This document shows, piece by piece, positions 1-64,000 of a stretch of DNA of 64,000 nt. The notes under the pieces were generated by a model that did no database searches, had not been told where the DNA came from, and saw nothing but the letters and a program-made list of their open reading frames with translations. The stretch's first letter is position 1, and each line of letters starts with the position of its first letter. The position numbers and the translations under genes were made by a program. Origin of the DNA: Fundidesulfovibrio soli (lineage in GTDB: Bacteria > Desulfobacterota > Desulfovibrionia > Desulfovibrionales > Desulfovibrionaceae); NCBI RefSeq assembly GCF_022808695.1, contig NZ_JAKZKW010000008.1, forward strand, positions 1 through 64,000, in the 5' to 3' direction.

Positions 1-423
1 TTCGCCTTCGACCGGCGCTCCCCGGCGCATCTGGCGCTGCTTGGCGGCATCGGCGCGGTGGTGGGGTTCATCTCCGGCCTGACCGGGGTGGGCGGTCCGG
101 TGCTCTCGGTGCCGATCATGGTGGTGCTGGGCTTCGCGCCCATCACGGCCGTGGCCACCGGGCAGGTGATCCAGGTGGCTGCGGCGGGCTCGGGCACCGT
201 GGGCAACCTGATCCACGGATTCATCGACTTCAGGGCCGCGTCCTGGCTGAGCGTGGTGCAACTGGCCGGGCTGGTGATCGGCATCCGCTTCGCGCACTCC
301 ATCAGGAGCAGGCACCTGCGCACGCTGGTCGCGGTGGTCTGCATCGGAGTGGGCGGGTTCCTGCTGGCGCGCTCCCTGGGGCAGATGGCCTTGCTTGATT
401 GGCTGGACCCCCGAATCAACTGA
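1..423 (+). CDS. TauE/SafE family permease, C-terminal part (cut by window start)
   Basis: The frame is open from base 1, so the gene begins outside the window. The visible 140 residues contain the family's glycine-rich motif GLTGVGGPVLSVP followed by three to four hydrophobic helices. TauE/SafE proteins are inner-membrane permeases linked to export of sulfite, sulfoacetate or other organosulfur anions. The substrate cannot be told from the sequence. The gene stops at 421-423, about 150 bases before an inserted element. Family assignment is firm, function is by family only. Confidence 0.85.
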   Translation, partial: FAFDRRSPAHLALLGGIGAVVGFISGLTGVGGPVLSVPIMVVLGFAPITAVATGQVIQVAAAGSGTVGNLIHGFIDFRAASWLSVVQLAGLVIGIRFAHSIRSRHLRTLVAVVCIGVGGFLLARSLGQMALLDWLDPRIN

Positions 424-575
424 AAGCTAGCCGAGGCAAAAATCGGACGGCCGAGATCAAATGCGGCAGGGATCGCCTGAAGTATGACGTGCCAATATCG
501 GCGTAAACGGTGCCGAAGCCAGCGCAGGCCAAGCTGACCTCCAAACCTGTGACGTCAGGTGCGGCGATAGGGTGG

Positions 576-605
576 TGGAGTTGCCCCCGCTAAACCGGAC
601 ACCCT
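576..605 (+). repeat. Left terminal inverted repeat of the IS2-like element
   Basis: Starts TGGAGTTGCCCCCGC and ends CCGGACACCCT. It pairs imperfectly with the reverse complement of 1856-1886 and lies just past the orfB stop codon. Confidence 0.88.
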
Positions 606-1432
606 TCAGTTGCTGAAAAGCGAATGAACTCTCTGGGCGAGAGCATCCGCAGCCCCTTGTGGGGGTGCATCTCGTTGTAGTCCTCGAACCAAGCCGCAAG
701 CTGGTTCAGGACGGTTTGAGCGTCCGGGCGGTCGTTGACGTACACGTAATCGCGCTTGAAGGTCTTTACGAACGCCTCGGCCATGCCGTTGCTCTCCGGG
801 CTTCTGACCGGGGTGAACCTGCTAACCAGGCCCAGCCAGGACGCGAATTCCACAGTCTCCTTGGCCGCGAAGCAGGAGCCGTTGTCGGTCAGCCACTCCA
901 CCCGATGCGGCGCAGGGCTCATCCAGAATCGTTTCTCCACGCATTCCAGCATCAGGTCGCGCACCATTGAGCCCGAGATGCCGCACGTCGAGGCCGCGAA
1001 CCCCATGATTTCGCGGTCGCAGCAGTTCAGAGCGAAAACCACACGCACTTTCTCGCCGTTCCAGCAGCCGACTTCGAAAGCGTCAGCGCTCCAACGCAAG
1101 TTGCTCCGCAGGGTGATGACCTTGCCTTCATGCGACCGCTCGGGCCTGTTGCCCGTGTGTCTGGCCAAAAGCAGGCCGTGGAGCCGCATGATCCGGTACA
1201 CGCGTTTGTGGTTCACCCGTGGCTGGCCCATCGACACCAACCGACGATTGAGCAGGGCGCACACCCGGCGATAGCCGTAGGTCAACCGTCCATCGACGAT
1301 CTCACGGATCAGAGGCAGCAGGACTTCGTCCTGGGCCATCGAATAGCGGGACGGGCGGTTCCTTGGGCCGGTCGCCAGTCGCTCGGACAACTGCGAACGG
1401 GCCACGTCGAACGCCTCCGCCACCCGTTTCAC
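590..1432 (-). CDS. IS3-family transposase OrfB (IS2-like), DDE integrase core
   Basis: This 280-residue product has the IS150/IS2-type N-terminal HTH_21 region (near YGYRRVCALLNR) and an rve integrase core, with catalytic acidic residues visible at WSADAFEV, WLTDNGSCF and the Glu near SPESNGMAEAF. It normally acts as an OrfAB fusion that binds the element ends and catalyses copy-out transposition. Its own start would be a GTG overlapping the orfA stop as GTGA. The -1 frame from the A8 run at 1475-1482 is open all the way into it, so it is probably made by programmed frameshifting. It appears intact. Confidence 0.9.
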   Translation of the reverse strand: MKRVAEAFDVARSQLSERLATGPRNRPSRYSMAQDEVLLPLIREIVDGRLTYGYRRVCALLNRRLVSMGQPRVNHKRVYRIMRLHGLLLARHTGNRPERSHEGKVITLRSNLRWSADAFEVGCWNGEKVRVVFALNCCDREIMGFAASTCGISGSMVRDLMLECVEKRFWMSPAPHRVEWLTDNGSCFAAKETVEFASWLGLVSRFTPVRSPESNGMAEAFVKTFKRDYVYVNDRPDAQTVLNQLAAWFEDYNEMHPHKGLRMLSPREFIRFSATEGCPV

Positions 1433-1839
1433 TGGAAATCCTCCTCGAACGGCAACGGCGTGCGCGATATCAGTTTTTTTTCGCGCGCGATCTTGATGCC
1501 TTCCTTGAGGATTTCCACCTCCATCGTCTTCTTGCCCAGGAGGCGTTCCAACTCGCGAACCCGCTTCTTGAGAGCACGAGCCTCCGAAGCGCTGACCACC
1601 TGGTCGTCAGCCTGCACCGCCACCTTGCCGCCCTCGCTCATGAGCTTCCTCCATCGGAAGAGCTGGTTGGGGGCGATGCCGTGCTTGCGGGCCACGTAGG
1701 AGACGCTCATCCCAGGCCGGGACGACTCCTCGACGATCCGAAGCTTCTCCGCCAATGGCCAGCGACGACGCTGCGCCTCGTTCACCAACTCGACCGTGGC
1801 GAACTCGTTAGCACTATATCTGGACATACCTCTAGCCAT
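1429..1839 (-). CDS. IS3-family transposase OrfA (IS2-like), helix-turn-helix protein
   Basis: A 136-residue protein with a transposase_8 type HTH (PLAEKLRIVEESS, then YVARKHGIAPNQLFRWRKL) followed by a leucine-rich coiled coil (EARALKKRVRELERLLGKK) typical of IS3-family OrfA oligomerisation. It binds the terminal repeats and supplies the N-terminal half of the OrfAB transposase. The overlap with orfB is 4 bp. The slippery A-run falls within the codons for the C-terminal REKKLI stretch. Confidence 0.9.
   Translation of the reverse strand: MARGMSRYSANEFATVELVNEAQRRRWPLAEKLRIVEESSRPGMSVSYVARKHGIAPNQLFRWRKLMSEGGKVAVQADDQVVSASEARALKKRVRELERLLGKKTMEVEILKEGIKIAREKKLISRTPLPFEEDFQ
1475..1482 (-). 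promoter_or_regulatory. Predicted -1 programmed frameshift slippery site (A8 on minus strand)
   Basis: Eight consecutive T on the plus strand give A8 in the transposase mRNA near the end of orfA. After slipping back one base, the frame stays open without a stop into orfB. This matches known OrfAB synthesis in the IS3 family. Confidence 0.7.
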
Positions 1840-1855
1840 ACCTCTTCGGTTGGTC

Positions 1856-1886
1856 AGGGTGTCCGGTCTAAATGGGGGCTACTCCA
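1856..1886 (+). repeat. Right terminal inverted repeat of the IS2-like element
   Basis: Reads AGGGTGTCCGG...CTACTCCA on the plus strand. Its reverse complement matches 576-605 over most positions, including CCGGACACCCT. It lies upstream of orfA. Confidence 0.88.
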
Positions 1887-2152
1887 TTACGCCAAAGTCG
1901 CAGCCCGAAACGTCGAACTGCTGGACCGGTTTCTCTCACTCCAGACGGATCACCCGTTCTGCGGCAACCGGCGTAAATGGGCACAACCGCGCTCCGTAGA
2001 TGCGCCGGTCATCGGCAAGAACCGGGTGCATCGGCTCATTAAGGAGCAAGGCCTCTCAGTTCGCGGCAGTGAGCGCCCCAAGGCCCAGCGTAAGCCGACC
2101 GGCAGCAGGCCCAGGCCCACCAAGCTGAATCACCGGTGGGGCTGACATGCTC
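1887..2152 (+). pseudogene. Remnant of an IS3-family OrfB (same family as the element at 47623-48749)
   Basis: In the plus-strand frame the segment encodes YAKVAARNVELLDRF, then HPFCGNRRKWA, then IGKNRVHRLIKEQGL, then PTGSRPRPTKLNHRWG. It aligns residue for residue with the start of the intact OrfB at 47633-48418 (YAKVAARNADLLDR, HPFWGYRRIWA, VGKNRVHRLMKEHGL). It lacks a start, the catalytic core and the end. Homology starts exactly at the IS2-like boundary and fades near 2150, where a frame change gives a stop. Confidence 0.85.
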
Positions 2153-2502
2153 GGGCCAACGCAAGGCAAACTTACGGGTCAAGTCAGGCCGCCGGATGAT
2201 CGGCAGTATCGGACCGTGCCGATGCGGCAGCTCGAATCCTGTGGGGTCATGACCCAAAATAAGTCCTACTTTGCCATGATTCGCTCCCCAAGAGAAAGAA
2301 AAGGTGCTACATGGAATCTGAATCAATGCCATAAAGAGGAAAACCCTCGCCTGTACCTAAAGCGAACTGCTTGAATGAGGTATATTGCAAAGCCCATTGG
2401 TCAGCCAAGAAGGGAACCAACCTGAAGGATTGAGCCCTCCAGGTGGAGACGTGAGCCTGGTAACCATACAGATTAGATAGTTGCCTCTGCGGAGACGAAG
2501 CC
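2153..2502 (+). other. Gene-free stretch upstream of ubiE; possible structured leader
   Basis: No convincing coding frame. The last 130 bases contain several short self-complementary blocks, for example TTGGTCAGCCAA at about 2399-2410 and CTCCAGGTGGAG at about 2438-2449, plus an AT-rich TATATT near 2382. This could be a transcribed leader or the edge of the decayed mobile DNA. No known riboswitch class could be matched by eye. Confidence 0.35.
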
Positions 2503-3264
2503 ATGCCCTTGTTAGACGGCCAGGTGCGGCGGATGTTCGAGGAGGTCGCGTTTAGCTACGATTTACAGAATAGCGTGCTGTCCCTCCGCAGGGACTCGGC
2601 CTGGCGTAGGGCCCTGGCCGATCGTCTGCCGCCCGGGCGGCCCTTGCGGGTGTTGGATGTGGCGGCAGGTACAGCTGAAGTGGCGCTTGAGATATGCCGC
2701 AGACGTCCTTTGGCCCAGGTGCTGGGTCTGGATTATTCCCCGTCCATGCTGGCCGTGGGCCGCGGGAAACTCCTCTCCCAGGGCTTGGCCGGGCGTCTGA
2801 GCCTCTGCCTTGGGGACGCGCGCCGTCTCCCTGTGAGGGACACATGCATGGACGCGGTGAGCATCGCCTTCGGCATCCGCAACGTGGACGACCGGGCAAC
2901 GGCCTTGGCCGAATTCCGCCGGGTTCTCAGGCCGGGAGGCCGGGCCCTGGTGCTAGAGTTCTCCCTGCCGGAGGCCAGCGTGCCCAGGAGGCTCTACCGC
3001 CTGTACTTCGAGCACGTCCTGCCGCCGCTGGGGAATTTCCTCTCACGCTCTGACTACGCCTATGACTATCTTGTGGAATCGGTGCTGGCCTTCCCCAAGC
3101 CCGAGGCCTTCGCGCAGGAGCTGACTCGGGCAGGGTTCGGCCCGGTGAGCAGGACACCGTTGAGCCTGGGCATCGTCCAACTGTACGAGGCCAACGTCCC
3201 GAACCGGCCCGCGCAAGGCGCGGCTGTTCGATCCTCGAGTTCAGAGGGGGTGTCATGCTGGTAA
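2503..3264 (+). CDS. ubiE: UbiE/MenG-type (demethyl)menaquinone C-methyltransferase
   Basis: SAM-dependent methyltransferase of the UbiE/COQ5 family, which methylates the ring of demethylmenaquinone or 2-polyprenyl-benzoquinols. Family marks are in order: MFEEVAFSYDLQNSVLS, SAM motif I RVLDVAAGTAEVALEI, LGLDYSPSMLAVGRGK, the signature IAFGIRNVDD, then VLRPGGRALVLEFSLP and FEHVLPPLG. The 253-residue length fits. It is first in a three-gene run: its end overlaps the next methyltransferase by 10 bp, and a UbiA prenyltransferase follows, which fits quinone ring modification at the membrane. The C-terminal 20 residues are low-complexity. The exact substrate is inferred. Confidence 0.85.
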   Translation: MPLLDGQVRRMFEEVAFSYDLQNSVLSLRRDSAWRRALADRLPPGRPLRVLDVAAGTAEVALEICRRRPLAQVLGLDYSPSMLAVGRGKLLSQGLAGRLSLCLGDARRLPVRDTCMDAVSIAFGIRNVDDRATALAEFRRVLRPGGRALVLEFSLPEASVPRRLYRLYFEHVLPPLGNFLSRSDYAYDYLVESVLAFPKPEAFAQELTRAGFGPVSRTPLSLGIVQLYEANVPNRPAQGAAVRSSSSEGVSCW

Positions 3265-3854
3265 ACTGGCCGGAGCGGGTGTTTTGCAACAGCGTGGCCC
3301 GGCGCTTCATCCTCAAGCGGCAGCTTGGTTCGCTAAAGGCGATGTCCGGCCTCGGCCCGGGGGCCCGCTGCCTGGAGATCGGCTGCGGCAACGGCAACGG
3401 CGCCCTGCACGCGCTCAGAGCCTTCGAACCGGCGCAATACCACGCCATCGACCTCGACCCGGACATGCTGCGCTTGGCCGCTGCCAAAGCCCGGAACGAG
3501 CAACGCCTGTGCCTGCTCCGTGGCGACGCCCAGGCTCTGCCGTTCCGCGATGCGAGTTTCGATGCCGTCTTCAACCTGGGCATCATCCATCATCTTGAAG
3601 ACTGGCGCCGGGGCCTGGCTGAGGTGTCCCGCGTTTTGGTTCCGGGCGGGCTGTTCCTCTTCGAGGAGATCTACCCGGCCCTGTATGCCGCCCCCATCCT
3701 GCGGGATGTCCTGGCCCACCCCAGAGGCGACCGCTTCGACGGCCGGGAATTCCGGCGGGAACTTGCGTTGCAGGCCCTGGCGCTGCAGCCCGGCTACCGG
3801 GAATCGCGCTTCACCATCTTGGGCGTCGCCCGGAAAGCGCATTCTGTTTCTTGA
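3255..3854 (+). CDS. Class I SAM-dependent methyltransferase, unknown substrate
   Basis: A 199-residue methyltransferase_11-type protein. SAM motif I is CLEIGCGNGNGALHAL (about residues 36-51), followed by the acidic strand end AIDLDPDMLRLAAAK, RGDAQALPFRDASFDAVFNLG (motifs II-III) and VLVPGGLFLFEEI. It overlaps ubiE by 10 bp and has a GAGGGGG ribosome site inside ubiE, so the two are translationally coupled. It is followed by a UbiA gene. Context suggests a second methylation of the same isoprenoid or quinone product, which is inference. The fold is certain, the substrate unknown. Confidence 0.75.
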   Translation: MLVNWPERVFCNSVARRFILKRQLGSLKAMSGLGPGARCLEIGCGNGNGALHALRAFEPAQYHAIDLDPDMLRLAAAKARNEQRLCLLRGDAQALPFRDASFDAVFNLGIIHHLEDWRRGLAEVSRVLVPGGLFLFEEIYPALYAAPILRDVLAHPRGDRFDGREFRRELALQALALQPGYRESRFTILGVARKAHSVS

Positions 3855-3921
3855 CTCGCAGGAGTGACGTACGCCCAGCGGAGCCGTTTGTCCGGCAGAC
3901 AACCACCCGTGGGAGGACCCA

Positions 3922-4884
3922 ATGAACACCCCGCTGTCCCTGACCAAAGCCCGGCCCGTGGCCCGCGTTCCAGCCCTGGTGCGGCAGCTGCGTTTCTACC
4001 TCGCCCTCTCACGAACGCCGCACTGTCTGCTGGACTTGGCGACGCCGCTCCTGGCGGCGCTGCTCTGCCTGGGCGGATTCCCCCCGCTCGGCCTGCTCTG
4101 CATGGCCTTGTTGACGGCCTTCGCGGGTTACACCGCCGTCTATGCCGTCAACGACATCATGGATTACCGCACCGACAAGGCGAACCAGGTCGAATTCGCC
4201 AAGGTTGAAGGCTACCTGGACGGGGCATTCATGCGCCACCCCCTGGCCCAGGGCGCGCTCACGCTGGGCCAGGCCCTGGCCTGGACCTCATGCTGGGCCG
4301 TGGCAGCTCTGGCGGGAGCTTGGCTGCTCAACCCGGTCTGTGCGCTGCTTCTGTTGGCCGGAGTGGCTATGGAGATCCTCTATTGCAAACTGCTCAAGGT
4401 CAGCCATCTCCGCGCCCTGGTGAACGGGGTGGTCAAGACCCTGGGCGCGCTGGCCGCGATTCTGGCAGTGGACCCCCACCCGTCGCCGCTTATGCCAACG
4501 GTTCTCTTCGTGGCGGTGTTCTGTTGGGAAATCGGAGGGCAGAACATCCCGGCGGATTGGTTCGACCTGGAGCTGGACCAACGCCAGGGGGCCAGAACCC
4601 TGCCTCTGGTGCTGGGCCGGAGCAAGGCGGCCAGGCTGGTTTTCGCCTGCCTGACCGGAAGCACCCTCCTAGGCGCGTCGCTCTTTCTGATGACTCCGGC
4701 GGACTTTGCCTGGGCATGGGTGCTGGCGGCTCTCATCCCGGGGGCCGTGCTGCTTCTGCACCCGGCGCTTGCCCTGCTCGCCCGCCAGGGCAAGGATGAG
4801 GCCGCCGAGTTGTTCAATTCGGCCAGCTACTATCCCCTGGCCATGCTAGGGGTGTTCCTTTTGGGCCTGGCTTTCAGGGGGTGA
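3922..4884 (+). CDS. UbiA-family prenyltransferase (membrane)
   Basis: A 320-residue polytopic membrane protein with both aspartate-rich UbiA motifs: NDIMDYRTDKAN (NDxxDxxxD, about residues 74-85) and DWFDLELDQRQGARTL (about 212-227). These bind Mg-prenyl diphosphate. The family attaches polyprenyl chains to aromatic or sugar-like acceptors (UbiA, MenA, DGGGP synthase, chlorophyll synthase). A GGAGG site sits 7 bases before the ATG. It follows two methyltransferases, so a quinone role is plausible. An EboC-like role is an alternative because eboD and eboE homologues lie 4 kb away. Its 3' end overlaps the convergent gene by 39 bp. Confidence 0.8.
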   Translation: MNTPLSLTKARPVARVPALVRQLRFYLALSRTPHCLLDLATPLLAALLCLGGFPPLGLLCMALLTAFAGYTAVYAVNDIMDYRTDKANQVEFAKVEGYLDGAFMRHPLAQGALTLGQALAWTSCWAVAALAGAWLLNPVCALLLLAGVAMEILYCKLLKVSHLRALVNGVVKTLGALAAILAVDPHPSPLMPTVLFVAVFCWEIGGQNIPADWFDLELDQRQGARTLPLVLGRSKAARLVFACLTGSTLLGASLFLMTPADFAWAWVLAALIPGAVLLLHPALALLARQGKDEAAELFNSASYYPLAMLGVFLLGLAFRG

Positions 4885-5610
4885 GCCCGCAGGCTTGCGG
4901 TGTAGGGGAAGGCTGAGCGTGGCCCCGAACCAGCCGATGACGCTCACCAGCAGGGTCAGCCCCAGGACCAGGGACAGGTAGAGCCAGCGGCCCGTACCCG
5001 GTGTGTCCAGAATCCGCGGGTCCGCAAGTCGCCAGATGAAGCACGTTGCCAGATCCAGGAAGAGCAGGGGCGAGAGTGAGAGCTTGACGACAACCGGTAG
5101 AATCCACTGCCTCATGTAGTTGTATTTCCATGTGAAATACCCTGTGAGCATGGCAACCGGCGTGAAGATCGCTCCGGCTCCGAGGCAGTTGAACGAGGTC
5201 AGCTCGAAACCTTTCCAGCCGAAAGCCAGGTACAGCAGGACGAACCCTGTGGCCGCGATGGAAAAGACGATGGGGAAGTGCACGGCCATGGGGTGGGGGT
5301 GACGCCGCAGCAACGGTATCCGGCGCAGGAGTTGGGGCAATTCCGGCTCCGCTTTCCGGTTCGGGGTTGCCGCGATGATACCCACCTGAGGGAAGCGCTT
5401 GAGCACATCGACGTTGTGAGGCGCGCTGGCGAACTCCAGGCTGAGGTCGCCTCCGGCCAAGTGTCGGTTCATGTGCTTGCCGCCCTTCCAGAGGCGGCTG
5501 GCGCTCACGTCGTAGACCCGTCCCTCGTGCGCCACATAGATCGGATTGCCGCCCTCGCCGTTGCATTTTGCCAGGGTTTCCTGGCTGATGACGTTTTCAT
5601 CTGCGCTCAT
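4846..5610 (-). CDS. Cytochrome b5-like haem domain fused to DUF2231 membrane domain
   Basis: 254 residues. Residues about 8-80 form a compact cytochrome b5-like/steroid-binding domain (YVAHEGRVYDVSASRLWKGG, candidate haem ligands in NRHLAGGDLS and APHNVDVL). The rest is a four-helix DUF2231-type membrane domain beginning HPHPMAVHFPIVFSIAATG. The fused architecture suggests a membrane b-type haem electron carrier facing the cytoplasm or periplasm. It is convergent with the UbiA gene and overlaps its last 39 bp. AAAGGAA precedes the ATG. Redox role near quinone and respiratory genes is inference. Confidence 0.75.
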   Translation of the reverse strand: MSADENVISQETLAKCNGEGGNPIYVAHEGRVYDVSASRLWKGGKHMNRHLAGGDLSLEFASAPHNVDVLKRFPQVGIIAATPNRKAEPELPQLLRRIPLLRRHPHPMAVHFPIVFSIAATGFVLLYLAFGWKGFELTSFNCLGAGAIFTPVAMLTGYFTWKYNYMRQWILPVVVKLSLSPLLFLDLATCFIWRLADPRILDTPGTGRWLYLSLVLGLTLLVSVIGWFGATLSLPLHRKPAGSPPESQAQKEHP

Positions 5611-5887
5611 GACGGTTCCTTTGCCGGCCAGATTCGGCGATTGGCCTGCTTTGGGTTTTGCGTACCAGACCTGGGGCGTTCACGGCAACCCGGAGCCTGT
5701 TTCCTCAATCAGGCGGAACGTCCCCGAATGAGCGCCTGCCTCTTCGACGGGAACGCAACCTCCGGGTTCAAGGAGCGACCCTGCCGTCTCATTGCTTGAA
5801 CCTTCTGGTCTTGGCTTTCATCCTGCGCTACTGGTCAAGAGCACTACCGCCAGCAGTCAGGAAATCTTGAGCGCGAAGGAGCAGAAA

Positions 5888-7231
5888 ATGGCCAAAGTCT
5901 ACGATCTGGTCGTCGTTGGATCAGGCCCCGGGGCGGGTCCTGCGGTCAAGGCGTGCGTCAAGGCCGGATGGCGCGTGGCCGTCGTGGAGGAAAGCCGTTT
6001 CGGCGGCGTGTGCCCCAACACCGGCTGCAACCCCAAGAAAATCCTCATGGCCGTCCCGGAAGCGAGGGGCATGGCCGCCCATCTGCTGGGCAAAGGCGTG
6101 GCCGGGACGCCGGAATGCGTCTGGAATGAACTGATGGCCTTCAAACGCGCCATGACCGAACCTATCTCCCAGGCGGTGGTCGAGCACTATCAGAAGCTCG
6201 GGGTGGATATCTTCCAGGGGCGCGGGGTGTTCACCGGGCCGGGGACCGTGCATGTCGAAGGTCATGATCTTCAGGCGAACAGGTTCCTGCTGGCGGTGGG
6301 CTGCGGGCCAAGGGAGCTTGGCTTCCCGGGGGCCGGGCACGTGTCCGTGAGCGACGCCTTCCTGGACCTGGAGGAATTGCCGGAGCGTCTGGTGTTTTTG
6401 GGCGGGGGCTTCATAGCCTTCGAATTCGCCCACATCGCCAACGCCTGCGGCAGCCGGGCAAGCATCCTGACCCACGGCGACAGGGCCTTGCGGCGCTTCG
6501 ACGCGGACGCGGCCGACCGGGTTGTGGCCGCCAGCCGCGATAGGGGGGTGGAGGTGCTGCTCAACTCCCCGGTGTTCTCCGTCGAGAGGACCGGGCAGGG
6601 GCTGGTGGTCCGCAGCGGCGCCGACGGCAAGACGGTTCACGAGGCCGACCTGGTCGTCCACTGCGCGGGCCGGGTTCCTCAGGTCGAAGGCCTGGGGCTT
6701 GATGCCGCCAACGTCGCCTTCGGCCCCAAGGGCATAATCGTGGACGAGCACATGCAAAGCGTCTCCAACAATGCGGTCTACGCGGTGGGGGACTGCGCGG
6801 CCACCCCCTTCGCCCTGACCCCCACGGCGGACATGGAGAGCGCGGTGGCCGCCGCCAATATGCTGGGCACGGGCGGGGTCAAGGCGAACTATACGGGTAT
6901 CCCCAGCGTGCTGTTCACGCTGCCTCCCCTGGCCATGGTGGGCCTAACCGAGGAGGCCTGCACCGCCAAGGGGCTCGACTACGACAAGTGCGAGCTCGAC
7001 CTGGCCGGGTCCTTCCCCTGGAAACGCCTGGGCGAGACAGTGGGCTACTCCAAGGTGCTGACGGACAAGACGGACGGGAAAATCCTCGGGGCGCACATCC
7101 TGGGGCACAACGCCGAGGAGATCATCAACCTGTTCGCCCTGGCCATGCGCCAGGGCCTGCCCGTGTCGGCCCTGCACGACGGAATTTGGGCCTACCCCAC
7201 CTGCGGGTACTATGTCCGGTACATGGGCTAG
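5888..7231 (+). CDS. FAD/NAD(P)-dependent disulfide oxidoreductase (class I, glutathione reductase/LPD-like)
   Basis: 447 residues from the ATG at 5888, chosen for the AAGGAG site 6 bases upstream. The N-terminus has the FAD motif VVGSGPGAG (residues 10-16) and a redox-active pair GGVCPNTGCNPKK (Cys42/Cys47). An NAD(P)-binding region lies at about 170-200 (LVFLGGGFIAFEFAHIA), the second FAD motif is AVYAVGDCA, and the C-terminal dimerisation domain ends YPTCGYYVRYMG instead of the usual HPT-E of glutathione reductase or LPD. The active-site base His-Glu pair is therefore not obvious, so the disulfide or other substrate is unclear. rpiB follows 12 bases later. Confidence 0.82.
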   Translation: MAKVYDLVVVGSGPGAGPAVKACVKAGWRVAVVEESRFGGVCPNTGCNPKKILMAVPEARGMAAHLLGKGVAGTPECVWNELMAFKRAMTEPISQAVVEHYQKLGVDIFQGRGVFTGPGTVHVEGHDLQANRFLLAVGCGPRELGFPGAGHVSVSDAFLDLEELPERLVFLGGGFIAFEFAHIANACGSRASILTHGDRALRRFDADAADRVVAASRDRGVEVLLNSPVFSVERTGQGLVVRSGADGKTVHEADLVVHCAGRVPQVEGLGLDAANVAFGPKGIIVDEHMQSVSNNAVYAVGDCAATPFALTPTADMESAVAAANMLGTGGVKANYTGIPSVLFTLPPLAMVGLTEEACTAKGLDYDKCELDLAGSFPWKRLGETVGYSKVLTDKTDGKILGAHILGHNAEEIINLFALAMRQGLPVSALHDGIWAYPTCGYYVRYMG

Positions 7232-7243
7232 GAGGGCGACACC

Positions 7244-7729
7244 ATGCGCATCGGGTTGGCTGCGGACCACGGCGGGTTCGACATGAAACAGGGGATGCTC
7301 GCGGCGCTTGAGAATGCCGGGCATACGGTTGTGGATTATGGGGCCGTGGTCCTGGACCAGACGGACGACTACCCGGATTTTGTCGTCCCCTTGGCCAAAG
7401 CCCTGGCCAAGGGAGAGGTGGACAGGGGCCTGGCCTTCTGCAGCAGCGGCGTGGGCGCATCCATTGCCGCCAACAAGGTGTCCGGCGTGCGGGCCGCACT
7501 GATCCACGATACCTTCAGCGCCCACCAGGGCGTTGAGGACGACGACATGAACCTGCTCTGCCTGGGCAGCCAAGTGGTGGGCAATGCCCTGGCCAGGGAG
7601 CTGGCTCAGGTCTTCCTAAGGGCCGTTTTCAGCGGGGGGGAGCGCCACCGGCGCAGGCTGGCCAAGGTGGCGGCCCTGGAGTGCGCCCCGGCCGGCGATG
7701 GGCCTCGACCCACGAAATTTCACGAATGA
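7244..7729 (+). CDS. rpiB: RpiB/LacA/LacB-family sugar-phosphate isomerase (probable ribose-5-phosphate isomerase B)
   Basis: 161 residues. Family marks are MRIGLAADHGGFDMK at the N-terminus, the catalytic Cys region AFCSSGVGASIAANK (about residues 65-79) and VRAALIHDTFSAHQGVEDDDMNLLCLG. RpiB interconverts ribose-5-P and ribulose-5-P. Canonical enzymes have CGTG/CGSG and EHNDAN here, while this one has CSSG and EDDDMN, so substrate could differ. It would complete a pentose phosphate set with the zwf, tal and tkt genes at 24605-28884. Its 3' end overlaps the convergent eboE by 101 bp. Confidence 0.82.
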   Translation: MRIGLAADHGGFDMKQGMLAALENAGHTVVDYGAVVLDQTDDYPDFVVPLAKALAKGEVDRGLAFCSSGVGASIAANKVSGVRAALIHDTFSAHQGVEDDDMNLLCLGSQVVGNALARELAQVFLRAVFSGGERHRRRLAKVAALECAPAGDGPRPTKFHE

Positions 7730-8792
7730 TGGACTCGGTGAGCGAGCACGCGCGCAGTTCGGCAGGCAGCACCGACCAGGTGTAAGTCTCCACCTCCAGG
7801 GGCGTTTGCGGGTCGAACCTTGGCAGGGCCTCCTGGAGGAACCCCTGGGTGCTCAGGCACTCTGGCAGCTCGGCCAGAAAAACCGGCAGGTGGAAATGCA
7901 CCCGCCAGCTCTCCACATCGTAGCGGCCGCCCGCAAGGGCCTGGGGCAGGTCGTCCAGGCGCAGAAGCTCGCCATTGGAACGTCTGCCCACGGCCTGGTG
8001 CAGGTACACGGGTTCGTCGAACCGGGCCAGCCTGTCCAGGCAGCCCGATTCCAGGTGCAGGGCCGAAGAAACCTGGACGTGGCCGATGGGCACGGCGTTG
8101 TCCGCCAACAGGGTCAGGGAGGCCGCCGGGTCCTCGAACTGGAGGGCCTGGTGGCAGCAGTCGTAGCAGACGGCCAGGTAGGGCGAGAGGCTCGGCGGGG
8201 CCTCGAAGCGCCGGAAGAAATCGACCACGTCCACTGTGGTCTCCAGCAGGCAGCCGGGCTCGGGCTCCAGGGACAGGCGGATCAGTTTGCCGGTGCGCTG
8301 GGCTACGGCGTCCAGATGCTCCAGAGCCTGGCGCAAGTGCCGGAAGGCCAGGCCCTCCTGGCCCGGATCGAAGCCGTCCCGGAAGCCCAGGGGAACCGTG
8401 GAGATGGACCCCGGGCCGGCGTCCGATCCGTCGTCCGGCAGCCACCAGCCAAGCAGGTCGGCCAGGCGCTTGGTGTAGGCCAGACGCTCGGGGTCGCGCC
8501 AGTCCGGCAGGTACACCCCGGCCTTGACCGGGACATGATGGAACCGGCCGTAGGGGAAGCCGTTCAGCGTGCGCACGTACAGCCCCGACAGCGCGAGCCA
8601 GTGGCGGAAGCGTTCCGCCTCCCGGATGTCCAGTTCCAGGCTGGCCTGGCCCGACACCCGGAGTCCGACGGGAAAAGGCTCATCCGGGGACAGTGCGGCC
8701 TTTACCGCCAGGGTGTGGTTCTCCAGGCTTGCCAGGGTCTGCGCCCAGGATTCGCCGGGGTGGATGTTTGTGCAGTACGTCACCGCCGACAT
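7629..8792 (-). CDS. eboE: EboE-like metabolite traffic protein (TIM-barrel, xylose-isomerase-like)
   Basis: 387 residues. The start LTYCTNIHPGESW-type motif (here VTYCTNIHPGESWAQ), then LRVSGQASLEL, LNGFPYGRFH, and LSLEPEPGCLLETTVDVVDF are the recognisable features of EboE. Ebo proteins are known from cyanobacterial work to support transport of prenylated or indolic metabolite precursors to the periplasm. The biochemical role is not established. It overlaps eboD by 13 bp, so the two form one unit. The last roughly 25 residues (proline/glycine-rich) are read antisense to rpiB and look like a non-native extension. Confidence 0.75.
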   Translation of the reverse strand: MSAVTYCTNIHPGESWAQTLASLENHTLAVKAALSPDEPFPVGLRVSGQASLELDIREAERFRHWLALSGLYVRTLNGFPYGRFHHVPVKAGVYLPDWRDPERLAYTKRLADLLGWWLPDDGSDAGPGSISTVPLGFRDGFDPGQEGLAFRHLRQALEHLDAVAQRTGKLIRLSLEPEPGCLLETTVDVVDFFRRFEAPPSLSPYLAVCYDCCHQALQFEDPAASLTLLADNAVPIGHVQVSSALHLESGCLDRLARFDEPVYLHQAVGRRSNGELLRLDDLPQALAGGRYDVESWRVHFHLPVFLAELPECLSTQGFLQEALPRFDPQTPLEVETYTWSVLPAELRACSLTESIIREISWVEAHRRPGRTPGPPPWPACAGGAPPR

Positions 8793-9952
8793 GCGCGCTC
8801 CCTGCCCAATCCTGCCGCGTATTGGCCCAGCCGGGCGATGGCCCGGCGCATGAGCCCTGCGTCCACCCGGTCGACCTCCACGCGGGAGCCCGGGGCGGTG
8901 ATCAGGCTCAAGGCCAATTCGCCCCCCAGATGTTCCCGGAAGGATGCCAGGGCCGCGTCCACGTCCAACGCGTCCAGGTGAGGGCTCCAGAGGGCGAAGC
9001 CCATATCCGTGAGGACTTCCAGGATGTCGTCCAGGTCGGCCTCCGCCAGCAGCCCCGCCAAGTGGGAGTAGACGCTGTCCAGAGCCACGCCCACGCCCAC
9101 GGCGTCGCCGTGTGACAAGGTCCAGCCGCTGAGTTCCTCCAGGGCGTGGGCGCTCCAGTGGCCGAAATCCAGGGGCCGGGAGGAGCCCAACTCGAAGGGG
9201 TCGCCCGCACCGGCGATGTGCTCCAGGTGGAGCACGGCGCAGCGCTCTACGGCCTCCTCAACGGCGTTGGACTCCAATGCGCCCAGGCTGTGGCGCAACT
9301 GGAACAGGCGCTCGAAGAACGCCCGGTCCCTGATCAGGGCCACCTTCACGGCCTCCGACAAGCCGGTCCGGCGTTCCGCCGGGGCCAGGCCATCCAGCAG
9401 GCTGAAATCATTGATCACGGCGTAGGGCGGTGCGAACGCTCCCAGGAGATTCTTGCGTCCGAACCAGTTGATGCCGTTTTTTACCCCGACGCCAGCGTCG
9501 TTCTGGGCCAGTGTGGTGGACGGCAGGCGGATCAGGCGCACCCCCCGGTGGGCGGTGGCCGCCGCGAAGCCCACGGCGTCCAGCACGGCCCCGCCGCCCA
9601 GGACCGCCACGAACGATTGGCGGCACAGCCCGCGCTGGACGATCAGTTCCAGAACCTGGTGCACCAGGTCCATGCCGTCCTTTGCCTGTTCGCCTCCCCG
9701 GACCACCAGGGGGTCGCCGGCCAGGGCGATGGTCTCGCGGTGATGCCGAACATAGTCCTTGAATCGTCCGATCAGGCCGGGAAAGGCGCGCACGGGGCCA
9801 TCGTCCAGGACCGCGGCCAGCTTATGGGGGCCGGGTCCGGCCTGGGCCACGGCATCGCGCAGGGCGGGATTGGCCGGGTCCAGAGCCTGGCGTGTAAACA
9901 CGACGGGGTAGCCGTGGGTGACGCTGAATGATTCTCGGAATGTGCTGGTCAT
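8780..9952 (-). CDS. eboD: 3-dehydroquinate synthase-like protein (EboD-like)
   Basis: 390 residues of the AroB/sugar-phosphate cyclase superfamily. NAD and substrate motifs are VLGGGAVLDAVGFAAAT, LPSTTLAQNDAGVGVKNG, GRKNLLGAF and TGLSEAVKVALIRD. The metal ligands are present: Glu in GLSEAVK, His in DFGHWSAHALEE, and His in LSHGDAVGVG. It diverges from housekeeping AroB (GHW for GHT, HGD for HGE). The partner eboE overlaps its 3' end. The pair, without eboA, B or F, suggests a reduced ebo module. AroB proper, or another cyclitol synthase, is the alternative. Confidence 0.72.
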   Translation of the reverse strand: MTSTFRESFSVTHGYPVVFTRQALDPANPALRDAVAQAGPGPHKLAAVLDDGPVRAFPGLIGRFKDYVRHHRETIALAGDPLVVRGGEQAKDGMDLVHQVLELIVQRGLCRQSFVAVLGGGAVLDAVGFAAATAHRGVRLIRLPSTTLAQNDAGVGVKNGINWFGRKNLLGAFAPPYAVINDFSLLDGLAPAERRTGLSEAVKVALIRDRAFFERLFQLRHSLGALESNAVEEAVERCAVLHLEHIAGAGDPFELGSSRPLDFGHWSAHALEELSGWTLSHGDAVGVGVALDSVYSHLAGLLAEADLDDILEVLTDMGFALWSPHLDALDVDAALASFREHLGGELALSLITAPGSRVEVDRVDAGLMRRAIARLGQYAAGLGRERACRR

Positions 9953-10200
9953 ATGAGTCCCGATGGTTGCATGATACCGGGCGGATGCCGTTCGCGAGGG
10001 CGGCGGCCCGCCGTCCGCGAGGGGGGTCAGCTCATGGGCGGACCTGGCATAGTCTTCTTTGTAGGTGGCGTGGGGTGGTTCGTCAATTCTTCGACAAGTT
10101 TTCGCGGGGTTGTTGAATTGCCGCTCACGATCACCTAGTATGGTGCATCATCCGATTCTCGCTTGAAGGGCAGTACCGGCCCGGTGCGGGAAGGGAGACC
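9953..10200. promoter_or_regulatory. Divergent intergenic region between eboD and nuoA
   Basis: 248 bases that must hold the promoters for the eboDE unit (leftward) and the 14-kb nuo operon (rightward). GC-rich GGCGGCCCGCC-type blocks lie near 10001. An AGGGAG ribosome site precedes nuoA. No consensus promoter or regulator site could be fixed by eye. Confidence 0.4.
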
Positions 10201-10656
10201 ATGGGTATGTCTGAGTTCACTCCGCTGATCCCGGCCTTTTCCCCCTGGGAGCCTTCGGGACTGTCCCTGAGCGTCTTCGGAGCGCTTGTCCTCGGGCTGA
10301 TGGGTGCGATGCTCTTCCTCGCGGGCTGGCTCGGGGTCAAGATGCCGGGCGGCGAGAAGCGCCGGGCCTACGAATGCGGCGTCATCCCTACCGGAACCGG
10401 CAGCTTCCGCTATCCCGTCCCCTTTTTCCTCACGGCCGTTTTCTTCCTCATTTTCGATGTGGAGACCGTCTACATCGTCTCCTGGGCCCTGGCCTGGGAC
10501 ACGGCCGGGCTGCCGGGCCTGATCCGCATGGGCGGGTTTATCCTGATCCTCGGCTTTGGCCTGGCTTACGCCTGGCGCAAGGGCGGCCTGGAGCCTGAGC
10601 GGGGCTTCGGCCCGGATCGGAGCCCCACACCCGGAAGCGGGGAGGACGCCCGATGA
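10201..10656 (+). CDS. nuoA: NADH-quinone oxidoreductase subunit A (NuoA)
   Basis: 151 residues with three transmembrane helices and the NuoA signatures YECGVIPTG and [18 protein letters not shown]. It is part of the membrane arm near the quinone tunnel of complex I. The start is the ATG at 10201, five bases after AGGGAG. It overlaps the next gene by 4 bp (ATGA), beginning a chain of overlapping starts that runs to nuoN. The C-terminal 25 residues are a polar tail. Confidence 0.93.
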
Positions 10657-13025
10657 GCGGTCCGCAGGATATGGCCCTGAACGGCCTGGACATCGTCATC
10701 AATTGGTCCAGAAAGAACAGCCTCTGGCCCTTGTTCTTCGGGCTGTCGTGCTGTTTCGTGGAGGAAGCCGCGGCCTTCACCTCCCGCTATGACATCGCCC
10801 GTTTCGGCTCGGAGGTGTTTCGGGGTTCGCCCCGCCAGGCCGACGTGCTCATCGTCTCCGGCACCTTGTTCAAGAAAGTGGCCCCGGTGGCACTCCGGCT
10901 CTACGAGCAGATGTCCAGCCCCAAATGGGTCATCTCCATGGGCTCTTGCTCCAATTCAGGGGGCATGTACGACGTCTATTCCGTGGTCCAGGGCACGGAC
11001 CAGATCATCCCCGTGGACGTATATATTCCCGGCTGCCCGCCCCGGCCCGAGGCGGTGTTCGACGGGCTCCTGCGCCTACAGGAGATGATAGCCGCGGGCG
11101 AGCGCCCGGCCCGGCCCGTCCTCGGCCTCGCGGGGGGCAGCCAGGGCGGCAGGGAGGGCGTGCTGACGGACGGGGTGGACAAATGCCGCGATCCTCGCGG
11201 GCCGGGCTATGCGGGCATCCCCGTGCGGGGCACCCCTGCCACGGAGCCCTGGTTCCGGGAGAGCAGGGCGGACCTGATGTGGACCCCGCCCGCGCCCGTC
11301 CATGAAATCTCCACGCCGGAGCTCGGCCAGGCCAGGAGCCTTGCCGCGCTCTTCGGCCAGGACGCGGCCCTGGAGCCCGCCTCCACGGACATGCCCACGT
11401 ACCGGGTTCCGAAGAAGCGTATCATCGATGTGCTGCGCCACCTCAAGACCCAGTCAGCCCCGCGCTACGCCCGCCTGGAGGACTTGACCGCCGTGGACGA
11501 GACGGCCAGGCGGCAGCGCCCGGAGAACGATTACACCCTGGTCTACACCCTGCGCTCCCTGGAGGACGCGAGCCTGCTGCGCCTGAAGGTCCCTCTGGCC
11601 GGAGGGAGCCCGCAGGCCCCGAGCGTCACGACGGTCTGGCCCTCGGCCTCCTGGTACGAGCGCGAAGTGCGGGACATGTTCGGCATCGCCTTCGAGGGCC
11701 TGGCCAACCCGCGCTCCCTGCTCCTGCCGCCGGGCTGGGAGGGCCACCCGCTGCGCAAGGGCTACCAGGGCCGGGCTACCGCCATGCCCCCCTTCACCTC
11801 CCGGGAGGCCCGGAGAATGGAGCCCGTGGACGCGGGCGAACTGTTCGCGGGGAGGGACCATGCGGGCGAGTACCTGCTCAATTTCGGCCCCCACCACTAC
11901 GCCACCCACGGCGTATTCCGGTACGTGCTGGCCCTGCAAGGCGAAACCATCACGGACATGGAGATGGACATAGGGTACCACCACCGGGGCGTGGAGAAGA
12001 TCGGGGAGCGCCAGACCTGGCACCAGTTCATCCCCTACACTGACCGCGTGGACTACCTGGTGGGGCTGGCCAACAACTTCACCTACCTGACCGCCCTGGA
12101 GGAGCTGGCCGGGGTCCAGGTTCCGGAGCGGGCCCAGTACATCCGCGTCATGCTGGCCGAACTGTTCCGGCTTTCCAATCATCTGGTCTGGTTCGGAACC
12201 TTCGTTCAGGATCTCGGAATGATGAGCCCGGTCTTCTACGCCTTCCGGGAGCGCGAACAGATCCTGGACATCGTGGAGTTCATCACCGGCGGGCGCATGC
12301 ACCCTTCCTGGTTCCGCATCGGGGGCGTGGCCATGGACCTGCCTTCCGGCTGGAAGGACATGGTGCTGGAATTCGTGCGCGTATTCCCGGACAGGCTCAA
12401 GCAGTACCACGCGGCGGTCACCGGCAACCCCATCGTGCGGGCCAGGACCAGGGGCGTCGGCCGCCTGAAGCTGTCGGACGCGGTGGACTGGGGCGTGAGC
12501 GGCCCCAACCTGCGGGCCTGCGGCCTGGAGTGGGATTTGCGCCGCACGGCGCCGTACGGCGCCTATCCTGACTTCGATTTCGATATCCCCACGGATACCG
12601 GCGGCGACTGCTACGCCCGCTACCTGGTGCGTATGGAGGAGATGCGCCAGAGCCTGCGCATTATCGAGCAGGCCGCCGCGCGCATGCCCGAGGGGCGCTA
12701 CGTAGCCGGCGACAGCCGCTACGGGCTGCCTGAGAATAAGGCCGCCCTGAAGGACATCGAGAGCCTCATCCATCATTTCGTCAACGTCACCCGTGGGCCG
12801 CGCTTGCCCGAGGGCGAGGTCTACCGGGCCACGGAATCGCCCCGGGGCGAGCAAGGCTACTACCTCGTCAGCGACGGTGGCTGCGCGGCCTACCGCATGC
12901 GCCTGCGCACGCCGGGGTTCGCCAACCTCCAGGCCGTGCCGCTCATGTCCGTGGGCGGCAGGCTGGCCGATTTCGTGGCCGTGCTGGGCTCCATAGATTA
13001 CGTACTGCCGGACATTGACCGCTAG
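10653..13025 (+). CDS. nuoBCD: Fused NADH-quinone oxidoreductase subunits B, C and D (NuoBCD)
   Basis: 790 residues in one frame. About 1-155 is NuoB with the four N2-cluster cysteines: CC at 33-34, C99 in [13 protein letters not shown], and C128 in YIPGCPP. A linker of about 90 residues follows. About 250-380 is NuoC ([25 protein letters not shown]). About 395-790 is NuoD ([25 protein letters not shown], closing [14 protein letters not shown]). NuoB, C and D are adjacent in the connecting fragment where N2 passes electrons to quinone, so the fusion is structurally sensible. NuoCD fusions are common, triple fusions uncommon. No internal stop or frameshift is seen. Confidence 0.95.
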
Positions 13026-13033
13026 GAGTGCAC

Positions 13034-13528
13034 ATGCAGCTCGAAGAACTCAAAAACAAGCTCCAGCAGGAGGTCAGCAAAGCCGAATTCCCCAGGGAAC
13101 ACGCCATCGACGTGCTGTACGCGCTGCAAAACCACTACGGCTACCTCTGCGACGAGGCCATGGCGGATGCCTCCTGGATTCTGGGCATGACCCTCCTGGA
13201 GTTGGAGGAACTGGCCACCTTCTACGACTTCCTCTACCGGCGTCCCGTGGGTCGGCACATCCTTCACGTCTGCGACGGGGTGGTCTGCTGGATGTACCAT
13301 CAGTACTCGCTCCTGGACCACCTGTGCCGCAAGCTCGGCGTCGGCCCGGGCCAGACCACCGAGGACGGGCTGTTCACCGTGCTTCCGGCCGGATGCGTGG
13401 GCAACTGCCACCAGGCCCCGGCCATGCTGGTGAACGGCCGTTTCTACGGCGGGCTGACCCCGGAAAAGATCGACACCATCCTGGACGATCTGCGCGTCTC
13501 CCATGAAGAGCTGGCGGTCTGCCGATGA
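13034..13528 (+). CDS. nuoE: NADH-quinone oxidoreductase subunit E (NuoE), 2Fe-2S thioredoxin-fold
   Basis: 164 residues from the ATG at 13034. The in-frame GTG at 13028 overlaps the AGGAG ribosome site and is unlikely to be the start. The [2Fe-2S] N1a ligands are C80 and C85 (HVCDGVVCW) and C121 and C125 (GCVGNCHQAP). It belongs to the NADH-oxidising module with NuoF and NuoG, so this is a true NADH complex I and not an 11-subunit ferredoxin-type enzyme. It overlaps nuoF by 4 bp. Confidence 0.93.
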   Translation: MQLEELKNKLQQEVSKAEFPREHAIDVLYALQNHYGYLCDEAMADASWILGMTLLELEELATFYDFLYRRPVGRHILHVCDGVVCWMYHQYSLLDHLCRKLGVGPGQTTEDGLFTVLPAGCVGNCHQAPAMLVNGRFYGGLTPEKIDTILDDLRVSHEELAVCR

Positions 13529-14892
13529 ACGCCCCCTTCAGCCCCATCCTGCTGCGCAACCGCCGTCCCGACGGGCCGGTCCCCTTCGATGAGTATCGCG
13601 CAAACGGCGGCTACGAGGCCCTCCTGGCCACGGTCGGCAAGCGCGATCCAGGGGAGGTCCAGGCAATGGTCCTGGAGGCCAACCTGCGCGGGCGGGGCGG
13701 GGCCGGCTTCCCGGCGGGCCGCAAGTGGCAGAGCGTGCCCAAGGGGCACAAGGGGCCGAAATTCGTCCTGCCCAACACCGACGAGATGGAGCCTGGCTCC
13801 TTCAAGGACCGCATCCTGGTCGGAGCGGATCCGCACATGGTCATCGAAGGGGTTCTGCTCTGCGCCTACGCGGTGGGGGCGGAACACGGCATCTTCTTCG
13901 TCAGGCCCTCCTACGAGATGGACGCCGAACTCATGGAGAGGGAACTTGAGATCGCTCGCTCCGCGGGATTTCTGGGCAGAAACATCCTGGGCAGCGGGTT
14001 CGATTTCGACATGGTGGTGCACCGCAGCGCGGGGCGCTACATCTGCGGCGAGGCATCAGCCCAGATCAACGCCATCTCGGGCCTGCGCCCCAACCCGCGC
14101 AAGGGCGGGCCGCGCATGGCCGTGAGCGGGTTGTGGGGGCGGCCCACCGTGGTGAACAATGTGGAGACCCTGGCCTGCCTGCCCGGCATAGTGCAAAACG
14201 GCCCGCAATGGTTCAAGAATCTTGCTCGCACCCCCACGGGCTCAGGGTCCAAACTCTATTCCGTCTGCGGGCCGGTCGCCCGGCCCGAGTGCTACGAACT
14301 GCCCATGGGCACCCCCCTGCGGGAGATACTTTTCGAGCACGCCGGGGGCATGCTTCCCGGGCGCACCTTCAAGGCCTGTTTGCCGGGCGGGGCCTCCACC
14401 TCCTTCCTGCCCGCGCGCCACCTGGACGTGCCCATGGATTTCGACGCCCTGAAGGCCATCGGCCAGCGGCTCGGCACCGGCTGCATCATCGTGTTCGACG
14501 AGGAAACCTGCCTGGTGGGGGCCACCCTGAACATGATCGACTTCTTCGCCAGGGAGTCCTGCGGTTGGTGCACTCCCTGCCGCGAAGGCCTGCCTTTCAT
14601 CCGCAATATCCTGTACCAGATCGAATCCGGCCAGGGACGCGAAGAGCACATCGGCATGCTCAGGCAAATGGGCCACCACATGCGCCACGCGTACTGCGCC
14701 CTGGCCCCGGGCGCCGCGGCGCCGCTGCTCGGGCTGCTGGATTTCTTCGAGGACGAGGTGCGCGAGCACATCCGCCACAGGAGTTGCCCCTTCGGCGCCG
14801 TGGCCCCGACGCCCCGGGGCAAGCCTTGCGCCCCCGGACCGGTCACCTTCGGCCCGACGCCATGCCGGGAGGGACTGTCATGCCGGATCTGA
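13525..14892 (+). CDS. nuoF: NADH-quinone oxidoreductase subunit F (NuoF), FMN and NADH binding
   Basis: 455 residues. GRGGAGFPAGRKW is the FMN/NADH-binding loop, NTDEMEPGSFKDR follows, and the N3 [4Fe-4S] ligands lie in ESCGWCTPCREG plus a later Cys in MRHAYCALAPG. It oxidises NADH and hands electrons through N3 to NuoG. The C-terminal 35 residues (after HRSCPFG) are a proline-rich tail that overlaps the start of nuoG by 13 bp. Confidence 0.94.
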   Translation: MNAPFSPILLRNRRPDGPVPFDEYRANGGYEALLATVGKRDPGEVQAMVLEANLRGRGGAGFPAGRKWQSVPKGHKGPKFVLPNTDEMEPGSFKDRILVGADPHMVIEGVLLCAYAVGAEHGIFFVRPSYEMDAELMERELEIARSAGFLGRNILGSGFDFDMVVHRSAGRYICGEASAQINAISGLRPNPRKGGPRMAVSGLWGRPTVVNNVETLACLPGIVQNGPQWFKNLARTPTGSGSKLYSVCGPVARPECYELPMGTPLREILFEHAGGMLPGRTFKACLPGGASTSFLPARHLDVPMDFDALKAIGQRLGTGCIIVFDEETCLVGATLNMIDFFARESCGWCTPCREGLPFIRNILYQIESGQGREEHIGMLRQMGHHMRHAYCALAPGAAAPLLGLLDFFEDEVREHIRHRSCPFGAVAPTPRGKPCAPGPVTFGPTPCREGLSCRI

Positions 14893-17372
14893 TCATCGAC
14901 AAGCGCCCGGTGAGCGTTCCCGAAGGGACATCGGTCATCGAGGCGGCCGAGCGCCTGGGGATCATGATCCCCAGGTTCTGCTGGCACAAGGCCCTCAAGG
15001 TGGCCGGGGCCTGCCGCATGTGCGCCGTGATGTTCCTGGAGGGGCCTGTGAAGGGCCTGGATATGAGCTGCTCCGTCCTGGCCGCCGCCGGCATGGTGGT
15101 TTCCACGGACCACCCCGAAGCCGTGGATTTCCGCCGCCACATCATCGAGTGGCTGATGGTCAACCATCCCCACGACTGCCCGGTCTGCGACGAGGGAGGC
15201 CACTGCCTTCTCCAGGACGAGACCATCTCCGGCAACCACTGCCTGAGGCGCTATGCCGGGCGCAAGCGGACCTACCAGGACCAGTACCTGGGACCCTTCG
15301 TGCAGCACGAGATGAACCGCTGCATCCATTGCTACCGCTGCTCCCGTTTCTACCAGGAGGTCGCGGGCGGGCGTGATTTCGGCCCATTGCAGATCGCCAA
15401 CCGGGTCTATTTCGGCCGCTACGAGGACGGGCGACTGGAGAGCGCGTTCTCGGGAAACATGGTGGACCTCTGCCCGACAGGCGTGCTCACGGACAAGACG
15501 GCCCGCTTCAAGGCCCGGCGCTGGGACCTTGAGCGCGCCCCCTCGGTCTGCCCGCACTGTTCACTGGGCTGCAACACCACGGTCGCGGCACGCTACCGCG
15601 AGGTGCTGCGCGTCGAGGCCAGGCTGAACGAGGCGGTCAACGGCTATTTCCTGTGCGACCGGGGCCGCTTCTCCCACGGTTTTTCCAGCCTGCCCGGACG
15701 CCCCCGCCGGGCCTGCGCCGACGGCAAGGAAACAACCATGCCCCAGGCTTTGGCCCAGGCCGCCGAGCGGCTCCGGGTTGTTGCCGCGCGTCATGGACCC
15801 CAGGCCGTGGCCTGCCTCAGCTCGTGCAGGGCCACCCTGGAGACGCTGGGAGCCCTGGCGGGATTGGCTGACGCCGCGGGTTGGACCGGCCCGGCAGTGT
15901 TCTCCGGCGTTCGCGAGGCCGGGGAGACCATCCATTCGGTAAGGGCGTTGAGCCCGGAGCGGGTCTGCTCCCTGGCGGAGGTGCAGCGCGCCGACGCCGT
16001 GCTCTGCCTGGGCCTCGACCCCCTGGGCGAAGCGCCCATGCTGGCCCTGGCCATGCGCCAGGCCGCCCTGGATGGAGCCCTGGTGCTGGTCGCCGACCCC
16101 AGGCCCGTGGCCCTGCCCTTGCCCTTCGTCCACCTGCCGGTCCATCCCCGCGACCTGTCCGCCTGCCTGGAGGCTCTGACCGCCCTGGCCACACCCGTCC
16201 AGGCTGCTGCGCTCGCGGCGGAAATCCTCCCCCGTCTGCTCCCCGGCTATCCCGGGCTCTGGCCGGTTCTAGAAAAGACGGCTCCGGCCCTGGCCGCCTG
16301 CCGCAGGCCCGTGCTGGCCTGGGGACAGGCCATGCCCGGCGTCGGCACCGGCGCTGGCCCGGGCTCGTGGACGCCCCTGGCTGGGCGGATATCCAAGGCC
16401 GCCGACATCCTGGCCGCCTCCCGGGACGGTTGCAAGCTCCTGCCCGTGTTGCCGGGACCCAACGCCTTCGGGGCCGCCTTGTTGGCCCGGGCATCTTCCG
16501 GCGAGGGGCAGCCGAGCCACGCGGACGTCCTGGCCGGAATCCGCCAGGGCCGGATAAAGGCCGTGCTGGCCGTGGAGTGCGATCCCTTCGACGGGGCGGC
16601 GTTGTCTGAACTGGAGACCCTGGTGGTCCTGGACTGCCTGCCGAGCCGCACGGCGGAACGGGCCGACGTGTTCCTGCCCGCCACCACACTTTTCGAGTCC
16701 GGGGGGACGCTGGCCAACAACGAAGGCCGCCTCCAGTACGCCAGCCCGGTCCATGCCTGCGGTCTTCCGGTGTCCCAGGACGGGGCGGGGGGGCATCCTC
16801 CCCGCGCCTTCGACCGGGCCCTGCCCGGGACCGAACCGCGTCCGGCCTGGGCTATCCTTGAGGAACTGAGGGAAACCCTCGGCTTCCCGGCCTACGGCCA
16901 CCCCTGGGGAGGTGTGGCGACGGCCGTGCCCGCCCTGGCTCATCTGCCCCGCGAGAGCTACCCCTTCGACGGGATGCGTGTCAGCGCCGCGCCCGCATCC
17001 GGCGACGGTTTTCCGGACCAGCTGCAAAAGCCCGACACCTCCGGACGCGGTGGCGATTACGCGGTGGTCTGGGGCGAGGCGCTCTTCGGAACCGAAGAGC
17101 TGGGGAGCTACAGCGAACTCGTGCGCCAGGCGGCGGGTGAGACTTTCGCCTGTCTGGGGGCCGAAGACGCTAAGGGCCTGGGCATCGCCGAAAAGGAGAT
17201 CGTCGTGGTCACCCTGGGCGGCCGGGACGTGGAAGTTGCCGTCAGGATTTTCCCGAACATGCCTGCGGGCGTCATCGTGTTGCCCCGCCTGCGGGGCCTT
17301 GCCGGTCCGTCCGGTCCGGGTCCGGAGTGCGGAACCGCCGCCGTGCGCCGTAAGGCGGGGGGGGCGGTATGA
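14880..17372 (+). CDS. nuoG: NADH-quinone oxidoreductase subunit G (NuoG)
   Basis: 830 residues. The frame is open upstream to 14133, but the ATG at 14880 is chosen because it follows a GGGAGG site and begins the conserved ferredoxin fold MPDLIIDKRPVSVPEG. Clusters visible: N1b [2Fe-2S] (FCWHK, GACRMCAV, SCSV), N5 with the His ligand (HPHDCPVCDEGGHC), N4 (CIHCYRCSRFYQE with a later Cys), and the extra N7-type set CPHCSLGC...CDRG in the molybdopterin-like domain. The molybdopterin-like half lacks a cofactor in the family. It overlaps nuoH by 4 bp. Confidence 0.93.
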   Translation: MPDLIIDKRPVSVPEGTSVIEAAERLGIMIPRFCWHKALKVAGACRMCAVMFLEGPVKGLDMSCSVLAAAGMVVSTDHPEAVDFRRHIIEWLMVNHPHDCPVCDEGGHCLLQDETISGNHCLRRYAGRKRTYQDQYLGPFVQHEMNRCIHCYRCSRFYQEVAGGRDFGPLQIANRVYFGRYEDGRLESAFSGNMVDLCPTGVLTDKTARFKARRWDLERAPSVCPHCSLGCNTTVAARYREVLRVEARLNEAVNGYFLCDRGRFSHGFSSLPGRPRRACADGKETTMPQALAQAAERLRVVAARHGPQAVACLSSCRATLETLGALAGLADAAGWTGPAVFSGVREAGETIHSVRALSPERVCSLAEVQRADAVLCLGLDPLGEAPMLALAMRQAALDGALVLVADPRPVALPLPFVHLPVHPRDLSACLEALTALATPVQAAALAAEILPRLLPGYPGLWPVLEKTAPALAACRRPVLAWGQAMPGVGTGAGPGSWTPLAGRISKAADILAASRDGCKLLPVLPGPNAFGAALLARASSGEGQPSHADVLAGIRQGRIKAVLAVECDPFDGAALSELETLVVLDCLPSRTAERADVFLPATTLFESGGTLANNEGRLQYASPVHACGLPVSQDGAGGHPPRAFDRALPGTEPRPAWAILEELRETLGFPAYGHPWGGVATAVPALAHLPRESYPFDGMRVSAAPASGDGFPDQLQKPDTSGRGGDYAVVWGEALFGTEELGSYSELVRQAAGETFACLGAEDAKGLGIAEKEIVVVTLGGRDVEVAVRIFPNMPAGVIVLPRLRGLAGPSGPGPECGTAAVRRKAGGAV

Positions 17373-18358
17373 ACATGCTCCTCGGGGTGGCGGTCATGCT
17401 GGGCAAGATGGCTCTGGTGTTGGGCGTGGTCCTGACGGCCGCCGCCTACCTGGTGCTCCTGGAGCGCAAGCTCCTGGGGCGCATGCAATTGCGCTACGGG
17501 CCCAACAGGGTGGGTTTCTTCGGTCTGCTGCAACCCCTGGCCGACACGGTGAAGATGCTCCTCAAGGAGGACACGGTCCCCGAGGGGGCGGACCGCTTCG
17601 TTTACCTGGCGGCCCCGGCCCTGGCGGCTGCGCCGGTGCTCTTGAGCTTCGCCGTGGTACCCTTCGGCGAGCCCCTGGTGCTCTTCGGGCGGAGCATTCC
17701 CTTGGTCGTGACGGACCTGAACGTGGGCCTGCTCTTCGTGTTGGCCATGTCCTCCCTTGGCGTGTACGGGGTTGCCCTGGCGGGCTGGGCTTCGGACAAC
17801 AAGTACAGCCTGCTGGGGGGCATCCGGGCTGCGGCGCAGATGGTCAGCTACGAGATTCCCCTGGCGCTGTCCCTGGTCCCAGTTGTGATGTTGGCCAGAT
17901 CCCTGAACCTCTCCGAGATCGTGGCCGCCCAGGACAAGTGCTGGTTCCTGTTCATGCAGCCGGTGTCCTTCGCGCTGTTCCTGCTGAGCGCCATGGCCGA
18001 ATCCCGGCGCATCCCCTTCGACTTGCCCGAGGCCGAGAACGAGCTCATGGCCGGGTTCCACACCGAATACAGCGGCATGCGCTTCGGGCTCTTCTTCCTG
18101 GGCGAATACATGAACATGATCCTCCTGGGGCTGTTGGTCTCCATCTTTTTCCTGGGAGGGTGGCGCGGGCCGCTGCTGCCCCCCCTGGTCTGGCTGGGGC
18201 TCAAGACGTTTCTTGTCCCGGTGTTTCTGATCTGGACGAGGGCCAGCCTGCCCAGGCTGCGCTACGACCAGCTTATGGCCTTGGGCTGGAAGGTGCTGAT
18301 ACCCGTGGCCCTGGCCAACGCGCTGGTCACGGGCGCGGTTCTGGTGCTGTGGCCCTAG
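17369..18358 (+). CDS. nuoH: NADH-quinone oxidoreductase subunit H (NuoH)
   Basis: 329 residues, eight predicted helices, the membrane subunit that forms most of the quinone chamber. Signatures are LLERKLLGRMQLRYGPNRVG, the loop MVSYEIPLALSLVP, and RIPFDLPEAENELMAGFHTE, with the conserved acidic residues of the E-channel. It ends with the helix LRYDQLMALGWKVLIP. It overlaps nuoG and is 17 bases upstream of nuoI. Confidence 0.95.
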   Translation: MNMLLGVAVMLGKMALVLGVVLTAAAYLVLLERKLLGRMQLRYGPNRVGFFGLLQPLADTVKMLLKEDTVPEGADRFVYLAAPALAAAPVLLSFAVVPFGEPLVLFGRSIPLVVTDLNVGLLFVLAMSSLGVYGVALAGWASDNKYSLLGGIRAAAQMVSYEIPLALSLVPVVMLARSLNLSEIVAAQDKCWFLFMQPVSFALFLLSAMAESRRIPFDLPEAENELMAGFHTEYSGMRFGLFFLGEYMNMILLGLLVSIFFLGGWRGPLLPPLVWLGLKTFLVPVFLIWTRASLPRLRYDQLMALGWKVLIPVALANALVTGAVLVLWP

Positions 18359-18375
18359 GGCATGGAGGCGAACTC

Positions 18376-18930
18376 ATGAGCGAAAAAAGCGGATTCTGGC
18401 GTGAAATCGCCCGGGGCGCGGCCGGGCTGGCCGGGTCCTACAGGGAAACTCTCCGGCACGTGTTCGAGGCCCCGATCACCGAGCAGTACCCGGAATACAA
18501 GCGCGTCCTGCCCGAACGCAGCAGGGGGCGCATCATCCTGACCCGCTCTCCGGACGGGCAGGAGCGTTGCGTGGCCTGCTACCTGTGTTCCGGGGCCTGC
18601 CCCGTGAACTGCATCTCCATGCAGTCCGCCGAAGGCCCCGGAGGCAGGCGCTACGCCGCCTGGTTCAGGATCAATTTCGCCCGCTGCATCTACTGCGGCC
18701 TCTGTGAGGAGGCCTGCCCCACCCTGGCCATCCAGCTCACGCCCGAGTTCGCCTTTTCAGGTCCGGACCTGGCGGCCTTCGTTTTCGAGAAGGAGGACCT
18801 TCTTGTGGATCACGGCGGCAAGGATTCGGAGTACGATTTCTACAAGCACGCCGGTGTGGCGGTCGAAGGCGGGAAGGGCAGCCACCTGGACGAGGACGAA
18901 CCCATCGACGTGCGCACGCTGCTGCCCTAG
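18376..18930 (+). CDS. nuoI: NADH-quinone oxidoreductase subunit I (NuoI), two [4Fe-4S] clusters
   Basis: 184 residues from the ATG at 18376, with GGAGG upstream. The longer open frame before it is antisense-type shadow of nuoG/nuoH. Two CxxCxxCxxxCP motifs: CVACYLCSGACPVNC and CIYCGLCEEACPTLA, the N6a and N6b clusters that lead to N2. The N-terminus is an amphipathic membrane-contact helix. The acidic tail (LDEDEPIDVRTLLP) is usual for the family. Confidence 0.94.
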   Translation: MSEKSGFWREIARGAAGLAGSYRETLRHVFEAPITEQYPEYKRVLPERSRGRIILTRSPDGQERCVACYLCSGACPVNCISMQSAEGPGGRRYAAWFRINFARCIYCGLCEEACPTLAIQLTPEFAFSGPDLAAFVFEKEDLLVDHGGKDSEYDFYKHAGVAVEGGKGSHLDEDEPIDVRTLLP

Positions 18931-18941
18931 GACATGAAACC

Positions 18942-19463
18942 ATGAGCTTATTGGGTGTCATCTTCTACCTTCTCGCCGGGATAACACTGGGCGGGGCCGC
19001 CATGGCCGCCACCAGGCGGAACCCCATGCACGCGGTGCTGTACCTGGTGGTGGCCCTGCTGGCCTCGGCGCTGATCTTCCTGTTGTTGGGCGCGCCGCTT
19101 CCGGCCATCCTGCAGGTGGTGGTCTACGCCGGTGCGATCATGGTGCTGTTTTTGTTCATCATCATGCTCCTGGGCCTGCGCGGCGAAGCTGGAGGCATCG
19201 GGCTGAAGCGCGCGGCTCCGCCCGTGTGTCTGGCCGGGCTCTGCCTGGCAGCCGCCTGGAGCGTGTTCGCAAGAGATCCCGGAGCGAAGGTGGTCCTGAG
19301 CGCGACCCAGGCCCGCCCGGCCGCGACAGGGGCATTCCTGCTGGAGGCCTACTGGCCGGCGCTCGAGGCCGTATCCATCCTGCTGTTCGCGGCCCTGGTG
19401 GCGGCCCTGGTGCTGTGCCGCCCGGACCGGACGCATCGCGATGGCCGGAGAGGCGCGTCATGA
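18942..19463 (+). CDS. nuoJ: NADH-quinone oxidoreductase subunit J (NuoJ)
   Basis: 173 residues, five helices. Family region AATRRNPMHAVLYLVVALL and VVVYAGAIMVLFLFIIMLLG, which includes the pi-bulge helix of TM3. It is part of the membrane arm between NuoH and NuoK. It overlaps nuoK by 4 bp. Confidence 0.92.
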   Translation: MSLLGVIFYLLAGITLGGAAMAATRRNPMHAVLYLVVALLASALIFLLLGAPLPAILQVVVYAGAIMVLFLFIIMLLGLRGEAGGIGLKRAAPPVCLAGLCLAAAWSVFARDPGAKVVLSATQARPAATGAFLLEAYWPALEAVSILLFAALVAALVLCRPDRTHRDGRRGAS

Positions 19464-19765
19464 TCGTTCCCTTTGAGCACATCCTGATCCTGGCCACGGC
19501 GCTCTTCGTGCTGGGCGCGGCCTGCGCGGCCATGAGGCGTTCAGTGATAATGATCCTGGTGGGTGTTGAGATCATGATCACCGGCGCGGCGGTGGCCTTC
19601 GTCGGAGCCTCGCTGCGCTGGCAGACCCTGGACGGCCAGGCGGCGGTGATCCTGGTCATGGGATTGGCCGCCGCGGAGGTGGCCTTCGGCTTGGCCCTGC
19701 TGGTCCACGCCCGCCGCCGTGGCGGCTCGCTTGAAGCCGACGGCTACACAGGGCTCAAGGGCTGA
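19460..19765 (+). CDS. nuoK: NADH-quinone oxidoreductase subunit K (NuoK)
   Basis: 101 residues from the ATG at 19460 (overlapping the nuoJ stop as ATGA), the family's usual length. Three helices carry the two conserved membrane glutamates, in ILVGVEIMITGAAVAF and GLAAAEVAFGLALLV, needed for proton transfer. nuoL starts three bases later. Confidence 0.93.
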   Translation: MIVPFEHILILATALFVLGAACAAMRRSVIMILVGVEIMITGAAVAFVGASLRWQTLDGQAAVILVMGLAAAEVAFGLALLVHARRRGGSLEADGYTGLKG

Positions 19766-19767
19766 CC

Positions 19768-21645
19768 ATGAAAACCCTGCTGGTGACCATGCTGCTTTTT
19801 CCCGCCGCCGGTGCGCTGTTCCAGGCCCTGCCGGGCCGGATGCTCTCGCGGCGTCTGGCCGGATGGGCGGCCTGCGCGGCGGTGGGCGGCGCGCTTGCCG
19901 CTGCCGTGGCCGCCCTGAGCCTGACTCTGGGCCAGGGTCAGACCTGGGCCGTGAACCTGTGCGGCTGGTTCGCGGGGGAGGGCTTCCAGGCTCAGGCCAG
20001 CCTGCTCTACGACCCCCTGGCCGGGTTCATGGCCGTGACGGTCACCTTCGTCTCCCTGCTGATACACCTGTATTCCACGGCCTTCATGCGCGAGGAACAG
20101 GGCCACGCCCGTTATTTCTGCTACCTGAACCTGTTCGTGTTCTTCATGCTGGTCATCACCCTGGCCGACGATCTGCTGTTCCTGTTCCTGGGTTGGGAGG
20201 GGGTGGGCTTCTGCTCCTACGCCCTGATCGGCTTCTGGCATCAGGATACGGCCAACGTGACGGCCGGGGGCAAGGCCTTCATCCTGACCCGCCTGGGCGA
20301 TCTGGGGCTGGTTGCGGCCCTGGCCTTGATGGCGGGGATGTGGGGCGGCGCCTCGGTGAGCCGGGTCGCGTCCGAGGCGGCCTCCCTGGCCCCGCAGACC
20401 TCCATGATCCTCGGATTTTTGATCCTGCTGGCGGCGGTGGGCAAGTCCGCCCAGTTGCCGCTGACGGTCTGGCTCCCCGACGCCATGGCCGGGCCGACGC
20501 CCGTGTCGGCCTTGATCCACGCCGCCACCATGGTCACAGCGGGGGCTTACCTGCTCATGCGCCTGACCCCCCTGCTGGCCCACGCTCCCGTGGTGCTCGA
20601 GGCCACGGCCCTGCTCGGTGCGTTCACCGCCCTGTACGGTGCCCTGGCGGCCCTGGCCCAGCGGGACATCAAGCGCATCCTGGCCTATTCCACCATCAGC
20701 CAGGTGGGCTACATGTTCCTGGCGGCTGGCTGCGGCGATGTGCCCGGCACCATGTTCCACCTCATGGCCCACGCCTTCTTCAAGTCCCTGCTGTTCATGG
20801 CCGCTGGGTGCCTGATCCGGGCGGTGGGCGGGGAGCATGACATCTTCCGCATGGGGGCCAGGCTCAGGCGCGAGATGCCCGGCGTGTTCGTGCTGTTCCT
20901 GTGCGGGGCCGTCTCCCTGGCGGCGATGCCCCTCACTGCGGGGTATTTCAGCAAGGGGCGCGTGCTGGCCGACGCCCTCAGTCTGCCGGGCTGGCCCTAC
21001 GTCCTGAGCGCAGTCCTCGGGCTGGAGGCGGCCTTCGTGACCGCGCTCTACGCCTTCCGGCTGGTCTACACGGCCCTGGCGGGCAGCCCGGACGATCCTG
21101 CTCCCCACACCCCGGATACCGGAATGAGGCGCATGGAGTTGCCCTTGTGGCCCCTGGCGGCCCTGGCTCTTGTCTTCGGGTTCGTCAACCCGCCCGAGGT
21201 GTTCGGATTGAAGGCCTGGCTGGACGCTGCCCTTGCCGGGGGCTTAGGCCATCCGGCCCACGCGGCTCCGCCCATCCGGGTGGAGATGTTCGTGGCGGCC
21301 CTCGACGCCGCCCTGGCCCTGGCCGGGTTGTGGCTGGCCAGGCGAATGTACGGGCCGGGCCGAAAGCCCGCGAGCGACGCCGCCTGGATGTCGGCCACCG
21401 GATTCGGCCTGGACGCCCTATACGCAACGCTGGTGGCCGGGCCTTACCGGAAGCTGGCGGATTTCACTGCCGTCAGGGTGGACGGGGCCGTGCTGGATAG
21501 GGGTGTGGGCGGCGGCGCGAAAGCAGTGCTGGCCTTGTCGAGGGCCGTGAGCTCCCTGGCCACGGGGCGCGTCTCCACAACCCTGAGGGCCTTGCTCGCG
21601 TCCATGGCTGTGGCGCTTGTCTACCTGGCGTTGCGCCTGGCCTGA
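19768..21645 (+). CDS. nuoL: NADH-quinone oxidoreductase subunit L (NuoL), antiporter-like
   Basis: 625 residues, about 16 helices including the long lateral helix at the C-terminus. Proton-path marks: LGWEGVGFCSYALIGFW (Glu), KSAQLPLTVWLPDAMAGPTP (Lys and broken helix), SALIHAATMVTAGAYLL, and RDIKRILAYSTISQVGYM. It is the distal proton pump. It follows nuoK directly and is 22 bases from nuoM. Confidence 0.94.
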   Translation: MKTLLVTMLLFPAAGALFQALPGRMLSRRLAGWAACAAVGGALAAAVAALSLTLGQGQTWAVNLCGWFAGEGFQAQASLLYDPLAGFMAVTVTFVSLLIHLYSTAFMREEQGHARYFCYLNLFVFFMLVITLADDLLFLFLGWEGVGFCSYALIGFWHQDTANVTAGGKAFILTRLGDLGLVAALALMAGMWGGASVSRVASEAASLAPQTSMILGFLILLAAVGKSAQLPLTVWLPDAMAGPTPVSALIHAATMVTAGAYLLMRLTPLLAHAPVVLEATALLGAFTALYGALAALAQRDIKRILAYSTISQVGYMFLAAGCGDVPGTMFHLMAHAFFKSLLFMAAGCLIRAVGGEHDIFRMGARLRREMPGVFVLFLCGAVSLAAMPLTAGYFSKGRVLADALSLPGWPYVLSAVLGLEAAFVTALYAFRLVYTALAGSPDDPAPHTPDTGMRRMELPLWPLAALALVFGFVNPPEVFGLKAWLDAALAGGLGHPAHAAPPIRVEMFVAALDAALALAGLWLARRMYGPGRKPASDAAWMSATGFGLDALYATLVAGPYRKLADFTAVRVDGAVLDRGVGGGAKAVLALSRAVSSLATGRVSTTLRALLASMAVALVYLALRLA

Positions 21646-21667
21646 GCCCCGGAGGGCGACAACGACC

Positions 21668-23158
21668 ATGAACGCATTCCCCTGGCTTTCCCTGATAACC
21701 TTCCTGCCCCTGGGCAGCGGATTGCTGATCCTTGGCGTGCGGGAACGGCCCGAGCTCTGCCGCAAGTTGGGGCTTGCGGCGGCCCTGGCCGAACTGGCCG
21801 TGGTCTTGGCGGCTGTGGCCGCGGCGGGACAGGCCGGGGGGAGCTGGCTCCTGGTGGAGGACAGGGCCTGGATACCCGGCTTCGCCATCCGCTACACCCT
21901 GGCCATGGACGGCCTGAGCCAGGTGTTCGTATGCCTCACCGCCCTGTTCGGGGTCCTGGGAGTTCTGGTCTCCTGGAGGCAGGTCACCGAGCGGGTAGGG
22001 GCCTTCCACTTCTGCCTCCTGGCCGCTCTCAGCGGCGTGCAGGGGGTGTTTCTGGCCACGGACCTCATCCTGTTCGCGCTGTTCTGGGAGGCGCAGCTCA
22101 TCCCCGTGTTCTTCCTGATCGCCGTCTGGGGGCACGGCGAGCGCCGCAGGGCTGCCGTGAAGTTCTTCCTGTTCAGCGCCACGGGCGGCCTCTTCATGTT
22201 CCTGGCGGTCATCGTCCTGTCCGTGGCCCACGCCGGGGGGCAGAGCTTCGCCCTGGCCGACCTGACCGGCGCCCAGCTTCCGCCGGGTCTCGGGGCCTGG
22301 CTGTTCGCCGCCTTCCTGCTGTCCTTCGCGGTGAAGATACCCCTGGTGCCCATCCACATCTGGCTTCCCGACGCCCACACCCAGGCCCCCACTGCGGGCA
22401 GCCTGATCCTGGCGGGCCTGCTGCTCAAGACCGGCGGCTATGCCCTGATGCGTTTCGCCTTCCCCCTTTTTCCGGCCCAGGCCGCCGCCTGCGCTCCGCT
22501 GCTGGTGGCCCTCGGGCTGGCCGGGGTGTTCTTCGCCTCGCTGATGGCCCTGGTGCAGGACGACCTCAAACGCCTGGTGGCCTACTCCAGCATCGCCCAT
22601 ATGGGGCTCACCGTGGCGGGAATCGCCTCCCTGACCGGGCTTGGCATGACCGGCGCGGTGGTCCTGATGGTCTGCCACGCACTGACCACGGGCGGGCTCT
22701 TCGCCTCGGCGGGCATGGTGGACGAACGGCTCGCCACCCGCTCGCTCAAGAGCCTGGGCGGGCTCTGGGATCAGGCCCCGCTGTTCGGGAGCCTGTTCCT
22801 GGTCTTTTCCCTGGCGTCGGCGGCCCTGCCGGGGCTCGGCAACTTCGTGGGCGAGATCATGATCGTGTTCGGGCTCTTCAAGGTGCATGCCCTGGCAGGT
22901 GCGGCGGCCGTGGCGGGCATGGCCGTGACCCTGATCTATCTGCTGCGCATGAACCGCGACACCCTGTTCGGTCCGAGGCGCTCCGAGCTGCCCATGACCG
23001 ACGTGGGCCTGCGCGAGGCGCTGGTTCTGGTCCCGCTGGCGCTGGCCGTCCTGCTTGTCGGATTGCACCCGGCCCCGCTTCAGGACCTCATCGCTGGGCC
23101 AATCCATAACCTGTTGATTCACCTGCCCCAGTTCCCGGCGCTGGGCGTGCGGCCCTAG
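21668..23158 (+). CDS. nuoM: NADH-quinone oxidoreductase subunit M (NuoM), antiporter-like
   Basis: 496 residues from the ATG at 21668. The longer frame starting at 21617 overlaps nuoL and is not needed. Signatures are LFWEAQLIPVFFLIAVWG (Glu), KIPLVPIHIWLPDAHTQAPT, and QDDLKRLVAYSSIAHMGLTV. It is the middle proton-pumping subunit of the membrane arm. Confidence 0.94.
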   Translation: MNAFPWLSLITFLPLGSGLLILGVRERPELCRKLGLAAALAELAVVLAAVAAAGQAGGSWLLVEDRAWIPGFAIRYTLAMDGLSQVFVCLTALFGVLGVLVSWRQVTERVGAFHFCLLAALSGVQGVFLATDLILFALFWEAQLIPVFFLIAVWGHGERRRAAVKFFLFSATGGLFMFLAVIVLSVAHAGGQSFALADLTGAQLPPGLGAWLFAAFLLSFAVKIPLVPIHIWLPDAHTQAPTAGSLILAGLLLKTGGYALMRFAFPLFPAQAAACAPLLVALGLAGVFFASLMALVQDDLKRLVAYSSIAHMGLTVAGIASLTGLGMTGAVVLMVCHALTTGGLFASAGMVDERLATRSLKSLGGLWDQAPLFGSLFLVFSLASAALPGLGNFVGEIMIVFGLFKVHALAGAAAVAGMAVTLIYLLRMNRDTLFGPRRSELPMTDVGLREALVLVPLALAVLLVGLHPAPLQDLIAGPIHNLLIHLPQFPALGVRP

Positions 23159-23175
23159 GCGGACAAGGAGCGTTC

Positions 23176-24591
23176 ATGACCTGGCTATCCACGCAGTTTA
23201 TGCCGCACGCGGCCCTGGCCGCCGGGGGGCTGGCCGTTCTGGGCGCTGGGGCGGCGTTCAAGCGCCCGCCCAAGGAGCTGCTGTTGGGCGTCTCCCTGGC
23301 AGCGGTGCTGTGCGCGGGGTTCTTCAGCGGTTTCGGGGCCTGGCCCCCGGGGACGCAGAGCCCCATGCTGGCTGCGGGCGGATTGGAGCGGTATTTCACA
23401 GTGCTGGTCTGCGCGGCCGCCGGCCTCAGCATGTTGCTGATCCACAGCTATGCGCAGGAGCGCGGCTTCTCAGGGGATGCGCTCTACGGCCTGACCCTCT
23501 GGGCCGGGCTCGGCATGCTCATCACCGCACAGGCCGCCAACCTGCTGCTCCTGGCCATCGGCGTGGAGCTGATGTCGCTGTGCCTCTACGCCCTGATAGC
23601 CTCCCGCCGGAATGATCCCCTGGCCCTGGAGGCGGCCCTCAAGTATTTCCTGCCCGGAGCCGTGGCCCTGGCGGGCATCATCTTCGGCGTGGCCCTGGTC
23701 TACGCAGGGACCGGCGAGATGGACATGATGGCCGCCTTGGCCCGGAATTCGGCCACGGCAAGTGTCGGTTGGACCCTGATCCTGGTGGGGCTCGGCTTCA
23801 AGCTGTCCCTGGCCCCGGTGCACCTCTGGACGCCCGACGTCTACCAGGGGGCTCCGGCACCGGTGACGGCCTTCCTGTCCACGGGCTCCAAAGCCGCCGT
23901 GGCCGCTGTGCTCCTGCGCCTGGCCCTGGCGGCCGGGTGGGGCCAGCCCGCCGCCGTTCTTCAGGCGGCTGCCGCCTTGACCATGGCCGCCGGCAGCATC
24001 GCGGCCCTGAGCCAGAGCAGCCTCAAGCGCCTCCTGGCCTATTCCTCCATCGCCCAGATGGGCTTCGTGGCCATGGCGGTGCTGTCCGTGAGGGGCGGGG
24101 GGGAGAGGGCGGCCATGTTCTCCCTGGGAGTGTACGCGCTCATGGAGTTGGGGGCCTTCGGGGCTGTGGGGCTGCTCTCGCCGGACGGATCGGACCGGGA
24201 CATTTTGGAGGACTACCGGGGGATGAGCTACACGCACCCTTGGCGGGCAGGGCTTCTGGCCCTGAGCCTGGCTTCACTGGGAGGGCTGCCGCCCACTGCC
24301 GGATTCATCGGGAAGTTCGTGATATTTCAGGCCGCGCTCAATGCGGGGCTTTACTCGCTGGCCGTCTTCGGCATGCTCGCGACCATCGTGGGCCTCTACT
24401 ACTGCCTCCGGGTGCTGGTCACCCTCTATACGCCGTGTCCGGCGGGGGCCGAACCGGAGAGGCTTCCGGCCGGGACCCCGGCCGAGACCCCGGGCAACCT
24501 GGCCTGCATGGCCGTCGCCGCGCTGCTCGTCGCCGTTGGCCTTTACCCCGCCCCCCTGCTGGAGGCCGTCTCCGCGCTGATCCTGGGGTGA
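23176..24591 (+). CDS. nuoN: NADH-quinone oxidoreductase subunit N (NuoN), antiporter-like
   Basis: 471 residues. Marks: AIGVELMSLCLYALIAS (Glu), FKLSLAPVHLWTPDVYQGAP, and SQSSLKRLLAYSSIAQMGFV. It is the last gene of the nuo operon, with GGACAAGGAG before it. It ends 13 bases from the convergent zwf gene, and no intrinsic terminator is visible in the gap. Confidence 0.94.
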   Translation: MTWLSTQFMPHAALAAGGLAVLGAGAAFKRPPKELLLGVSLAAVLCAGFFSGFGAWPPGTQSPMLAAGGLERYFTVLVCAAAGLSMLLIHSYAQERGFSGDALYGLTLWAGLGMLITAQAANLLLLAIGVELMSLCLYALIASRRNDPLALEAALKYFLPGAVALAGIIFGVALVYAGTGEMDMMAALARNSATASVGWTLILVGLGFKLSLAPVHLWTPDVYQGAPAPVTAFLSTGSKAAVAAVLLRLALAAGWGQPAAVLQAAAALTMAAGSIAALSQSSLKRLLAYSSIAQMGFVAMAVLSVRGGGERAAMFSLGVYALMELGAFGAVGLLSPDGSDRDILEDYRGMSYTHPWRAGLLALSLASLGGLPPTAGFIGKFVIFQAALNAGLYSLAVFGMLATIVGLYYCLRVLVTLYTPCPAGAEPERLPAGTPAETPGNLACMAVAALLVAVGLYPAPLLEAVSALILG

Positions 24592-24604
24592 ATCCGCCCT
24601 CGGC

Positions 24605-26134
24605 TCAACCCACATCCCCGGCGAAACCTGGATGGATGGCGGGCGCTTCCGGCGGTCCCCAGCTTCCGGCCGGGTAGGGTTTGACCAGGCCGCCGGGATC
24701 TGAGCAGGCTTCGCACAACTCCAGAATGGGGGTGAAGTAGCGCCAGGACCACTCCACGGCATCCTGGCGCGGAAACAGCATGCCGTCGCCCAGCATGCAG
24801 TCCAGGAGCACCTTCTCGTAAGCGTCCAGGGACGGTTCGGATTCGTTTTCCGTGAAATTGAAGCGCAAAGCCGTGGTGCGCAGGCAGAGCTTGCCCCCGG
24901 GACGCTTGACCTGGAAACTCATGGAGATGGCCTGGTCGGGATGCACGTCGAGTATGAGCCTGTTGGAGGAGACGCTGTCCCCGAGGACGTTGCGGAACAT
25001 GGAATGCGGCACGGTCTTGAACTGGATGACCATGCGCATGAGCTTGCGGGGCAGGCGCTTGCCCGAGCAGAGGTAGAAGGGCACGTCCTGCCAGCGCGTG
25101 TTGTCGATGAAGGCCCGGATCATGGCGAAGGTTGGCGTGGCGGACTGGGGATCCACGCCCTGCTCCTGGCGGTATCCCTGCACGGGCTGGCCGTCGGCCG
25201 TTCCAGGGCCGTACTGACCCAAGGCCAAGTCCTGGCTCAGGCGGCCCGGATCGAAGGGCCTCAGGCTGCGGTATACCTTGACCTTCTCGTCGCGCACCAT
25301 GTCCGCCACGAAGGAGGGGGCGGGCTCCATGGCCACCAGGGCCAGCAGTTGCATCATGTGGTTCTGGAACATGTCCCGTATCACGCCCGACTGTTCGTAG
25401 AACCCGGCCCGATGCTCCACGCCCAGGCTTTCGGCGCTGGTTATGGACACGTAGTCGATGTAGTGGCGGTTCCAGACCGGCTCGAAGACCGCGTTGGCGA
25501 ACCGGAAGAGCAGGATGTTCTGGGTGGTTTCCTTGGCCAGGTAATGGTCGATGCGGAAGATCCGGCTCTCGTCGAACCACTCGTGCAGCGTGTCCGCCAG
25601 ATGCCTGGCCGACTGCAGATCGCGGCCGAAAGGCTTCTCCACCACGAGGCGCGTCCCGGAGTCGCGCGAACGCTTACCGGCAAGGCCGGACAGCCCGAGG
25701 CCCTCGGCCACGGGCTCGAACAGCTGGGGCGGCGTGGCCAGGTAGAACAGCCGCCTGCCGCCGAGATTCAGGCGCTCGTCCAGCCCGGCCAGGGTGTCGC
25801 GCAGGCGCAGATAGCCCTCCTGTTCGCCGTAATCCAGGACAACATAGAACAGGCGGGAAGCCAGCACCTCCCAGGCGGCGGCGTCGAAGATTCCGGCCTC
25901 CTCCAGGGACTGGCGCATCCGTTTCCGGAAGGACTCGTCGTCCAGTGGAGTGCGGGACACACCCACGATGGCGAAGCGCTCCGGCATGGCCCCCAGGCCG
26001 TAGAGCTTGGCCAGGGCCGGAAAGAGCATGCGCGCCGTCAAGTCGCCGGATGCCCCGAAGATGACCAGGGCGCACGGGTCCGGCCTGGACTTCATCAGGC
26101 AGGAAGTGTCGATGTGGGTGGTTGTCGTTTGCAT
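24605..26134 (-). CDS. zwf: Glucose-6-phosphate 1-dehydrogenase
   Basis: 509 residues if translation starts at the ATG at 26134. An upstream in-frame start at 26233 would overlap transaldolase and adds no conserved sequence. There is no strong ribosome site, so the start is uncertain. The NADP motif is VIFGASGDLTARMLFPAL, the active site is RIDHYLAKETTQNIL, and VVEKPFGRDLQSA is present. It oxidises glucose-6-P to 6-phosphogluconolactone. It is the third gene of a tkt-tal-zwf unit. No 6-phosphogluconolactonase or 6PGDH is seen in the window. Confidence 0.92.
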   Translation of the reverse strand: MQTTTTHIDTSCLMKSRPDPCALVIFGASGDLTARMLFPALAKLYGLGAMPERFAIVGVSRTPLDDESFRKRMRQSLEEAGIFDAAAWEVLASRLFYVVLDYGEQEGYLRLRDTLAGLDERLNLGGRRLFYLATPPQLFEPVAEGLGLSGLAGKRSRDSGTRLVVEKPFGRDLQSARHLADTLHEWFDESRIFRIDHYLAKETTQNILLFRFANAVFEPVWNRHYIDYVSITSAESLGVEHRAGFYEQSGVIRDMFQNHMMQLLALVAMEPAPSFVADMVRDEKVKVYRSLRPFDPGRLSQDLALGQYGPGTADGQPVQGYRQEQGVDPQSATPTFAMIRAFIDNTRWQDVPFYLCSGKRLPRKLMRMVIQFKTVPHSMFRNVLGDSVSSNRLILDVHPDQAISMSFQVKRPGGKLCLRTTALRFNFTENESEPSLDAYEKVLLDCMLGDGMLFPRQDAVEWSWRYFTPILELCEACSDPGGLVKPYPAGSWGPPEAPAIHPGFAGDVG

Positions 26135-26180
26135 GTCGGCGTTATTGGCTTGTAGGCCCGTGAGTGTTTCGCGGCCGCAA

Positions 26181-27047
26181 TCATTGGCCCATGAGGGCGT
26201 TCCAATCCGCCGAGAACTTGGCCATGCCCGCATCGGTCAGGTCGTGGACCGTGTCGTAGGACTCGAGGGACTCTTTCAGGCTGATCTCGCGGTAGGGGAT
26301 CGGGGCCAGCTTCTTGGAGTCATAGACGAAGTCCTTACCGGGTATGGGCATGCCCGCCTGCCCCCAGGCCCGTATCAGGGAGAAGGGCGCGGTGATGATG
26401 TCCGATTGCAGGGCCAGGGCGCACAGGAAATGGTCCAGCGTGCGTACGCTGGCGGTGAGCACCTGCACGTGGCCGTCGCCCGCCTTGAACATGCGCAAGA
26501 TGTTGGCGATGAGGTCCATGCCGTTTTCCCCCCTGTCGTCCAGGCGGCCTATGAAGGGCGACACGAACACTTGGCCCTGGGCGGCCCCGCGCGTTGCCGC
26601 ATAGACGGCAGCGGCCTGAGACTGACTGAAGCACAGGGTCATGTTCACCCTGTGGCCCGCCGCCGTGGCCTGCTTCGCTGCCAGGAGCCCGGGCGCGTTG
26701 GTTGGCAGCTTGATGTGGGCGTTGGGTATCCAGGTTGAGCACTCCCGGACCTGCTCCAGCATGCGTTCGGTGCCTGTGGCGGCATCGGCGTACACCTCGA
26801 TGGACACCGAGCCTTCGGGGATGAGCCCTGATATTTCGCCCACCACGGAACGATAGAAAGCCCAGACTTCCTTCGGATCGAAGGGGCGGCCCTTGGCCTT
26901 GCGCTCCTTGGCTTCAGGGTTCTTGGCGATCAGGGAGGGGTTGGTGGTCTGCCCGTCCAGAAAGCCGATCAGGTCCAGGATCTGCCTAGTCTCGGCCGGG
27001 TCGCCGCTGTCGAGAAAAATGCGCGTCTTGAGTCCGTCCGGTCGCAT
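26181..27047 (-). CDS. tal: Transaldolase family protein
   Basis: 288 residues, TIM-barrel. Marks: RIFLDSGDPAETRQIL, DGQTTNPSLIAKN (substrate loop), SIEVYADAATGTERMLEQ, and the Schiff-base lysine in AHIKLPTNAPGLLAAKQ. VSPFIGRLDDRGENGMDLI is the phosphate-binding region. It moves a dihydroxyacetone unit between sugar phosphates in the non-oxidative pentose phosphate pathway. It lies 7 bases downstream of tkt and 46 before zwf. Family identity is firm, though members include fructose-6-P aldolases. Confidence 0.88.
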   Translation of the reverse strand: MRPDGLKTRIFLDSGDPAETRQILDLIGFLDGQTTNPSLIAKNPEAKERKAKGRPFDPKEVWAFYRSVVGEISGLIPEGSVSIEVYADAATGTERMLEQVRECSTWIPNAHIKLPTNAPGLLAAKQATAAGHRVNMTLCFSQSQAAAVYAATRGAAQGQVFVSPFIGRLDDRGENGMDLIANILRMFKAGDGHVQVLTASVRTLDHFLCALALQSDIITAPFSLIRAWGQAGMPIPGKDFVYDSKKLAPIPYREISLKESLESYDTVHDLTDAGMAKFSADWNALMGQ

Positions 27048-27054
27048 GTTTGCC

Positions 27055-28884
27055 TCACAGATTGGAAGTTACGGCGGCGACGATGGCCTCCCGGGAAATT
27101 CCCTCGTATTCCAGAAGCTGGGCCGGTTTGCCGCTGCGGGGCATCCTGCGCACCGCGAGCGTGACGACCTTCGTCCCCGACCCGGCAAGGGCGGCGCAGA
27201 CCGCCTCTCCCAACCCGCCCTGGGCGTGGTGGTCTTCCACGATGACCAGCAGCCCGGTCTGGCTGGCCGCCTGTTCCAGCGCCGCCGTGTCCAGGGGCTT
27301 GACGCTGTAGCAGTCGATCACGCGCACCGCCACGCCGCGCCCCGCAAGGATCTCTTCAGCCGCCAGGGCCTCGTGCAGGGTGATGCCCGCCGCCACGATG
27401 GTGGCCGCGTCCTTGCCGCTCTGGCGCAGCACCTTGCTGCCGCCGATGGGGAAGCGCTCCTCCGGCCCGTAGAGGATCGGGGTGTCGCCACGGGTGGTGC
27501 GCAGGTAGGTGATGCCCCGGTGCTCCAGGGCGGCCTCCACGAGGCGTTCGGCGCTCATGGCGTCCGAAGGGTAGAGGACCACGCTGCCCAGGATGGCCCG
27601 GAACATGGCCAGATCCTCCAGGCCCATCTGGGAGGGGCCGTCCTCGCCGATGGACACCCCGGCGTGGGAGCCGCAATACAGGATGTCCGCGTCGGAGTAG
27701 CGGCTCATGCGGATCTGGTCACAGGCGCGGGTGAAGAAAGCCGCGAAGGTGGACACGCAGGGCTTCTTGCCGCGCCGCGACAGGCCCAGGGCCGCGCCCA
27801 CCATGTTCTGTTCAGCCACGTACATCTCGAAGAAGCGCTCGGGCCGGACGGCCTTGACGCTCTCGGCGTAGGTGGAGTTGCTGACCTCCGCATCCAGGAC
27901 AACCATCTCCGGGTGACCGGGGATGAGCCTGGCCAGGGCGTTGCCGTAGGCCTTGCGCGTGGAGACGGCCTTGCCCGGCGGGTACGAGGGCTGGGCCACC
28001 GCCGCCGAGGCCTCTTTTGTGGGCGCAAGGTCTTCCGGGGGAGCGATCACCCCGCGCAGCGATTTGTCCACCGGGCCGATCTCCGCCAGGGCCGCGTCCA
28101 GCTGGTCCGGGGCCAGGGTCTTGCCGTGCCAGCCTTCCTTGTCCTCCATGACGGACACGCCCTTGCCCTTGAGGGTCCGGGCGATGATCATGGCCGGACG
28201 CCCGGCGGATACCGCTCGCCCGTAGGCCTCGAGCACCTGGGCGGGGTCGTGCCCGTCCTGGACCAGGATGGTCTCCCAGCCGAAGGCTCCGACCCGGGCC
28301 GCGTAGGCCTGGAGGTCGTGCCCGTACATGGTTTGGCCGCGCTGGCCCAGGCGGTTCACGTCCAGGACGCCCACCAGGTTGTCCAGGTTGTAGTGCGCCG
28401 CCGACTGCAGGGCCTCGTACTGGGAGCCTTCGGCCATCTCGCTGTCGCCCAGGAGCACGAAGGTCCGGTAGGGCAGCTTGTCCACGTATTTGGCGTTCAG
28501 GGCCATGCCCACGCCGATGGACAGCCCTTGGCCCAGCGACCCGGTGGCGGCTTCGGCGAAGGGCGTCGAGGCCACGGGGTGGCCTTGCAGGGGGCTGTCG
28601 AAGGTGCGCATGCGCGAGAGGTCGTCCTCCGTGAGGCGTCCGGCCGTGGCCCACAGCGCGTAGAACAGGGGCGAGGCGTGGCCCTTGGAGAAGATCAGCC
28701 GGTCGTTGTTGGGCAGGCCCGGGCGTTCGGGATCGTAGCGCAGCACCCCTCCGAACAGCAGGCAGCACATGAGCTCCGTGGCCGAGAGCGAGGAGCTGGG
28801 GTGGCCGGAACCGGCCCGGGTGCTCGATGTGAGAATGTAGTAGCGGACGAGCCTGGCAAGTTCCCGCAGGGGATCGGTATTCAT
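27055..28884 (-). CDS. tkt: Transketolase (single-chain, full length)
   Basis: 609 residues from the ATG at 28884 (MNTDPLRELARLV). The longer open frame upstream carries no conserved residues. The thiamine diphosphate domain shows SGHPSSSLSATE, FSKGHASPLFYAL, TGSLGQGLSIGVGMAL and the GDSEMAEG metal motif. The pyrimidine-binding and C-terminal domains follow (YVAEQNMVGAALGLS). It is a compact transketolase like those often split into two subunits in archaea and Firmicutes, but here in one chain. It leads the pentose phosphate unit, 76 bases after the respiratory operon on the same strand. Confidence 0.9.
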   Translation of the reverse strand: MNTDPLRELARLVRYYILTSSTRAGSGHPSSSLSATELMCCLLFGGVLRYDPERPGLPNNDRLIFSKGHASPLFYALWATAGRLTEDDLSRMRTFDSPLQGHPVASTPFAEAATGSLGQGLSIGVGMALNAKYVDKLPYRTFVLLGDSEMAEGSQYEALQSAAHYNLDNLVGVLDVNRLGQRGQTMYGHDLQAYAARVGAFGWETILVQDGHDPAQVLEAYGRAVSAGRPAMIIARTLKGKGVSVMEDKEGWHGKTLAPDQLDAALAEIGPVDKSLRGVIAPPEDLAPTKEASAAVAQPSYPPGKAVSTRKAYGNALARLIPGHPEMVVLDAEVSNSTYAESVKAVRPERFFEMYVAEQNMVGAALGLSRRGKKPCVSTFAAFFTRACDQIRMSRYSDADILYCGSHAGVSIGEDGPSQMGLEDLAMFRAILGSVVLYPSDAMSAERLVEAALEHRGITYLRTTRGDTPILYGPEERFPIGGSKVLRQSGKDAATIVAAGITLHEALAAEEILAGRGVAVRVIDCYSVKPLDTAALEQAASQTGLLVIVEDHHAQGGLGEAVCAALAGSGTKVVTLAVRRMPRSGKPAQLLEYEGISREAIVAAVTSNL

Positions 28885-28960
28885 GGCGCAGCCCCCGATG
28901 CAGATAGATTTTAGGAAAACTCCACCAAGCCCTATGATATATGGAGGCGCATCGAAAAGA

Positions 28961-29494
28961 TCAATCCGATTTTGGCTCCGGTATCCGTCTCGCCTGGCCC
29001 GCTTGGCCCGCCTGCCGCGCCTGGATAAGAGACCGGACATACAACAGCAGCGATGGCCTGTCGTCCGGCGGCACCACACGGTGGAGAACAGGATCGTGTC
29101 CGGCGCCGGTGAGCATCGCCTTCAGGAGAGCCTGGTCGTCCATGCCTCGGATCCTGTCCGTGCGCAGGTCGCCGGGAGCCGGAACATAGCTCTGGCCGAC
29201 CGGCCCTTCGCCGTCGCCCAGAATTCCGTGGCAGAAGACACAGTAGGCGTCATACGCGAACTTCCCCCGGGCGTGGTTCGGCAACACGGCCTTCCCTCCT
29301 TGGCGCTCGGAGGGGAAAAACAGCCCGGAATTGGCGGGCACCGAGCCTTGGGGCAGGTCCGGCATTCGCGCATCGTAGGATTGCAAGGCCTGTTGCACGG
29401 CCATGTCCGGCCCGGTCATGAGGAAGTAGAGGTAGGCCGCGAGGCCCGCCACCAGTGGGATGAGACACATCCGCACGAGAAGGGCCCTATTCAT
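28961..29494 (-). CDS. Membrane-anchored monohaem cytochrome c (ActE-like)
   Basis: 177 residues from the ATG at 29494, which has GAGGAGG just upstream. An N-terminal signal anchor (residues 7-26) is followed by a cytochrome c domain with one haem site, CVFCH (Cys85, Cys88, His89), and a candidate axial Met in GAGHDPVL to RVVPP region that is not clear. Its position at the end of an act/cco operon and single haem fit ActE, which carries electrons out of Alternative Complex III. It overlaps the preceding gene by 8 bp. ActE versus a separate oxidase cytochrome cannot be settled here. Confidence 0.75.
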   Translation of the reverse strand: MNRALLVRMCLIPLVAGLAAYLYFLMTGPDMAVQQALQSYDARMPDLPQGSVPANSGLFFPSERQGGKAVLPNHARGKFAYDAYCVFCHGILGDGEGPVGQSYVPAPGDLRTDRIRGMDDQALLKAMLTGAGHDPVLHRVVPPDDRPSLLLYVRSLIQARQAGQAGQARRIPEPKSD

Positions 29495-29816
29495 TGAACC
29501 TCCTCGTCTGCTCGTAGCCTTCGGGAGGGAGCTTCTTGAGCGGCTTGGCCCAGGGGAGGGCGGGCAGTTGCCGGGGCACGCCCTCGGTTTCCAGGGGGGC
29601 CTGTTCGCGCACCTGCGGCTCGTTGGTGGAATAGACGGATTCGGCGGGCGTGTCGGGCAGGGCTCCGAAATCCCATGTCCTGGGCGGATCGGATATGCGG
29701 GTGTGCAGGAACATGCCCAAAGCCAGGACCGCGAAGGAGACACCTAGCACAATCGACCAGGCCGTGCATGAGCTGGTGGGAGTATACTCCTCGTATATTT
29801 CGCGTTCTTTTTCCAC
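29487..29816 (-). CDS. Small single-pass membrane protein of the ACIII/cbb3 operon, unknown
   Basis: 109 residues starting at a GTG with an AGGT site. A short acidic N-terminus (MEKEREIYEEYTP) is followed by one transmembrane helix (about residues 18-38, AWSIVLGVSFAVLALGMFLH) and a proline-rich periplasmic tail. No family was recognised. It lies between an 87-residue membrane protein and the monohaem cytochrome with overlapping or near-touching ends, so it is surely co-expressed. A structural subunit of the complex is the simplest guess. Confidence 0.7.
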   Translation of the reverse strand: MEKEREIYEEYTPTSSCTAWSIVLGVSFAVLALGMFLHTRISDPPRTWDFGALPDTPAESVYSTNEPQVREQAPLETEGVPRQLPALPWAKPLKKLPPEGYEQTRRFNE

Positions 29817-29823
29817 ACTGCAC

Positions 29824-30087
29824 CTACCAGTTGGGTGGTGAGGCGATCTTTCCGGCGAAATAGGCCATCATGAAGATCGCTATGCCCAGATACGTCATCA
29901 GCAGCACGGCGGGCAGGGCCTGGAGAAAGCTGAGCGGTGCGGGGTGCTCCCCGCCGCAATCACCGGGTTGGCCGGGCCGCTCCCGCCAGATGGCCAGGTA
30001 GCTCATCACGGCTGTCAGCAGCAGGACCAACCCCCCGCCCAGTGCCGCGAGAATCCATTGCCCGCGCAGTATTTCATAGTACAGCAT
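29824..30087 (-). CDS. Small two-helix membrane protein of the ACIII/cbb3 operon, unknown
   Basis: 87 residues. Two hydrophobic helices (about 12-34 and 56-80) are joined by a charged loop WRERPGQPGDCGGEHP. GGGAGG-like sequence (GGGAGG) precedes the ATG. It is placed directly after the dihaem CcoO gene, where ccoQ usually sits, but it does not resemble CcoQ beyond size. No function assigned. Confidence 0.7.
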   Translation of the reverse strand: MLYYEILRGQWILAALGGGLVLLLTAVMSYLAIWRERPGQPGDCGGEHPAPLSFLQALPAVLLMTYLGIAIFMMAYFAGKIASPPNW

Positions 30088-30090
30088 CCC

Positions 30091-31140
30091 TTACCTCCCG
30101 TCCTGGCCGGAGGCATCCGGGCCTGTGGGCTGTCTGCCGACGCCCTTGCCGTGGCTGAAGCCCAGTTTGTCGGGCGGTTCGAAATTGTTCTCCCAGGCAG
30201 GTTCGTACGCCGCGTCGATGCCCTTGGGGCCTATGCCCGCGTCGGTGTAGCCCATGAAGGAGACGGCCACATAGTTGGCCAGATCCCAGATTTTCTCCGA
30301 CTCCAGGGCGCGTTTGAAGTAGGGCATGGCCGTGCCCGTGACCCCGTTCATGATCTGGAAATACAAGATTCCCCCGATGTAGCGCTCCTCCACCAGGTGG
30401 CGGCGCAGCACGGTGAAGTTGAGGGGGCGCGGATTCAGGTAGGGCGCGGCTGGGCCAGTGCCGTCGCCGATGGGCCCGTGGCAACCGATGCAGAATTGCT
30501 GGAACATCTTCTTTCCGCGTTCCAGGCCCGCCTGGGTGGCCGCATAGGGATTCGGCATCATGCGCCAGGTCTCGGGCACATGGGAGTGCAGCCATTCGAT
30601 GTTACGGTCCACCCCCTGGGCGTAGGCCGCGCGGCTCACCTCCTTCCAGTACTTCTGCCGGGCCACCCTGTAGTCCGCGTTCTTCATGCCCGCGAACTGC
30701 ACGTAGGCCGTCAGCTTGCCGATGTTCTCCTCTCCCAGGAACTCCCATGATGGCATGACCGAAACCGGGCTGGTGTGGCGGGGATTGGTGAAGTGCGCCA
30801 GGTGCCAGTCGTAGGGGTGCTCGCCGCCCTCCTGGGCCAGGTCGGGGCCGGTGCGCTCGGTCCCCATGATGGCTGGCTCGATATCGTGGTAGTCGCCGTT
30901 CTGGGATATGCGCTCTGCGCCGAGGCCCCAATCCAGGTTGCGGATGAATTGCGTATGGCAATAGCTGCACCCGTTGCCCACGAAGAGCTTCAGCCCCTCC
31001 TTCTCCTCGGCGGTCATGGGCCGCCAGATGTCCGAGGGTGAGGAGCGCATCATGGCGACAGGCATGAAGACCATGGTCAGCACGGCGGCCCAGAACACGC
31101 TCAGCCCCCCGAGGAAGAGGAGCATAGGGGTCATTTTCAT
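30091..31140 (-). CDS. ccoO: CcoO/FixO-like cytochrome c fused to a second cytochrome c domain (dihaem)
   Basis: 349 residues with an N-terminal membrane anchor (about 5-30). The first domain is CcoO-like: EKEGLKLFVGNGCSYCHTQF with haem motif C58/C61/H62, and MPSWEF supplying a Met. A second cytochrome c domain follows with CIGCH at 217-221 and a Met in TGTAMPYF. In ordinary cbb3 oxidases the second electron-entry cytochrome is CcoP. Here no ccoP is present, so this fused protein probably plays both roles. The start overlaps the ccoN stop by 4 bp. Confidence 0.85.
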   Translation of the reverse strand: MKMTPMLLFLGGLSVFWAAVLTMVFMPVAMMRSSPSDIWRPMTAEEKEGLKLFVGNGCSYCHTQFIRNLDWGLGAERISQNGDYHDIEPAIMGTERTGPDLAQEGGEHPYDWHLAHFTNPRHTSPVSVMPSWEFLGEENIGKLTAYVQFAGMKNADYRVARQKYWKEVSRAAYAQGVDRNIEWLHSHVPETWRMMPNPYAATQAGLERGKKMFQQFCIGCHGPIGDGTGPAAPYLNPRPLNFTVLRRHLVEERYIGGILYFQIMNGVTGTAMPYFKRALESEKIWDLANYVAVSFMGYTDAGIGPKGIDAAYEPAWENNFEPPDKLGFSHGKGVGRQPTGPDASGQDGR

Positions 31141-32525
31141 GGCAGGAGCCCCCGGGGTTCCACGGCGGGGTCGAAGGGTTCGCCCCGGCGCAGGGTCATC
31201 CAGACGTTGACCAGGCCGATGATGGCCCCGGCGATGATGGAGAGCCCGAAGGCGGCCCGCAGCGCCATGTAGGGGAATATTTCGGGCAGCACCCGGTAGA
31301 CGACCTCGCCGTTCTGCCAGGCCTGCCCCTGGATGAGCCCGGCGATGGTCAGCACCGCCAGGAACCCGGTCAGGCCGAGCGTCACCAGGCCGAACTGGAG
31401 GTTGACCAGCCGCCGCGACCAGAGTCGGCGGCGGGCGACGTAAGGCAGGATGTGCCACAGGCCGCCCAGGGCGATGTATCCGCCGAAACCGAGCACGGCG
31501 ATGTGGGCGTGGCCTATGTTGAAGTTGCCGAGATGGGTCACCCTCTGCACGGACGGGAACGACTGGACCACGCCCTGAACGGAGGTGACCAGATACCAGA
31601 TGGTGCCCGCCAGGACGAGGCGGCCCGCGGGGTCGCGGAGCAGCCTTCCCCCGGCTCCCCGGGCCGTAACCCACAGGTTGACCAGCACGGTCAGGACGGG
31701 AATGGCCATCGCGCCGGAGTGAGCCACCGAGGCCACCTTGAGCCAGTTGGGAATCGGGGTCTGGAGAATGTGGTGGCTGCCGATGTGGGTGTAGAAGAGC
31801 ACGAGCGTCCAGAAGCCGATCTGGGAGAGTGTGTAGGAGTAGAGCTTCGTCTGCGTCACCCGGGGTATGACGTAGTAGGCCAGCCCCACGGCAAGGGGCG
31901 TCACCAGGAGCCCGACCAGGTTGTGCCCGTAGAACCACAGGAGCACGGAATCCACCATGCCCGGCATGGCCCCGGTTTCGGGGCGCCACATGACGTTGCC
32001 GATGGAGTAGACCCCGAGCATCCACAGGAATGTGCCCACGAAATACCAAACGGAGACGTAGAGGGTCTCCTCCTCCCGGCTTCGCACGGCCACGGCCAGA
32101 ATAGCGGTGATCAGAAGCATGGAGAGCATGATGGAGACGTCGGCCAGCCAGATGTACTCCGCGTATTCCCGGCCCTGGCTGATGCCGAAGGAGAACGTGA
32201 ACGGACCCGAGAGCACGGCCAAGTTCCACAGGATGAACGCGCCCCAGACCAGTTTCACGGGCCACTGCCGGGGCTTTAGCAGGGTGTGCGCGTAATACAG
32301 GCCGCAGCCGATGAGGATGTTGGCCGAAAAGCCGAAGATCACGGTGTTGGTGTGCACGGCCCTGGCCCGGCCGAAGACCAGCCAGGGGATGTTGTTGAAG
32401 GTCTCCGGCGCGACCAGGTCGATGGCGGAAGCCAGGCCGTACAGGGTGCCGACCACGAACCAGACGGCCCCGGCCAGCAGAAAGGCCAGGGTGGCGCGTT
32501 GGTTTTTGTCGTAAAGGGCAGTCAT
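31137..32525 (-). CDS. ccoN: cbb3-type cytochrome c oxidase catalytic subunit (CcoN)
   Basis: 462 residues, about 12 helices. Haem-copper ligands are visible: His in RAVHTNTVIFGF, the Cu-B His in WFYGHNLVG and the pair in THIGSHHILQ, and the two haem-bearing His in NIGHAHIAVLGF. YSYTLSQIGFW holds the Tyr region typical of C-family oxidases. It reduces O2 to water at high affinity in the family. It comes directly after the ACIII genes, with an 10-base gap to actA, suggesting a joint complex. AGGA precedes the ATG. Confidence 0.92.
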   Translation of the reverse strand: MTALYDKNQRATLAFLLAGAVWFVVGTLYGLASAIDLVAPETFNNIPWLVFGRARAVHTNTVIFGFSANILIGCGLYYAHTLLKPRQWPVKLVWGAFILWNLAVLSGPFTFSFGISQGREYAEYIWLADVSIMLSMLLITAILAVAVRSREEETLYVSVWYFVGTFLWMLGVYSIGNVMWRPETGAMPGMVDSVLLWFYGHNLVGLLVTPLAVGLAYYVIPRVTQTKLYSYTLSQIGFWTLVLFYTHIGSHHILQTPIPNWLKVASVAHSGAMAIPVLTVLVNLWVTARGAGGRLLRDPAGRLVLAGTIWYLVTSVQGVVQSFPSVQRVTHLGNFNIGHAHIAVLGFGGYIALGGLWHILPYVARRRLWSRRLVNLQFGLVTLGLTGFLAVLTIAGLIQGQAWQNGEVVYRVLPEIFPYMALRAAFGLSIIAGAIIGLVNVWMTLRRGEPFDPAVEPRGLLP

Positions 32526-32535
32526 GGCGTGCGTC

Positions 32536-33084
32536 CTACCGGTGGCATGTGAAGCAGTCGTGGGTTGCGTTGTAGGCCTTGTGGCAGGTCATGCAGAAGC
32601 CCATCCTGAATTCCTGGGGCGGCTTGATCCTGTCCATGCTCTTGACGTCGCCGTGGCAATGCCCGCAGTCCACGCTACGGTTGATGTGCTGGGAATGATT
32701 GAATTTGACGAAGTCCGACAGGATGTTGACCCTGTTCCACAGCAGGGGAATCCGGTCATAGTAGTGCGCCCGGAGGGCCTGAATGTCGGGATAGGTGATG
32801 ATGATGCGGGAGTGGCACAGCATGCACGTCTCCACCGGCGGGATGCCCGCGTGAGCCGAAGCCTGGACCGTGTTGTGGCACATCAGGCAGCTCAGCGTCT
32901 TGACCCCGGCGTGAACCCTGTGGCTGAACGGCAGCGGCTGGATCGGCCCCAACGGAGCCTCCGGGATGCCCCGGTAACCCCACCATGTCAGCCCGAAGAG
33001 CGCGATGGCCGTAATTGAGAGAAACACTCCCCATGGCCGGTTGCGGCGTTGCGGGCAGGTTTTCGGCTGTTGTCCCGCGCTCAT
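32536..33084 (-). CDS. actA: Pentahaem cytochrome c of Alternative Complex III (ActA)
   Basis: 182 residues with one N-terminal membrane anchor (about 18-37) and five CxxCH motifs at C66, C87, C140, C164 and C177. The pattern FSHRVHAG, FNHSQH and FRMGFCMTCHK fits ActA, the periplasmic pentahaem subunit that passes electrons from the ActB clusters to the monohaem cytochrome. The start at 33084 overlaps the actF stop by 4 bp. A longer frame upstream is a shadow of actF. Confidence 0.9.
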   Translation of the reverse strand: MSAGQQPKTCPQRRNRPWGVFLSITAIALFGLTWWGYRGIPEAPLGPIQPLPFSHRVHAGVKTLSCLMCHNTVQASAHAGIPPVETCMLCHSRIIITYPDIQALRAHYYDRIPLLWNRVNILSDFVKFNHSQHINRSVDCGHCHGDVKSMDRIKPPQEFRMGFCMTCHKAYNATHDCFTCHR

Positions 33085-34172
33085 GGGTTCTCCGCACCCG
33101 TCGTGATGATCAGTGATGTACGGCTCGCGCGCCGGATTCCGTGGCAGAACAGCCCGAGCAGCGCCGACCCTGCGCCGAGATCGGCCAGGCCGAAGAGCGG
33201 GCCTCCCGGAAGGCTCGGGGTCACCAGCCACCAGCGCTCCACCCAGAGGCCCAGAAGAATCAGGGCGCATATGGCGCCCAGGAGCCGGGGACTGCGCTTG
33301 GCCCGCCCGGTCAGCAGCATGACGACGGGCCCCAGGTAGACCACGGCCAGCAGCGCCACACCGACCCCGGCCCAGGGCTGGAAATTGAGGCGCGCCGCCG
33401 CGAAGCTCGTCTCCCCCGGAAGGTTTTCGTACCAGATGACCAGGAGCTGGCTGTACAGGGTGTAGGTGGTCAGCAGGCAGAACGTTACGGTCAGCTTTCC
33501 CAGGTCATGCAGCCGCTGCGGATCCGGGTCTGGCTGCAGTGCGGCCATGAGGCCCCAGGCGGCCACTCCGGCATAGAGCCCCGACACGAAGAAATACCCG
33601 CCGAACAGCGAGCTGCGCCACTCCGGGGTCAGCGCCATGACCAAGTCGAAGCCGAGCAGGCTGAAGACGCAGCAATAGGTGATGATCAGCACCGGCCCAG
33701 CAACGCTGCCTTGGCCCAGCTTCCGGCGCCGCTGGTAATGTCTGGCCACCCCCCAGAAGAGGGCCAGGGCCATAATATCCCGGGCGAAAAGGAAATCTGT
33801 ATCCAGCCAGAAGCCCTGCCGGAAGGTCCGGCCCGGCCAGGGCGCCCAGATTCCGGCTGACAGCCACAAGGCGAGCAGGATGAGCATGGAGGCCGGCGCG
33901 AATCCCTGGCCGGAGGCTGGCAGGCGATCGTAGGTGCCGGCCCAGCGGGCATTGGAGGCTTGGACCACTGCGGGCCACACGGCCATGCTCCCGGCCATGG
34001 GCGTGAAGTAGAGAAAGTTCGTGAGCAGGGCCCGCCAGGCGGGGGGGCCGCCGAAAGACAAGGACAGCAGCCAGGCCGACAGGCCCGCGGCGAAGAGCAC
34101 GGCACAAGCCAGGTCGATGCGCCTGGGCGTCCATTCCCCGAAGAGGGCTGAGTTGGGGCTAGTGGTGGACAT
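33081..34172 (-). CDS. actF: Alternative Complex III membrane subunit ActF-like
   Basis: 363 residues with about ten transmembrane helices. It has the ActF/quinol:cytochrome c oxidoreductase features LSFGGPPAWRALLTNFLYF, FDLVMALTPEWRSSLFGGYFF and YSQLLVIWYENLPGETSF. ActF is a paralogue-like membrane partner of the NrfD-type ActC. It lies between ActCD (14-bp overlap) and ActA. Identification rests on these motifs and context. Confidence 0.82.
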   Translation of the reverse strand: MSTTSPNSALFGEWTPRRIDLACAVLFAAGLSAWLLSLSFGGPPAWRALLTNFLYFTPMAGSMAVWPAVVQASNARWAGTYDRLPASGQGFAPASMLILLALWLSAGIWAPWPGRTFRQGFWLDTDFLFARDIMALALFWGVARHYQRRRKLGQGSVAGPVLIITYCCVFSLLGFDLVMALTPEWRSSLFGGYFFVSGLYAGVAAWGLMAALQPDPDPQRLHDLGKLTVTFCLLTTYTLYSQLLVIWYENLPGETSFAAARLNFQPWAGVGVALLAVVYLGPVVMLLTGRAKRSPRLLGAICALILLGLWVERWWLVTPSLPGGPLFGLADLGAGSALLGLFCHGIRRASRTSLIITTGAENP

Positions 34173-36039
34173 GGACTTCCTCCGCGCCGCTGCCTGCCAG
34201 AAAGTCCCGCACTTCCTCGCTTTGAGCTCCGGCCGCGGCTATGAACAGCCCGAACCGGTCGCGGCTGAAGCGCCTGTCGTAACGGGGAATCGGGCGCAAG
34301 CGGTACAGCTTGGCGTAGTAGAGCACGGCCGCCAGGTTCGAAAGGCAGCCGAAGAGGATGAGCATCTCCACCCCGGGAATCCAGAAGGGGACGTACGCGA
34401 AGGGCCCCTTGCCGCCCACGAGCAGGTTGTTGACCAGCGACGCGCCCAGGGCCAGGGCCCAGCCCCCGGCGAAGCCAGCCAGCGCGCCCGCCAGGGTCCA
34501 GAACCGCACGGGGCTCGCGGTTGTGCCCAGCGCCTCCTGGAGCTTCGGCATCTTGTAGGGGGAGAAGGCCTCCAAACGTGTGTAACCCGACGAGAGCGCC
34601 CTGGAGCAGGCCTCGATCAGGGCCGCCGGGTTGTCGTAGACGGCCATGACGCCGGGGATGCCGCCTGGCACCGGCTCCACCGGCTTGAGGGGCGCCCTGG
34701 CGGGCGCTGCCTCCACCCGGCTTTCGTCGAGCGCGGCCTTGAGGTCGCCGATGGGCATCGTCGGCAGGAGCTTGGAGAAGATCAGGAACAGCAGGGAGAA
34801 GAATCCGAACGACCCGGCAGTGATGGTAAGCTCCACCCAGGAGGGGAAGTAGTGGCCCCAGTTGTGGGGCATGAAGTCGTGGGCCGGGGAGCCGGTGACG
34901 ATCATGACCCGTTCGAGGTACATCCCGGCGATTATGGCCAGTGAGACGGCCATGAGCCAGAATTTGCTGCGGCGCAGGGGGCGGAAGACCAAGGTCGCGG
35001 GCAGCAGGATGTTGAGCGGCATGAGCGACCAGTAGATCAGCCCCATCTGGCTCATGGCCTGCCAGCGCATGAATTGCCGCTCGTAGATGTCGCCGCTGTA
35101 CCAGGCGATGAAAGGGTCGACCAGGTAGAAGTAGGCCATGAGGAAGGTGGTCACGAGGATGGTCTTGGCCAACATGTCCAGGTGTTTGTCCTGGACGAGG
35201 CGTTCGAGCTTCAGGATCCGGCGCATGGGGATCACCAGCAGCAGGACCATGGCCAGCCCCGAGTGCACCGCGCCGCTCACGAAATAGGGGGCGTAGATGG
35301 TGGTGTGCCAGCCGGTCAGGATGCCCATGGCGAAGTCCCAGGAGACCACCGAATGCACCGACACCACCAGGGGCGTGGCCAGGGCCGCGAAGAACAGGTA
35401 CGACCGCTCGTAGTGCCGCCACTGGCTGGCCGCCCCGGACCAGCCCAATGCCATGGCGGAAAACAACCGGGTCTTCCAGTGCAGCGGCCCCCTGTGCTCC
35501 TCGGACCAGTCCCTGGCCGCGGCCACGTCCGGTATGAGGCCCACCGCGAAGAAGATGGTGCTCACGATGAGGTAGGTGCCCACGGCCAGTTCGTCCCAGA
35601 TGAGGGGGCTCACGAAGTTGGGCCAGAGCTGACGTTGGCTCGGGTAGGGGATGATGTAATAGAACCGCCAGATACGCCCCAGGTGGATCAGCGGGAAGAG
35701 GCCCGCCGTCATGACCGCGAAGACGGTCATGGCCTCGGCCGAGCGCGAGACCGAATCGCGCCAGCGGGCCCTGAGCAGGAAGAGAATGGCCGAGATCAGC
35801 GTGCCCGAGTGGGCTATGCCGACCCAGAACACGAAATTGCCGATGTACAGGCCCCAGTTCACGGGCTCCTTCAGGCCCGTGACGCCCATGCCCGTCTTGG
35901 CCTGGTAAAGCAGGGAGGCGAGCAGCCCGATGAAGGAAGCGGCGGTGAGAGCCAGGGCCAGCCAATAGCTGCGCCGCTTCGGAGCGCGGCTGGCTTCGAG
36001 GGTGTCCCGGTTGACGTCCCGCAGGGTAAGGCCGCTCAT
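34159..36039 (-). CDS. actCD: Fused Alternative Complex III subunits ActC (NrfD-like) and ActD
   Basis: 626 residues. About 1-430 is an NrfD/PsrC-type quinol-interacting protein of about ten helices (WNFVFW-like start NWGLYIGNFVFWVGIAHSG, ERVMIVTGSPAHDFMPHNWG). After a Pro/Ala-rich linker, about 455-626 is an ActD domain (DUF3341): GVMAVYDNPAALIEACSRAL, then two helices and PRYDRRFSRDRFGLFI. ActC and ActD are usually separate genes next to each other. The continuous frame has no stop. It overlaps actB by 4 bp and actF by 14 bp. Confidence 0.9.
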   Translation of the reverse strand: MSGLTLRDVNRDTLEASRAPKRRSYWLALALTAASFIGLLASLLYQAKTGMGVTGLKEPVNWGLYIGNFVFWVGIAHSGTLISAILFLLRARWRDSVSRSAEAMTVFAVMTAGLFPLIHLGRIWRFYYIIPYPSQRQLWPNFVSPLIWDELAVGTYLIVSTIFFAVGLIPDVAAARDWSEEHRGPLHWKTRLFSAMALGWSGAASQWRHYERSYLFFAALATPLVVSVHSVVSWDFAMGILTGWHTTIYAPYFVSGAVHSGLAMVLLLVIPMRRILKLERLVQDKHLDMLAKTILVTTFLMAYFYLVDPFIAWYSGDIYERQFMRWQAMSQMGLIYWSLMPLNILLPATLVFRPLRRSKFWLMAVSLAIIAGMYLERVMIVTGSPAHDFMPHNWGHYFPSWVELTITAGSFGFFSLLFLIFSKLLPTMPIGDLKAALDESRVEAAPARAPLKPVEPVPGGIPGVMAVYDNPAALIEACSRALSSGYTRLEAFSPYKMPKLQEALGTTASPVRFWTLAGALAGFAGGWALALGASLVNNLLVGGKGPFAYVPFWIPGVEMLILFGCLSNLAAVLYYAKLYRLRPIPRYDRRFSRDRFGLFIAAAGAQSEEVRDFLAGSGAEEVHVHH

Positions 36040-39014
36040 GCCTTTTCCTCCCAGGTCCGCAGCAGGGCGTCGTTCTCCACCCGCTTGAGGTAGAGCACGG
36101 CTGATTTCGTGTTCAGCTCGTGGAGGAGTTGGTAGCGCCTCGGGTCAGTGGCAAAGCGCCTGGATATCTCGGATTTCGGGTCGCGCAGATCCCCGAAGAG
36201 GAAGACCCCGGCCGGGCAGGTCTGCATGCAGGCGGGCGTGATGTCGCCGTCCCGGATGGGCCTGTCCTCCAGCCGGGCCTGATACTCGGCGAGGCGGATG
36301 CGCTGCACGCAAAAGGTGCACTTCTCCATGACCCCCCGGACCCGAACCGTCACCTCGGGGTTGAGCTGCCAATGCAGGGGGGAGCGCCAGCTCCCGTCGA
36401 ACCAGTTGAACTTGCGCACCTTGTAGGGGCAGTTCTGTGCGCAGTAGCGGGTGCCGATGCAGCGGTTGTAGATCTGGGCGTTGAGCCCTTCCTCGTTGTT
36501 GACCGAGGCGAAGACCGGGCAGACAGGTTCGCACGGGGCCGCGTCGCAGTGCTGGCAGAGCAGCGGCAGGAAACCCAGCCTGCCGGGGCGTTCGGGGTGC
36601 GCGTATGGCACTATCCTGAGCCAGGCCATCTCCCGCCCCATGGAAACGACCTTGGCCCCCATCACTGGGATGTTGTTCTCGGCGTAGCAGGCCACCCTGC
36701 AGGCGCCGCAGCCGATGCAGCGGTTGAGGTCGACGGCCATGGCCCAGCGGTGCACCGCGTGTTCGTGCCCGCCGTAGAGGTCCCTGCTGCGTTTGTAGCC
36801 GGAGGGGAGAGGCATGGTGATCTCGTCGGCGGCCTTGCCCGACGCCGCTTCCGACACGCTGGTCCAGCGCAACAGGTCCCGCCCGTGCTGCTCGCTGGTG
36901 GCCAGGGGCGTGACGGGAAAGGCGGACCCGATCTTCCTGACGCTCACCCCGGCGAACAACCGTCCCGGATCGACAGGCCCGAGCAGGGCGTAGGCGTTGC
37001 CTCCCACGCCCCGGGCCGTCTCGCCCAGGCCCGTGTGGCCCTGTCCCAGCCCCAGGGCTACGGCGTTGGCGGCCACCCCGCTCGTGAGGCGCGCCGGAAC
37101 GCGCACCGCGCCTGTGGCGGATGCGGCCTCCACCAGATCCCCGTCGGCTATGCCCAACTCGGCGGCCCTCATGGGGTGGATGTCCAGCCAGTTCCCCCAG
37201 GCCACCGCGCTGACCGGGTCGGAAGCCTCCTGGAGCCAGCCCCTGTTGGCGAGGCTGCCGTCGTAAAAATAGATCGAGGGCCAGGCCAAAAGGTGAAACA
37301 GGGGGGCTTTCGAATCCGGCGTTGACTCCTGCGAGGGATTCTGCCCTGGTGCCGTTTCGGGGGATTGCCATGGACCGGACGGCAGCCCTGCGGCCTTGCC
37401 CGTATCGGCGGTGGCCGCAGCTGCGGGGAGTTCCAGCCAGCCCCGGCCCAAGGCCTCCTGGCGGGCTTCCTCGAAGGAACCGGCCACCCCGGCTGCGTCG
37501 AACAGCTCTTTCCAGGTGCCGTCCAGCCAGGCCCGGAAATCCTCCTCAGGCGGCCGACCCTCCCGGCGGGCCAGCGGAATCCCAGCTGCCCGGGCCAGGG
37601 CAAGCAGGATGTCTCCCGCTGATCGGGAGTCGTGCAGCCGGGCCATGGAAGGCTGCATGAAGGCGGTCAGCCCCTTCACGGGTTCGTAGTCGCCCCAGGA
37701 TTCCAGGGGGGAATCCACAGGCAGCGCCCAGTCGGCCAGGGCGCTCGTTTCGTCGTGCATGACCGTCAGGCTGATGATGACGCCGGCACGTCGCAGTTTG
37801 TCGATCAGCTCAGGCCGGGTGTAGGCCAGGTTCAGCTGATGGAGGATCACGATGTCGCCTGGAGTCAGACCAGAGAGGAGTTCGTCCAACTCGGCGTCCG
37901 AGGCTGCGCCGCCCAGGGCGTGGGGCCGGGAAAAATCCAGGGTCTGGCCGTCCCTGCCGCAGGCCTTGTTGAGCAGCCCGGCGGCCAGCGCCAGGCGCTC
38001 GGCCAGGGGGCCGCGTGCGCCCAGAGGGCCGGGCAAGGCCAGACTGGTCGGGGCGCGTGCGAACTCGCGGGCCAGGACCTCCAGGCGGCGGGACGCATCG
38101 GGCAGGGGCATCGCCTCGGGCCTGATTCCTTCAGTCAGAGGGGCGGCCAAGGCTGCGAGGGCTTCGCTGCCGGGTGCGCCCCAGCCGCGCTCGAAAATGA
38201 TTTTGAGCAGGGCCAAGGCCACGTCGGCCTCGGCTCCGGCCGGAACCTGCACGAAAATATCCGCGTTGGCCGCGGTCATGGAGAACTGCGGCCCCACATG
38301 CACGTAACGTCCCGGTGTGTTTGCCCGTGTGTGCATTTCGGTGAAGCGCCGGGCATATTCCACGTTTGAGACCCATGTCTCCAGAAACTGGGCACCGAAA
38401 CCCAGCAGAAAGTCGCAGCGGTCGATTAGGTAGCGGGGGATGACGGGTCGCCCGAACACTGCCTTGTGGGCTCGCAACAGGGGGGCATAACCCAACGGCT
38501 CCCAGAAGAGGGCGCTTCCGCCGAAGGCATGGGCGAAGCGGTTCAGGATTTCGGCCAAGGCTCCAGTTTCCAGCTTGCTGAGCACGAACACCCGGCCAGC
38601 TTTGCTTTTCAGGCGTTGGGCCAGGGCCGGGATGGCCTGCTCCCAGCTTGCGGGGACGCTCAACCCCTTCTCGGACTTTACGTGCGGCGACCGCAGTCGG
38701 TCGGGGTCGTAGAGGCCCTGCACGGAGGACTGCCCCCGAGGACACAACGCGCCGTAGCCGACGGGGTGCCCCGGGGCGCCTTCGGCCTTCGTCACGCGGC
38801 CATCCCGGTGAGAGAGAAGCATACCGCAACCGGCGGGGCATTCCCGGCACGTCGTGGCGAAATGGCTCCAGCCCTCCGGGGCCACCTGGTCCGGGGGGAC
38901 TATGAAGGGGACGAGGTTTTGCGGATATTTGATCCCGAACCCGATGGCCGCATACATTCCGCCGCCCAGGCGCAAGAATTCGCGCCTGCTCAGTTTGCGG
39001 TTGTCTTGTGCCAT
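36036..39014 (-). CDS. actB: Alternative Complex III iron-sulfur subunit ActB
   Basis: 992 residues from the ATG at 39014. The ATG four codons earlier is possible, but GAGG then lies too close. A twin-arginine signal SRREFLRLGGG is followed by a molybdopterin-oxidoreductase-like B1 domain that begins with a complete C56-x2-C59-x3-C63-x27-C91 set. The B2 domain (about 755-985) has four ferredoxin-type clusters: RCIGCGACRVACYAEN, CQHCDAAPCEPVCP, RCIGTRYCAQNCPYK, and CTFCVQRI with CMQTCPAG. ActB transfers electrons from quinol to ActA. It is the first gene of the minus-strand operon running to 28961. Confidence 0.9.
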   Translation of the reverse strand: MAQDNRKLSRREFLRLGGGMYAAIGFGIKYPQNLVPFIVPPDQVAPEGWSHFATTCRECPAGCGMLLSHRDGRVTKAEGAPGHPVGYGALCPRGQSSVQGLYDPDRLRSPHVKSEKGLSVPASWEQAIPALAQRLKSKAGRVFVLSKLETGALAEILNRFAHAFGGSALFWEPLGYAPLLRAHKAVFGRPVIPRYLIDRCDFLLGFGAQFLETWVSNVEYARRFTEMHTRANTPGRYVHVGPQFSMTAANADIFVQVPAGAEADVALALLKIIFERGWGAPGSEALAALAAPLTEGIRPEAMPLPDASRRLEVLAREFARAPTSLALPGPLGARGPLAERLALAAGLLNKACGRDGQTLDFSRPHALGGAASDAELDELLSGLTPGDIVILHQLNLAYTRPELIDKLRRAGVIISLTVMHDETSALADWALPVDSPLESWGDYEPVKGLTAFMQPSMARLHDSRSAGDILLALARAAGIPLARREGRPPEEDFRAWLDGTWKELFDAAGVAGSFEEARQEALGRGWLELPAAAATADTGKAAGLPSGPWQSPETAPGQNPSQESTPDSKAPLFHLLAWPSIYFYDGSLANRGWLQEASDPVSAVAWGNWLDIHPMRAAELGIADGDLVEAASATGAVRVPARLTSGVAANAVALGLGQGHTGLGETARGVGGNAYALLGPVDPGRLFAGVSVRKIGSAFPVTPLATSEQHGRDLLRWTSVSEAASGKAADEITMPLPSGYKRSRDLYGGHEHAVHRWAMAVDLNRCIGCGACRVACYAENNIPVMGAKVVSMGREMAWLRIVPYAHPERPGRLGFLPLLCQHCDAAPCEPVCPVFASVNNEEGLNAQIYNRCIGTRYCAQNCPYKVRKFNWFDGSWRSPLHWQLNPEVTVRVRGVMEKCTFCVQRIRLAEYQARLEDRPIRDGDITPACMQTCPAGVFLFGDLRDPKSEISRRFATDPRRYQLLHELNTKSAVLYLKRVENDALLRTWEEKA

Positions 39015-39033
39015 GGGGGGCCTCATTTCGGCG

Positions 39034-39255
39034 CTATGCCGGCCGGTATGGATTTCCTGAGTTTACGCCCGCATCATCGATTATAGTTTGCACCTTCTTG
39101 ATGTTTTCATCGTCCAGGAAACGGAGTAGGAACAGCTCTTTAATTTGAAAGTATGGTTCATTCCTGGGAAGCCTCCGGTTCGATGAATACTTCACCATCA
39201 ACTTTACTAGCGGTTTTCGGAGGCAGGTCAACCAATAATCCTGGATTTCCAATCC
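39034..39255 (-). pseudogene. Possible 3' remnant of an unidentified gene
   Basis: On the minus strand the last 73 codons before a stop read like a natural protein end, AT-richer than its surroundings: YWLTCLRKPLVKLMVKYSS, then LPRNEPYFQIKELFLLRFL, then DDENIKKVQTIIDDAG. The frame continues upstream only through a tandem repeat and low-complexity sequence, so any 5' part is lost. Family not recognised. It could also be a fortuitous open frame. Confidence 0.4.
39080..39085 (-). promoter_or_regulatory. Candidate -10 box (TATAAT) upstream of actB
   Basis: A perfect TATAAT on the minus strand about 66 bases before the actB ATG. No good -35 hexamer is visible 17 bases upstream, so the call is weak. 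It would drive the respiratory operon. Confidence 0.3.
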
Positions 39256-39306
39256 CGAGAGGATGCCGATGGCCGAAGTGCACGGCGGGTTATGACAATC
39301 CGCGAG

Positions 39307-39389
39307 CCGCCGGAAGGGTGAGACCGCCGGAAGGGTGAGACCGCCGGAAGGGTGAGACCGCCGGAAGGGTGAGACCGCCGGAAGGGGTG
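39307..39389 (+). repeat. 17-bp tandem direct repeat, about five copies
   Basis: Unit CCGCCGGAAGGGTGAGA is repeated perfectly four times (starts 39307, 39324, 39341, 39358), with a fifth, diverging copy from 39375. It lies in the gene-free 550 bases between actB and the antiporter gene. A VNTR-like array, a protein-binding array, or a duplication scar are all possible. Confidence 0.95.
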
Positions 39390-39578
39390 CTCCTGGAGTG
39401 TTCCGGCCAGGAAGGCCGGGGGGCGCCTCCGCCCTGAAGCAGCCGGAGCCTTCTGGCGGGCGGGAAGGGCAACTCCGCATGTTGGCAATCTGTCGGCCAA
39501 GCGTCCGCCCGGGCCGCCTGCTTTCGGATGGCGTCAGGCAGACGTTCGGGCTTGAGCGGCCATTTGCCCGCCCTCGCC

Positions 39579-40877
39579 TCAATCGGGAAAAATGCCGGGC
39601 GGCTCCAGATCGCTGGTCTTTCGGATCACCCAGCCCACAGTCAAGCCTTGGACGAGGATGGAAAACAAAACCACGAGATACGTGAGGGTCAGTATCAGGC
39701 TTCGTGAGTCGCTGACCGGCAAGGAAAGCGACATGGCAACTGAAATGCCTCCGCGCAAACCGCCCCAGGTCAGCACCGGAATCGCACCGCGCGACTGGGG
39801 CGTGACCCAGCCGAGCGGCCCCATGATTCCCGCAACGCTCAGCCAGCGCGCCGCCAGCACGATCGGTATGACGAGGGCGCCGGCCACCAGCCATTCGCGC
39901 TCGATCGGCAGCACGAGAATCTCCAGCCCGATCAGCAGAAAGAGAACCGCGTTGAGAATATCGTCAATAAGCTCCCAGAAAGTGTCGACGTGTTCCCGCG
40001 TCTGCTCCGTCATGGCGAATGCCCGCCCGCGGTTTCCAACGAAGAGCCCGGCGGCCACGACTGCTATCGGCGCGGAAAAATGCAGCGCATCCGCCAGCGC
40101 GTAAAGCCCCATGGCCAGGGCGAGTGTGAGCAGCACTTCGATCTTGTAGTTATCGACCCGCTTGAGCATGTGATACGCGACGACTCCAGCCGCCAGCGCC
40201 AGCACCAGTGCGCCGCCCACTTCCTTGAGCAGCAGCATCCCCACTTGCCAGGGATCAATCGAGAGAGGCGCCGCCCCTTGGCCCGATCCGTCCTGGCCGG
40301 AGAGCTGCAGCAGGAGCAGGAAGACGACAACGCCCAGGCCGTCATTGAACAAGGACTCGCCGGTCACCTGCACTTCCAGCTGGCGGGAGGCGCGGACGGA
40401 TTTCATGATCCTCAGCACTGCTATCGGGTCTGTGGGCGAAATCAGCGCGCCGAACAGCAGCGCGTGCATCAAGGGAATTCCCTGTCCCAGCCAGCCAAGC
40501 AGCAGCCACGCCGAACCGCCGACAACGGTGGTGGAGATGAGCGTCCCGACAATGGCGAGCAGTGAGACGGGCAGCCATTCACGGCCCAGGTCCTCGATCT
40601 GCACGTTTATGGAGCCTGCGAACAACAGAAACGCGAGCATGCCATGTAGGACGACCTGGTCGAAATTGACCTGTGAAACCAGCGTGGCCGCCTGTTGGTG
40701 GAAATTGGGGGCGTATGGGCCAACAAGCACGATCAGGAGTGAGGCGACCAGGCTCACCAGCATGACGCCGATAGTGGTCGGCAGTTTGACGTATCTGAAA
40801 TTGAGATAGCTCGAGACGGCCGCGAGCGAGATGATGATGCTGACCAGCGGAAAGAAACCCACGATGCCTCCAAGCAT
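39579..40877 (-). CDS. CPA1-family Na+(K+)/H+ antiporter (NhaP-like)
   Basis: 432 residues, about 12 helices, no large cytoplasmic tail. CPA1 marks are LLFAGSINVQIEDL, LFGALISPTDPIAVLRIMK and VTGESLFNDGLGVVVF (the ND pair of the ion site), and a C-terminal LTWGGLRGGISVAMSLSLP. It exchanges monovalent cations for protons across the inner membrane. It stands alone on the minus strand at the left of the accessory island. Ion preference cannot be read from sequence. Confidence 0.88.
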   Translation of the reverse strand: MLGGIVGFFPLVSIIISLAAVSSYLNFRYVKLPTTIGVMLVSLVASLLIVLVGPYAPNFHQQAATLVSQVNFDQVVLHGMLAFLLFAGSINVQIEDLGREWLPVSLLAIVGTLISTTVVGGSAWLLLGWLGQGIPLMHALLFGALISPTDPIAVLRIMKSVRASRQLEVQVTGESLFNDGLGVVVFLLLLQLSGQDGSGQGAAPLSIDPWQVGMLLLKEVGGALVLALAAGVVAYHMLKRVDNYKIEVLLTLALAMGLYALADALHFSAPIAVVAAGLFVGNRGRAFAMTEQTREHVDTFWELIDDILNAVLFLLIGLEILVLPIEREWLVAGALVIPIVLAARWLSVAGIMGPLGWVTPQSRGAIPVLTWGGLRGGISVAMSLSLPVSDSRSLILTLTYLVVLFSILVQGLTVGWVIRKTSDLEPPGIFPD

Positions 40878-41616
40878 GTCGCACGGCTCAGGATGCGGTT
40901 TTCATGGTTTGCACGCGGCATTGAATTCCTGCGCGGATGAAGCCCGTGCCGCGAACGGCGATTTCACGCCGTTGAGAACGCCGGCTGGCCGGGAGTGCCG
41001 GTTGCGGCCTTTTGGACCCCGTAAGATGGCCGCGTTCGTTTCCTGGCCCAAATGCGGCGGGCAGTTTGTAATCTGATGGGTCTTTTACCCCCATCACGCA
41101 ACACAGGGCAAAACGCAAGGCGAACAGCCAAAGCATTCGGCTGGCTATGCTCGGCTTGCCATGCAACTCATGGTTACATCATCATGTTTGCGATGTTTTT
41201 CCCTGGACCGCGCGGCAGGGCTTGTTGACGAACCCGTGCGGGTGTGTCCGGGATGGCATCGATCACTGTGGTCTTTTGTGCTTGCCTACCTGCCGGTTTC
41301 AGCTAAATTGTTAAGAATCTAAATCTGTCCGCCGGGCTGTCAGACTTACTGCCGCGCCGCATGGAGTGTGGCCGAGACATGGCGGCTGGTTCCCCTTTTG
41401 TTCTGGGAAACTCCGGGAGGCCTTTCGGGCCGGGCACAAGGAACTTCGATTTTCCATGCCCTTGAGGCCCGTGGGCTGTTCTGCCATCGGCTCTCCGCCG
41501 CGCTGGGCGGCGGTAGGAGAATGGGAATTCCATGGGCAGAGAGACGCGGTCATTTCGGATCATGACGCGTGCGGGCGCCGCGCAGCCGGGCGGAGCGCCG
41601 CGCATGGGGGCTGAAC
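40878..41616. other. Gene-free stretch between the antiporter and pgmB
   Basis: About 740 bases. Short open frames here have no recognisable domains or consistent coding character. AT-rich patches near 41140-41190 and 41295-41330 (for example AAATTGTTAAGAATCTAAAT) could hold the divergent promoters of the antiporter and of the pgmB-GH65 unit. Nothing more specific is seen. Confidence 0.4.
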
Positions 41617-42372
41617 ATGGATGAGGCCAGACTGGGCTTGCCCGGGGGCATCCGCGCCTGCCTCTTCGACCTGGACGGCGTGCTCACAGAAACGGCGAAA
41701 CTTCATGCCGAGGCCTGGAAGCGGATGTTCGACGATTTTCTCTCCAGCCGCGCCCGGGCGAGCGGCCAATCGTTTGTCCCCTTTGATGCCGTCGGCGAAT
41801 ACGACCAATACGTCGACGGCAAGCCGCGCGCCGACGGGATACGGTCCTTTCTCGGTTCGCGCGGCATTGAGCTGGCCGAAGGCAGTGAGGGCGATCCGGC
41901 AGCGGCTGAAACCGTCCAGGGGCTGGGAACGCGCAAGAACGGCATTTTCCTCTCCCTATTGAGGGAGCGGGGGGTGGAGGCATACCCCGGCTCGTTGCGC
42001 TATGTGCGCGCGGTCAAGTCCGCCGGGCTTCGCACCGCCGTGGTTTCGTCGAGCACGAACTGCCGTGAGGCGCTCGAGGCGGCGGACATCGCAGATTTGT
42101 TCGATGCCCGCATCGACGGCATCGTGGCCAGGGAGCGGCGCCTCCCGGGCAAGCCGGCCCCGGACACTTATGTGGCGGCGGCCCGGGCTCTCGGCGTCGA
42201 ACCCGCCCGGGCGGCGGTCTTCGAGGACGCGCTCGCCGGTGTGGCCGCGGGCCGCGCGGGCAAGTTCGGGTTCGTCGTCGGCGTGGACCGCATGGGGCAG
42301 GCCCGCGAACTGCGCGCGCACGGCGCGGACATCGTCGTTAACGACCTTGCCGAGCTCCTGGAGGCGAAATGA
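41617..42372 (+). CDS. pgmB: HAD-superfamily beta-phosphoglucomutase-like hydrolase
   Basis: 251 residues from the ATG at 41617, preceded by GGGGG. The HAD motif I is CLFDLDGVLTETAKLH (nucleophile Asp18, general acid Asp20, then LTET as in beta-PGM). Motif II lies in VVSSSTNC, the Lys in RLPGKPAPDTYVAAA, and the acidic motif in VFEDALAGVAAGRAG. Beta-PGM converts beta-glucose-1-P to glucose-6-P. It overlaps the following GH65 gene by 4 bp, and GH65 phosphorylases release beta-glucose-1-P, so the pair forms a two-step route. The insert near residues 40-75 fits the cap domain. Confidence 0.87.
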   Translation: MDEARLGLPGGIRACLFDLDGVLTETAKLHAEAWKRMFDDFLSSRARASGQSFVPFDAVGEYDQYVDGKPRADGIRSFLGSRGIELAEGSEGDPAAAETVQGLGTRKNGIFLSLLRERGVEAYPGSLRYVRAVKSAGLRTAVVSSSTNCREALEAADIADLFDARIDGIVARERRLPGKPAPDTYVAAARALGVEPARAAVFEDALAGVAAGRAGKFGFVVGVDRMGQARELRAHGADIVVNDLAELLEAK

Positions 42373-44738
42373 TCCTGCACCCGGCATTCCGCCTTGAGCC
42401 CTGGGCTCTTCACGAGACGGAACTGCACCTCGGCCAACTAGCTCAGAGCGAATCGCTCTTCGCGCTTTCCAATGGCCACATCGGCTTGCGGGGCAACCTT
42501 GACGAGGGTGAACCCCATGGACTGCCGGGATCTTACCTGAACGGATTTTACGAACTGCGTCCCCTGCCGTACGCCGAGCCGCAATATGGCTTGCCGGAGT
42601 CGAGCCAGACGCTCGTCAATGTGGCCAATGGGAAGCTGATGCGTCTACTCGTCAATGACGAGCCTTTCGATGTGCGCTACGGCACCCTCAGCAGCCATGA
42701 CCGTGTGCTCGATTTCCGCGCCGGAACCCTGTCGCGGAAAGTGGAATGGACCTCTCCGGCGGGCCAAACGGTGCGCGTGACCTCGCTCAGGCTGGTCTCC
42801 TTCACGCATCGGGCGGTCGTCGGCATATGCTACGAGGTTGAACCGCTGGACGGGCCCGCCAGCATTGTCGTGCAGTCCGAGCTTGTCGCCAACGAGCAGA
42901 TGCCTTCCGTCGAGGGAGATCCCCGCGTTTCCAGCGCGCTCGAATCACCTCTGGAGTCCGTGGATCACCAGTCGCGCGATGCGGGGGCCGTGCTGATCCA
43001 CCGCACCCGCAAGAGCGGGCTGCACATTGCGGCGGCGATGGATCATACCGTCACGGGAACTTCCGAAGCGCATGTGGCCACGGAGACCACGGCCGACTCG
43101 GCCCGCATCGTCGTCACGGACAGGCTCAAGCCGGGAGAGCGCCTGCGCCTGGTCAAGCTCGTGGCCTACGGGTGGTCGTCCAAGCGCACCGTGCCCGCTC
43201 TGCGCGACCAGGTGGCCGCCGCCCTAGCCGCGGCGCGCCAGACCGGATGGGACGATCTGCTCGAAGGCCAGCGCCAATTCCTCAATGATTTCTGGGAGCG
43301 CGCCGATGTCGAGATAGTGGGCGACCCCGGGCTGCAGCAGGCTGTGCGCTTCGCGCTGTTTCATGTGCTCCAGGCGGGTGCGCGGGCCGAGAGGCGCGCC
43401 ATTCCCGCGAAGGGGCTGACGGGAAACGGTTACGATGGCCACTCGTTCTGGGACACTGAGACGTTCATCCTGCCTGTGCTGACCTACACCATGCCGGGTG
43501 CCGCGGCCGATACGCTGCGCTGGCGCCACTCGACCATCGAGGCGGCGAGGCGGCGGGCCGTGGAATTGGGCCTGGCCGGGGCGGCCTTTCCATGGCGCAC
43601 CATCAACGGCGAGGAGTGCTCGGGGTATTGGCCAGCGGGGACAGCCGCGTTTCACGTCAACGCGGACATCGCCGACGCGGTGATCCGCCATGTCAATGCG
43701 ACAGGCGACGAGAATTTCGAACGTGAAATCGGGGTGGAACTCCTCGTGCAGACCGCCCGGCTCTGGCATTCCCTCGGGCACCACGACCCGCACGGACGCT
43801 TTCGGATCGATGGAGTGACCGGCCCCGACGAATACAGCGCCCTTGCCGACAACAATGTCTACACCAACCTTATGGCGGCACGGAACCTCGCAGGCGCGGC
43901 CGACGCGTGCGAGCGTCACCAGGACAGGGCGAACGAGCTCGGGGTGACGCCCGGGGAAATGGCGGATTGGCGCGCCGCCGCCGGGAACATGTACATCCCT
44001 TACGATCAACGTCTTGGCGTACATCCGCAGGCGGAAGGCTTCACCGACCATGAGATGTGGAATTTCGCCGGGACAAAACCGGAACAGTATCCACTCATGA
44101 TGCATTTCCCGTATTTTGATCTGTACAGAAAGCAGGTGGTGAAACAGCCTGATCTCGTTCTGGCCATGCAACTTTGCGGCAATGCGTTCTCTGAGAACCA
44201 AAAGCAGCGGAATTTCGAGTATTACAACAAGATCACCGTTCAGGATTCGTCCCTGTCAGCATGCACGCAGGCTGTGATGGCCGCCGAGGTCGGGTATCTC
44301 CGCCTTGCGCTGGAATATGCGGCAGAAGCCGCATTCATTGATCTGCATGATATAAATCATAATGTTCGGGATGGACTGCATGTCGCATCTCTTGCAGGAA
44401 CGTGGATCGCATTGGTCAATGGTTTCGGCGGCATGCGGGATCACGCGGGTATATTGTCGTTCGCCCCGCGCCTGCCGGAGCACCTCATATCACTGGTTTT
44501 CTGCATCGTGTACCGCGACACCAGCATCCGGGTGGAGGTGGCAGCAAACGCCGCCACCTACCGGCTCACGCTGGGCTCGGGCCCGATGCGGATCATGCAC
44601 TACGGCGAACAGTTGATCCTGAACAGTTCCGATCCGGTCGAACGCCCGATTCCGCCGTCAGCGTTGAACGAGCCGCCAGCGTTGCCGCCAGGCCGTGAGT
44701 TACGATTCCGCAAGCGTGGGTCGGGACTTTGGAAATGA
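42369..44738 (+). CDS. Glycoside hydrolase family 65 disaccharide phosphorylase (trehalose/kojibiose/maltose type)
   Basis: 789 residues, the usual length. N-terminal beta-sandwich (SLFALSNGHIGLRGNLDEG), then the (alpha/alpha)6 barrel with GYDGHSFWDTETFILP, FPWRTINGEECSGYWPAGT and the catalytic acid Glu488 in VTGPDEYSALADNNVYTN. Phosphate-binding region FSENQ/QDSSLS... is near DSSLSACTQAV. GH65 enzymes split alpha-linked glucosides with inversion to beta-glucose-1-P. The overlapping pgmB supports phosphorolysis over hydrolysis. The nearby otsA remnant makes trehalose a plausible substrate, but kojibiose or maltose cannot be excluded. Confidence 0.9.
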   Translation: MILHPAFRLEPWALHETELHLGQLAQSESLFALSNGHIGLRGNLDEGEPHGLPGSYLNGFYELRPLPYAEPQYGLPESSQTLVNVANGKLMRLLVNDEPFDVRYGTLSSHDRVLDFRAGTLSRKVEWTSPAGQTVRVTSLRLVSFTHRAVVGICYEVEPLDGPASIVVQSELVANEQMPSVEGDPRVSSALESPLESVDHQSRDAGAVLIHRTRKSGLHIAAAMDHTVTGTSEAHVATETTADSARIVVTDRLKPGERLRLVKLVAYGWSSKRTVPALRDQVAAALAAARQTGWDDLLEGQRQFLNDFWERADVEIVGDPGLQQAVRFALFHVLQAGARAERRAIPAKGLTGNGYDGHSFWDTETFILPVLTYTMPGAAADTLRWRHSTIEAARRRAVELGLAGAAFPWRTINGEECSGYWPAGTAAFHVNADIADAVIRHVNATGDENFEREIGVELLVQTARLWHSLGHHDPHGRFRIDGVTGPDEYSALADNNVYTNLMAARNLAGAADACERHQDRANELGVTPGEMADWRAAAGNMYIPYDQRLGVHPQAEGFTDHEMWNFAGTKPEQYPLMMHFPYFDLYRKQVVKQPDLVLAMQLCGNAFSENQKQRNFEYYNKITVQDSSLSACTQAVMAAEVGYLRLALEYAAEAAFIDLHDINHNVRDGLHVASLAGTWIALVNGFGGMRDHAGILSFAPRLPEHLISLVFCIVYRDTSIRVEVAANAATYRLTLGSGPMRIMHYGEQLILNSSDPVERPIPPSALNEPPALPPGRELRFRKRGSGLWK

Positions 44739-44917
44739 TTGTGCTGCGTGCGGCATGTCCGTCCTGTGGCCGAGGGAGAAATAGGATTGCCAAAGTATCC
44801 GGGCTGGACGCGGCCAGTGAATGGATCACAAGCAAACAGATGCCTTCCGGCTACCGAAAATCGTGGTAAATGGGGTTTTCTGCATTTTGCCCTTCCCGGA
44901 AGATGAAGGAGGCGAAA

Positions 44918-47086
44918 ATGTCAGCCCAAGCTCAGGAACCTAACGGCCATCCCGCCTCAGGGGGCGTCGAGTACACATGCCCCATGCATCCTGAAATACG
45001 CCAGCACGCTCCCGGCACGTGCCCAAAATGCGGCATGGCTCTGGAGCCGGTCACGCCAACCAAGGAGGAAGAGCCCGATTCGGAATACCGGGACATGAAA
45101 CGGCGGTTCGTGGTGGCCGCCAGCCTGGCGCTGCCCGTAGTTGTATTATCCATGGGCAACATGATCCCCGGGCGCCCGGTGGCCGGGGCGCTCCAGCCGC
45201 AAACTCGCCAATGGGTCGAATTGGCTCTGACCACGCCGGTGGTTTTCTGGGCCGGCTGGCCCTTTTTCCAGCGCGCATGGAATTCTCTGCTCAATCGCAA
45301 CCTCAACATGTTCACCCTGATCAGCCTGGGCGTGGCGGTCGCCTATGTCTACAGCCTGGCAGGCATGATTTTTCCGGGCAGTTTTCCCGCCAGCATGCGC
45401 CATGACGGCCTGGTCGAGGTGTATTTCGAGGCCGCGGCGGTCATCGTGGCCCTGGTCCTCGCGGGGCAGGTGTTGGAGTTGCGTGCAAGGCACCGCACCG
45501 GGGCGGCCATCCGGGACCTGCTCAAGTTGTCCCCAGCCAAGGCCCGGCGTATCGGGTCAGACGGCTCCGAGGTGGACATTCCTTTAGAGGAGGTCGCCGT
45601 CGGCGACCGGCTCAGGGTGCGGCCGGGAGAGAAGGTGCCTGTGGATGGAACCGTTCTAGAAGGCGAGAGCAGGGTGGATGAATCCATGATCACCGGAGAG
45701 CCGGTTCCGGTGGCCAAGGCACGCGGGGACTCGTTGGTGGGGGCCACCGTCAACGGTACGGGCAGCCTGGTGATGGAGGCCGTCAAGGTGGGCTCCGACA
45801 CCCTGCTGGCCCGGATAGTGGCCATGGTGTCCGATGCGCAACACAGCCGCGCGCCGATACAGAAACTGGCGGACACCGTATCGGGCTATTTTGTTCCGGC
45901 GGTCATCGGCGTGGCGGCAGCGGCCTTCCTGGCCTGGATATTGTGGGGGCCGGAGCCGAGGCTATCCCATGCGCTGGTAGCCGCCGTCTCGGTGCTGATC
46001 ATCGCCTGCCCCTGCGCGTTGGGCCTGGCTACGCCCGTGTCCATCATGGTGGCCACAGGCAAAGGGGCTAGCATGGGCGTGCTTTTCCGAGACGCAACGG
46101 CCATCGAGACCCTCAGGAAAGTGGACGTTCTGGTGGTGGACAAAACGGGGACCCTGACCGAAGGCAAACCACGGCTGACGGAGATCATATCCCTTGGGAA
46201 TCTCAAGGAGGAGGAGATACTCCGGTTGGCCGCCAGCCTGGAACGCGAGAGCGAACACCCGCTGGCTCAAGCCGTTCTGGACCATGCCAGGGAACAAGGC
46301 GTGGCTCCGGCAGCCGTTAAGGATTGGAAATACGTCTCTGGCAAGGGCGTGACCGGGCTTATCGAGAACAGGCGGGTTGCCCTGGGCAACGGCCCCCTGC
46401 TGACGGATTTGAACGTGGAAATCGGCGGGCTGGAAGAAGAAGCCCGGAAGCTGCGCGAACAGGGGCGCAGCGTGGTCTATCTTGCTGTGGATGACGAACC
46501 GGCCGGGCTTCTGGGCGTGGCGGACCCGGTCAAGCCGAGTTCGGTCGAGGCCGTCAGGGTACTCGGCCAGGAGGGAGTGCGGGTCTTCATGCTCACGGGC
46601 GACTCCCTGGCCACGGCCCAGGCGGTTGCCAGGCAGCTCGGAATCGAGGAGATACTGGCCGAAGTGCTCCCGGATCAGAAAGCGGAAAAGGTCCGGGAGC
46701 TCATGAGCCAGGGGCATTCCGTGGCCATGGCGGGCAACGGAATCAACGACGCCCCTGCCCTGGCGGCGGCCCATGTAGGCATCGCCATGGGCACCGGCAC
46801 CGACATCGCCATGGAGAGCGCCGGGGTGACTCTGGTCAAGGGCGACCTGCGGGGCATAGTCCGGGCGAGGCGGCTGAGCCAGGCAACCATGCGCAACATT
46901 CGCCAGAACCTGTTCTTCGCTTTCGTCTACAATGCGGTTGGAGTGCCCGTCGCTGCCGGGGTCCTGTTTCCCGGCATGGGGATACTGCTCAGCCCCATGA
47001 TCGCGGCTGCGGCCATGAGCATGAGTTCGGTCTCCGTGCTGACCAACGCCCTCCGCCTCCGCGCGCTCAAACTCGGTTCGCAATGA
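44918..47086 (+). CDS. Copper-type P1B ATPase with N-terminal CPMHP metal-binding domain and altered hinge motif
   Basis: 722 residues from the ATG at 44918, chosen for the AAGGAGG site five bases upstream. An N-terminal metal-binding module YTCPMHPEI...[10 protein letters not shown] (about 20-45) precedes eight helices. Transport motif CPC at 364-366 ([13 protein letters not shown]), actuator TGEP, phosphorylated Asp408 in [18 protein letters not shown] for nucleotide binding. The hinge motif reads [12 protein letters not shown]: residue 607 is Asn where P-ATPases almost always have Asp (GDGxND). It probably exports Cu(I)/Ag(I) if still active. No copper chaperone or regulator gene is seen beside it. 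Confidence 0.88.
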
Positions 47087-47310
47087 GCTGGGTCAAGCCG
47101 AAATCGCCGCATTGATTCGGATGCGGCGGCACTGGATTGCATTCTCCTGACAACGAGGACGCATCCCTGACCCTCGGCGAGTGGGGATCGGAGTGCTCGT
47201 CCGCAGCGAGCCCCGCACCGACCGCCGCCGGGTACCGGATCAAGCCCCCAGGAACTCTTGGCCCTGTTCGGCCGTTTCACCGGGAGAACCTTCTCGGGCG
47301 GAGCAAGCCG

Positions 47311-47622
47311 ATGACACTTTTCCAGATCGGAGACCAACGCCCCATTGTGGTGTCCAACCGCCTGCCCGTGCGCGTCGTGCGCGAAGAGGGCGGGGTGGTC
47401 CAGAAACAGGGCGCCGGGAGATTGGTGACCGCCATGGCCCCGGTCCTCAAGGACCTGGAGGACAGTTGATCGGGTGGCCGGGAGCGAACGAAAAGGGCAT
47501 GGCCAGGCTGTGCCGGGATTTCTCCCACGATGCGGGCTAGCTGCTGCGGCCAGTGACGTTGCGCAAGGAGGTCAGCAGGATCTACCAGGGCTTCGGCAAC
47601 GAAATCCTCTGGCCGCTTGTAC
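47311..47622 (+). pseudogene. otsA: Trehalose-6-phosphate synthase (GT20) remnant, truncated by an insertion element
   Basis: Starts with an ATG at 47311 and the GT20 N-terminus PIVVSNRLPVRVVREEGG, then GAGRLVTAMAPVLKDLED (canonical GxGGLVTAL). A stop at 47467-47469 interrupts the frame. The sequence goes on in another frame as LIGWPGANEKGMARLCRDF, meets an in-frame TAG at 47538-47540, and continues LLRPVTLRKEVSRIYQGF, then GNEILWPL, before the IS3-family element begins at 47623. So it carries at least one frameshift, one nonsense change and a truncation. It follows the GH65/pgmB and ATPase genes in the same direction. Confidence 0.85.
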
Positions 47623-47632
47623 TGCCCCTTGT

Positions 47633-48418
47633 TTAGCAAGCGTCCGCTAATTGAGTCTCGCGGCTGAGTTGTTCTGCCTCGAAGGCCTCTGGCGACCTGT
47701 AGCCAAGGGTCGAGTGCAGATAGTTGGCGTTGTAGCCGTCGATCCAGCGATCCAAAGACTCCAAGAAGGCGCCAGGACTCGTGAACTCGTTGATCCAGAC
47801 CAGCTCTTCCTTGAGCGTGCGCATGAAGCGCTCCGTATCCGCGTTGCCTTTGGGGTTGGAGTAGCTGGTGAACGCCTGGTTGATGCCCATGATCCGGCAA
47901 GACTTCATGAAGCTCACCGATGTGGGTTGGCAGCCGTTGTCGGACATCAAGTTAAGCGCCGCCCCACGCGCACCTTCGGAAAACTGGCGGTTCACGGCCT
48001 TGTTCAGCGCCGCCAGCCAGTGCCAAGCCCGGGCCTGCAACCCGGCGTAATGCCCAACGACCTTCTTGGTGTTCCAGTCCAGCACGATCACCACGTAGAC
48101 CCAGCCGAAGCCTTCGATCATGACCTTGGTCATGTCGATGCCCCACCACTGATTCGGCCTGGTGGGCCTGGGCTTGCTGCCGGTCGGTTTGCGCTTGGCC
48201 TTGAGCAGCTGATTGCTCCGCACCGTCAACCCGTGCTCCTTCATAAGCCGGTGCACTCGGTTCTTGCCGACGGCCAGCTCATCAACGAAGCGTAGATGAG
48301 CCCATATGCGCCGGTAGCCCCAGAACGGGTGATCAGCCTTGAGCGAGCGAATACGGTCCAGAAGGTCGGCGTTTCGGGCGGCGACTTTGGCGTAAGAGCC
48401 GCGCCGTTTCACGGCCAA
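47633..48418 (-). CDS. IS3-family transposase OrfB, DDE integrase core
   Basis: About 261 residues. HTH_21 region PFWGYRRIWAHLRF, then the rve core with Asp in WGIDMTKVMI, Asp in LMSDNGCQPTS and Glu in KGNADTERFMRTLKEE, and a closing LGYRSPEAFEAEQLS. The only start codon in this frame is a TTG overlapping orfA by 10 bp, so production by -1 frameshift at 48426-48433 is more likely. Appears intact. Confidence 0.88.
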   Translation of the reverse strand: MAVKRRGSYAKVAARNADLLDRIRSLKADHPFWGYRRIWAHLRFVDELAVGKNRVHRLMKEHGLTVRSNQLLKAKRKPTGSKPRPTRPNQWWGIDMTKVMIEGFGWVYVVIVLDWNTKKVVGHYAGLQARAWHWLAALNKAVNRQFSEGARGAALNLMSDNGCQPTSVSFMKSCRIMGINQAFTSYSNPKGNADTERFMRTLKEELVWINEFTSPGAFLESLDRWIDGYNANYLHSTLGYRSPEAFEAEQLSRETQLADAC

Positions 48419-48696
48419 CCGTCCGTTTTTTTTAACTCCAAGGTCAACTCGCCGACCAATCCCTTGAGTTTGGCATTCTCAGACCCAAGCCGTTGGGTGC
48501 GCTTGTCCACAGTGGCCGTCTCGAACACGCGGTGGGCATTGCCGAGAAAGCGGTCGCGCCACTGGTAATACTGAGCCTGGGAAATGCCGTGCTCGTTGCA
48601 CAGCTCGCCGATTGGCCGTCCTCGAAGGCCTTCGAGCACGATGAGAGCCTTCTGCTCCGGGGTCCACTTCCGTCGTTTCATGGCCGACCTCCTCAT
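48409..48696 (-). CDS. IS3-family transposase OrfA, helix-turn-helix protein
   Basis: 95 residues with a transposase_8 HTH (RRKWTPEQKALIVLEGL, then ELCNEHGISQAQYYQWRDRF) and a short leucine heptad region (RLGSENAKLKGLVGELTLEL). It supplies end-binding in the OrfAB transposase. A second ATG five codons in is an alternative start. Confidence 0.88.
   Translation of the reverse strand: MRRSAMKRRKWTPEQKALIVLEGLRGRPIGELCNEHGISQAQYYQWRDRFLGNAHRVFETATVDKRTQRLGSENAKLKGLVGELTLELKKTDGWP
48426..48433 (-). promoter_or_regulatory. Predicted -1 frameshift slippery site (A8 on minus strand) between orfA and orfB
   Basis: A run of eight T on the plus strand lies just inside the 3' end of orfA, eight bases upstream of the orfB frame's first possible start. 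Same arrangement as in the IS2-like element at 1475-1482. Confidence 0.65.
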
Positions 48697-48870
48697 CGGA
48701 ATCAGCCACGAAAACTAAGTTAGCGCAACCGCTCACCAAACCGGGGGCAGGATAATCCCTCCACATCTGTGTTCTGAGTGGGCTTGAGGCGTCACTTCTT
48801 ATTCTTACTGGTTAAAACCAGGTTAAGAGGTCGAGAAGTCAGGAATGACAAGGCTTCCCGGACGTTTTCT

Positions 48871-48969
48871 GCGGAGTTATGCCAATATAGCGCGGAGCTA
48901 TGCCCATAGGCGCGGTGTAGTGCCAACGTTTTGCGGAGCTATGCCAACATCCTGTTGGCATAGCTCCGC
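48871..48969 (+). repeat. Iteron-like array: four direct copies and one inverted copy, candidate replication origin
   Basis: A 15-bp core GCGGAGYTATGCCAA occurs at 48871 (GCGGAGTTATGCCAA), 48892 (GCGGAGCTATGCCCA), 48912 (GCGGTGTAGTGCCAA, weakest) and 48933 (GCGGAGCTATGCCAA), spaced 21, 20 and 21 bases, about two helical turns. The copy at 48955-48969 is inverted. Copies four and five form a 37-bp palindrome with 17-bp perfect arms and a TCC centre. The array lies 13 bases past the stop of a TrfA-like replication initiator gene, which is the normal neighbourhood of a plasmid origin. Confidence 0.85.
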
Positions 48970-48981
48970 GCTCGATTTATC

Positions 48982-49923
48982 TCACCGAAACCATTTAATC
49001 TTTCCATTGTCTTCATAGAATCCCCAAGAACCAAGGATGCCCACTCGAACCAGTTCGGCCAGCGCAGTCGCCAAATAGTTTCGAAAGTCCCTGACTCTCC
49101 CCTCATGTCCACACCACGCCTTGAGATTCGCCACGCTGACCCTGTGCTCCCCCTTGGCATGGCTCACAGCGTAGCACTGTAGCCACTTTGCAAGCTCGGC
49201 CTTGTTCGCGATCTGTCGCCGCTTCTCCATATCAACATATCCGAATGACTTGACCCCGAAGGCTCGGAGTGAATCGGCGGGTATCGTGAAATAGTATTCT
49301 TCTGCACCCTTGTCGTACCTCAGTGGGCCAATCAGCGGGGTGCTGCCCTGTTCATCAGGTGTGTCATAGAACAGACGTCCGGTGGAGATGCGCGCAAAAC
49401 TTTGCTCAAGCCATTTGAAGCCTGACCCGCCTATCTTTCTTCCCAGGAGGCGCAAAAACTCCGTACGATTGATTTTGATCGGAGTATCCGAGGCAACGCC
49501 TTTCGCCAGCATAAGCGCGGTCAGGTATGTGTCTTGGTCGCTAACGTCCAATTGCTTGCCGAAATACCAGAGCGAAATGCCTCCAGGAGAAGGTAGCCGA
49601 ACCATGTCGTGGATCTTCCGTCGTCCGCGCTTGATCGGTGCGAAAAGCGGAGTTCGGGCGAGTTTGTTCCCCATGGGAGCCGTACCTTTTGGAGTGACGG
49701 GAACGCCCGGAAGAGTGCCTTGTGCATGGCCAACTCTCTCGTAGGCCTCACGAGCTATGTCCCATGCCGTCCTATTTGGCGGCTGAAACTGGTGCGGGGC
49801 CTGAGCCTTTGCCTCACGAGCATGGTCTGACTCCAAGCAAAGCGCGTCATCCCGAGGATCAATCTGAAAAGATCGAATCTTGTTCGGCTGGGTGCCATCT
49901 TGGCTGAGGTTGCCCATCCTCAT
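48982..49923 (-). CDS. TrfA-like plasmid replication initiation protein
   Basis: 313 residues from the ATG at 49923, chosen because GGGAGG lies 7 bases upstream. A longer frame would need a TTG at 49962. It matches the TrfA family (RK2-type initiator) pattern: RTPLFAPIKRGRRK, GISLWYFGKQLDVSDQDTYL, INRTEFLRLLGRKIGGSGFK, FYFTIPADSL-like YYFTIPADSLRAFG, and KAELAKWLQCYAVSHAKG. TrfA proteins bind iterons through two winged-helix domains and load the host helicase. The iteron array next to it supports this. It sits between an insertion element and tRNA-Thr, so an integrated plasmid or replicating island is likely. Confidence 0.8.
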   Translation of the reverse strand: MRMGNLSQDGTQPNKIRSFQIDPRDDALCLESDHAREAKAQAPHQFQPPNRTAWDIAREAYERVGHAQGTLPGVPVTPKGTAPMGNKLARTPLFAPIKRGRRKIHDMVRLPSPGGISLWYFGKQLDVSDQDTYLTALMLAKGVASDTPIKINRTEFLRLLGRKIGGSGFKWLEQSFARISTGRLFYDTPDEQGSTPLIGPLRYDKGAEEYYFTIPADSLRAFGVKSFGYVDMEKRRQIANKAELAKWLQCYAVSHAKGEHRVSVANLKAWCGHEGRVRDFRNYLATALAELVRVGILGSWGFYEDNGKIKWFR

Positions 49924-50031
49924 GGCCGACCCTCCCGATACGACGGAAATGGGCGTGGCCAAACGTTATGCTTGTTTGGGCATTCCTGTCCTGCTTTCAG
50001 GGGGCAATCTTGTTCCCTAAATCCGTCGCCA

Positions 50032-50051
50032 GGGTAGCAATGGGGTAGCAA
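50032..50051 (+). repeat. Two GGGTAGCAA direct repeats, 11 bases apart, near the tRNA 3' end
   Basis: GGGTAGCAA at 50032-50040 and 50043-50051, within 70 bases of the 3' end of the tRNA-Thr gene. Short tandem repeats with a helical-turn spacing beside a tRNA 3' end resemble integrase arm-type sites. No integrase is visible, so this is only suggestive. Confidence 0.4.
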
Positions 50052-50059
50052 AAGAGAAA

Positions 50060-50090
50060 AAGGCCTTACCCGATTTTAGGGTAAGGCCTT
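50060..50090 (-). terminator. Intrinsic terminator downstream of tRNA-Thr
   Basis: Perfect 12-bp arms AAGGCCTTACCC (50060-50071) and GGGTAAGGCCTT (50079-50090) around a 7-base loop. On the minus strand the hairpin is followed by TTTTTCTCTTTT, and T-runs exist on both sides, so it may work in both directions. Confidence 0.9.
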
Positions 50091-50098
50091 GTTTTTCC

Positions 50099-50174
50099 TG
50101 GAGCCAGCGAGGGGACTCGAACCCCTGACCTGCTGATTACGAATCAGCTGCTCTACCAACTGAGCTACGCTGGC
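50099..50174 (-). tRNA. tRNA-Thr (anticodon CGT)
   Basis: The reverse complement folds as a cloverleaf: acceptor GCCAGCG/CGCTGGC, D-arm GCTC...GAGC, anticodon stem GCTGA/TCAGC with loop TTCGTAA (anticodon CGT, reads ACG), T-arm AGGGG TTCGAGT CCCCT, and an encoded CCA after discriminator T. 76 bases. A strong terminator follows 8 bases after the 3' end. Its 3' end faces the accessory island. Confidence 0.96.
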
Positions 50175-50541
50175 GACTCGACAGGGAGCCTTGATATACA
50201 AGGGCTGCGGGGTGGTCAACCCCTCTTTCAGGCTAGGTTGTTTCGGGCCGGAATCGAGCAGGTCCGTCGTAAAGCGGCGCGGGCTTTTGCATCGGGCGCG
50301 CAGGGCTCGCGGGTGTCCATCGCATCCAGAACGGGACCACCTGAAACCCGCCTGCCCGGGAATGAGCCGTCCAGCCGTCGGGCAATCGCGCGTTGGGACC
50401 GCCTACGAATGTGGACGTGCCGATGCGCTCCCAGGCGTCCATTTCCCCTGCCGGGTGGCGGGCGCAACCGGCCCGCCTGACACGGATGGCAGGCGGGCCG
50501 TATAACGTCAAGGCGCGCTTCTGGTGGTCGTGAGAGCGCCG
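50175..50541. other. Gene-free stretch between tRNA-Thr and the Rhs gene; contains a strong hairpin
   Basis: No supported gene. In particular no small ORF that looks like an Rhs immunity protein. A perfect 10-bp stem GGCCCGCCTG/CAGGCGGGCC at 50470-50499 lies 43 bases past the Rhs stop and could terminate its transcript, though no T-run follows. The tRNA promoter must lie just right of 50174. Confidence 0.5.
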
Positions 50542-53500
50542 TCAGCGTTTCGGGCACCAGAACTGCTGCGTCCGGCGCCATTCATCCTCAGTTTCTTTCA
50601 CCCGCTTCATGTTTGTGTCCTGTCCGGCAGTGAATATGTCGGCCATGACGCCGTAAACTCCGCCGAGCAGGGCCTTGCCCATCTCGAACATCCCTTCGGC
50701 GAAGCGCTGGCTGGGGGGGGCGGTCTGGTTGATGTACATCAGCTTGTACGGCAGGTAGACCGCCGACACGATCCCGCCCTTGGAGCTCAACGTGACGTCC
50801 GCGGCAGTCTTGAAGTCGTCCCACATTTGGCGCTGATACGCGTTGGGCTCAAAGACCATCTTCCCGTTTTGGGACATATGCTCGTAGTCGCCCTTGAAGA
50901 TGCCCTCGTCGGAGCGCAGGCCCAGGGGGTCGATGAAGCGCACGGGGTTGCCCTCCGCATAGCGGTAGAGGTTTATCCCGCCTTCGAAGCCGATGGGGTC
51001 GCGCTGCAGGAAGCGCCCGGCCTGCGCGTCGTAGTAGCGGTTGCGCATGAGGAAGAAATCCGCGCCCTCGTCCATCACCCCGTACGCGCCCGCATACGTG
51101 AAGGGGGTGGAGCGCCCGGTGTGCGCGACCACGGCCCCATAGGGCCCGTAGGCGTATGCGCCCACGGTGGCCCCGGAGGCGTCCGTGAGGGCCAGCGTGT
51201 TGCCGGTCTTGTCGTAATGGTGGAACACGAACCCGCCCGCCGCCGTGCCGGAAGCCAGGAGGCGGTTGTCGTCGTAGATGTAGCAGGCCGTCACGGCGCC
51301 GGTGTGGTCGGTCTCGAAGGCCGCCCGGCCTCGGGGATCGAAGTGCAGGTTGCGGGTGACGCCGCCCGCGGCCACCCACACGCGGTTGCCGAGGGCGTCA
51401 TACCTGTATTGGCGCGTCACGCCGCCCGCCACGAGGGAAACGGGCCTGTTCTCCACGTCGTAGACCGCGGTCATGGCCCGCGTCCCGGCGATGGCGGTCA
51501 GGTTGCCGTCGGCGTCGGCGGTGGCCGGGTCCGTGCCCCAGGCGGTCATGGAATCGGCGTTGTTGAACGTGGCCCGGAAGGGCTTGACCGGCCCGCGCGG
51601 CGTGAGGGGCCAGGTGCCGGACTCGCTGACGATGGCGCCGGAGGCGTCGCGGGCATAGCTGATGTTGGCCAGAGTCCTTGACGCGCTCTGATGCGCCACG
51701 GAGGTCAGCTTGCCCGTGGCGTTGTACCCGTAGGTGGTGTTCATCCCGTTGGAGCGCGTTTCGGAGGTGACCCGGCCCTCTCCATCGTAGCCCAGGCTGA
51801 CGGAATAGGCGCCGAAATCCACCTTGGTGGGCCAGCCGCGCCCGTTGCGGGTGTAGGTGACGCTCAGGCCGCCGGGGTAGCCGATGCCGGAGACGCGGCC
51901 CGCGGAGTCGTAGCTGATGTTGAGCCCCTTGGCGCCGTCGGGGTCCTGGGTCATGGTCACCTGGCCCGCCGCGTCGCGCGTCCAGTTCACGGTGCCGGTG
52001 GCCGGGGTGGAGTGGCTGGTCAGCCTGCCCTGCTGGTCCCAGGCGTAGCTCGCCGCCACGGCGTTTTCGTGCTTTTTGGTGACGACCCTCCCGTCAGCGT
52101 CGTAGGTCAGCATGTAGAGCTGGGAGCGGCCGTTGTATTTCGCCACGATGCGTCCGGCGGCGTTGATGGTGTAGTTCGCCGTGTTGTTGCCCTGGGGGTC
52201 GAACACGTTGAGCAACTGGCCGCGCAGGCCGTATTCCTGGGTCGTCGCCGCACCCTTGGGGTTCATGACCGAGGTGACCCTGCCCGCCGCGTCGCGCCCG
52301 TAGAACACCGTGCGCCCGGCGGGGTCCGTATCGGAGAACAGCCTGTTGGCGCTGTCGTAGGTGTACTGGCGTATCCGCCCCAGTGGGTTCACCTCGGTCA
52401 GGGGGCTGGAGTTGGCGTTGTATGTGAACTGGGTCTGGCCGCCCATGGGGTCCGTGATCCTGGTGACGTTCATCAGGGCGTCGCGGGCATAGAGGGTGGT
52501 GCGCCCGTTGGCGTCAATTGAGCTGGTCATGGCGCAGCAGTCGTAGCCGTACTGGTTCGTGGCTCCGCCGGGATGGGTCTGCATCACCAGGCGGCGGTTG
52601 TCGTCGTACATGAAGCTGGTGGTGTTGCCCGCCGGGTCGGTCAGGGAGGCGCGGTTCAGGCCCGCGGTGTCGTAGGCGATGCGGGTGCGGTTGCCCAGGG
52701 GGTCAAAGATGTCGGTGAGGTTCCCGTGGGTGTCATACTGGTAGGACTGGGAGGCCCCGCCCGGCAGCGTGGCGCTGGTCTGCAAGCCCTTGGAGTCGTA
52801 GGCCATGGACGTGGACCTGGCCAGGGGCGACGTTATGGAGGTCAGGTTGCCGCGGACATCGTAGCCGTAGGTCCAGGAATTGCCCATGGGGTCGACCTTG
52901 CCGGTCATGTTGCCGTTGGCGTCGTAGGTGAACGTGGTCGCCCCGCCGTCGGCTTCCGTCCACTTGGTCGGGTTGCCGTCGCCGTCGTATTCGAAACTGG
53001 CGGCGCGGCCCGTGGCGTCGGTCTCAGAGGCGAGCATGCCCTGGGCGGTATAGCTCCTGTACGTTGTCTGGCCCAAGGCGTTGGTTATCTGGGTCGTGCG
53101 GCCCCCGGAGTTGGAGTAGGTGCGCACCGCTCCGCCCGGCTCCGTGACGGTCTTGATGGCCGGGCTGACGTAGCCGTACTGCCACACGGCTCCGTTGGCG
53201 TCCGTGACCTGGGAGACGTAGGTCGTCTGCCCGGAAGTGGAGTAGGTGAACGCCGTGGTTCTGCCCGCCGTGGTGATGGAGGCGATGTATTTGTCCGCGG
53301 TGTAGGTGTAGGTGGTCACGTTGCCGGCCAGGTCAGTGCTTTTGGTCATGTTGCCGTCGGCGTCGTACTGGAAGAAGGCGGTGCGCCCGCCCAGGGTGGT
53401 GAACTGGGTGCAGCGTCCGCTGACGTCCGTCACGAACGTGGTGACCCGCCCGGAGGCGTCCATGAGGGTGCCCAGGCTGCCCTTGCCGTCGTAGGTCAGG

Positions 53501-54639
53501 GTCAGGGCGTTGCCGTTGCGGTCCGTTATGGAGGTCAGGCGGTAGACGTAGGCCCCTGTTCCGTCCTGTGCCACGTAGTCGTAGCGCCGGGTCAGCTTGG
53601 CCTGCTTGTCGTGGAGGATGTAGTGGCCCGTGCCCGTGGCCTCGTTCAGCACGCCCGTGAGCTGCTGGGTGCGTCCCTTGGCCGAACAGGCGTAGCTCAC
53701 CGTGAGCTCGCCCGTACCCTGCCCAGTGGTGCCGCTGACCGTATAGGAGAAGCCCTGGCCGTTGCCCAGCTTCACCACGGCCCCGCCGGAGGTGTGGCTC
53801 AGGGCGGTCAGGGTGGATGCATAGGCGAAGGACCACCCGTTGCCGAACAGCCCCGTTTCGCTTGGGCGCATGTTCCACACCCGGCGCAGCTCCACCTGGT
53901 GGCCGAAGCTCTGGTAGGCCAGGTCCGTGTCGTCCACGGCCAGGCTCAGGTAGGACATGTTCACGCCGAACACCGGCAGCCCCTGGCCGGAGCATGTGCC
54001 GGCACCGCCCCGCTCGAATTCTGTGTCGGGGTTGTCCTTGCCGGCGCCCAGGTTCTCGTCCTTGTTCTCGGGGCCGGAGAAGTCCACGGGGGAGCTGACG
54101 TACACCTCCCAGCAGCCGCTCCAGCCGGTGCCGATCTTCAACGTGGCATAGTCCCCGTAATCCTGCGACATGGTGTAGCCGATGCTGCCGCTCCGCGACT
54201 CACCCGCCCGGATGAAGCTGAAGGTCCTGCTGCCGGAATAGTGCACCCCACCAGAGTAGCTCTGGAGCAGGTCCATGGTGAGGGCGTCGATCCCGGGAAC
54301 GAGGATGTACCGTTGATCGCTGTTGTCGGGGTACTCGGGGTTGGGCACGCTGATCAGCTCGGACGTGCTGTCCACCGTGATGGTGGCCTGCACGAAGCCG
54401 CTGCGGGGGATGGATGCGCCGGCGTTGGTGTATTCGACCACCGCAAAGGTGCAGCTTCCCTCGTCCTTGGAGCCGGGGCGGGTCTGGCTGTAGGCCCAGG
54501 AGCCGAACCCCTTGGTGGTGATGGTCAGGCAGGTGCCCGAATAACAGACGGATGTAGTGTCGTCCGCGCGGGCGATACGGTCCGCGCAGGGGCACAGCAG
54601 GGCCAGGAAGAGTGCGGCAAGGAGGAAGTGTCGCGGCAT
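50542..54639 (-). CDS. Secreted Rhs/YD-repeat protein with variable C-terminal tail
   Basis: 1365 residues. Signal peptide at 1-25 (FLLAALFLALLCPCADRIARA), a unique 200-residue N-terminal region, a DUF6531-type entry domain (FGHQVELRRVWNMRPSETG), then a long run of YD repeats (for example TFTYDANGNMTGKVDPMGNS, SYDSAGRVSGIGYPGG) and the Rhs core signature RFLQRDPIGFEGGINLYRY...FIDPLGL ending near residue 1240. The last roughly 125 residues differ from the shell and contain a hydrophobic stretch, the position of polymorphic toxins. GGAG lies 8 bases before the ATG. Toxin activity is not recognised and no immunity gene follows. Confidence 0.9.
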   Translation of the reverse strand: MPRHFLLAALFLALLCPCADRIARADDTTSVCYSGTCLTITTKGFGSWAYSQTRPGSKDEGSCTFAVVEYTNAGASIPRSGFVQATITVDSTSELISVPNPEYPDNSDQRYILVPGIDALTMDLLQSYSGGVHYSGSRTFSFIRAGESRSGSIGYTMSQDYGDYATLKIGTGWSGCWEVYVSSPVDFSGPENKDENLGAGKDNPDTEFERGGAGTCSGQGLPVFGVNMSYLSLAVDDTDLAYQSFGHQVELRRVWNMRPSETGLFGNGWSFAYASTLTALSHTSGGAVVKLGNGQGFSYTVSGTTGQGTGELTVSYACSAKGRTQQLTGVLNEATGTGHYILHDKQAKLTRRYDYVAQDGTGAYVYRLTSITDRNGNALTLTYDGKGSLGTLMDASGRVTTFVTDVSGRCTQFTTLGGRTAFFQYDADGNMTKSTDLAGNVTTYTYTADKYIASITTAGRTTAFTYSTSGQTTYVSQVTDANGAVWQYGYVSPAIKTVTEPGGAVRTYSNSGGRTTQITNALGQTTYRSYTAQGMLASETDATGRAASFEYDGDGNPTKWTEADGGATTFTYDANGNMTGKVDPMGNSWTYGYDVRGNLTSITSPLARSTSMAYDSKGLQTSATLPGGASQSYQYDTHGNLTDIFDPLGNRTRIAYDTAGLNRASLTDPAGNTTSFMYDDNRRLVMQTHPGGATNQYGYDCCAMTSSIDANGRTTLYARDALMNVTRITDPMGGQTQFTYNANSSPLTEVNPLGRIRQYTYDSANRLFSDTDPAGRTVFYGRDAAGRVTSVMNPKGAATTQEYGLRGQLLNVFDPQGNNTANYTINAAGRIVAKYNGRSQLYMLTYDADGRVVTKKHENAVAASYAWDQQGRLTSHSTPATGTVNWTRDAAGQVTMTQDPDGAKGLNISYDSAGRVSGIGYPGGLSVTYTRNGRGWPTKVDFGAYSVSLGYDGEGRVTSETRSNGMNTTYGYNATGKLTSVAHQSASRTLANISYARDASGAIVSESGTWPLTPRGPVKPFRATFNNADSMTAWGTDPATADADGNLTAIAGTRAMTAVYDVENRPVSLVAGGVTRQYRYDALGNRVWVAAGGVTRNLHFDPRGRAAFETDHTGAVTACYIYDDNRLLASGTAAGGFVFHHYDKTGNTLALTDASGATVGAYAYGPYGAVVAHTGRSTPFTYAGAYGVMDEGADFFLMRNRYYDAQAGRFLQRDPIGFEGGINLYRYAEGNPVRFIDPLGLRSDEGIFKGDYEHMSQNGKMVFEPNAYQRQMWDDFKTAADVTLSSKGGIVSAVYLPYKLMYINQTAPPSQRFAEGMFEMGKALLGGVYGVMADIFTAGQDTNMKRVKETEDEWRRTQQFWCPKR

Positions 54640-54798
54640 GGCGCGTCTCCATCGTCGAAACGTTCAGACCGTTGGCGATGCGCACCGTGGCGGGGGAACG
54701 AACGACTTCAGCGTCCGCCAGGCCAGACCGCTTGACCGAAAGACCGCGCGCGGGAAGCGCACAGGAAGGAACGAAATGTAATTGCCCCGGAGCGGACG

Positions 54799-55113
54799 CT
54801 AATCCTGCAGGACAGACTGGGCGGCGCCGCCGTTGGGGTTGCTCCCGAGGAGCAGGCTGTTGACGGCCGGAAGCGCCCCGGCGCTCCCCTGGACAACCAT
54901 CTGGGTGATGTTGCCGGCATCGTCGTAGGCGTAGATGATGCGCTGCCCGCCGCTGTACTTAACGGAGACCACCCGCCCGGCGTTGTCGTATACATAGGAG
55001 ACCGACGCCGCCTCAGCCCCCCCGGCCAACAGCAATACGGCTGCAAGCGCGCCAGCCAGGGGGCGGATTGTCCGTAAAATACAAGGAACTGAGGATGTTG
55101 AAGAAAGTTTCAT
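54799..55113 (-). CDS. Small secreted protein with two YD repeats
   Basis: 104 residues. A signal peptide (about 1-35, hydrophobic LAGALAAVLLLAGGAEA) is followed by two YD units, SYVYDNAGRVVSVKYSG and IYAYDDAGNITQMVVQG, and a short tail. It lies 159 bases upstream of the Rhs gene on the same strand with its own leader. It may be a stand-alone mini-YD protein co-expressed with the Rhs protein, or the remains of a larger Rhs gene. The ATG is preceded by GGAGG at a good distance (GGAGGAGCCATG region). Confidence 0.75.
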   Translation of the reverse strand: MKLSSTSSVPCILRTIRPLAGALAAVLLLAGGAEAASVSYVYDNAGRVVSVKYSGGQRIIYAYDDAGNITQMVVQGSAGALPAVNSLLLGSNPNGGAAQSVLQD

Positions 55114-55500
55114 GGCTCCTCCAGTACGCTACTGGAATACAGACCCGGTGCCACATTCTATGAAATCGCCCGGAAAATTGCAATATGATGCGCCTGGCAG
55201 CTCAAATTCCCCCGTGGGGTATATGCTGCCCGGCATTCATAAGTAAAAAGCTGGACTTCTGGAGTGCAAAAGCCCGACGCGCAACAGGCGCCCCCGGGAG
55301 GGGGCGCCTGTTCTGCTTCGGCCAGCTCTGGCTGCCGCTTGGGAATTGATTGCTCTGCCGGCCGGATTTTGCCGGCGTTACGGCGGGGGCCGGTGTCCGC
55401 CAATGCCGGGGGGCAGGGGACAGGGCCGGTTTGCCGGGATTCGCAGGTTGTTGACCGCGGGCCTGGGGTGACAGCTCCAGGCCCGCGAATCTCCCGGTCC
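55114..55500. other. Gene-free stretch with a long hairpin, between the YD genes and the DUF945 gene
   Basis: 387 bases without a supported gene. A 12-bp perfect stem ACAGGCGCCCCC/GGGGGCGCCTGT with a GGGA loop lies at 55284-55311. T-runs are short on both sides, so terminator function is likely but not certain. AT-rich sequence at 55155-55195 and 55235-55250 could hold the promoter of the YD/Rhs unit. Confidence 0.45.
55284..55311 (-). terminator. GC-rich hairpin, probable terminator of the DUF945 gene
   Basis: Twelve-base arms with a four-base loop, about 190 bases past the DUF945 stop. The following sequence on the minus strand (TTGCGCGTCGGGCTTTTGC) has only a delayed T-run, so efficiency is uncertain. 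Confidence 0.5.
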
Positions 55501-56826
55501 TTACTGGAGCGGCTTGCCGTTCACCAGCAGGGCCGATCCGTCCCATACGGCGCTGGAGCTGATGCGCGTGCCGTCGCGGGTGATGGAGCCCTTCTCGGTG
55601 AGCTGCTGCAGGGCGGTCTGCAATTGCTTCTGCTGGGCCTGGCTCTCCTTTTCCTGAGGGCTGGAGAACGTGTCCACGAGGATGACCAGCCCAGGCTCCT
55701 GGGCGCTCAGGTCGGCCTTGGCCCGGAGCTGCGCCAGCGCCTCCTGCGGCGTGGGCGGCACGCTCTTGAGCGCGGGAGCGCTCGCCTCGCCCTTGAGAGC
55801 CACCTCATTCTGGGTGCCGGGCAGCGCCTTCAGCTCAAATTCGACGCGGGGAGCCCTGACCAGCAACATGTCGTAGGTCTTGCGCACCTCGTCCACGTAG
55901 GGCCTCACGGCCTCGTTGCCGCCATACTCCCGTTGCAGCAGGTCGTTGAGTTGGGAGAATCCCTCCACGTCGAGGTTGAAGAGCGAAAGCGCCACGGAGA
56001 AGGGCAGCGGGGCGGACTTGTTGATGGCCGTCGCCCCGCTCAGGGACAGGGCGTAGTCGACGGTCGGCGCATGGAGCGTGGTCTTGCCGCGCAGTTCCAG
56101 GTTTTCAAGCGTTGAAGCCTGGGTGTTGGAGGGATCCTTGGTGCTCAGGGACAAGCCCGCGAGTTTCAGTTCGCTCTGTCCGTGCCAGACGTACGGGAGC
56201 AGCCTGACGGCGTCCGACCGGATGGTCAGCCCCTTGAGCAGGAAGGTGTAGTCGTTGTCCTGAAGGTTGATCAGCGGGATGTCCACCTTGGTGACCTGCC
56301 TGCTGAAATCCATGTCGGTGGAGACGGAGACGGTGGCTCCCTGGAACTCCTGGCGCAGCGGGGGGTCCCGGAAGAGGGGCGGCACGCTCAGCCGGAGATC
56401 CAGGCCGCCGCCCAAGCCGGCCTCGGCCCGCAGGGTGGTCCTGAAGAGTTCGGGAATCTGGTCCAGGGCATCGCGGACGGCCTTGGGGGTGCCCTCCGCC
56501 ATGGCGAAGCGCCCGTTGACCAGCGCGGCGCAGGGGCTGAGCGATCCGGCGGCGAAGGGGATTGGGCCGTGGGCCACGTCGAACGTGACCAGCAGGGAGA
56601 GCGCCTCGGGCCCGCCGGGTTGGGACAGGAAGCTGGCGGTGTAGGTGTAGCTGCTGCTGAAGATCCCGATCCGGCTCTGCTGCGGGGTGAAGCGGTATAG
56701 GGGTGAGCCGGAGGATATCCGCTTCAGGCTCGAGTCGATGGCCCCTCCGGCCTGGTTCGCGACGAAGACGGTGATGGCCATGTAGGCTGTGGCGGCGAGC
56801 AATGCGGCGACAAAGGATTTTTTCAC
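55501..56826 (-). CDS. DUF945 (YdgA-like) family protein
   Basis: 441 residues, GTG start with GGAG six bases upstream. A hydrophobic N-terminus (FVAALLAATAYMAITVFVA) acts as signal or anchor, so most of the protein is periplasmic. The body matches YdgA-type features: FDVAHGPIPFAAG, an AAAA-free beta-rich repeat pattern, and LNLDVEGFSQLNDLLQ. The family's function is unknown. It is on the same strand as ribD upstream, 76 bases away, and downstream of it are the YD/Rhs genes after a hairpin. Confidence 0.75.
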   Translation of the reverse strand: MKKSFVAALLAATAYMAITVFVANQAGGAIDSSLKRISSGSPLYRFTPQQSRIGIFSSSYTYTASFLSQPGGPEALSLLVTFDVAHGPIPFAAGSLSPCAALVNGRFAMAEGTPKAVRDALDQIPELFRTTLRAEAGLGGGLDLRLSVPPLFRDPPLRQEFQGATVSVSTDMDFSRQVTKVDIPLINLQDNDYTFLLKGLTIRSDAVRLLPYVWHGQSELKLAGLSLSTKDPSNTQASTLENLELRGKTTLHAPTVDYALSLSGATAINKSAPLPFSVALSLFNLDVEGFSQLNDLLQREYGGNEAVRPYVDEVRKTYDMLLVRAPRVEFELKALPGTQNEVALKGEASAPALKSVPPTPQEALAQLRAKADLSAQEPGLVILVDTFSSPQEKESQAQQKQLQTALQQLTEKGSITRDGTRISSSAVWDGSALLVNGKPLQ

Positions 56827-56902
56827 GGGCTTCTCCGCTATGGGTGGGATAGGTTGCCGCCGGACCCCCTGTCCGGTGGTCCGGGCAAACGGCCCGCGTT
56901 CA

Positions 56903-58042
56903 TCAGTCCGCGGGCATGTACGTCATGAGTAGGTCCTGGCCGCTTGGGCGCACGGCGCTCAGCCGCAACGGCAGGGCCATGTCCATGCGCTCCACGCAGG
57001 CCCCGGAAAACACGGGCACGCCGGAGGCGTCGCCCAGGATTTTCGGAGCCAGGAAATGCCGGAACTCGTCCATCAACCCCTGCCGGGCCAGGGAGAAGGC
57101 CAGCTGCCCTCCGCCCTCGCAGAGGGTGGCGTGGCATCCGGCCTCGGCGCGCAGTCGCTCGAACCCCGCGGCCAGTTGCAGCCTGTCGCCCAGGGTGGGC
57201 AGCTCCCAGACGCGCACGCCCTTGTCCCGCAAGGCTTCGGCCCGCCAGGATGCCGCGCTGGCCGGGGCGGTCCAGAAGATGGTCTGGGCGGGCCGGTCCA
57301 GCAGCAGGGAGAGCGGAGCGTCGTGCTCGGGCAGGAGCGACGTGACCACCACTGCCAGGGGCTGGGGGCCGTTCTCGCGGCCCTCCAGGCGCACGGTGAG
57401 CCTGGGGTTGTCGTGGCGCAGGGTGCCCCCGCCCACGAGCACGGCGTCGGCGCGGGCGCGCATGTCCTGCACCAGGGCGCGCGATTCCGGCCCGCTGACC
57501 CAGGAGGAGTGCCCCGTGCGCGTGGCGATGCGGCCGTCCAGGGTGGAGGCCATCTTGAGAACGTTGTAGGTGCGCTTCGTGGTCTGCCAGACCAAGAAGT
57601 CCGCGATCATGTCCCTGCATCGGCGCTCCAGCACGCCCGAATCCACCTCCACGCCGTTCTCGCGCAGGCGGGCGTTGCCGCCCCCGGCCACGGAGGCGTT
57701 GGGGTCCGTGCAGCCCACCACCACCTTGCGGATGCCCGCCGCCAGCACGGCTTCGGTGCAGGGGGGCGTTCTGCCGTGGTGGTTGCAGGGTTCCAGGGTG
57801 ACATAGAGGGTGCACTCGGCCGGGTCCACGCCCTTGGCGCGGGCGTCGGCCAGGCAGTTCACCTCGGCGTGGGGGCCGCCGCAACGCTGGTGCCAGCCCT
57901 CGGCCACCACCGCGCCTCCGCGAACGAGCACCGCGCCCACGCAGGGGTTGGGCGCGGTGGAGCCCTTGCCCCTGGAGGCGAGCTCCAGGGCGCGGCTCAT
58001 GAAGGCCTCGTCAGGCTTGGTCGGGTCGGGGCAGGGTATCAA
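56903..58042 (-). CDS. ribD: Bifunctional riboflavin biosynthesis protein RibD (deaminase/reductase)
   Basis: 379 residues. A TTG start at 58042 is favoured because GGAG lies six bases upstream and the conserved [12 protein letters not shown] begins only after it. N-terminal deaminase: GPHAEVNCL and [11 protein letters not shown] carry the zinc ligands and catalytic Glu. From about residue 145 the reductase domain follows ([55 protein letters not shown]). It performs two successive steps of riboflavin synthesis. Its first 32 bases overlap the dCMP deaminase gene. Confidence 0.95.
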
Positions 58043-58490
58043 AATTCACTCCAGCTTCTCCAAGCATATCACGGGAAAGGTCGTCGGGATAGCCTTCGGC
58101 GTAATGAATGTGGCTCACACCGCAGTTGATGAGCATCTTCGTGCAGATGATGCAGGGCTGGGTGGTGCAGTAGAGCACGGCCCCGGAGATGGAGACGCCG
58201 TGCACCGCGGCCTGGATGATCACGTTCTGCTCGGCGTGCAGGCCCCGGCACAGTTCGTGGCGTTGGCCCGAGGGGATGCCGAGCTGCTCGCGCAGGCAGC
58301 CGATGTCCAGGCAGTGGGCCGTGCCCGCCGGAGCGCCGTTGTAGCCCGTGGCCAGGATGCGCTTGTCCTTCACGGCCACCGCGCCCACCTTGCGGCGCAG
58401 GCATGTGGAGCGTTCGGCCACCAGGAAGGCGATGCGCATGAAATACTCGGGCCAGGGGAGGCGGGAGTCTTTGGGGTGAATGTGTTCCAT
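58011..58490 (-). CDS. dCMP deaminase family protein
   Basis: 159 residues from the ATG at 58490. Zinc deaminase motifs are [14 protein letters not shown] and [17 protein letters not shown], with additional Cys/His residues ([16 protein letters not shown]) seen in ComEB-type dCMP deaminases that bind a second zinc. It would turn dCMP into dUMP for thymidylate synthesis. It overlaps ribD by 32 bp. Related cytidine or blasticidin-type deaminases are less likely. Confidence 0.88.
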
Positions 58491-58535
58491 GATGGGCAAG
58501 TAGATTGCCGGGGCGGCCCGGTATGTCAAGAAAAA

Positions 58536-58563
58536 GGGCCGCCCGGCGCTTGCCGGGCGGCCC
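58536..58563 (-). terminator. Intrinsic terminator downstream of glyA
   Basis: Perfect 12-bp arms GGGCCGCCCGGC/GCCGGGCGGCCC with a GCTT loop. On the minus strand a TTTTTCTTG run follows. It separates glyA from the dCMP deaminase-ribD unit, which therefore needs its own promoter. Confidence 0.92.
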
Positions 58564-58587
58564 TTCGGGTCAATCCAAGTCTGATCT

Positions 58588-59826
58588 CTACCAGGCGAAC
58601 AGGGGGTACTGCCTGGCGAAGACGTTCACCTCGGCCTTGATGGCGGCCAGGGTAGTGGCGTTCTCGCGGCCCTTGATGGCCGCGTCGATCCAGGCCACCA
58701 CCTTCTCCATCTCGGCCTCCTTCATGCCGCGCGTGGTCAGCGAGGGGGTGCCCAGGCGGATGCCGGAGGTCACGAAGGGGGAGCGCGTCTCGAAGGGGAC
58801 GGTGTTCTTGTTGGCCGTGATGCCGGCCGCGTCCAGGGCGATCTGGGCGTCCTTGCCGGTGACGTCCTTGCTTGTGAGGTCCACGAGCATGAGGTGGTTG
58901 TCGGTGCCGCCTGAGACCAGGTCGTAGCCCAGGGCCACCAGGCCCTTGGCCATCACCTGGGCGTTCTTGACCACCTGGGCCTGGTAGGTCTTGAACTCGG
59001 GGCGCAGGGCCTCGCCGAAGGCCACGGCCTTGGCCGCGATCACGTGCATGAGCGGGCCGCCCTGGATGCCGGGGAAGATCTGGGAGTCGATCTTCTTGGC
59101 CTCGTCCTCGCCGGCCAGGATCAGGCCGCCGCGGGGGCCGCGTAGGGTCTTGTGGGTGGTGGAGGTGGTGAAGTGCGCCTTGCCGATGGGCGAGGGGTGC
59201 TCCCCGGTGGCCACCAGGCCCGCGATGTGGGCCATGTCCACCATCAGGTACGCGCCCACTTCGTCGGCGATGGCCCGGAAGCGGTCGAAGTCGATCACGC
59301 GGGGGTAGGCGCTGGCGCCAGCCACGATCATCTTGGGCTTGTGCTCGCGGGCCAGGGCCTCCAGGGCCTCGTAGTCGATGGTCCCGGTCTCCTTCTTCAC
59401 GCCGTAGAACACCACGTTGAAGAAGCGGCCGGAGAAGTTCACGGGGCTTCCGTGGGTCAGGTGGCCGCCGTGGGAAAGGTCCATGCCCAGGATGGTGTCG
59501 CCGGGCTTGAGCACGGAGAAGTACACGGCCATGTTGGCCTGGGAGCCGGAGTGGGGCTGCACGTTGGCGTAGTCGCAGCCGAAGAGCTGCTTCACGCGGT
59601 CGCGGGCCAGGTCCTCGGCCACGTCCACGAACTCGCAGCCGCCGTAGTAGCGTTTGTGCGGGTAGCCTTCGGCGTATTTGTGGGTCATGACCGAGCCCTG
59701 GGCCTGGCGGACGGCGGTGGAGACGAAGTTCTCCGATGCGATCAGCTCCAGCCCGCTGACCTGGCGGTCGATCTCGTTGACTATGGCGGCGGCCAACTCG
59801 GGGTCGCGGATGAGTATTTCGTCCAT
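58588..59826 (-). CDS. glyA: Serine hydroxymethyltransferase
   Basis: 412 residues, standard length. Features: [24 protein letters not shown] in sections ([18 protein letters not shown]), [13 protein letters not shown], and the PLP lysine in [14 protein letters not shown]. It interconverts serine and glycine with tetrahydrofolate, feeding one-carbon units, including to thymidylate synthesis next to dCMP deaminase. A strong terminator follows. Between fabF and glyA lie about 440 bases of palindromic sequence. Confidence 0.96.
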
Positions 59827-60270
59827 GGGGATGCGCTCCTGTGGTCGGTTAAGCGGATTCGCGGCAAGCTGCGCAGGAGGACGAGGCGGGGCGGATCGAG
59901 GCGCGCCCGGACGTTCCAGCGCGTGAAAAAGGCAACTTCGCCGTTTCCGGCCGCGCCGTCAAAGGAAATATCGCGGAGAATCAGGATGAGGGCGGTTGGC
60001 CCGGAAAGCCCCGATGGCGGCCGGGTGGAGCCGAAGGGGCGGGGAGGAAAGAGCGGGGCGCTGCCCCGCACCCCGCAAGGGGGCGTGGCCCCCTTGACCC
60101 GCAAATAAAAAACCGGGAAGGCTTCGCCTTCCCGGTTTTTCTTGTTTTTCCTCGAGCCACCGGCGCGCGTTCGTGAACGCGAAGCCGTTGGGGGTGCAGG
60201 GGGATCATCCCCCTGCCGGTGGGGTCCGGGGAGGCGGAGCCTCCCTGGGTATTTTGCTCAAGCCGCGCGC
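59827..60270. repeat. GC-rich palindrome cluster between glyA and fabF
   Basis: No gene. Several perfect inverted repeats: CAAGGGGGC/GCCCCCTTG (60076-60096), GCAGGGGGAT/ATCCCCCTGC (60196-60216), and the terminator at 60109-60139. The flanking text (CGCTGCCCCGCACCCCGC) resembles the repetitive palindromic units scattered in many high-GC genomes. The glyA leader and promoter must lie in the left 250 bases. Confidence 0.6.
60109..60139 (-). terminator. Intrinsic terminator downstream of fabF
   Basis: Arms AACCGGGAAGGC (60111-60122) and GCCTTCCCGGTT (60126-60137) with a 3-base loop, flanked by A-run on the left and T-run on the right, so it can act in both directions. It is 130 bases past the fabF stop. 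Confidence 0.88.
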
Positions 60271-61515
60271 CTACTCGGCGTACTTCTTGAAGATCAGGCT
60301 CGCGTTGGTGCCGCCGAACCCGAAGGAGTTGTTCATGACCACGGACACGTCGCGCTTCTTGGGGGCAAGCGGCGTGTAGTCCAGGTCGCACTCGGGGTCG
60401 GGGGTCTCGTAGTTCATGGTGGGCGGGACCACGCCTTCCAGGATGGACATCACCGAGAACACGCTCTCGATGGCCCCGGCGGCGCCGAGGCAGTGGCCGA
60501 TCATGGACTTGTTGGCCGTCACCGAGAGCTTGTAGGCGTGCTCGCCGAAGACGCTCTTGATGGCGCGGGTCTCGCACATGTCGTTGAGCTGGGTGGAGGT
60601 GCCGTGGGCGTTGATGCTGTCCACCGCCTCGGGGGCCAGGCCGGACTCGCGCAGGGCCGCCTTCATGGCCAGGGCCGCGCCTTCGCCGGACTCGGGCGGG
60701 GCGGTCATGTGGAAGGCGTCGCCGGAGGCGCCGAAGCCCACGACCTCGGCCAGGATGCGCGCACCGCGGGCCTTGGCGTGCTCCAACTCCTCGAGGATCA
60801 GGATGCCCGAGCCCTCGCCCATGACGAACCCGGTGCGGTTCTTCTCGAAGGGGCGGGAAGCCTTGGTGGGCTCGTCATTGCGGGTGGAGAGCGCCTTGAG
60901 GGCGTTGAAGCCGCTCATGCCCAGGGGGGCGATGGTGGATTCCGCGCCGCCGCAGATCATGGCCTTGGCCCGTCCGAGCATGATGTCGGTGTAGGCGTAG
61001 CCGACACCGTGCGCGCCCGAGGCGCAGGCCGTGGTGGTGCAGACGTTGGGGCCCTTGGCTCCGGTGAAGATCGCTGCCTGGCCCGCGGCCATGTTGGCGA
61101 TCAGCACGGGGATGAAGAAGGGCGAGACGCGTCCCGGGCCATCGGCCAGCAGCTTCTGGTGCTGCAGTTCGATGGTGTGCAGGCCGCCCAGGCCGCAGCC
61201 GATGAGCACGCCCACTTCCTCGGCGAGTTCGGGGGTGATCTTGAGCCCCGAATGCTCGACCGCCATCAGGGAGGCGCACACGGCGTACTGCGTGAACAGG
61301 TCCATCCTCCTGGCCTGCTTGGCCGGGATGTGCTTGGACGGATCGAACCCTTTGACCTCGCAGGCGAAGGTGGTGTCGTAGCCCGTGGTGTCGAAACGGG
61401 TGACAGGGCCAGCGCCCGAAACGCCGTTCAGGAGGTTCTGCCAGCTGGATTCCAGATCGTTGCCGATGGGCGTGACGGCAGCCAGACCGGTGACGACGAC
61501 TCTATGCAGCTTCAT
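60271..61515 (-). CDS. fabF: Beta-ketoacyl-ACP synthase II
   Basis: 414 residues from the ATG at 61515 (MKLHRVVVTGLAAVTPIG). Catalytic triad is visible: Cys in VCTTTACASGAHGVG, His in SINAHGTSTQLNDMCE, His in ANKSMIGHCLGAAGAIES. It elongates acyl-ACP with malonyl-ACP. It is last in the plsX-fabH-fabG-acpP-fabF run, 60 bases after acpP. C-terminal NNSFGFGGTNASLIF is typical. Confidence 0.96.
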   Translation of the reverse strand: MKLHRVVVTGLAAVTPIGNDLESSWQNLLNGVSGAGPVTRFDTTGYDTTFACEVKGFDPSKHIPAKQARRMDLFTQYAVCASLMAVEHSGLKITPELAEEVGVLIGCGLGGLHTIELQHQKLLADGPGRVSPFFIPVLIANMAAGQAAIFTGAKGPNVCTTTACASGAHGVGYAYTDIMLGRAKAMICGGAESTIAPLGMSGFNALKALSTRNDEPTKASRPFEKNRTGFVMGEGSGILILEELEHAKARGARILAEVVGFGASGDAFHMTAPPESGEGAALAMKAALRESGLAPEAVDSINAHGTSTQLNDMCETRAIKSVFGEHAYKLSVTANKSMIGHCLGAAGAIESVFSVMSILEGVVPPTMNYETPDPECDLDYTPLAPKKRDVSVVMNNSFGFGGTNASLIFKKYAE

Positions 61516-61575
61516 TGTGATTGGCACCTTGGAAAAATGAGGCGGCCGGAGATGTCGGCCGGCCGCCGAACCGAT

Positions 61576-61809
61576 TTAGCCTTTCTTGGCTTCGACGTAG
61601 TCGATGGCGTCCTGGACCTTGACGATCTTCTGGGCGTCCTCGTCGGCGATCTCGACGCTGAACTCCTCTTCCATGGCCATGATCAGCTCGGTGAGGTCCA
61701 GGGAGTCGGCACCCAGGTCGTCAACGAACTTGGCTTCGGGAAGGACTTCGTCAGCGGACACGCCCAGCTGGTCCACAATGATTTCTTTGACTTTTTCAGC
61801 GACGGACAT
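61576..61809 (-). CDS. acpP: Acyl carrier protein
   Basis: 77 residues, acidic. The phosphopantetheine serine is in [28 protein letters not shown] and [13 protein letters not shown] are the flanking helices. It carries growing fatty acyl chains for FabH, FabG and FabF, whose genes flank it. GGAG-type ribosome site (AAGGAGAAAAC) precedes the ATG. Confidence 0.97.
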
Positions 61810-61847
61810 GGTTTTCTCCTTATTTGAGGGCGAGTGGTTGTTCAGTG

Positions 61848-62594
61848 TTAGCGATGAAGCCCGCCGTTGACGGCCAGCACCTGTCCGGTGACGTAGGCCG
61901 CGCCCGGGGAGGCGAGATACGAGACCGCGGCGGCGACGTCCTCCGCGGTGCCCGAGCGTTTGAGCGGAATCTGGTCCAGGAAGGCAGCCTTGGCCGCCTC
62001 GGGCAGCACTGCGGTCATGTCGGTTTCGATATAGCCTGGGGCCACGGCGTTCACGGTGACGCCGCGCGGGGCCAACTCCACCGCCGCGGACTTGGTCAGG
62101 CCCACAAGCCCGGCCTTGGCCGCCACGTAGTTGGCCTGGCCCGCGTTGCCCATCTGGGCCACCACGGAGACCATGTTGATGATGCGGCCGCTGCGGCGCT
62201 TCATCATGATCTTGGCGGCCTCGCGCAGGCAGGTGAAGGCCCCGGTGAGGTTCACGCCGATCACGCGGTCCCAGTCGTCGTCCTTCATGCGCACCAGCAG
62301 GCCGTCCTTGGTGATGCCGGCGTTGTTCACCAGCACCTCGAGTTTGACCTTGCCCTCGATGTGCTCCTTGAAGAAGGCCGGCACCGCCGCGCGGTCGGAG
62401 ACGTCCAGGCGCACGGCCTGGGCCTCGCCGCCTTCGGCCATGATCTGGGCCGCCACGGCGTTGGCCTCGTCCGGCTTGGAGACATAGGTGAAGATGACGG
62501 AATAGCCGTCCTTGGCCAACTGCTTGGCCACGGCCGCGCCGATGCCGCGCGAGCCTCCGGTGACGAGGGCGGTGAGGCGGGGTGGGTTGTTCAT
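61848..62594 (-). CDS. fabG: 3-oxoacyl-ACP reductase
   Basis: 248 residues from the ATG at 62594. Short-chain dehydrogenase motifs are [13 protein letters not shown] (NADPH), [14 protein letters not shown], Ser and Tyr-x3-Lys in [21 protein letters not shown], and PGYIETDMT. Reduces beta-ketoacyl-ACP. The open frame further upstream has no conserved start. Lies between fabH and acpP. Confidence 0.95.
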
Positions 62595-62677
62595 GATCGT
62601 TCCGGTATGAATTGAGGATTGTCCCTTAACCCAAACAAACGCATAACTCAAACGCCAATTTGGCGACGCGGGCGGGG

Positions 62678-63673
62678 TTAGACGAACTCCAGCAAGGCCG
62701 CGCCGAAGGTGAAGCCCCCGCCGAAAGTGGTCAGCAGCACCTTGGCCCCGGGCTTGATGCGCCCTTCGGTCTTGGCGTCGGCCAGGGCGATGGCCACGGA
62801 GGCGGCCGAGGTGTTGCCGTAGCGGTCCACGGTGACCATGACCCTGTCCCCGAAGACCTTCAGGCGCTTGCCCACGGCCTCGATGATGCGCAGGTTGGCC
62901 TGGTGGGGGATGAACAAGTCGATGTCATCCATGCTCAGGCCGTTCTTCTCCACGATCTCCTCGCAGACCTGGCCCATGGAGCGCACCGCGTTCTTGTAGA
63001 CCTCGGGGCCGTTCATCTCGATGAAGAAATCTTCCTTCACGGTGTCGCCCAGCTTGAGCGGCCAGCCCGAGCCGCCGCCCTTCACGGTGAGCAGGGGCCA
63101 CATGGAGCCGTCGCTGTGCAGGATGACGTCGCGGATGGCGGCCTGGCCGGGCTTGGGCTCCCTGGTGGAGAGCACCACGGCCCCGGCGCCGTCCCCGAAG
63201 AGCACGCAGGTGGCCCGGTCCGCCCAGTTGGTGCGCGAGGAGGTGACCTCCGACGCGGTGACCAGCACGGTGGCGTCAGGCTTGCGGGCCAGGGTGCCCA
63301 TGGCGTGGTCGAGGGCGAAGAGGAAGCCCGAGCAGGCGGCGCTCACGTCTGAGGCGGGGCGGCCGGAGATGCCCAGTTTGTGCTCCAGGATGCAGGCGGC
63401 CGGGGGGCAGATGGAGTCGGGCGTGAAGCTGGCGAAAAAGATCTGGGAGACGTCCTCGACGGGGCGTCCGGCGTCGGCCAGGGCGGTGTTGCAGGCCTTG
63501 ACGGCCAGGTCGCTGGCTGCCTCGCCCGGAGCGGCGATGTGGCGGGTCTTGATGCCGGTGCGGGTGGTGATCCAGTCGTCGCTGGTCTCCACAATGGATT
63601 CAAGGTCCGCGTTGGTGAGCACCCGTTCGGGAACGTGGCGGCCGAAGCCTTCGATGGTGAATCGTCCGTGCAT
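62678..63673 (-). CDS. fabH: Beta-ketoacyl-ACP synthase III
   Basis: 331 residues. Catalytic Cys in DVSAACSGFLFALDHA, His in IPHQANLRIIEAVG, Asn in RYGNTSAASVAIAL. It starts fatty acid chains from acyl-CoA and malonyl-ACP. It follows plsX by 18 bases, so the order plsX-fabH-fabG-acpP-fabF is a classical fatty acid operon. Confidence 0.96.
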   Translation of the reverse strand: MHGRFTIEGFGRHVPERVLTNADLESIVETSDDWITTRTGIKTRHIAAPGEAASDLAVKACNTALADAGRPVEDVSQIFFASFTPDSICPPAACILEHKLGISGRPASDVSAACSGFLFALDHAMGTLARKPDATVLVTASEVTSSRTNWADRATCVLFGDGAGAVVLSTREPKPGQAAIRDVILHSDGSMWPLLTVKGGGSGWPLKLGDTVKEDFFIEMNGPEVYKNAVRSMGQVCEEIVEKNGLSMDDIDLFIPHQANLRIIEAVGKRLKVFGDRVMVTVDRYGNTSAASVAIALADAKTEGRIKPGAKVLLTTFGGGFTFGAALLEFV

Positions 63674-63691
63674 GTGGGGAGGTCTTCTATA

Positions 63692-64000
63692 TTAGTCGGC
63701 CTGGGCCGGTCGTTTCACGAAGTGGGCGAAGTCCTTGTTGGCGGCCAGGCCTTCGCGCATGAGCCGGGTGGCGTCGCGGCGGATGAGCACCCCGGCCATG
63801 TCCACGGCGTTGCCGATGGCCTTGATGTTCGAGGCCCCGTGGCTGACGATGACGATGCCCTTGAGGCCCAAAAGCGGCGCGCCGCCGTATTCGGCGTAGT
63901 CCATCAGGCGCGAGAATCGCTTGAGCGCCGAGAGGGCCAGCGTGGTGCCGATCTTGGCGAAGAAGCCCCGCCGCAGCTCGCCCTTGAGCAGCCGCCCCAG
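63692..64000 (-). CDS. plsX: Phosphate acyltransferase PlsX, C-terminal part (cut by window end)
   Basis: The frame is open to base 64000, so the N-terminal two thirds lie outside. The visible 102 residues contain AKIGTTLALSALKRFSRLMD, YAEYGGAPLLGLKGIVIVSHG, and SNIKAIGNAVDMA, characteristic of PlsX. It makes acyl-phosphate from acyl-ACP for phospholipid synthesis. It precedes fabH. Confidence 0.94.
   Translation of the reverse strand: MGRLLKGELRRGFFAKIGTTLALSALKRFSRLMDYAEYGGAPLLGLKGIVIVSHGASNIKAIGNAVDMAGVLIRRDATRLMREGLAANKDFAHFVKRPAQAD

What the first reader, a model, noticed from the sequence alone, without database searches (positions are those of the whole stretch)
54799..55113. Minimal secreted protein made of two YD repeats
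A 104-residue exported protein with just two YD units precedes the large Rhs gene. I know of no function for such a small stand-alone YD protein. It may cap, chaperone or compete with the Rhs shell, or be a decay product.
Basis: partly seen in the sequence, partly recalled or inferred. Interest (0 to 1): 0.5.

Follow-up and report, generated by a model that had tools for sequence, protein, structure and literature searches.

The report
Small secreted partner of Rhs shells
A tiny secreted protein made of two YD repeats sits beside a giant Rhs shell gene; relatives of the same pair recur in distant bacteria, so it looks like a real working partner of the shell and not a broken leftover, though binding has not been tested.

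Summary
Window 54799-55113(-) encodes a 104-residue protein: signal peptide (by eye), two YD repeats (PF05593, 43 bits, cut-off 22), and a tail of about 28 residues. It lies 159 nt before a 1365-residue Rhs gene on the same strand.

It is not decay. Stand-alone "signal peptide + two YD" genes (SP-YD2) form a family. In 297 genomes of the window's phylum, 23 of 30 usable SP-YD2 genes lie beside an RHS gene on the same strand (about 0.06 expected); in 299 genomes of a Brevundimonas bin's phylum, 10 of 11 do. In 41 pairs, another SP-YD2 protein always scores above the neighbouring Rhs. dN/dS estimates are below 0.4 in several comparisons. Where Rhs tips and N-termini differ, SP-YD2 stays similar, so it follows the shell. 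The model is a four-stranded sheet resembling Rhs, Tc and teneurin shell segments (weak E-values).

Best reading: a co-exported accessory subunit that docks on the YD shell as cap or assembly partner; docking is inferred. Nearest published precedent: Bd0108/Bd0109 of Bdellovibrio, where a small secreted protein binds the neighbouring RHS protein. Seven literature searches (open-access library) showed no description of SP-YD2.

The parts
54799..55113 (-). SP-YD2 gene: 104-aa exported protein with two YD repeats and a short tail
   Evidence: paralogue; relatives
55009..55113 (-). signal peptide, residues 1-35 (cleavage after A-E-A, read by eye)
   Evidence: sequence; no signal-peptide program run
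54886..55008 (-). two YD units, residues about 36-76, predicted four-stranded sheet (strands 39-42, 48-52, 58-63, 69-75)
   Evidence: Pfam; AlphaFold2 (pLDDT about 80 there); fold match
54802..54879 (-). tail, residues 79-104, low confidence in the model; LLL...S(V/L)LQ-like pattern shared with the C14 paralogue and its orthologue in G001, looser in G331
   Evidence: alignments; model
50542..54639 (-). Rhs gene (1365 aa): export signal by eye, 17 RHS-repeat stretches, RHS-associated core domain, about 120-130-aa C-terminal region
55155..55183 (-). promoter-like site ahead of the small gene
   Evidence: consensus match only
55253..55275 (-). terminator-like hairpin between the upstream DUF945 gene (55501-56826) and the small gene (weak: 0.7 expected by chance)
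   Evidence: DUF945

Best explanation
The gene encodes a real, conserved accessory subunit of a Sec-exported Rhs (YD-shell) system. The two genes are probably co-transcribed and both products are exported. In the periplasm or outside the cell, the four-stranded YD2 sheet, which has two free edge strands, adds on to an exposed edge or end of the neighbour's YD shell, so that it caps the shell or helps it close. In longer relatives the same two-YD module carries adhesion-type domains after it (TSP3, PKD, fn3, bacterial Ig and others), so it would also serve as an adaptor that attaches them to the shell. Shown here: the gene, its family, its recurrent same-strand neighbourhood with RHS genes, low dN/dS in several members, independence from the neighbour's own repeats, and co-divergence with the shell rather than the toxin tip. 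Inferred: co-transcription, export, physical docking and the capping role.
For: Neighbourhood: 23 of 30 usable SP-YD2 genes of the 297-genome phylum survey lie beside an RHS gene on the same strand (one of them, G463); 10 of 11 in the 299-genome survey around a Brevundimonas bin; 11 of 13 in 15 fetched plasmid regions. 26 of 27 SP-YD2 genomes carry an RHS core, against 64 of the other 270 (Fisher p 3.9e-14). Tight gaps, two of them 4-nt overlaps. Own family: in 0 of 41 pairs does the neighbouring Rhs score above the best other SP-YD2; with ten plasmid Rhs proteins completed the neighbour's median rank among 41 Rhs proteins is 24. dN/dS 0.02-0.05 (G860 copies b and c), 0.18-0.29, 0.31-0.37, about 0.3 in two G860/G878 comparisons (no error bars). 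Co-divergence with the Rhs over 19 pairs: Mantel r 0.60-0.62, p 2e-4, full Rhs. In G860a/b/c and G878a the Rhs C-terminal windows with 30 or more aligned residues are 11-33% identical, the first 400 columns 16-36%, the shell windows 38-76%, the small proteins 57-95% in the three pairings compared whole. A separate small gene follows the RHS within 10 nt in 6 of 8 annotated enlarged plasmid regions, so the immunity seat seems taken. Structure: four strands at pLDDT about 80, Foldseek probability near 1 to Rhs, Tc and teneurin shells. Precedent: Bd0108 is co-transcribed with and binds the YD protein Bd0109 (PMC3818213 and PMC4267844, passages).
Against: No interaction was tested. The second RHS gene of this genome (C24) has no such neighbour in the 12 kb fetched, and only roughly a tenth of the 212 RHS-core matches in the survey have a detected SP-YD2 neighbour (detection was capped), so the partner is optional. 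A paralogue (C14) and its syntenic orthologue in G001 have no RHS within the 12 kb fetched. Gene order differs: upstream here, in G331 and in most Pseudomonadota cases, downstream in 21 of the 23 cases of the window's phylum. In many downstream cases the neighbour ranks 2-7 among the Rhs proteins, so some common history or local exchange is not excluded there. The window Rhs lacks no repeat pair compared with its partnerless paralogue, so the small protein does not replace a missing piece. The best Foldseek E-value is 0.02 and a small meander is easy to match; mean pLDDT of the model is 59. dN/dS is weak in G549/G591 (0.60-0.66) and C14/G001 (0.37-0.58). In G860a and G878a the small proteins are only about as conserved as the shells.
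Confidence: 0.5

Rival explanations
1. Periplasmic chaperone or sequestering regulator: it binds the Rhs transiently while it folds or waits, as proposed for Bd0108 with Bd0109, and is not part of the finished shell.
For: Same gene order, both products with secretion signals, and direct low-affinity binding in the Bdellovibrio pair. Small size. Follows the shell, not the toxin tip.
Against: Bd0108 is disordered and reported to have no known-family homology, whereas this one is a YD protein with a predicted sheet. Longer versions carry adhesion-type domains, which suits a structural role better.
Confidence: 0.22
2. Independent secreted carbohydrate- or surface-binding protein that merely shares an operon and mobility with Rhs genes.
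For: Copies without an RHS in the fetched stretch exist (C14, G001, G564, G539). X domains are adhesion-like.
Against: The very strong neighbourhood and genome co-occurrence and the co-divergence with the Rhs need another cause.
Confidence: 0.13
3. Decay remnant of a longer Rhs gene.
For: YD repeats next to an Rhs gene. Some RHS neighbours in relatives are themselves in pieces (G364, G380, G463, G878 second copy).
Against: 0 of 41 neighbours outscore the best other SP-YD2; same small form in distant groups; signal peptide directly before the YD units; low dN/dS in several comparisons; strong ribosome-binding site.
Confidence: 0.03
4. Immunity protein against the toxin tip of the Rhs.
For: Small gene beside a possible polymorphic toxin; the stretch between the Rhs stop and the tRNA gene (50175-50541) holds no obvious immunity gene.
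Against: SP-YD2 stays 57-95% identical where the toxin tips are unrelated. A separate small gene follows the RHS in 6 of 8 annotated plasmid regions, and same-strand ORFs fill the wide gaps between RHS and SP-YD2 in relatives.
Confidence: 0.04
5. A leader ORF whose translation controls the Rhs gene, the protein itself being unimportant.
For: Upstream place and 4-nt overlaps in two Pseudomonadota cases; inverted repeat touching the ribosome-binding site here (sequence).
Against: Amino-acid level conservation and downstream placement in most relatives of the window's phylum.
Confidence: 0.04

Closest known systems
Bd0108/Bd0109 of Bdellovibrio bacteriovorus (hit locus)
   Same: Small protein with a secretion signal (101 aa) encoded next to, and co-transcribed with, an RHS/YD-repeat protein with a secretion signal; direct binding reported.
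   Different: Bd0108 is intrinsically disordered and reported to have no homology to known families; no YD unit is described in it in the passages seen; Bd0109 is said to lack protease and C-terminal toxin regions; the function reported is pilus and growth control.
TcB/TcC (BC) shells of ABC/Tc toxins (e.g. PDB 4igl)
   Same: A single YD/RHS shell built from two polypeptides (recalled), and Foldseek matches to chains of both sizes in 4igl, so joining of YD sheets between chains has a precedent.
   Different: The chains matched in 4igl are over 660 residues each; I recall no two-repeat subunit there.
Eag (DUF1795) chaperones of T6SS Rhs effectors
   Same: Small dedicated helper encoded next to an Rhs gene (recalled; a chaperone paper, PMC7773334, seen as listing and abstract start).
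   Different: Cytosolic, different fold, binds N-terminal transmembrane segments (recalled). No such Pfam match here, and this protein has an export signal by eye.
Rhs/teneurin-like polymorphic toxins with immunity genes
   Same: The neighbouring gene has RHS repeats and an RHS-associated core; C-termini vary among relatives.
   Different: The small protein follows the shell, not the tip. The passages seen of the teneurin-like paper (PMC13018210) and the polymorphic-toxin survey (PMC3482391) speak of immunity partners, not of a YD partner.

Membership tests
YD/RHS-repeat proteins (PF05593) | YD repeats above the curated cut-off | tested here: met
   43 bits against 22, two stretches
SP-YD2 family (defined here) | export signal followed directly by one YD pair | tested here: met
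   profile search (signal judged by eye)
SP-YD2 family (defined here) | same-strand neighbour of an RHS gene | tested here: met
   Rhs 159 nt away; relatives 23 of 30 and 10 of 11; not met by the C14 paralogue
Decay remnant of the neighbouring Rhs | closest sequence is the neighbour | tested here: not met
   0 of 41 pairs
Polymorphic toxin (the Rhs neighbour) | RHS core followed by a variable C-terminal region | tested here: met
   TIGR03696 71.8 bits; C-terminal regions differ between relatives. Toxicity not tested.
Polymorphic toxin (the Rhs neighbour) | immunity gene next to the tip | tested here: inconclusive
   no convincing ORF between the Rhs stop and the tRNA gene
Bd0108-like regulators | homology to Bd0108 | not tested
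   Bd0108 sequence not fetched; the paper says no known-family homology
Eag (DUF1795) chaperones | DUF1795 domain, no export signal | tested here: not met
   no such Pfam match at E up to 1; signal peptide present by eye. The defining feature itself is recalled.
Any shell-binding partner | physical contact with the Rhs shell | not testable with these tools
   only single-chain prediction is offered

The most novel reading that the evidence does not exclude
Exported Rhs polymorphic toxins of several phyla use a hitherto undescribed constant small subunit, a two-YD add-on that completes or caps the shell in trans. The same module, fused to adhesion or anchor domains, is a general dock for fixing cargo or tethers on to YD shells.
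Probability: 0.4. Interest if true: 0.75.

Novelty: new variant of a known kind. Interest (0 to 1): 0.62.

Why it matters
How Rhs proteins exported with a signal peptide are folded, closed and held at the cell surface is, to my knowledge, open. A conserved, tiny, separable partner that follows the shell and not the toxin tip is a ready handle on it: delete it, co-purify it, or look for it in a shell map. If it docks on YD shells, it is also a natural two-repeat tag for attaching things to them, and it would give a role to short 'RHS repeat domain-containing' proteins that are now annotated by their repeat alone.

Tried and rejected
Decay product or split gene: rejected. Immunity protein: made unlikely. 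Missing-repeat complementation (the small gene supplying YD units the Rhs lost): the window Rhs, its partnerless paralogue C24 and the G331 Rhs align without a missing pair. Island ends: no exact 15-base repeat between 49901-50350 and 54641-57000. The genome-contig scan gave 11 loci; 2, L024 and L025, were SP-YD2 cases, the other matches lie in large or repeat-rich RHS frames.

How counts were made. In one search, 33 of the listed matches begin at profile position 19 or lower (counted by hand). Dropped: G541 (inside an RHS ORF), G612 (YD pair at residue 735 of an 899-aa gene directly before an RHS) and G433 (neighbours not fetched beyond 1.5 kb). 30 remain: 22 beside an RHS within 1.5 kb, G463 added; 2 of the 23 lie upstream of the RHS and 21 downstream. 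Each of seven wide gaps looked at holds at least one same-strand ORF (mechanical ORFs). In G364, G380 and G463 the RHS neighbour is in pieces; in G618 it is cut by the contig end. The 7 not beside one: C14, G388 (divergent RHS), G564, G539, and three at contig edges (G576 C162, G391, G352). The list was cut off, at most 18 candidates per genome were scored, and only strong matches count. In one search, 14 listed matches: 11 SP-YD2; dropped were two in G823 (one a C-terminal pair directly before an RHS, one not examined) and one inside an RHS; of the 11, 8 lie upstream (the second G878 copy before an RHS in two frames), 2 downstream, and G873 has no RHS on its 4.8-kb contig. Plasmids: 15 regions (14 records) of those were fetched; Mitsuaria (YD pairs inside a long upstream gene) and Thauera (no signal peptide, looks like an internal fragment) dropped; 11 of 13 beside an RHS; the others are an Asticcacaulis copy divergent from its RHS and a Sphingomonas copy with none in the stretch. 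A further Asticcacaulis copy (L037 421-897), not a search match of its own row, is also divergent from its RHS. Several of the 13 are close relatives. The binomial used at least 22 of 30 and an assumed mean genome size of 3.7 Mb. The first neighbour test used ten plasmid Rhs proteins cut at the stretch end; one search repeats it with them complete, with the same 0 of 41; the G905, G594 and G622 Rhs may still be cut. In two cases another, non-neighbouring Rhs scores higher (G523) or equal (G927) to the best SP-YD2.

Full report
What is there. The minus-strand ORF 54799-55113 (ATG to TAG) translates to 104 residues. It begins with a typical export signal (judged by eye), followed at once by two YD units that pass the Pfam RHS-repeat cut-off (43 bits against 22) and the NCBIfam YD repeat cut-off, and ends with a tail of about 28 residues. 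A strong ribosome-binding site precedes the ATG. A promoter-like site lies just upstream, and no promoter- or terminator-like site was found between it and the next gene on the same strand, the Rhs gene 50542-54639, whose start is 159 nt further on. The terminator-like site upstream is no better than chance expectation. The Rhs gene has its own export signal by eye, 17 RHS-repeat stretches and the RHS-associated core.

Is it a remnant? The same genome has a second small YD protein, on contig C14 (107 aa), with no RHS in the 12 kb around it, and a related species (G001) has its orthologue between the same kinds of neighbours, a TPR-like and a methyltransferase-like ORF by eye. The three share a tail pattern. 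Of 348 genomes of the order, this one and G331 (same family, other genus) have this Rhs N-terminal region at E up to 1e-8, and G331 has the small YD gene in the same place, 45 nt before the Rhs if the Rhs begins at its first possible codon. The second Rhs of the window's genome (C24) has no small partner in the stretch fetched. Aligned, the three Rhs proteins are 44-48% identical and no repeat pair is missing from the partnered ones, so the small gene is not a piece broken off.

A family with a fixed neighbourhood. A plasmid search with the Methylomonas relative, with hits, and reading of 15 regions showed SP-YD2 genes directly upstream of RHS genes in Methylomonas (three plasmids), Methylosinus, Burkholderia (two), Caballeronia, Variovorax, Rhizobium, Hartmannibacter and Asticcacaulis: 11 of 13 SP-YD2 cases, several of them close relatives. 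In Caballeronia and Variovorax the records carry no annotation there and the RHS is called from its YD repeats. A profile of 14 such sequences run over 297 genomes of the window's phylum gave 33 listed matches that include the signal region; of the 30 usable ones, 23 lie beside an RHS gene on the same strand, 21 of them downstream of it and 2 upstream, against about 0.06 expected. Each of seven wide gaps looked at holds at least one same-strand ORF, which may be immunity genes. In 299 genomes of the phylum of a Brevundimonas bin (Pseudomonadota by its genus, not named by the call), 10 of 11 SP-YD2 genes are beside an RHS, 8 upstream, with gaps of 5-66 nt or overlaps. A genome titled Verrucomicrobiaceae has two downstream copies. 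26 of the 27 SP-YD2 genomes of the first survey carry an RHS core, against 64 of the other 270. The window's phylum is not named by any search; it looks like the Desulfovibrio side to me, which is an impression, not a result.

Independence and constraint. For 41 pairs the YD pair of the small protein was scored against its neighbour Rhs, the other 40 Rhs proteins and 52 other small proteins. In 0 of 41 did the neighbour reach the best other small protein, and its median rank among the 41 Rhs proteins was 23, or 24 after ten cut plasmid Rhs proteins were completed. In many downstream cases the neighbour ranks 2-7, so it is not random there. In G523 a foreign Rhs scores above, and in G927 equal to, the best small protein. 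Window P0001 is closest to an SP-YD2 of the Verrucomicrobiaceae genome. dN/dS (seven comparisons, no error bars) was 0.02-0.05 for two copies in G860, 0.18-0.29 and 0.31-0.37 for two plasmid pairs, about 0.3 for two G860/G878 comparisons (one method only; dS above 1), 0.37-0.58 for C14/G001 and 0.60-0.66 for G549/G591; the last two are weak.

What it follows. Over 19 pairs with the small gene upstream, small-protein and Rhs identities correlate: Mantel r 0.60 for the YD pair and 0.62 for the whole small protein, p 2e-4, with complete Rhs proteins; 0.49 and 0.55 with cut ones. Rows are not independent, since some are close relatives. For the gammaproteobacterial UP202 pair the four nearest relatives are the same four betaproteobacterial ones for the Rhs and for the small protein (in one search Hartmannibacter came second for the small one), which suggests transfer as a unit. 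In four related pairs (G860a, b, c and G878a) the Rhs C-terminal windows with 30 or more aligned residues are 11-33% identical, the first 400 alignment columns 16-36%, the shell windows 38-76%, while the small proteins are 95, 58 and 57% identical in the three pairings compared whole and 67-93% over the YD pair. The small protein therefore goes with the shell. A separate small gene follows the RHS within 10 nt in 6 of 8 annotated enlarged plasmid regions. Both make an immunity role unlikely.

Structure. AlphaFold2 with a three-sequence alignment (the window protein and two loci that the tool admits) gives four strands at residues 39-75 (pLDDT about 80), a low-confidence tail, and low overall confidence (mean 59, pTM 0.40). 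Foldseek's best PDB matches are Rhs, Tc and teneurin shells, with probabilities near 1 but E-values of 0.02 and higher; OspA-type single-layer sheets also appear. A profile of the family hits solved Rhs proteins and teneurins by sequence. Of nine longer relatives scanned, six carry TSP3, PKD, fn3, InlB-type, glucodextranase-B or bacterial-Ig/cadherin domains above cut-off... the exact tally by protein is: L054 TSP3, L100 InlB-type, L113 TSP3, L120 InlB-type, L123 PKD, L101 fn3 and others, L160 bacterial Ig/cadherin, that is seven; L102 and L098 show only the RHS repeat above cut-off.

Mechanism. I propose that YD2 adds on to a free edge or end of the neighbour's YD sheet. Joining of YD sheets from two chains has a precedent in TcB/TcC (recalled). 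A small secreted partner encoded beside a secreted YD protein, and binding it, has a precedent in Bd0108/Bd0109: co-transcription, fluorescence quenching, protease protection, and a weak ITC affinity of 45 uM at about 3:1 (passages of PMC3818213 and PMC4267844). There the small protein is disordered and not described as a YD protein, so this is a likeness of arrangement, not membership.

Literature. Seven answered searches were seen as listings with abstract starts, and passages of four papers; none that I saw describes a small YD gene as a partner of Rhs genes. Only open-access papers of that library were searched, and no paper was read whole.

Limits. No binding was tested; signal peptides were judged by eye; the surveys list only strong matches; partners are optional, since most RHS genes in the survey have none detected.

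Noticed in passing
window 55120-55136: Perfect inverted repeat TCCAGTA-GCG-TACTGGA in the leader of the small gene, touching its ribosome-binding site (read); could be an operator or a hairpin that hides the site.
   Followed up: no
G000:C14:27788-28108 (L002 1474-1797) and L017 1489-1815: A second stand-alone two-YD protein, syntenic in two species, with no Rhs in 12 kb: what it would dock on is unknown.
   Followed up: partly
window 47633-50174: Transposase-like ORF, a 326-aa replication-initiator-like ORF (names by eye) and a tRNA-Thr gene lie just past the Rhs stop in lower-GC DNA; looks like an island edge, but no exact direct repeat was found.
   Followed up: partly
L048 2048-3145: In G331 a tyrosine-recombinase-like ORF (by eye) ends 260 nt from the Rhs stop, convergent with it.
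   Followed up: no
L165 1929-8467 and L166 15270-17955: GspE/GspF-type secretion or pilus genes lie next to the SP-YD2/RHS pair in Methylomonas UP202 and Asticcacaulis; the Bdellovibrio pair is also in a pilus gene cluster.
   Followed up: no
L167 16504-17070 and L054 3941-4540: In Methylomonas DH-1 an exosortase (XrtM) gene lies downstream of the pair, and the SP-YD2 protein has TSP3 repeats and a hydrophobic-plus-basic C-terminal end that looks like a sorting signal.
   Followed up: partly
L035 1520-4198, L108 5395-8094, L159 6006-7844: A longer protein directly before the RHS gene carries YD pairs further in: at 575 of 612 in L159, at 735 of 899 in L108, and three pairs from residue 472 of 892 in L035; perhaps the same dock placed last.
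   Followed up: no
L055, L061, L063 small genes: These alphaproteobacterial SP-YD2 tails share a W-G-x-G-x-x-G-C-(F/I)-x-W pattern, different from the window's tail; tails seem clade-specific.
   Followed up: partly
window 52573-54735 (+): A 720-aa open frame on the strand opposite the Rhs; most likely a shadow frame of GC-rich repeats.
   Followed up: no
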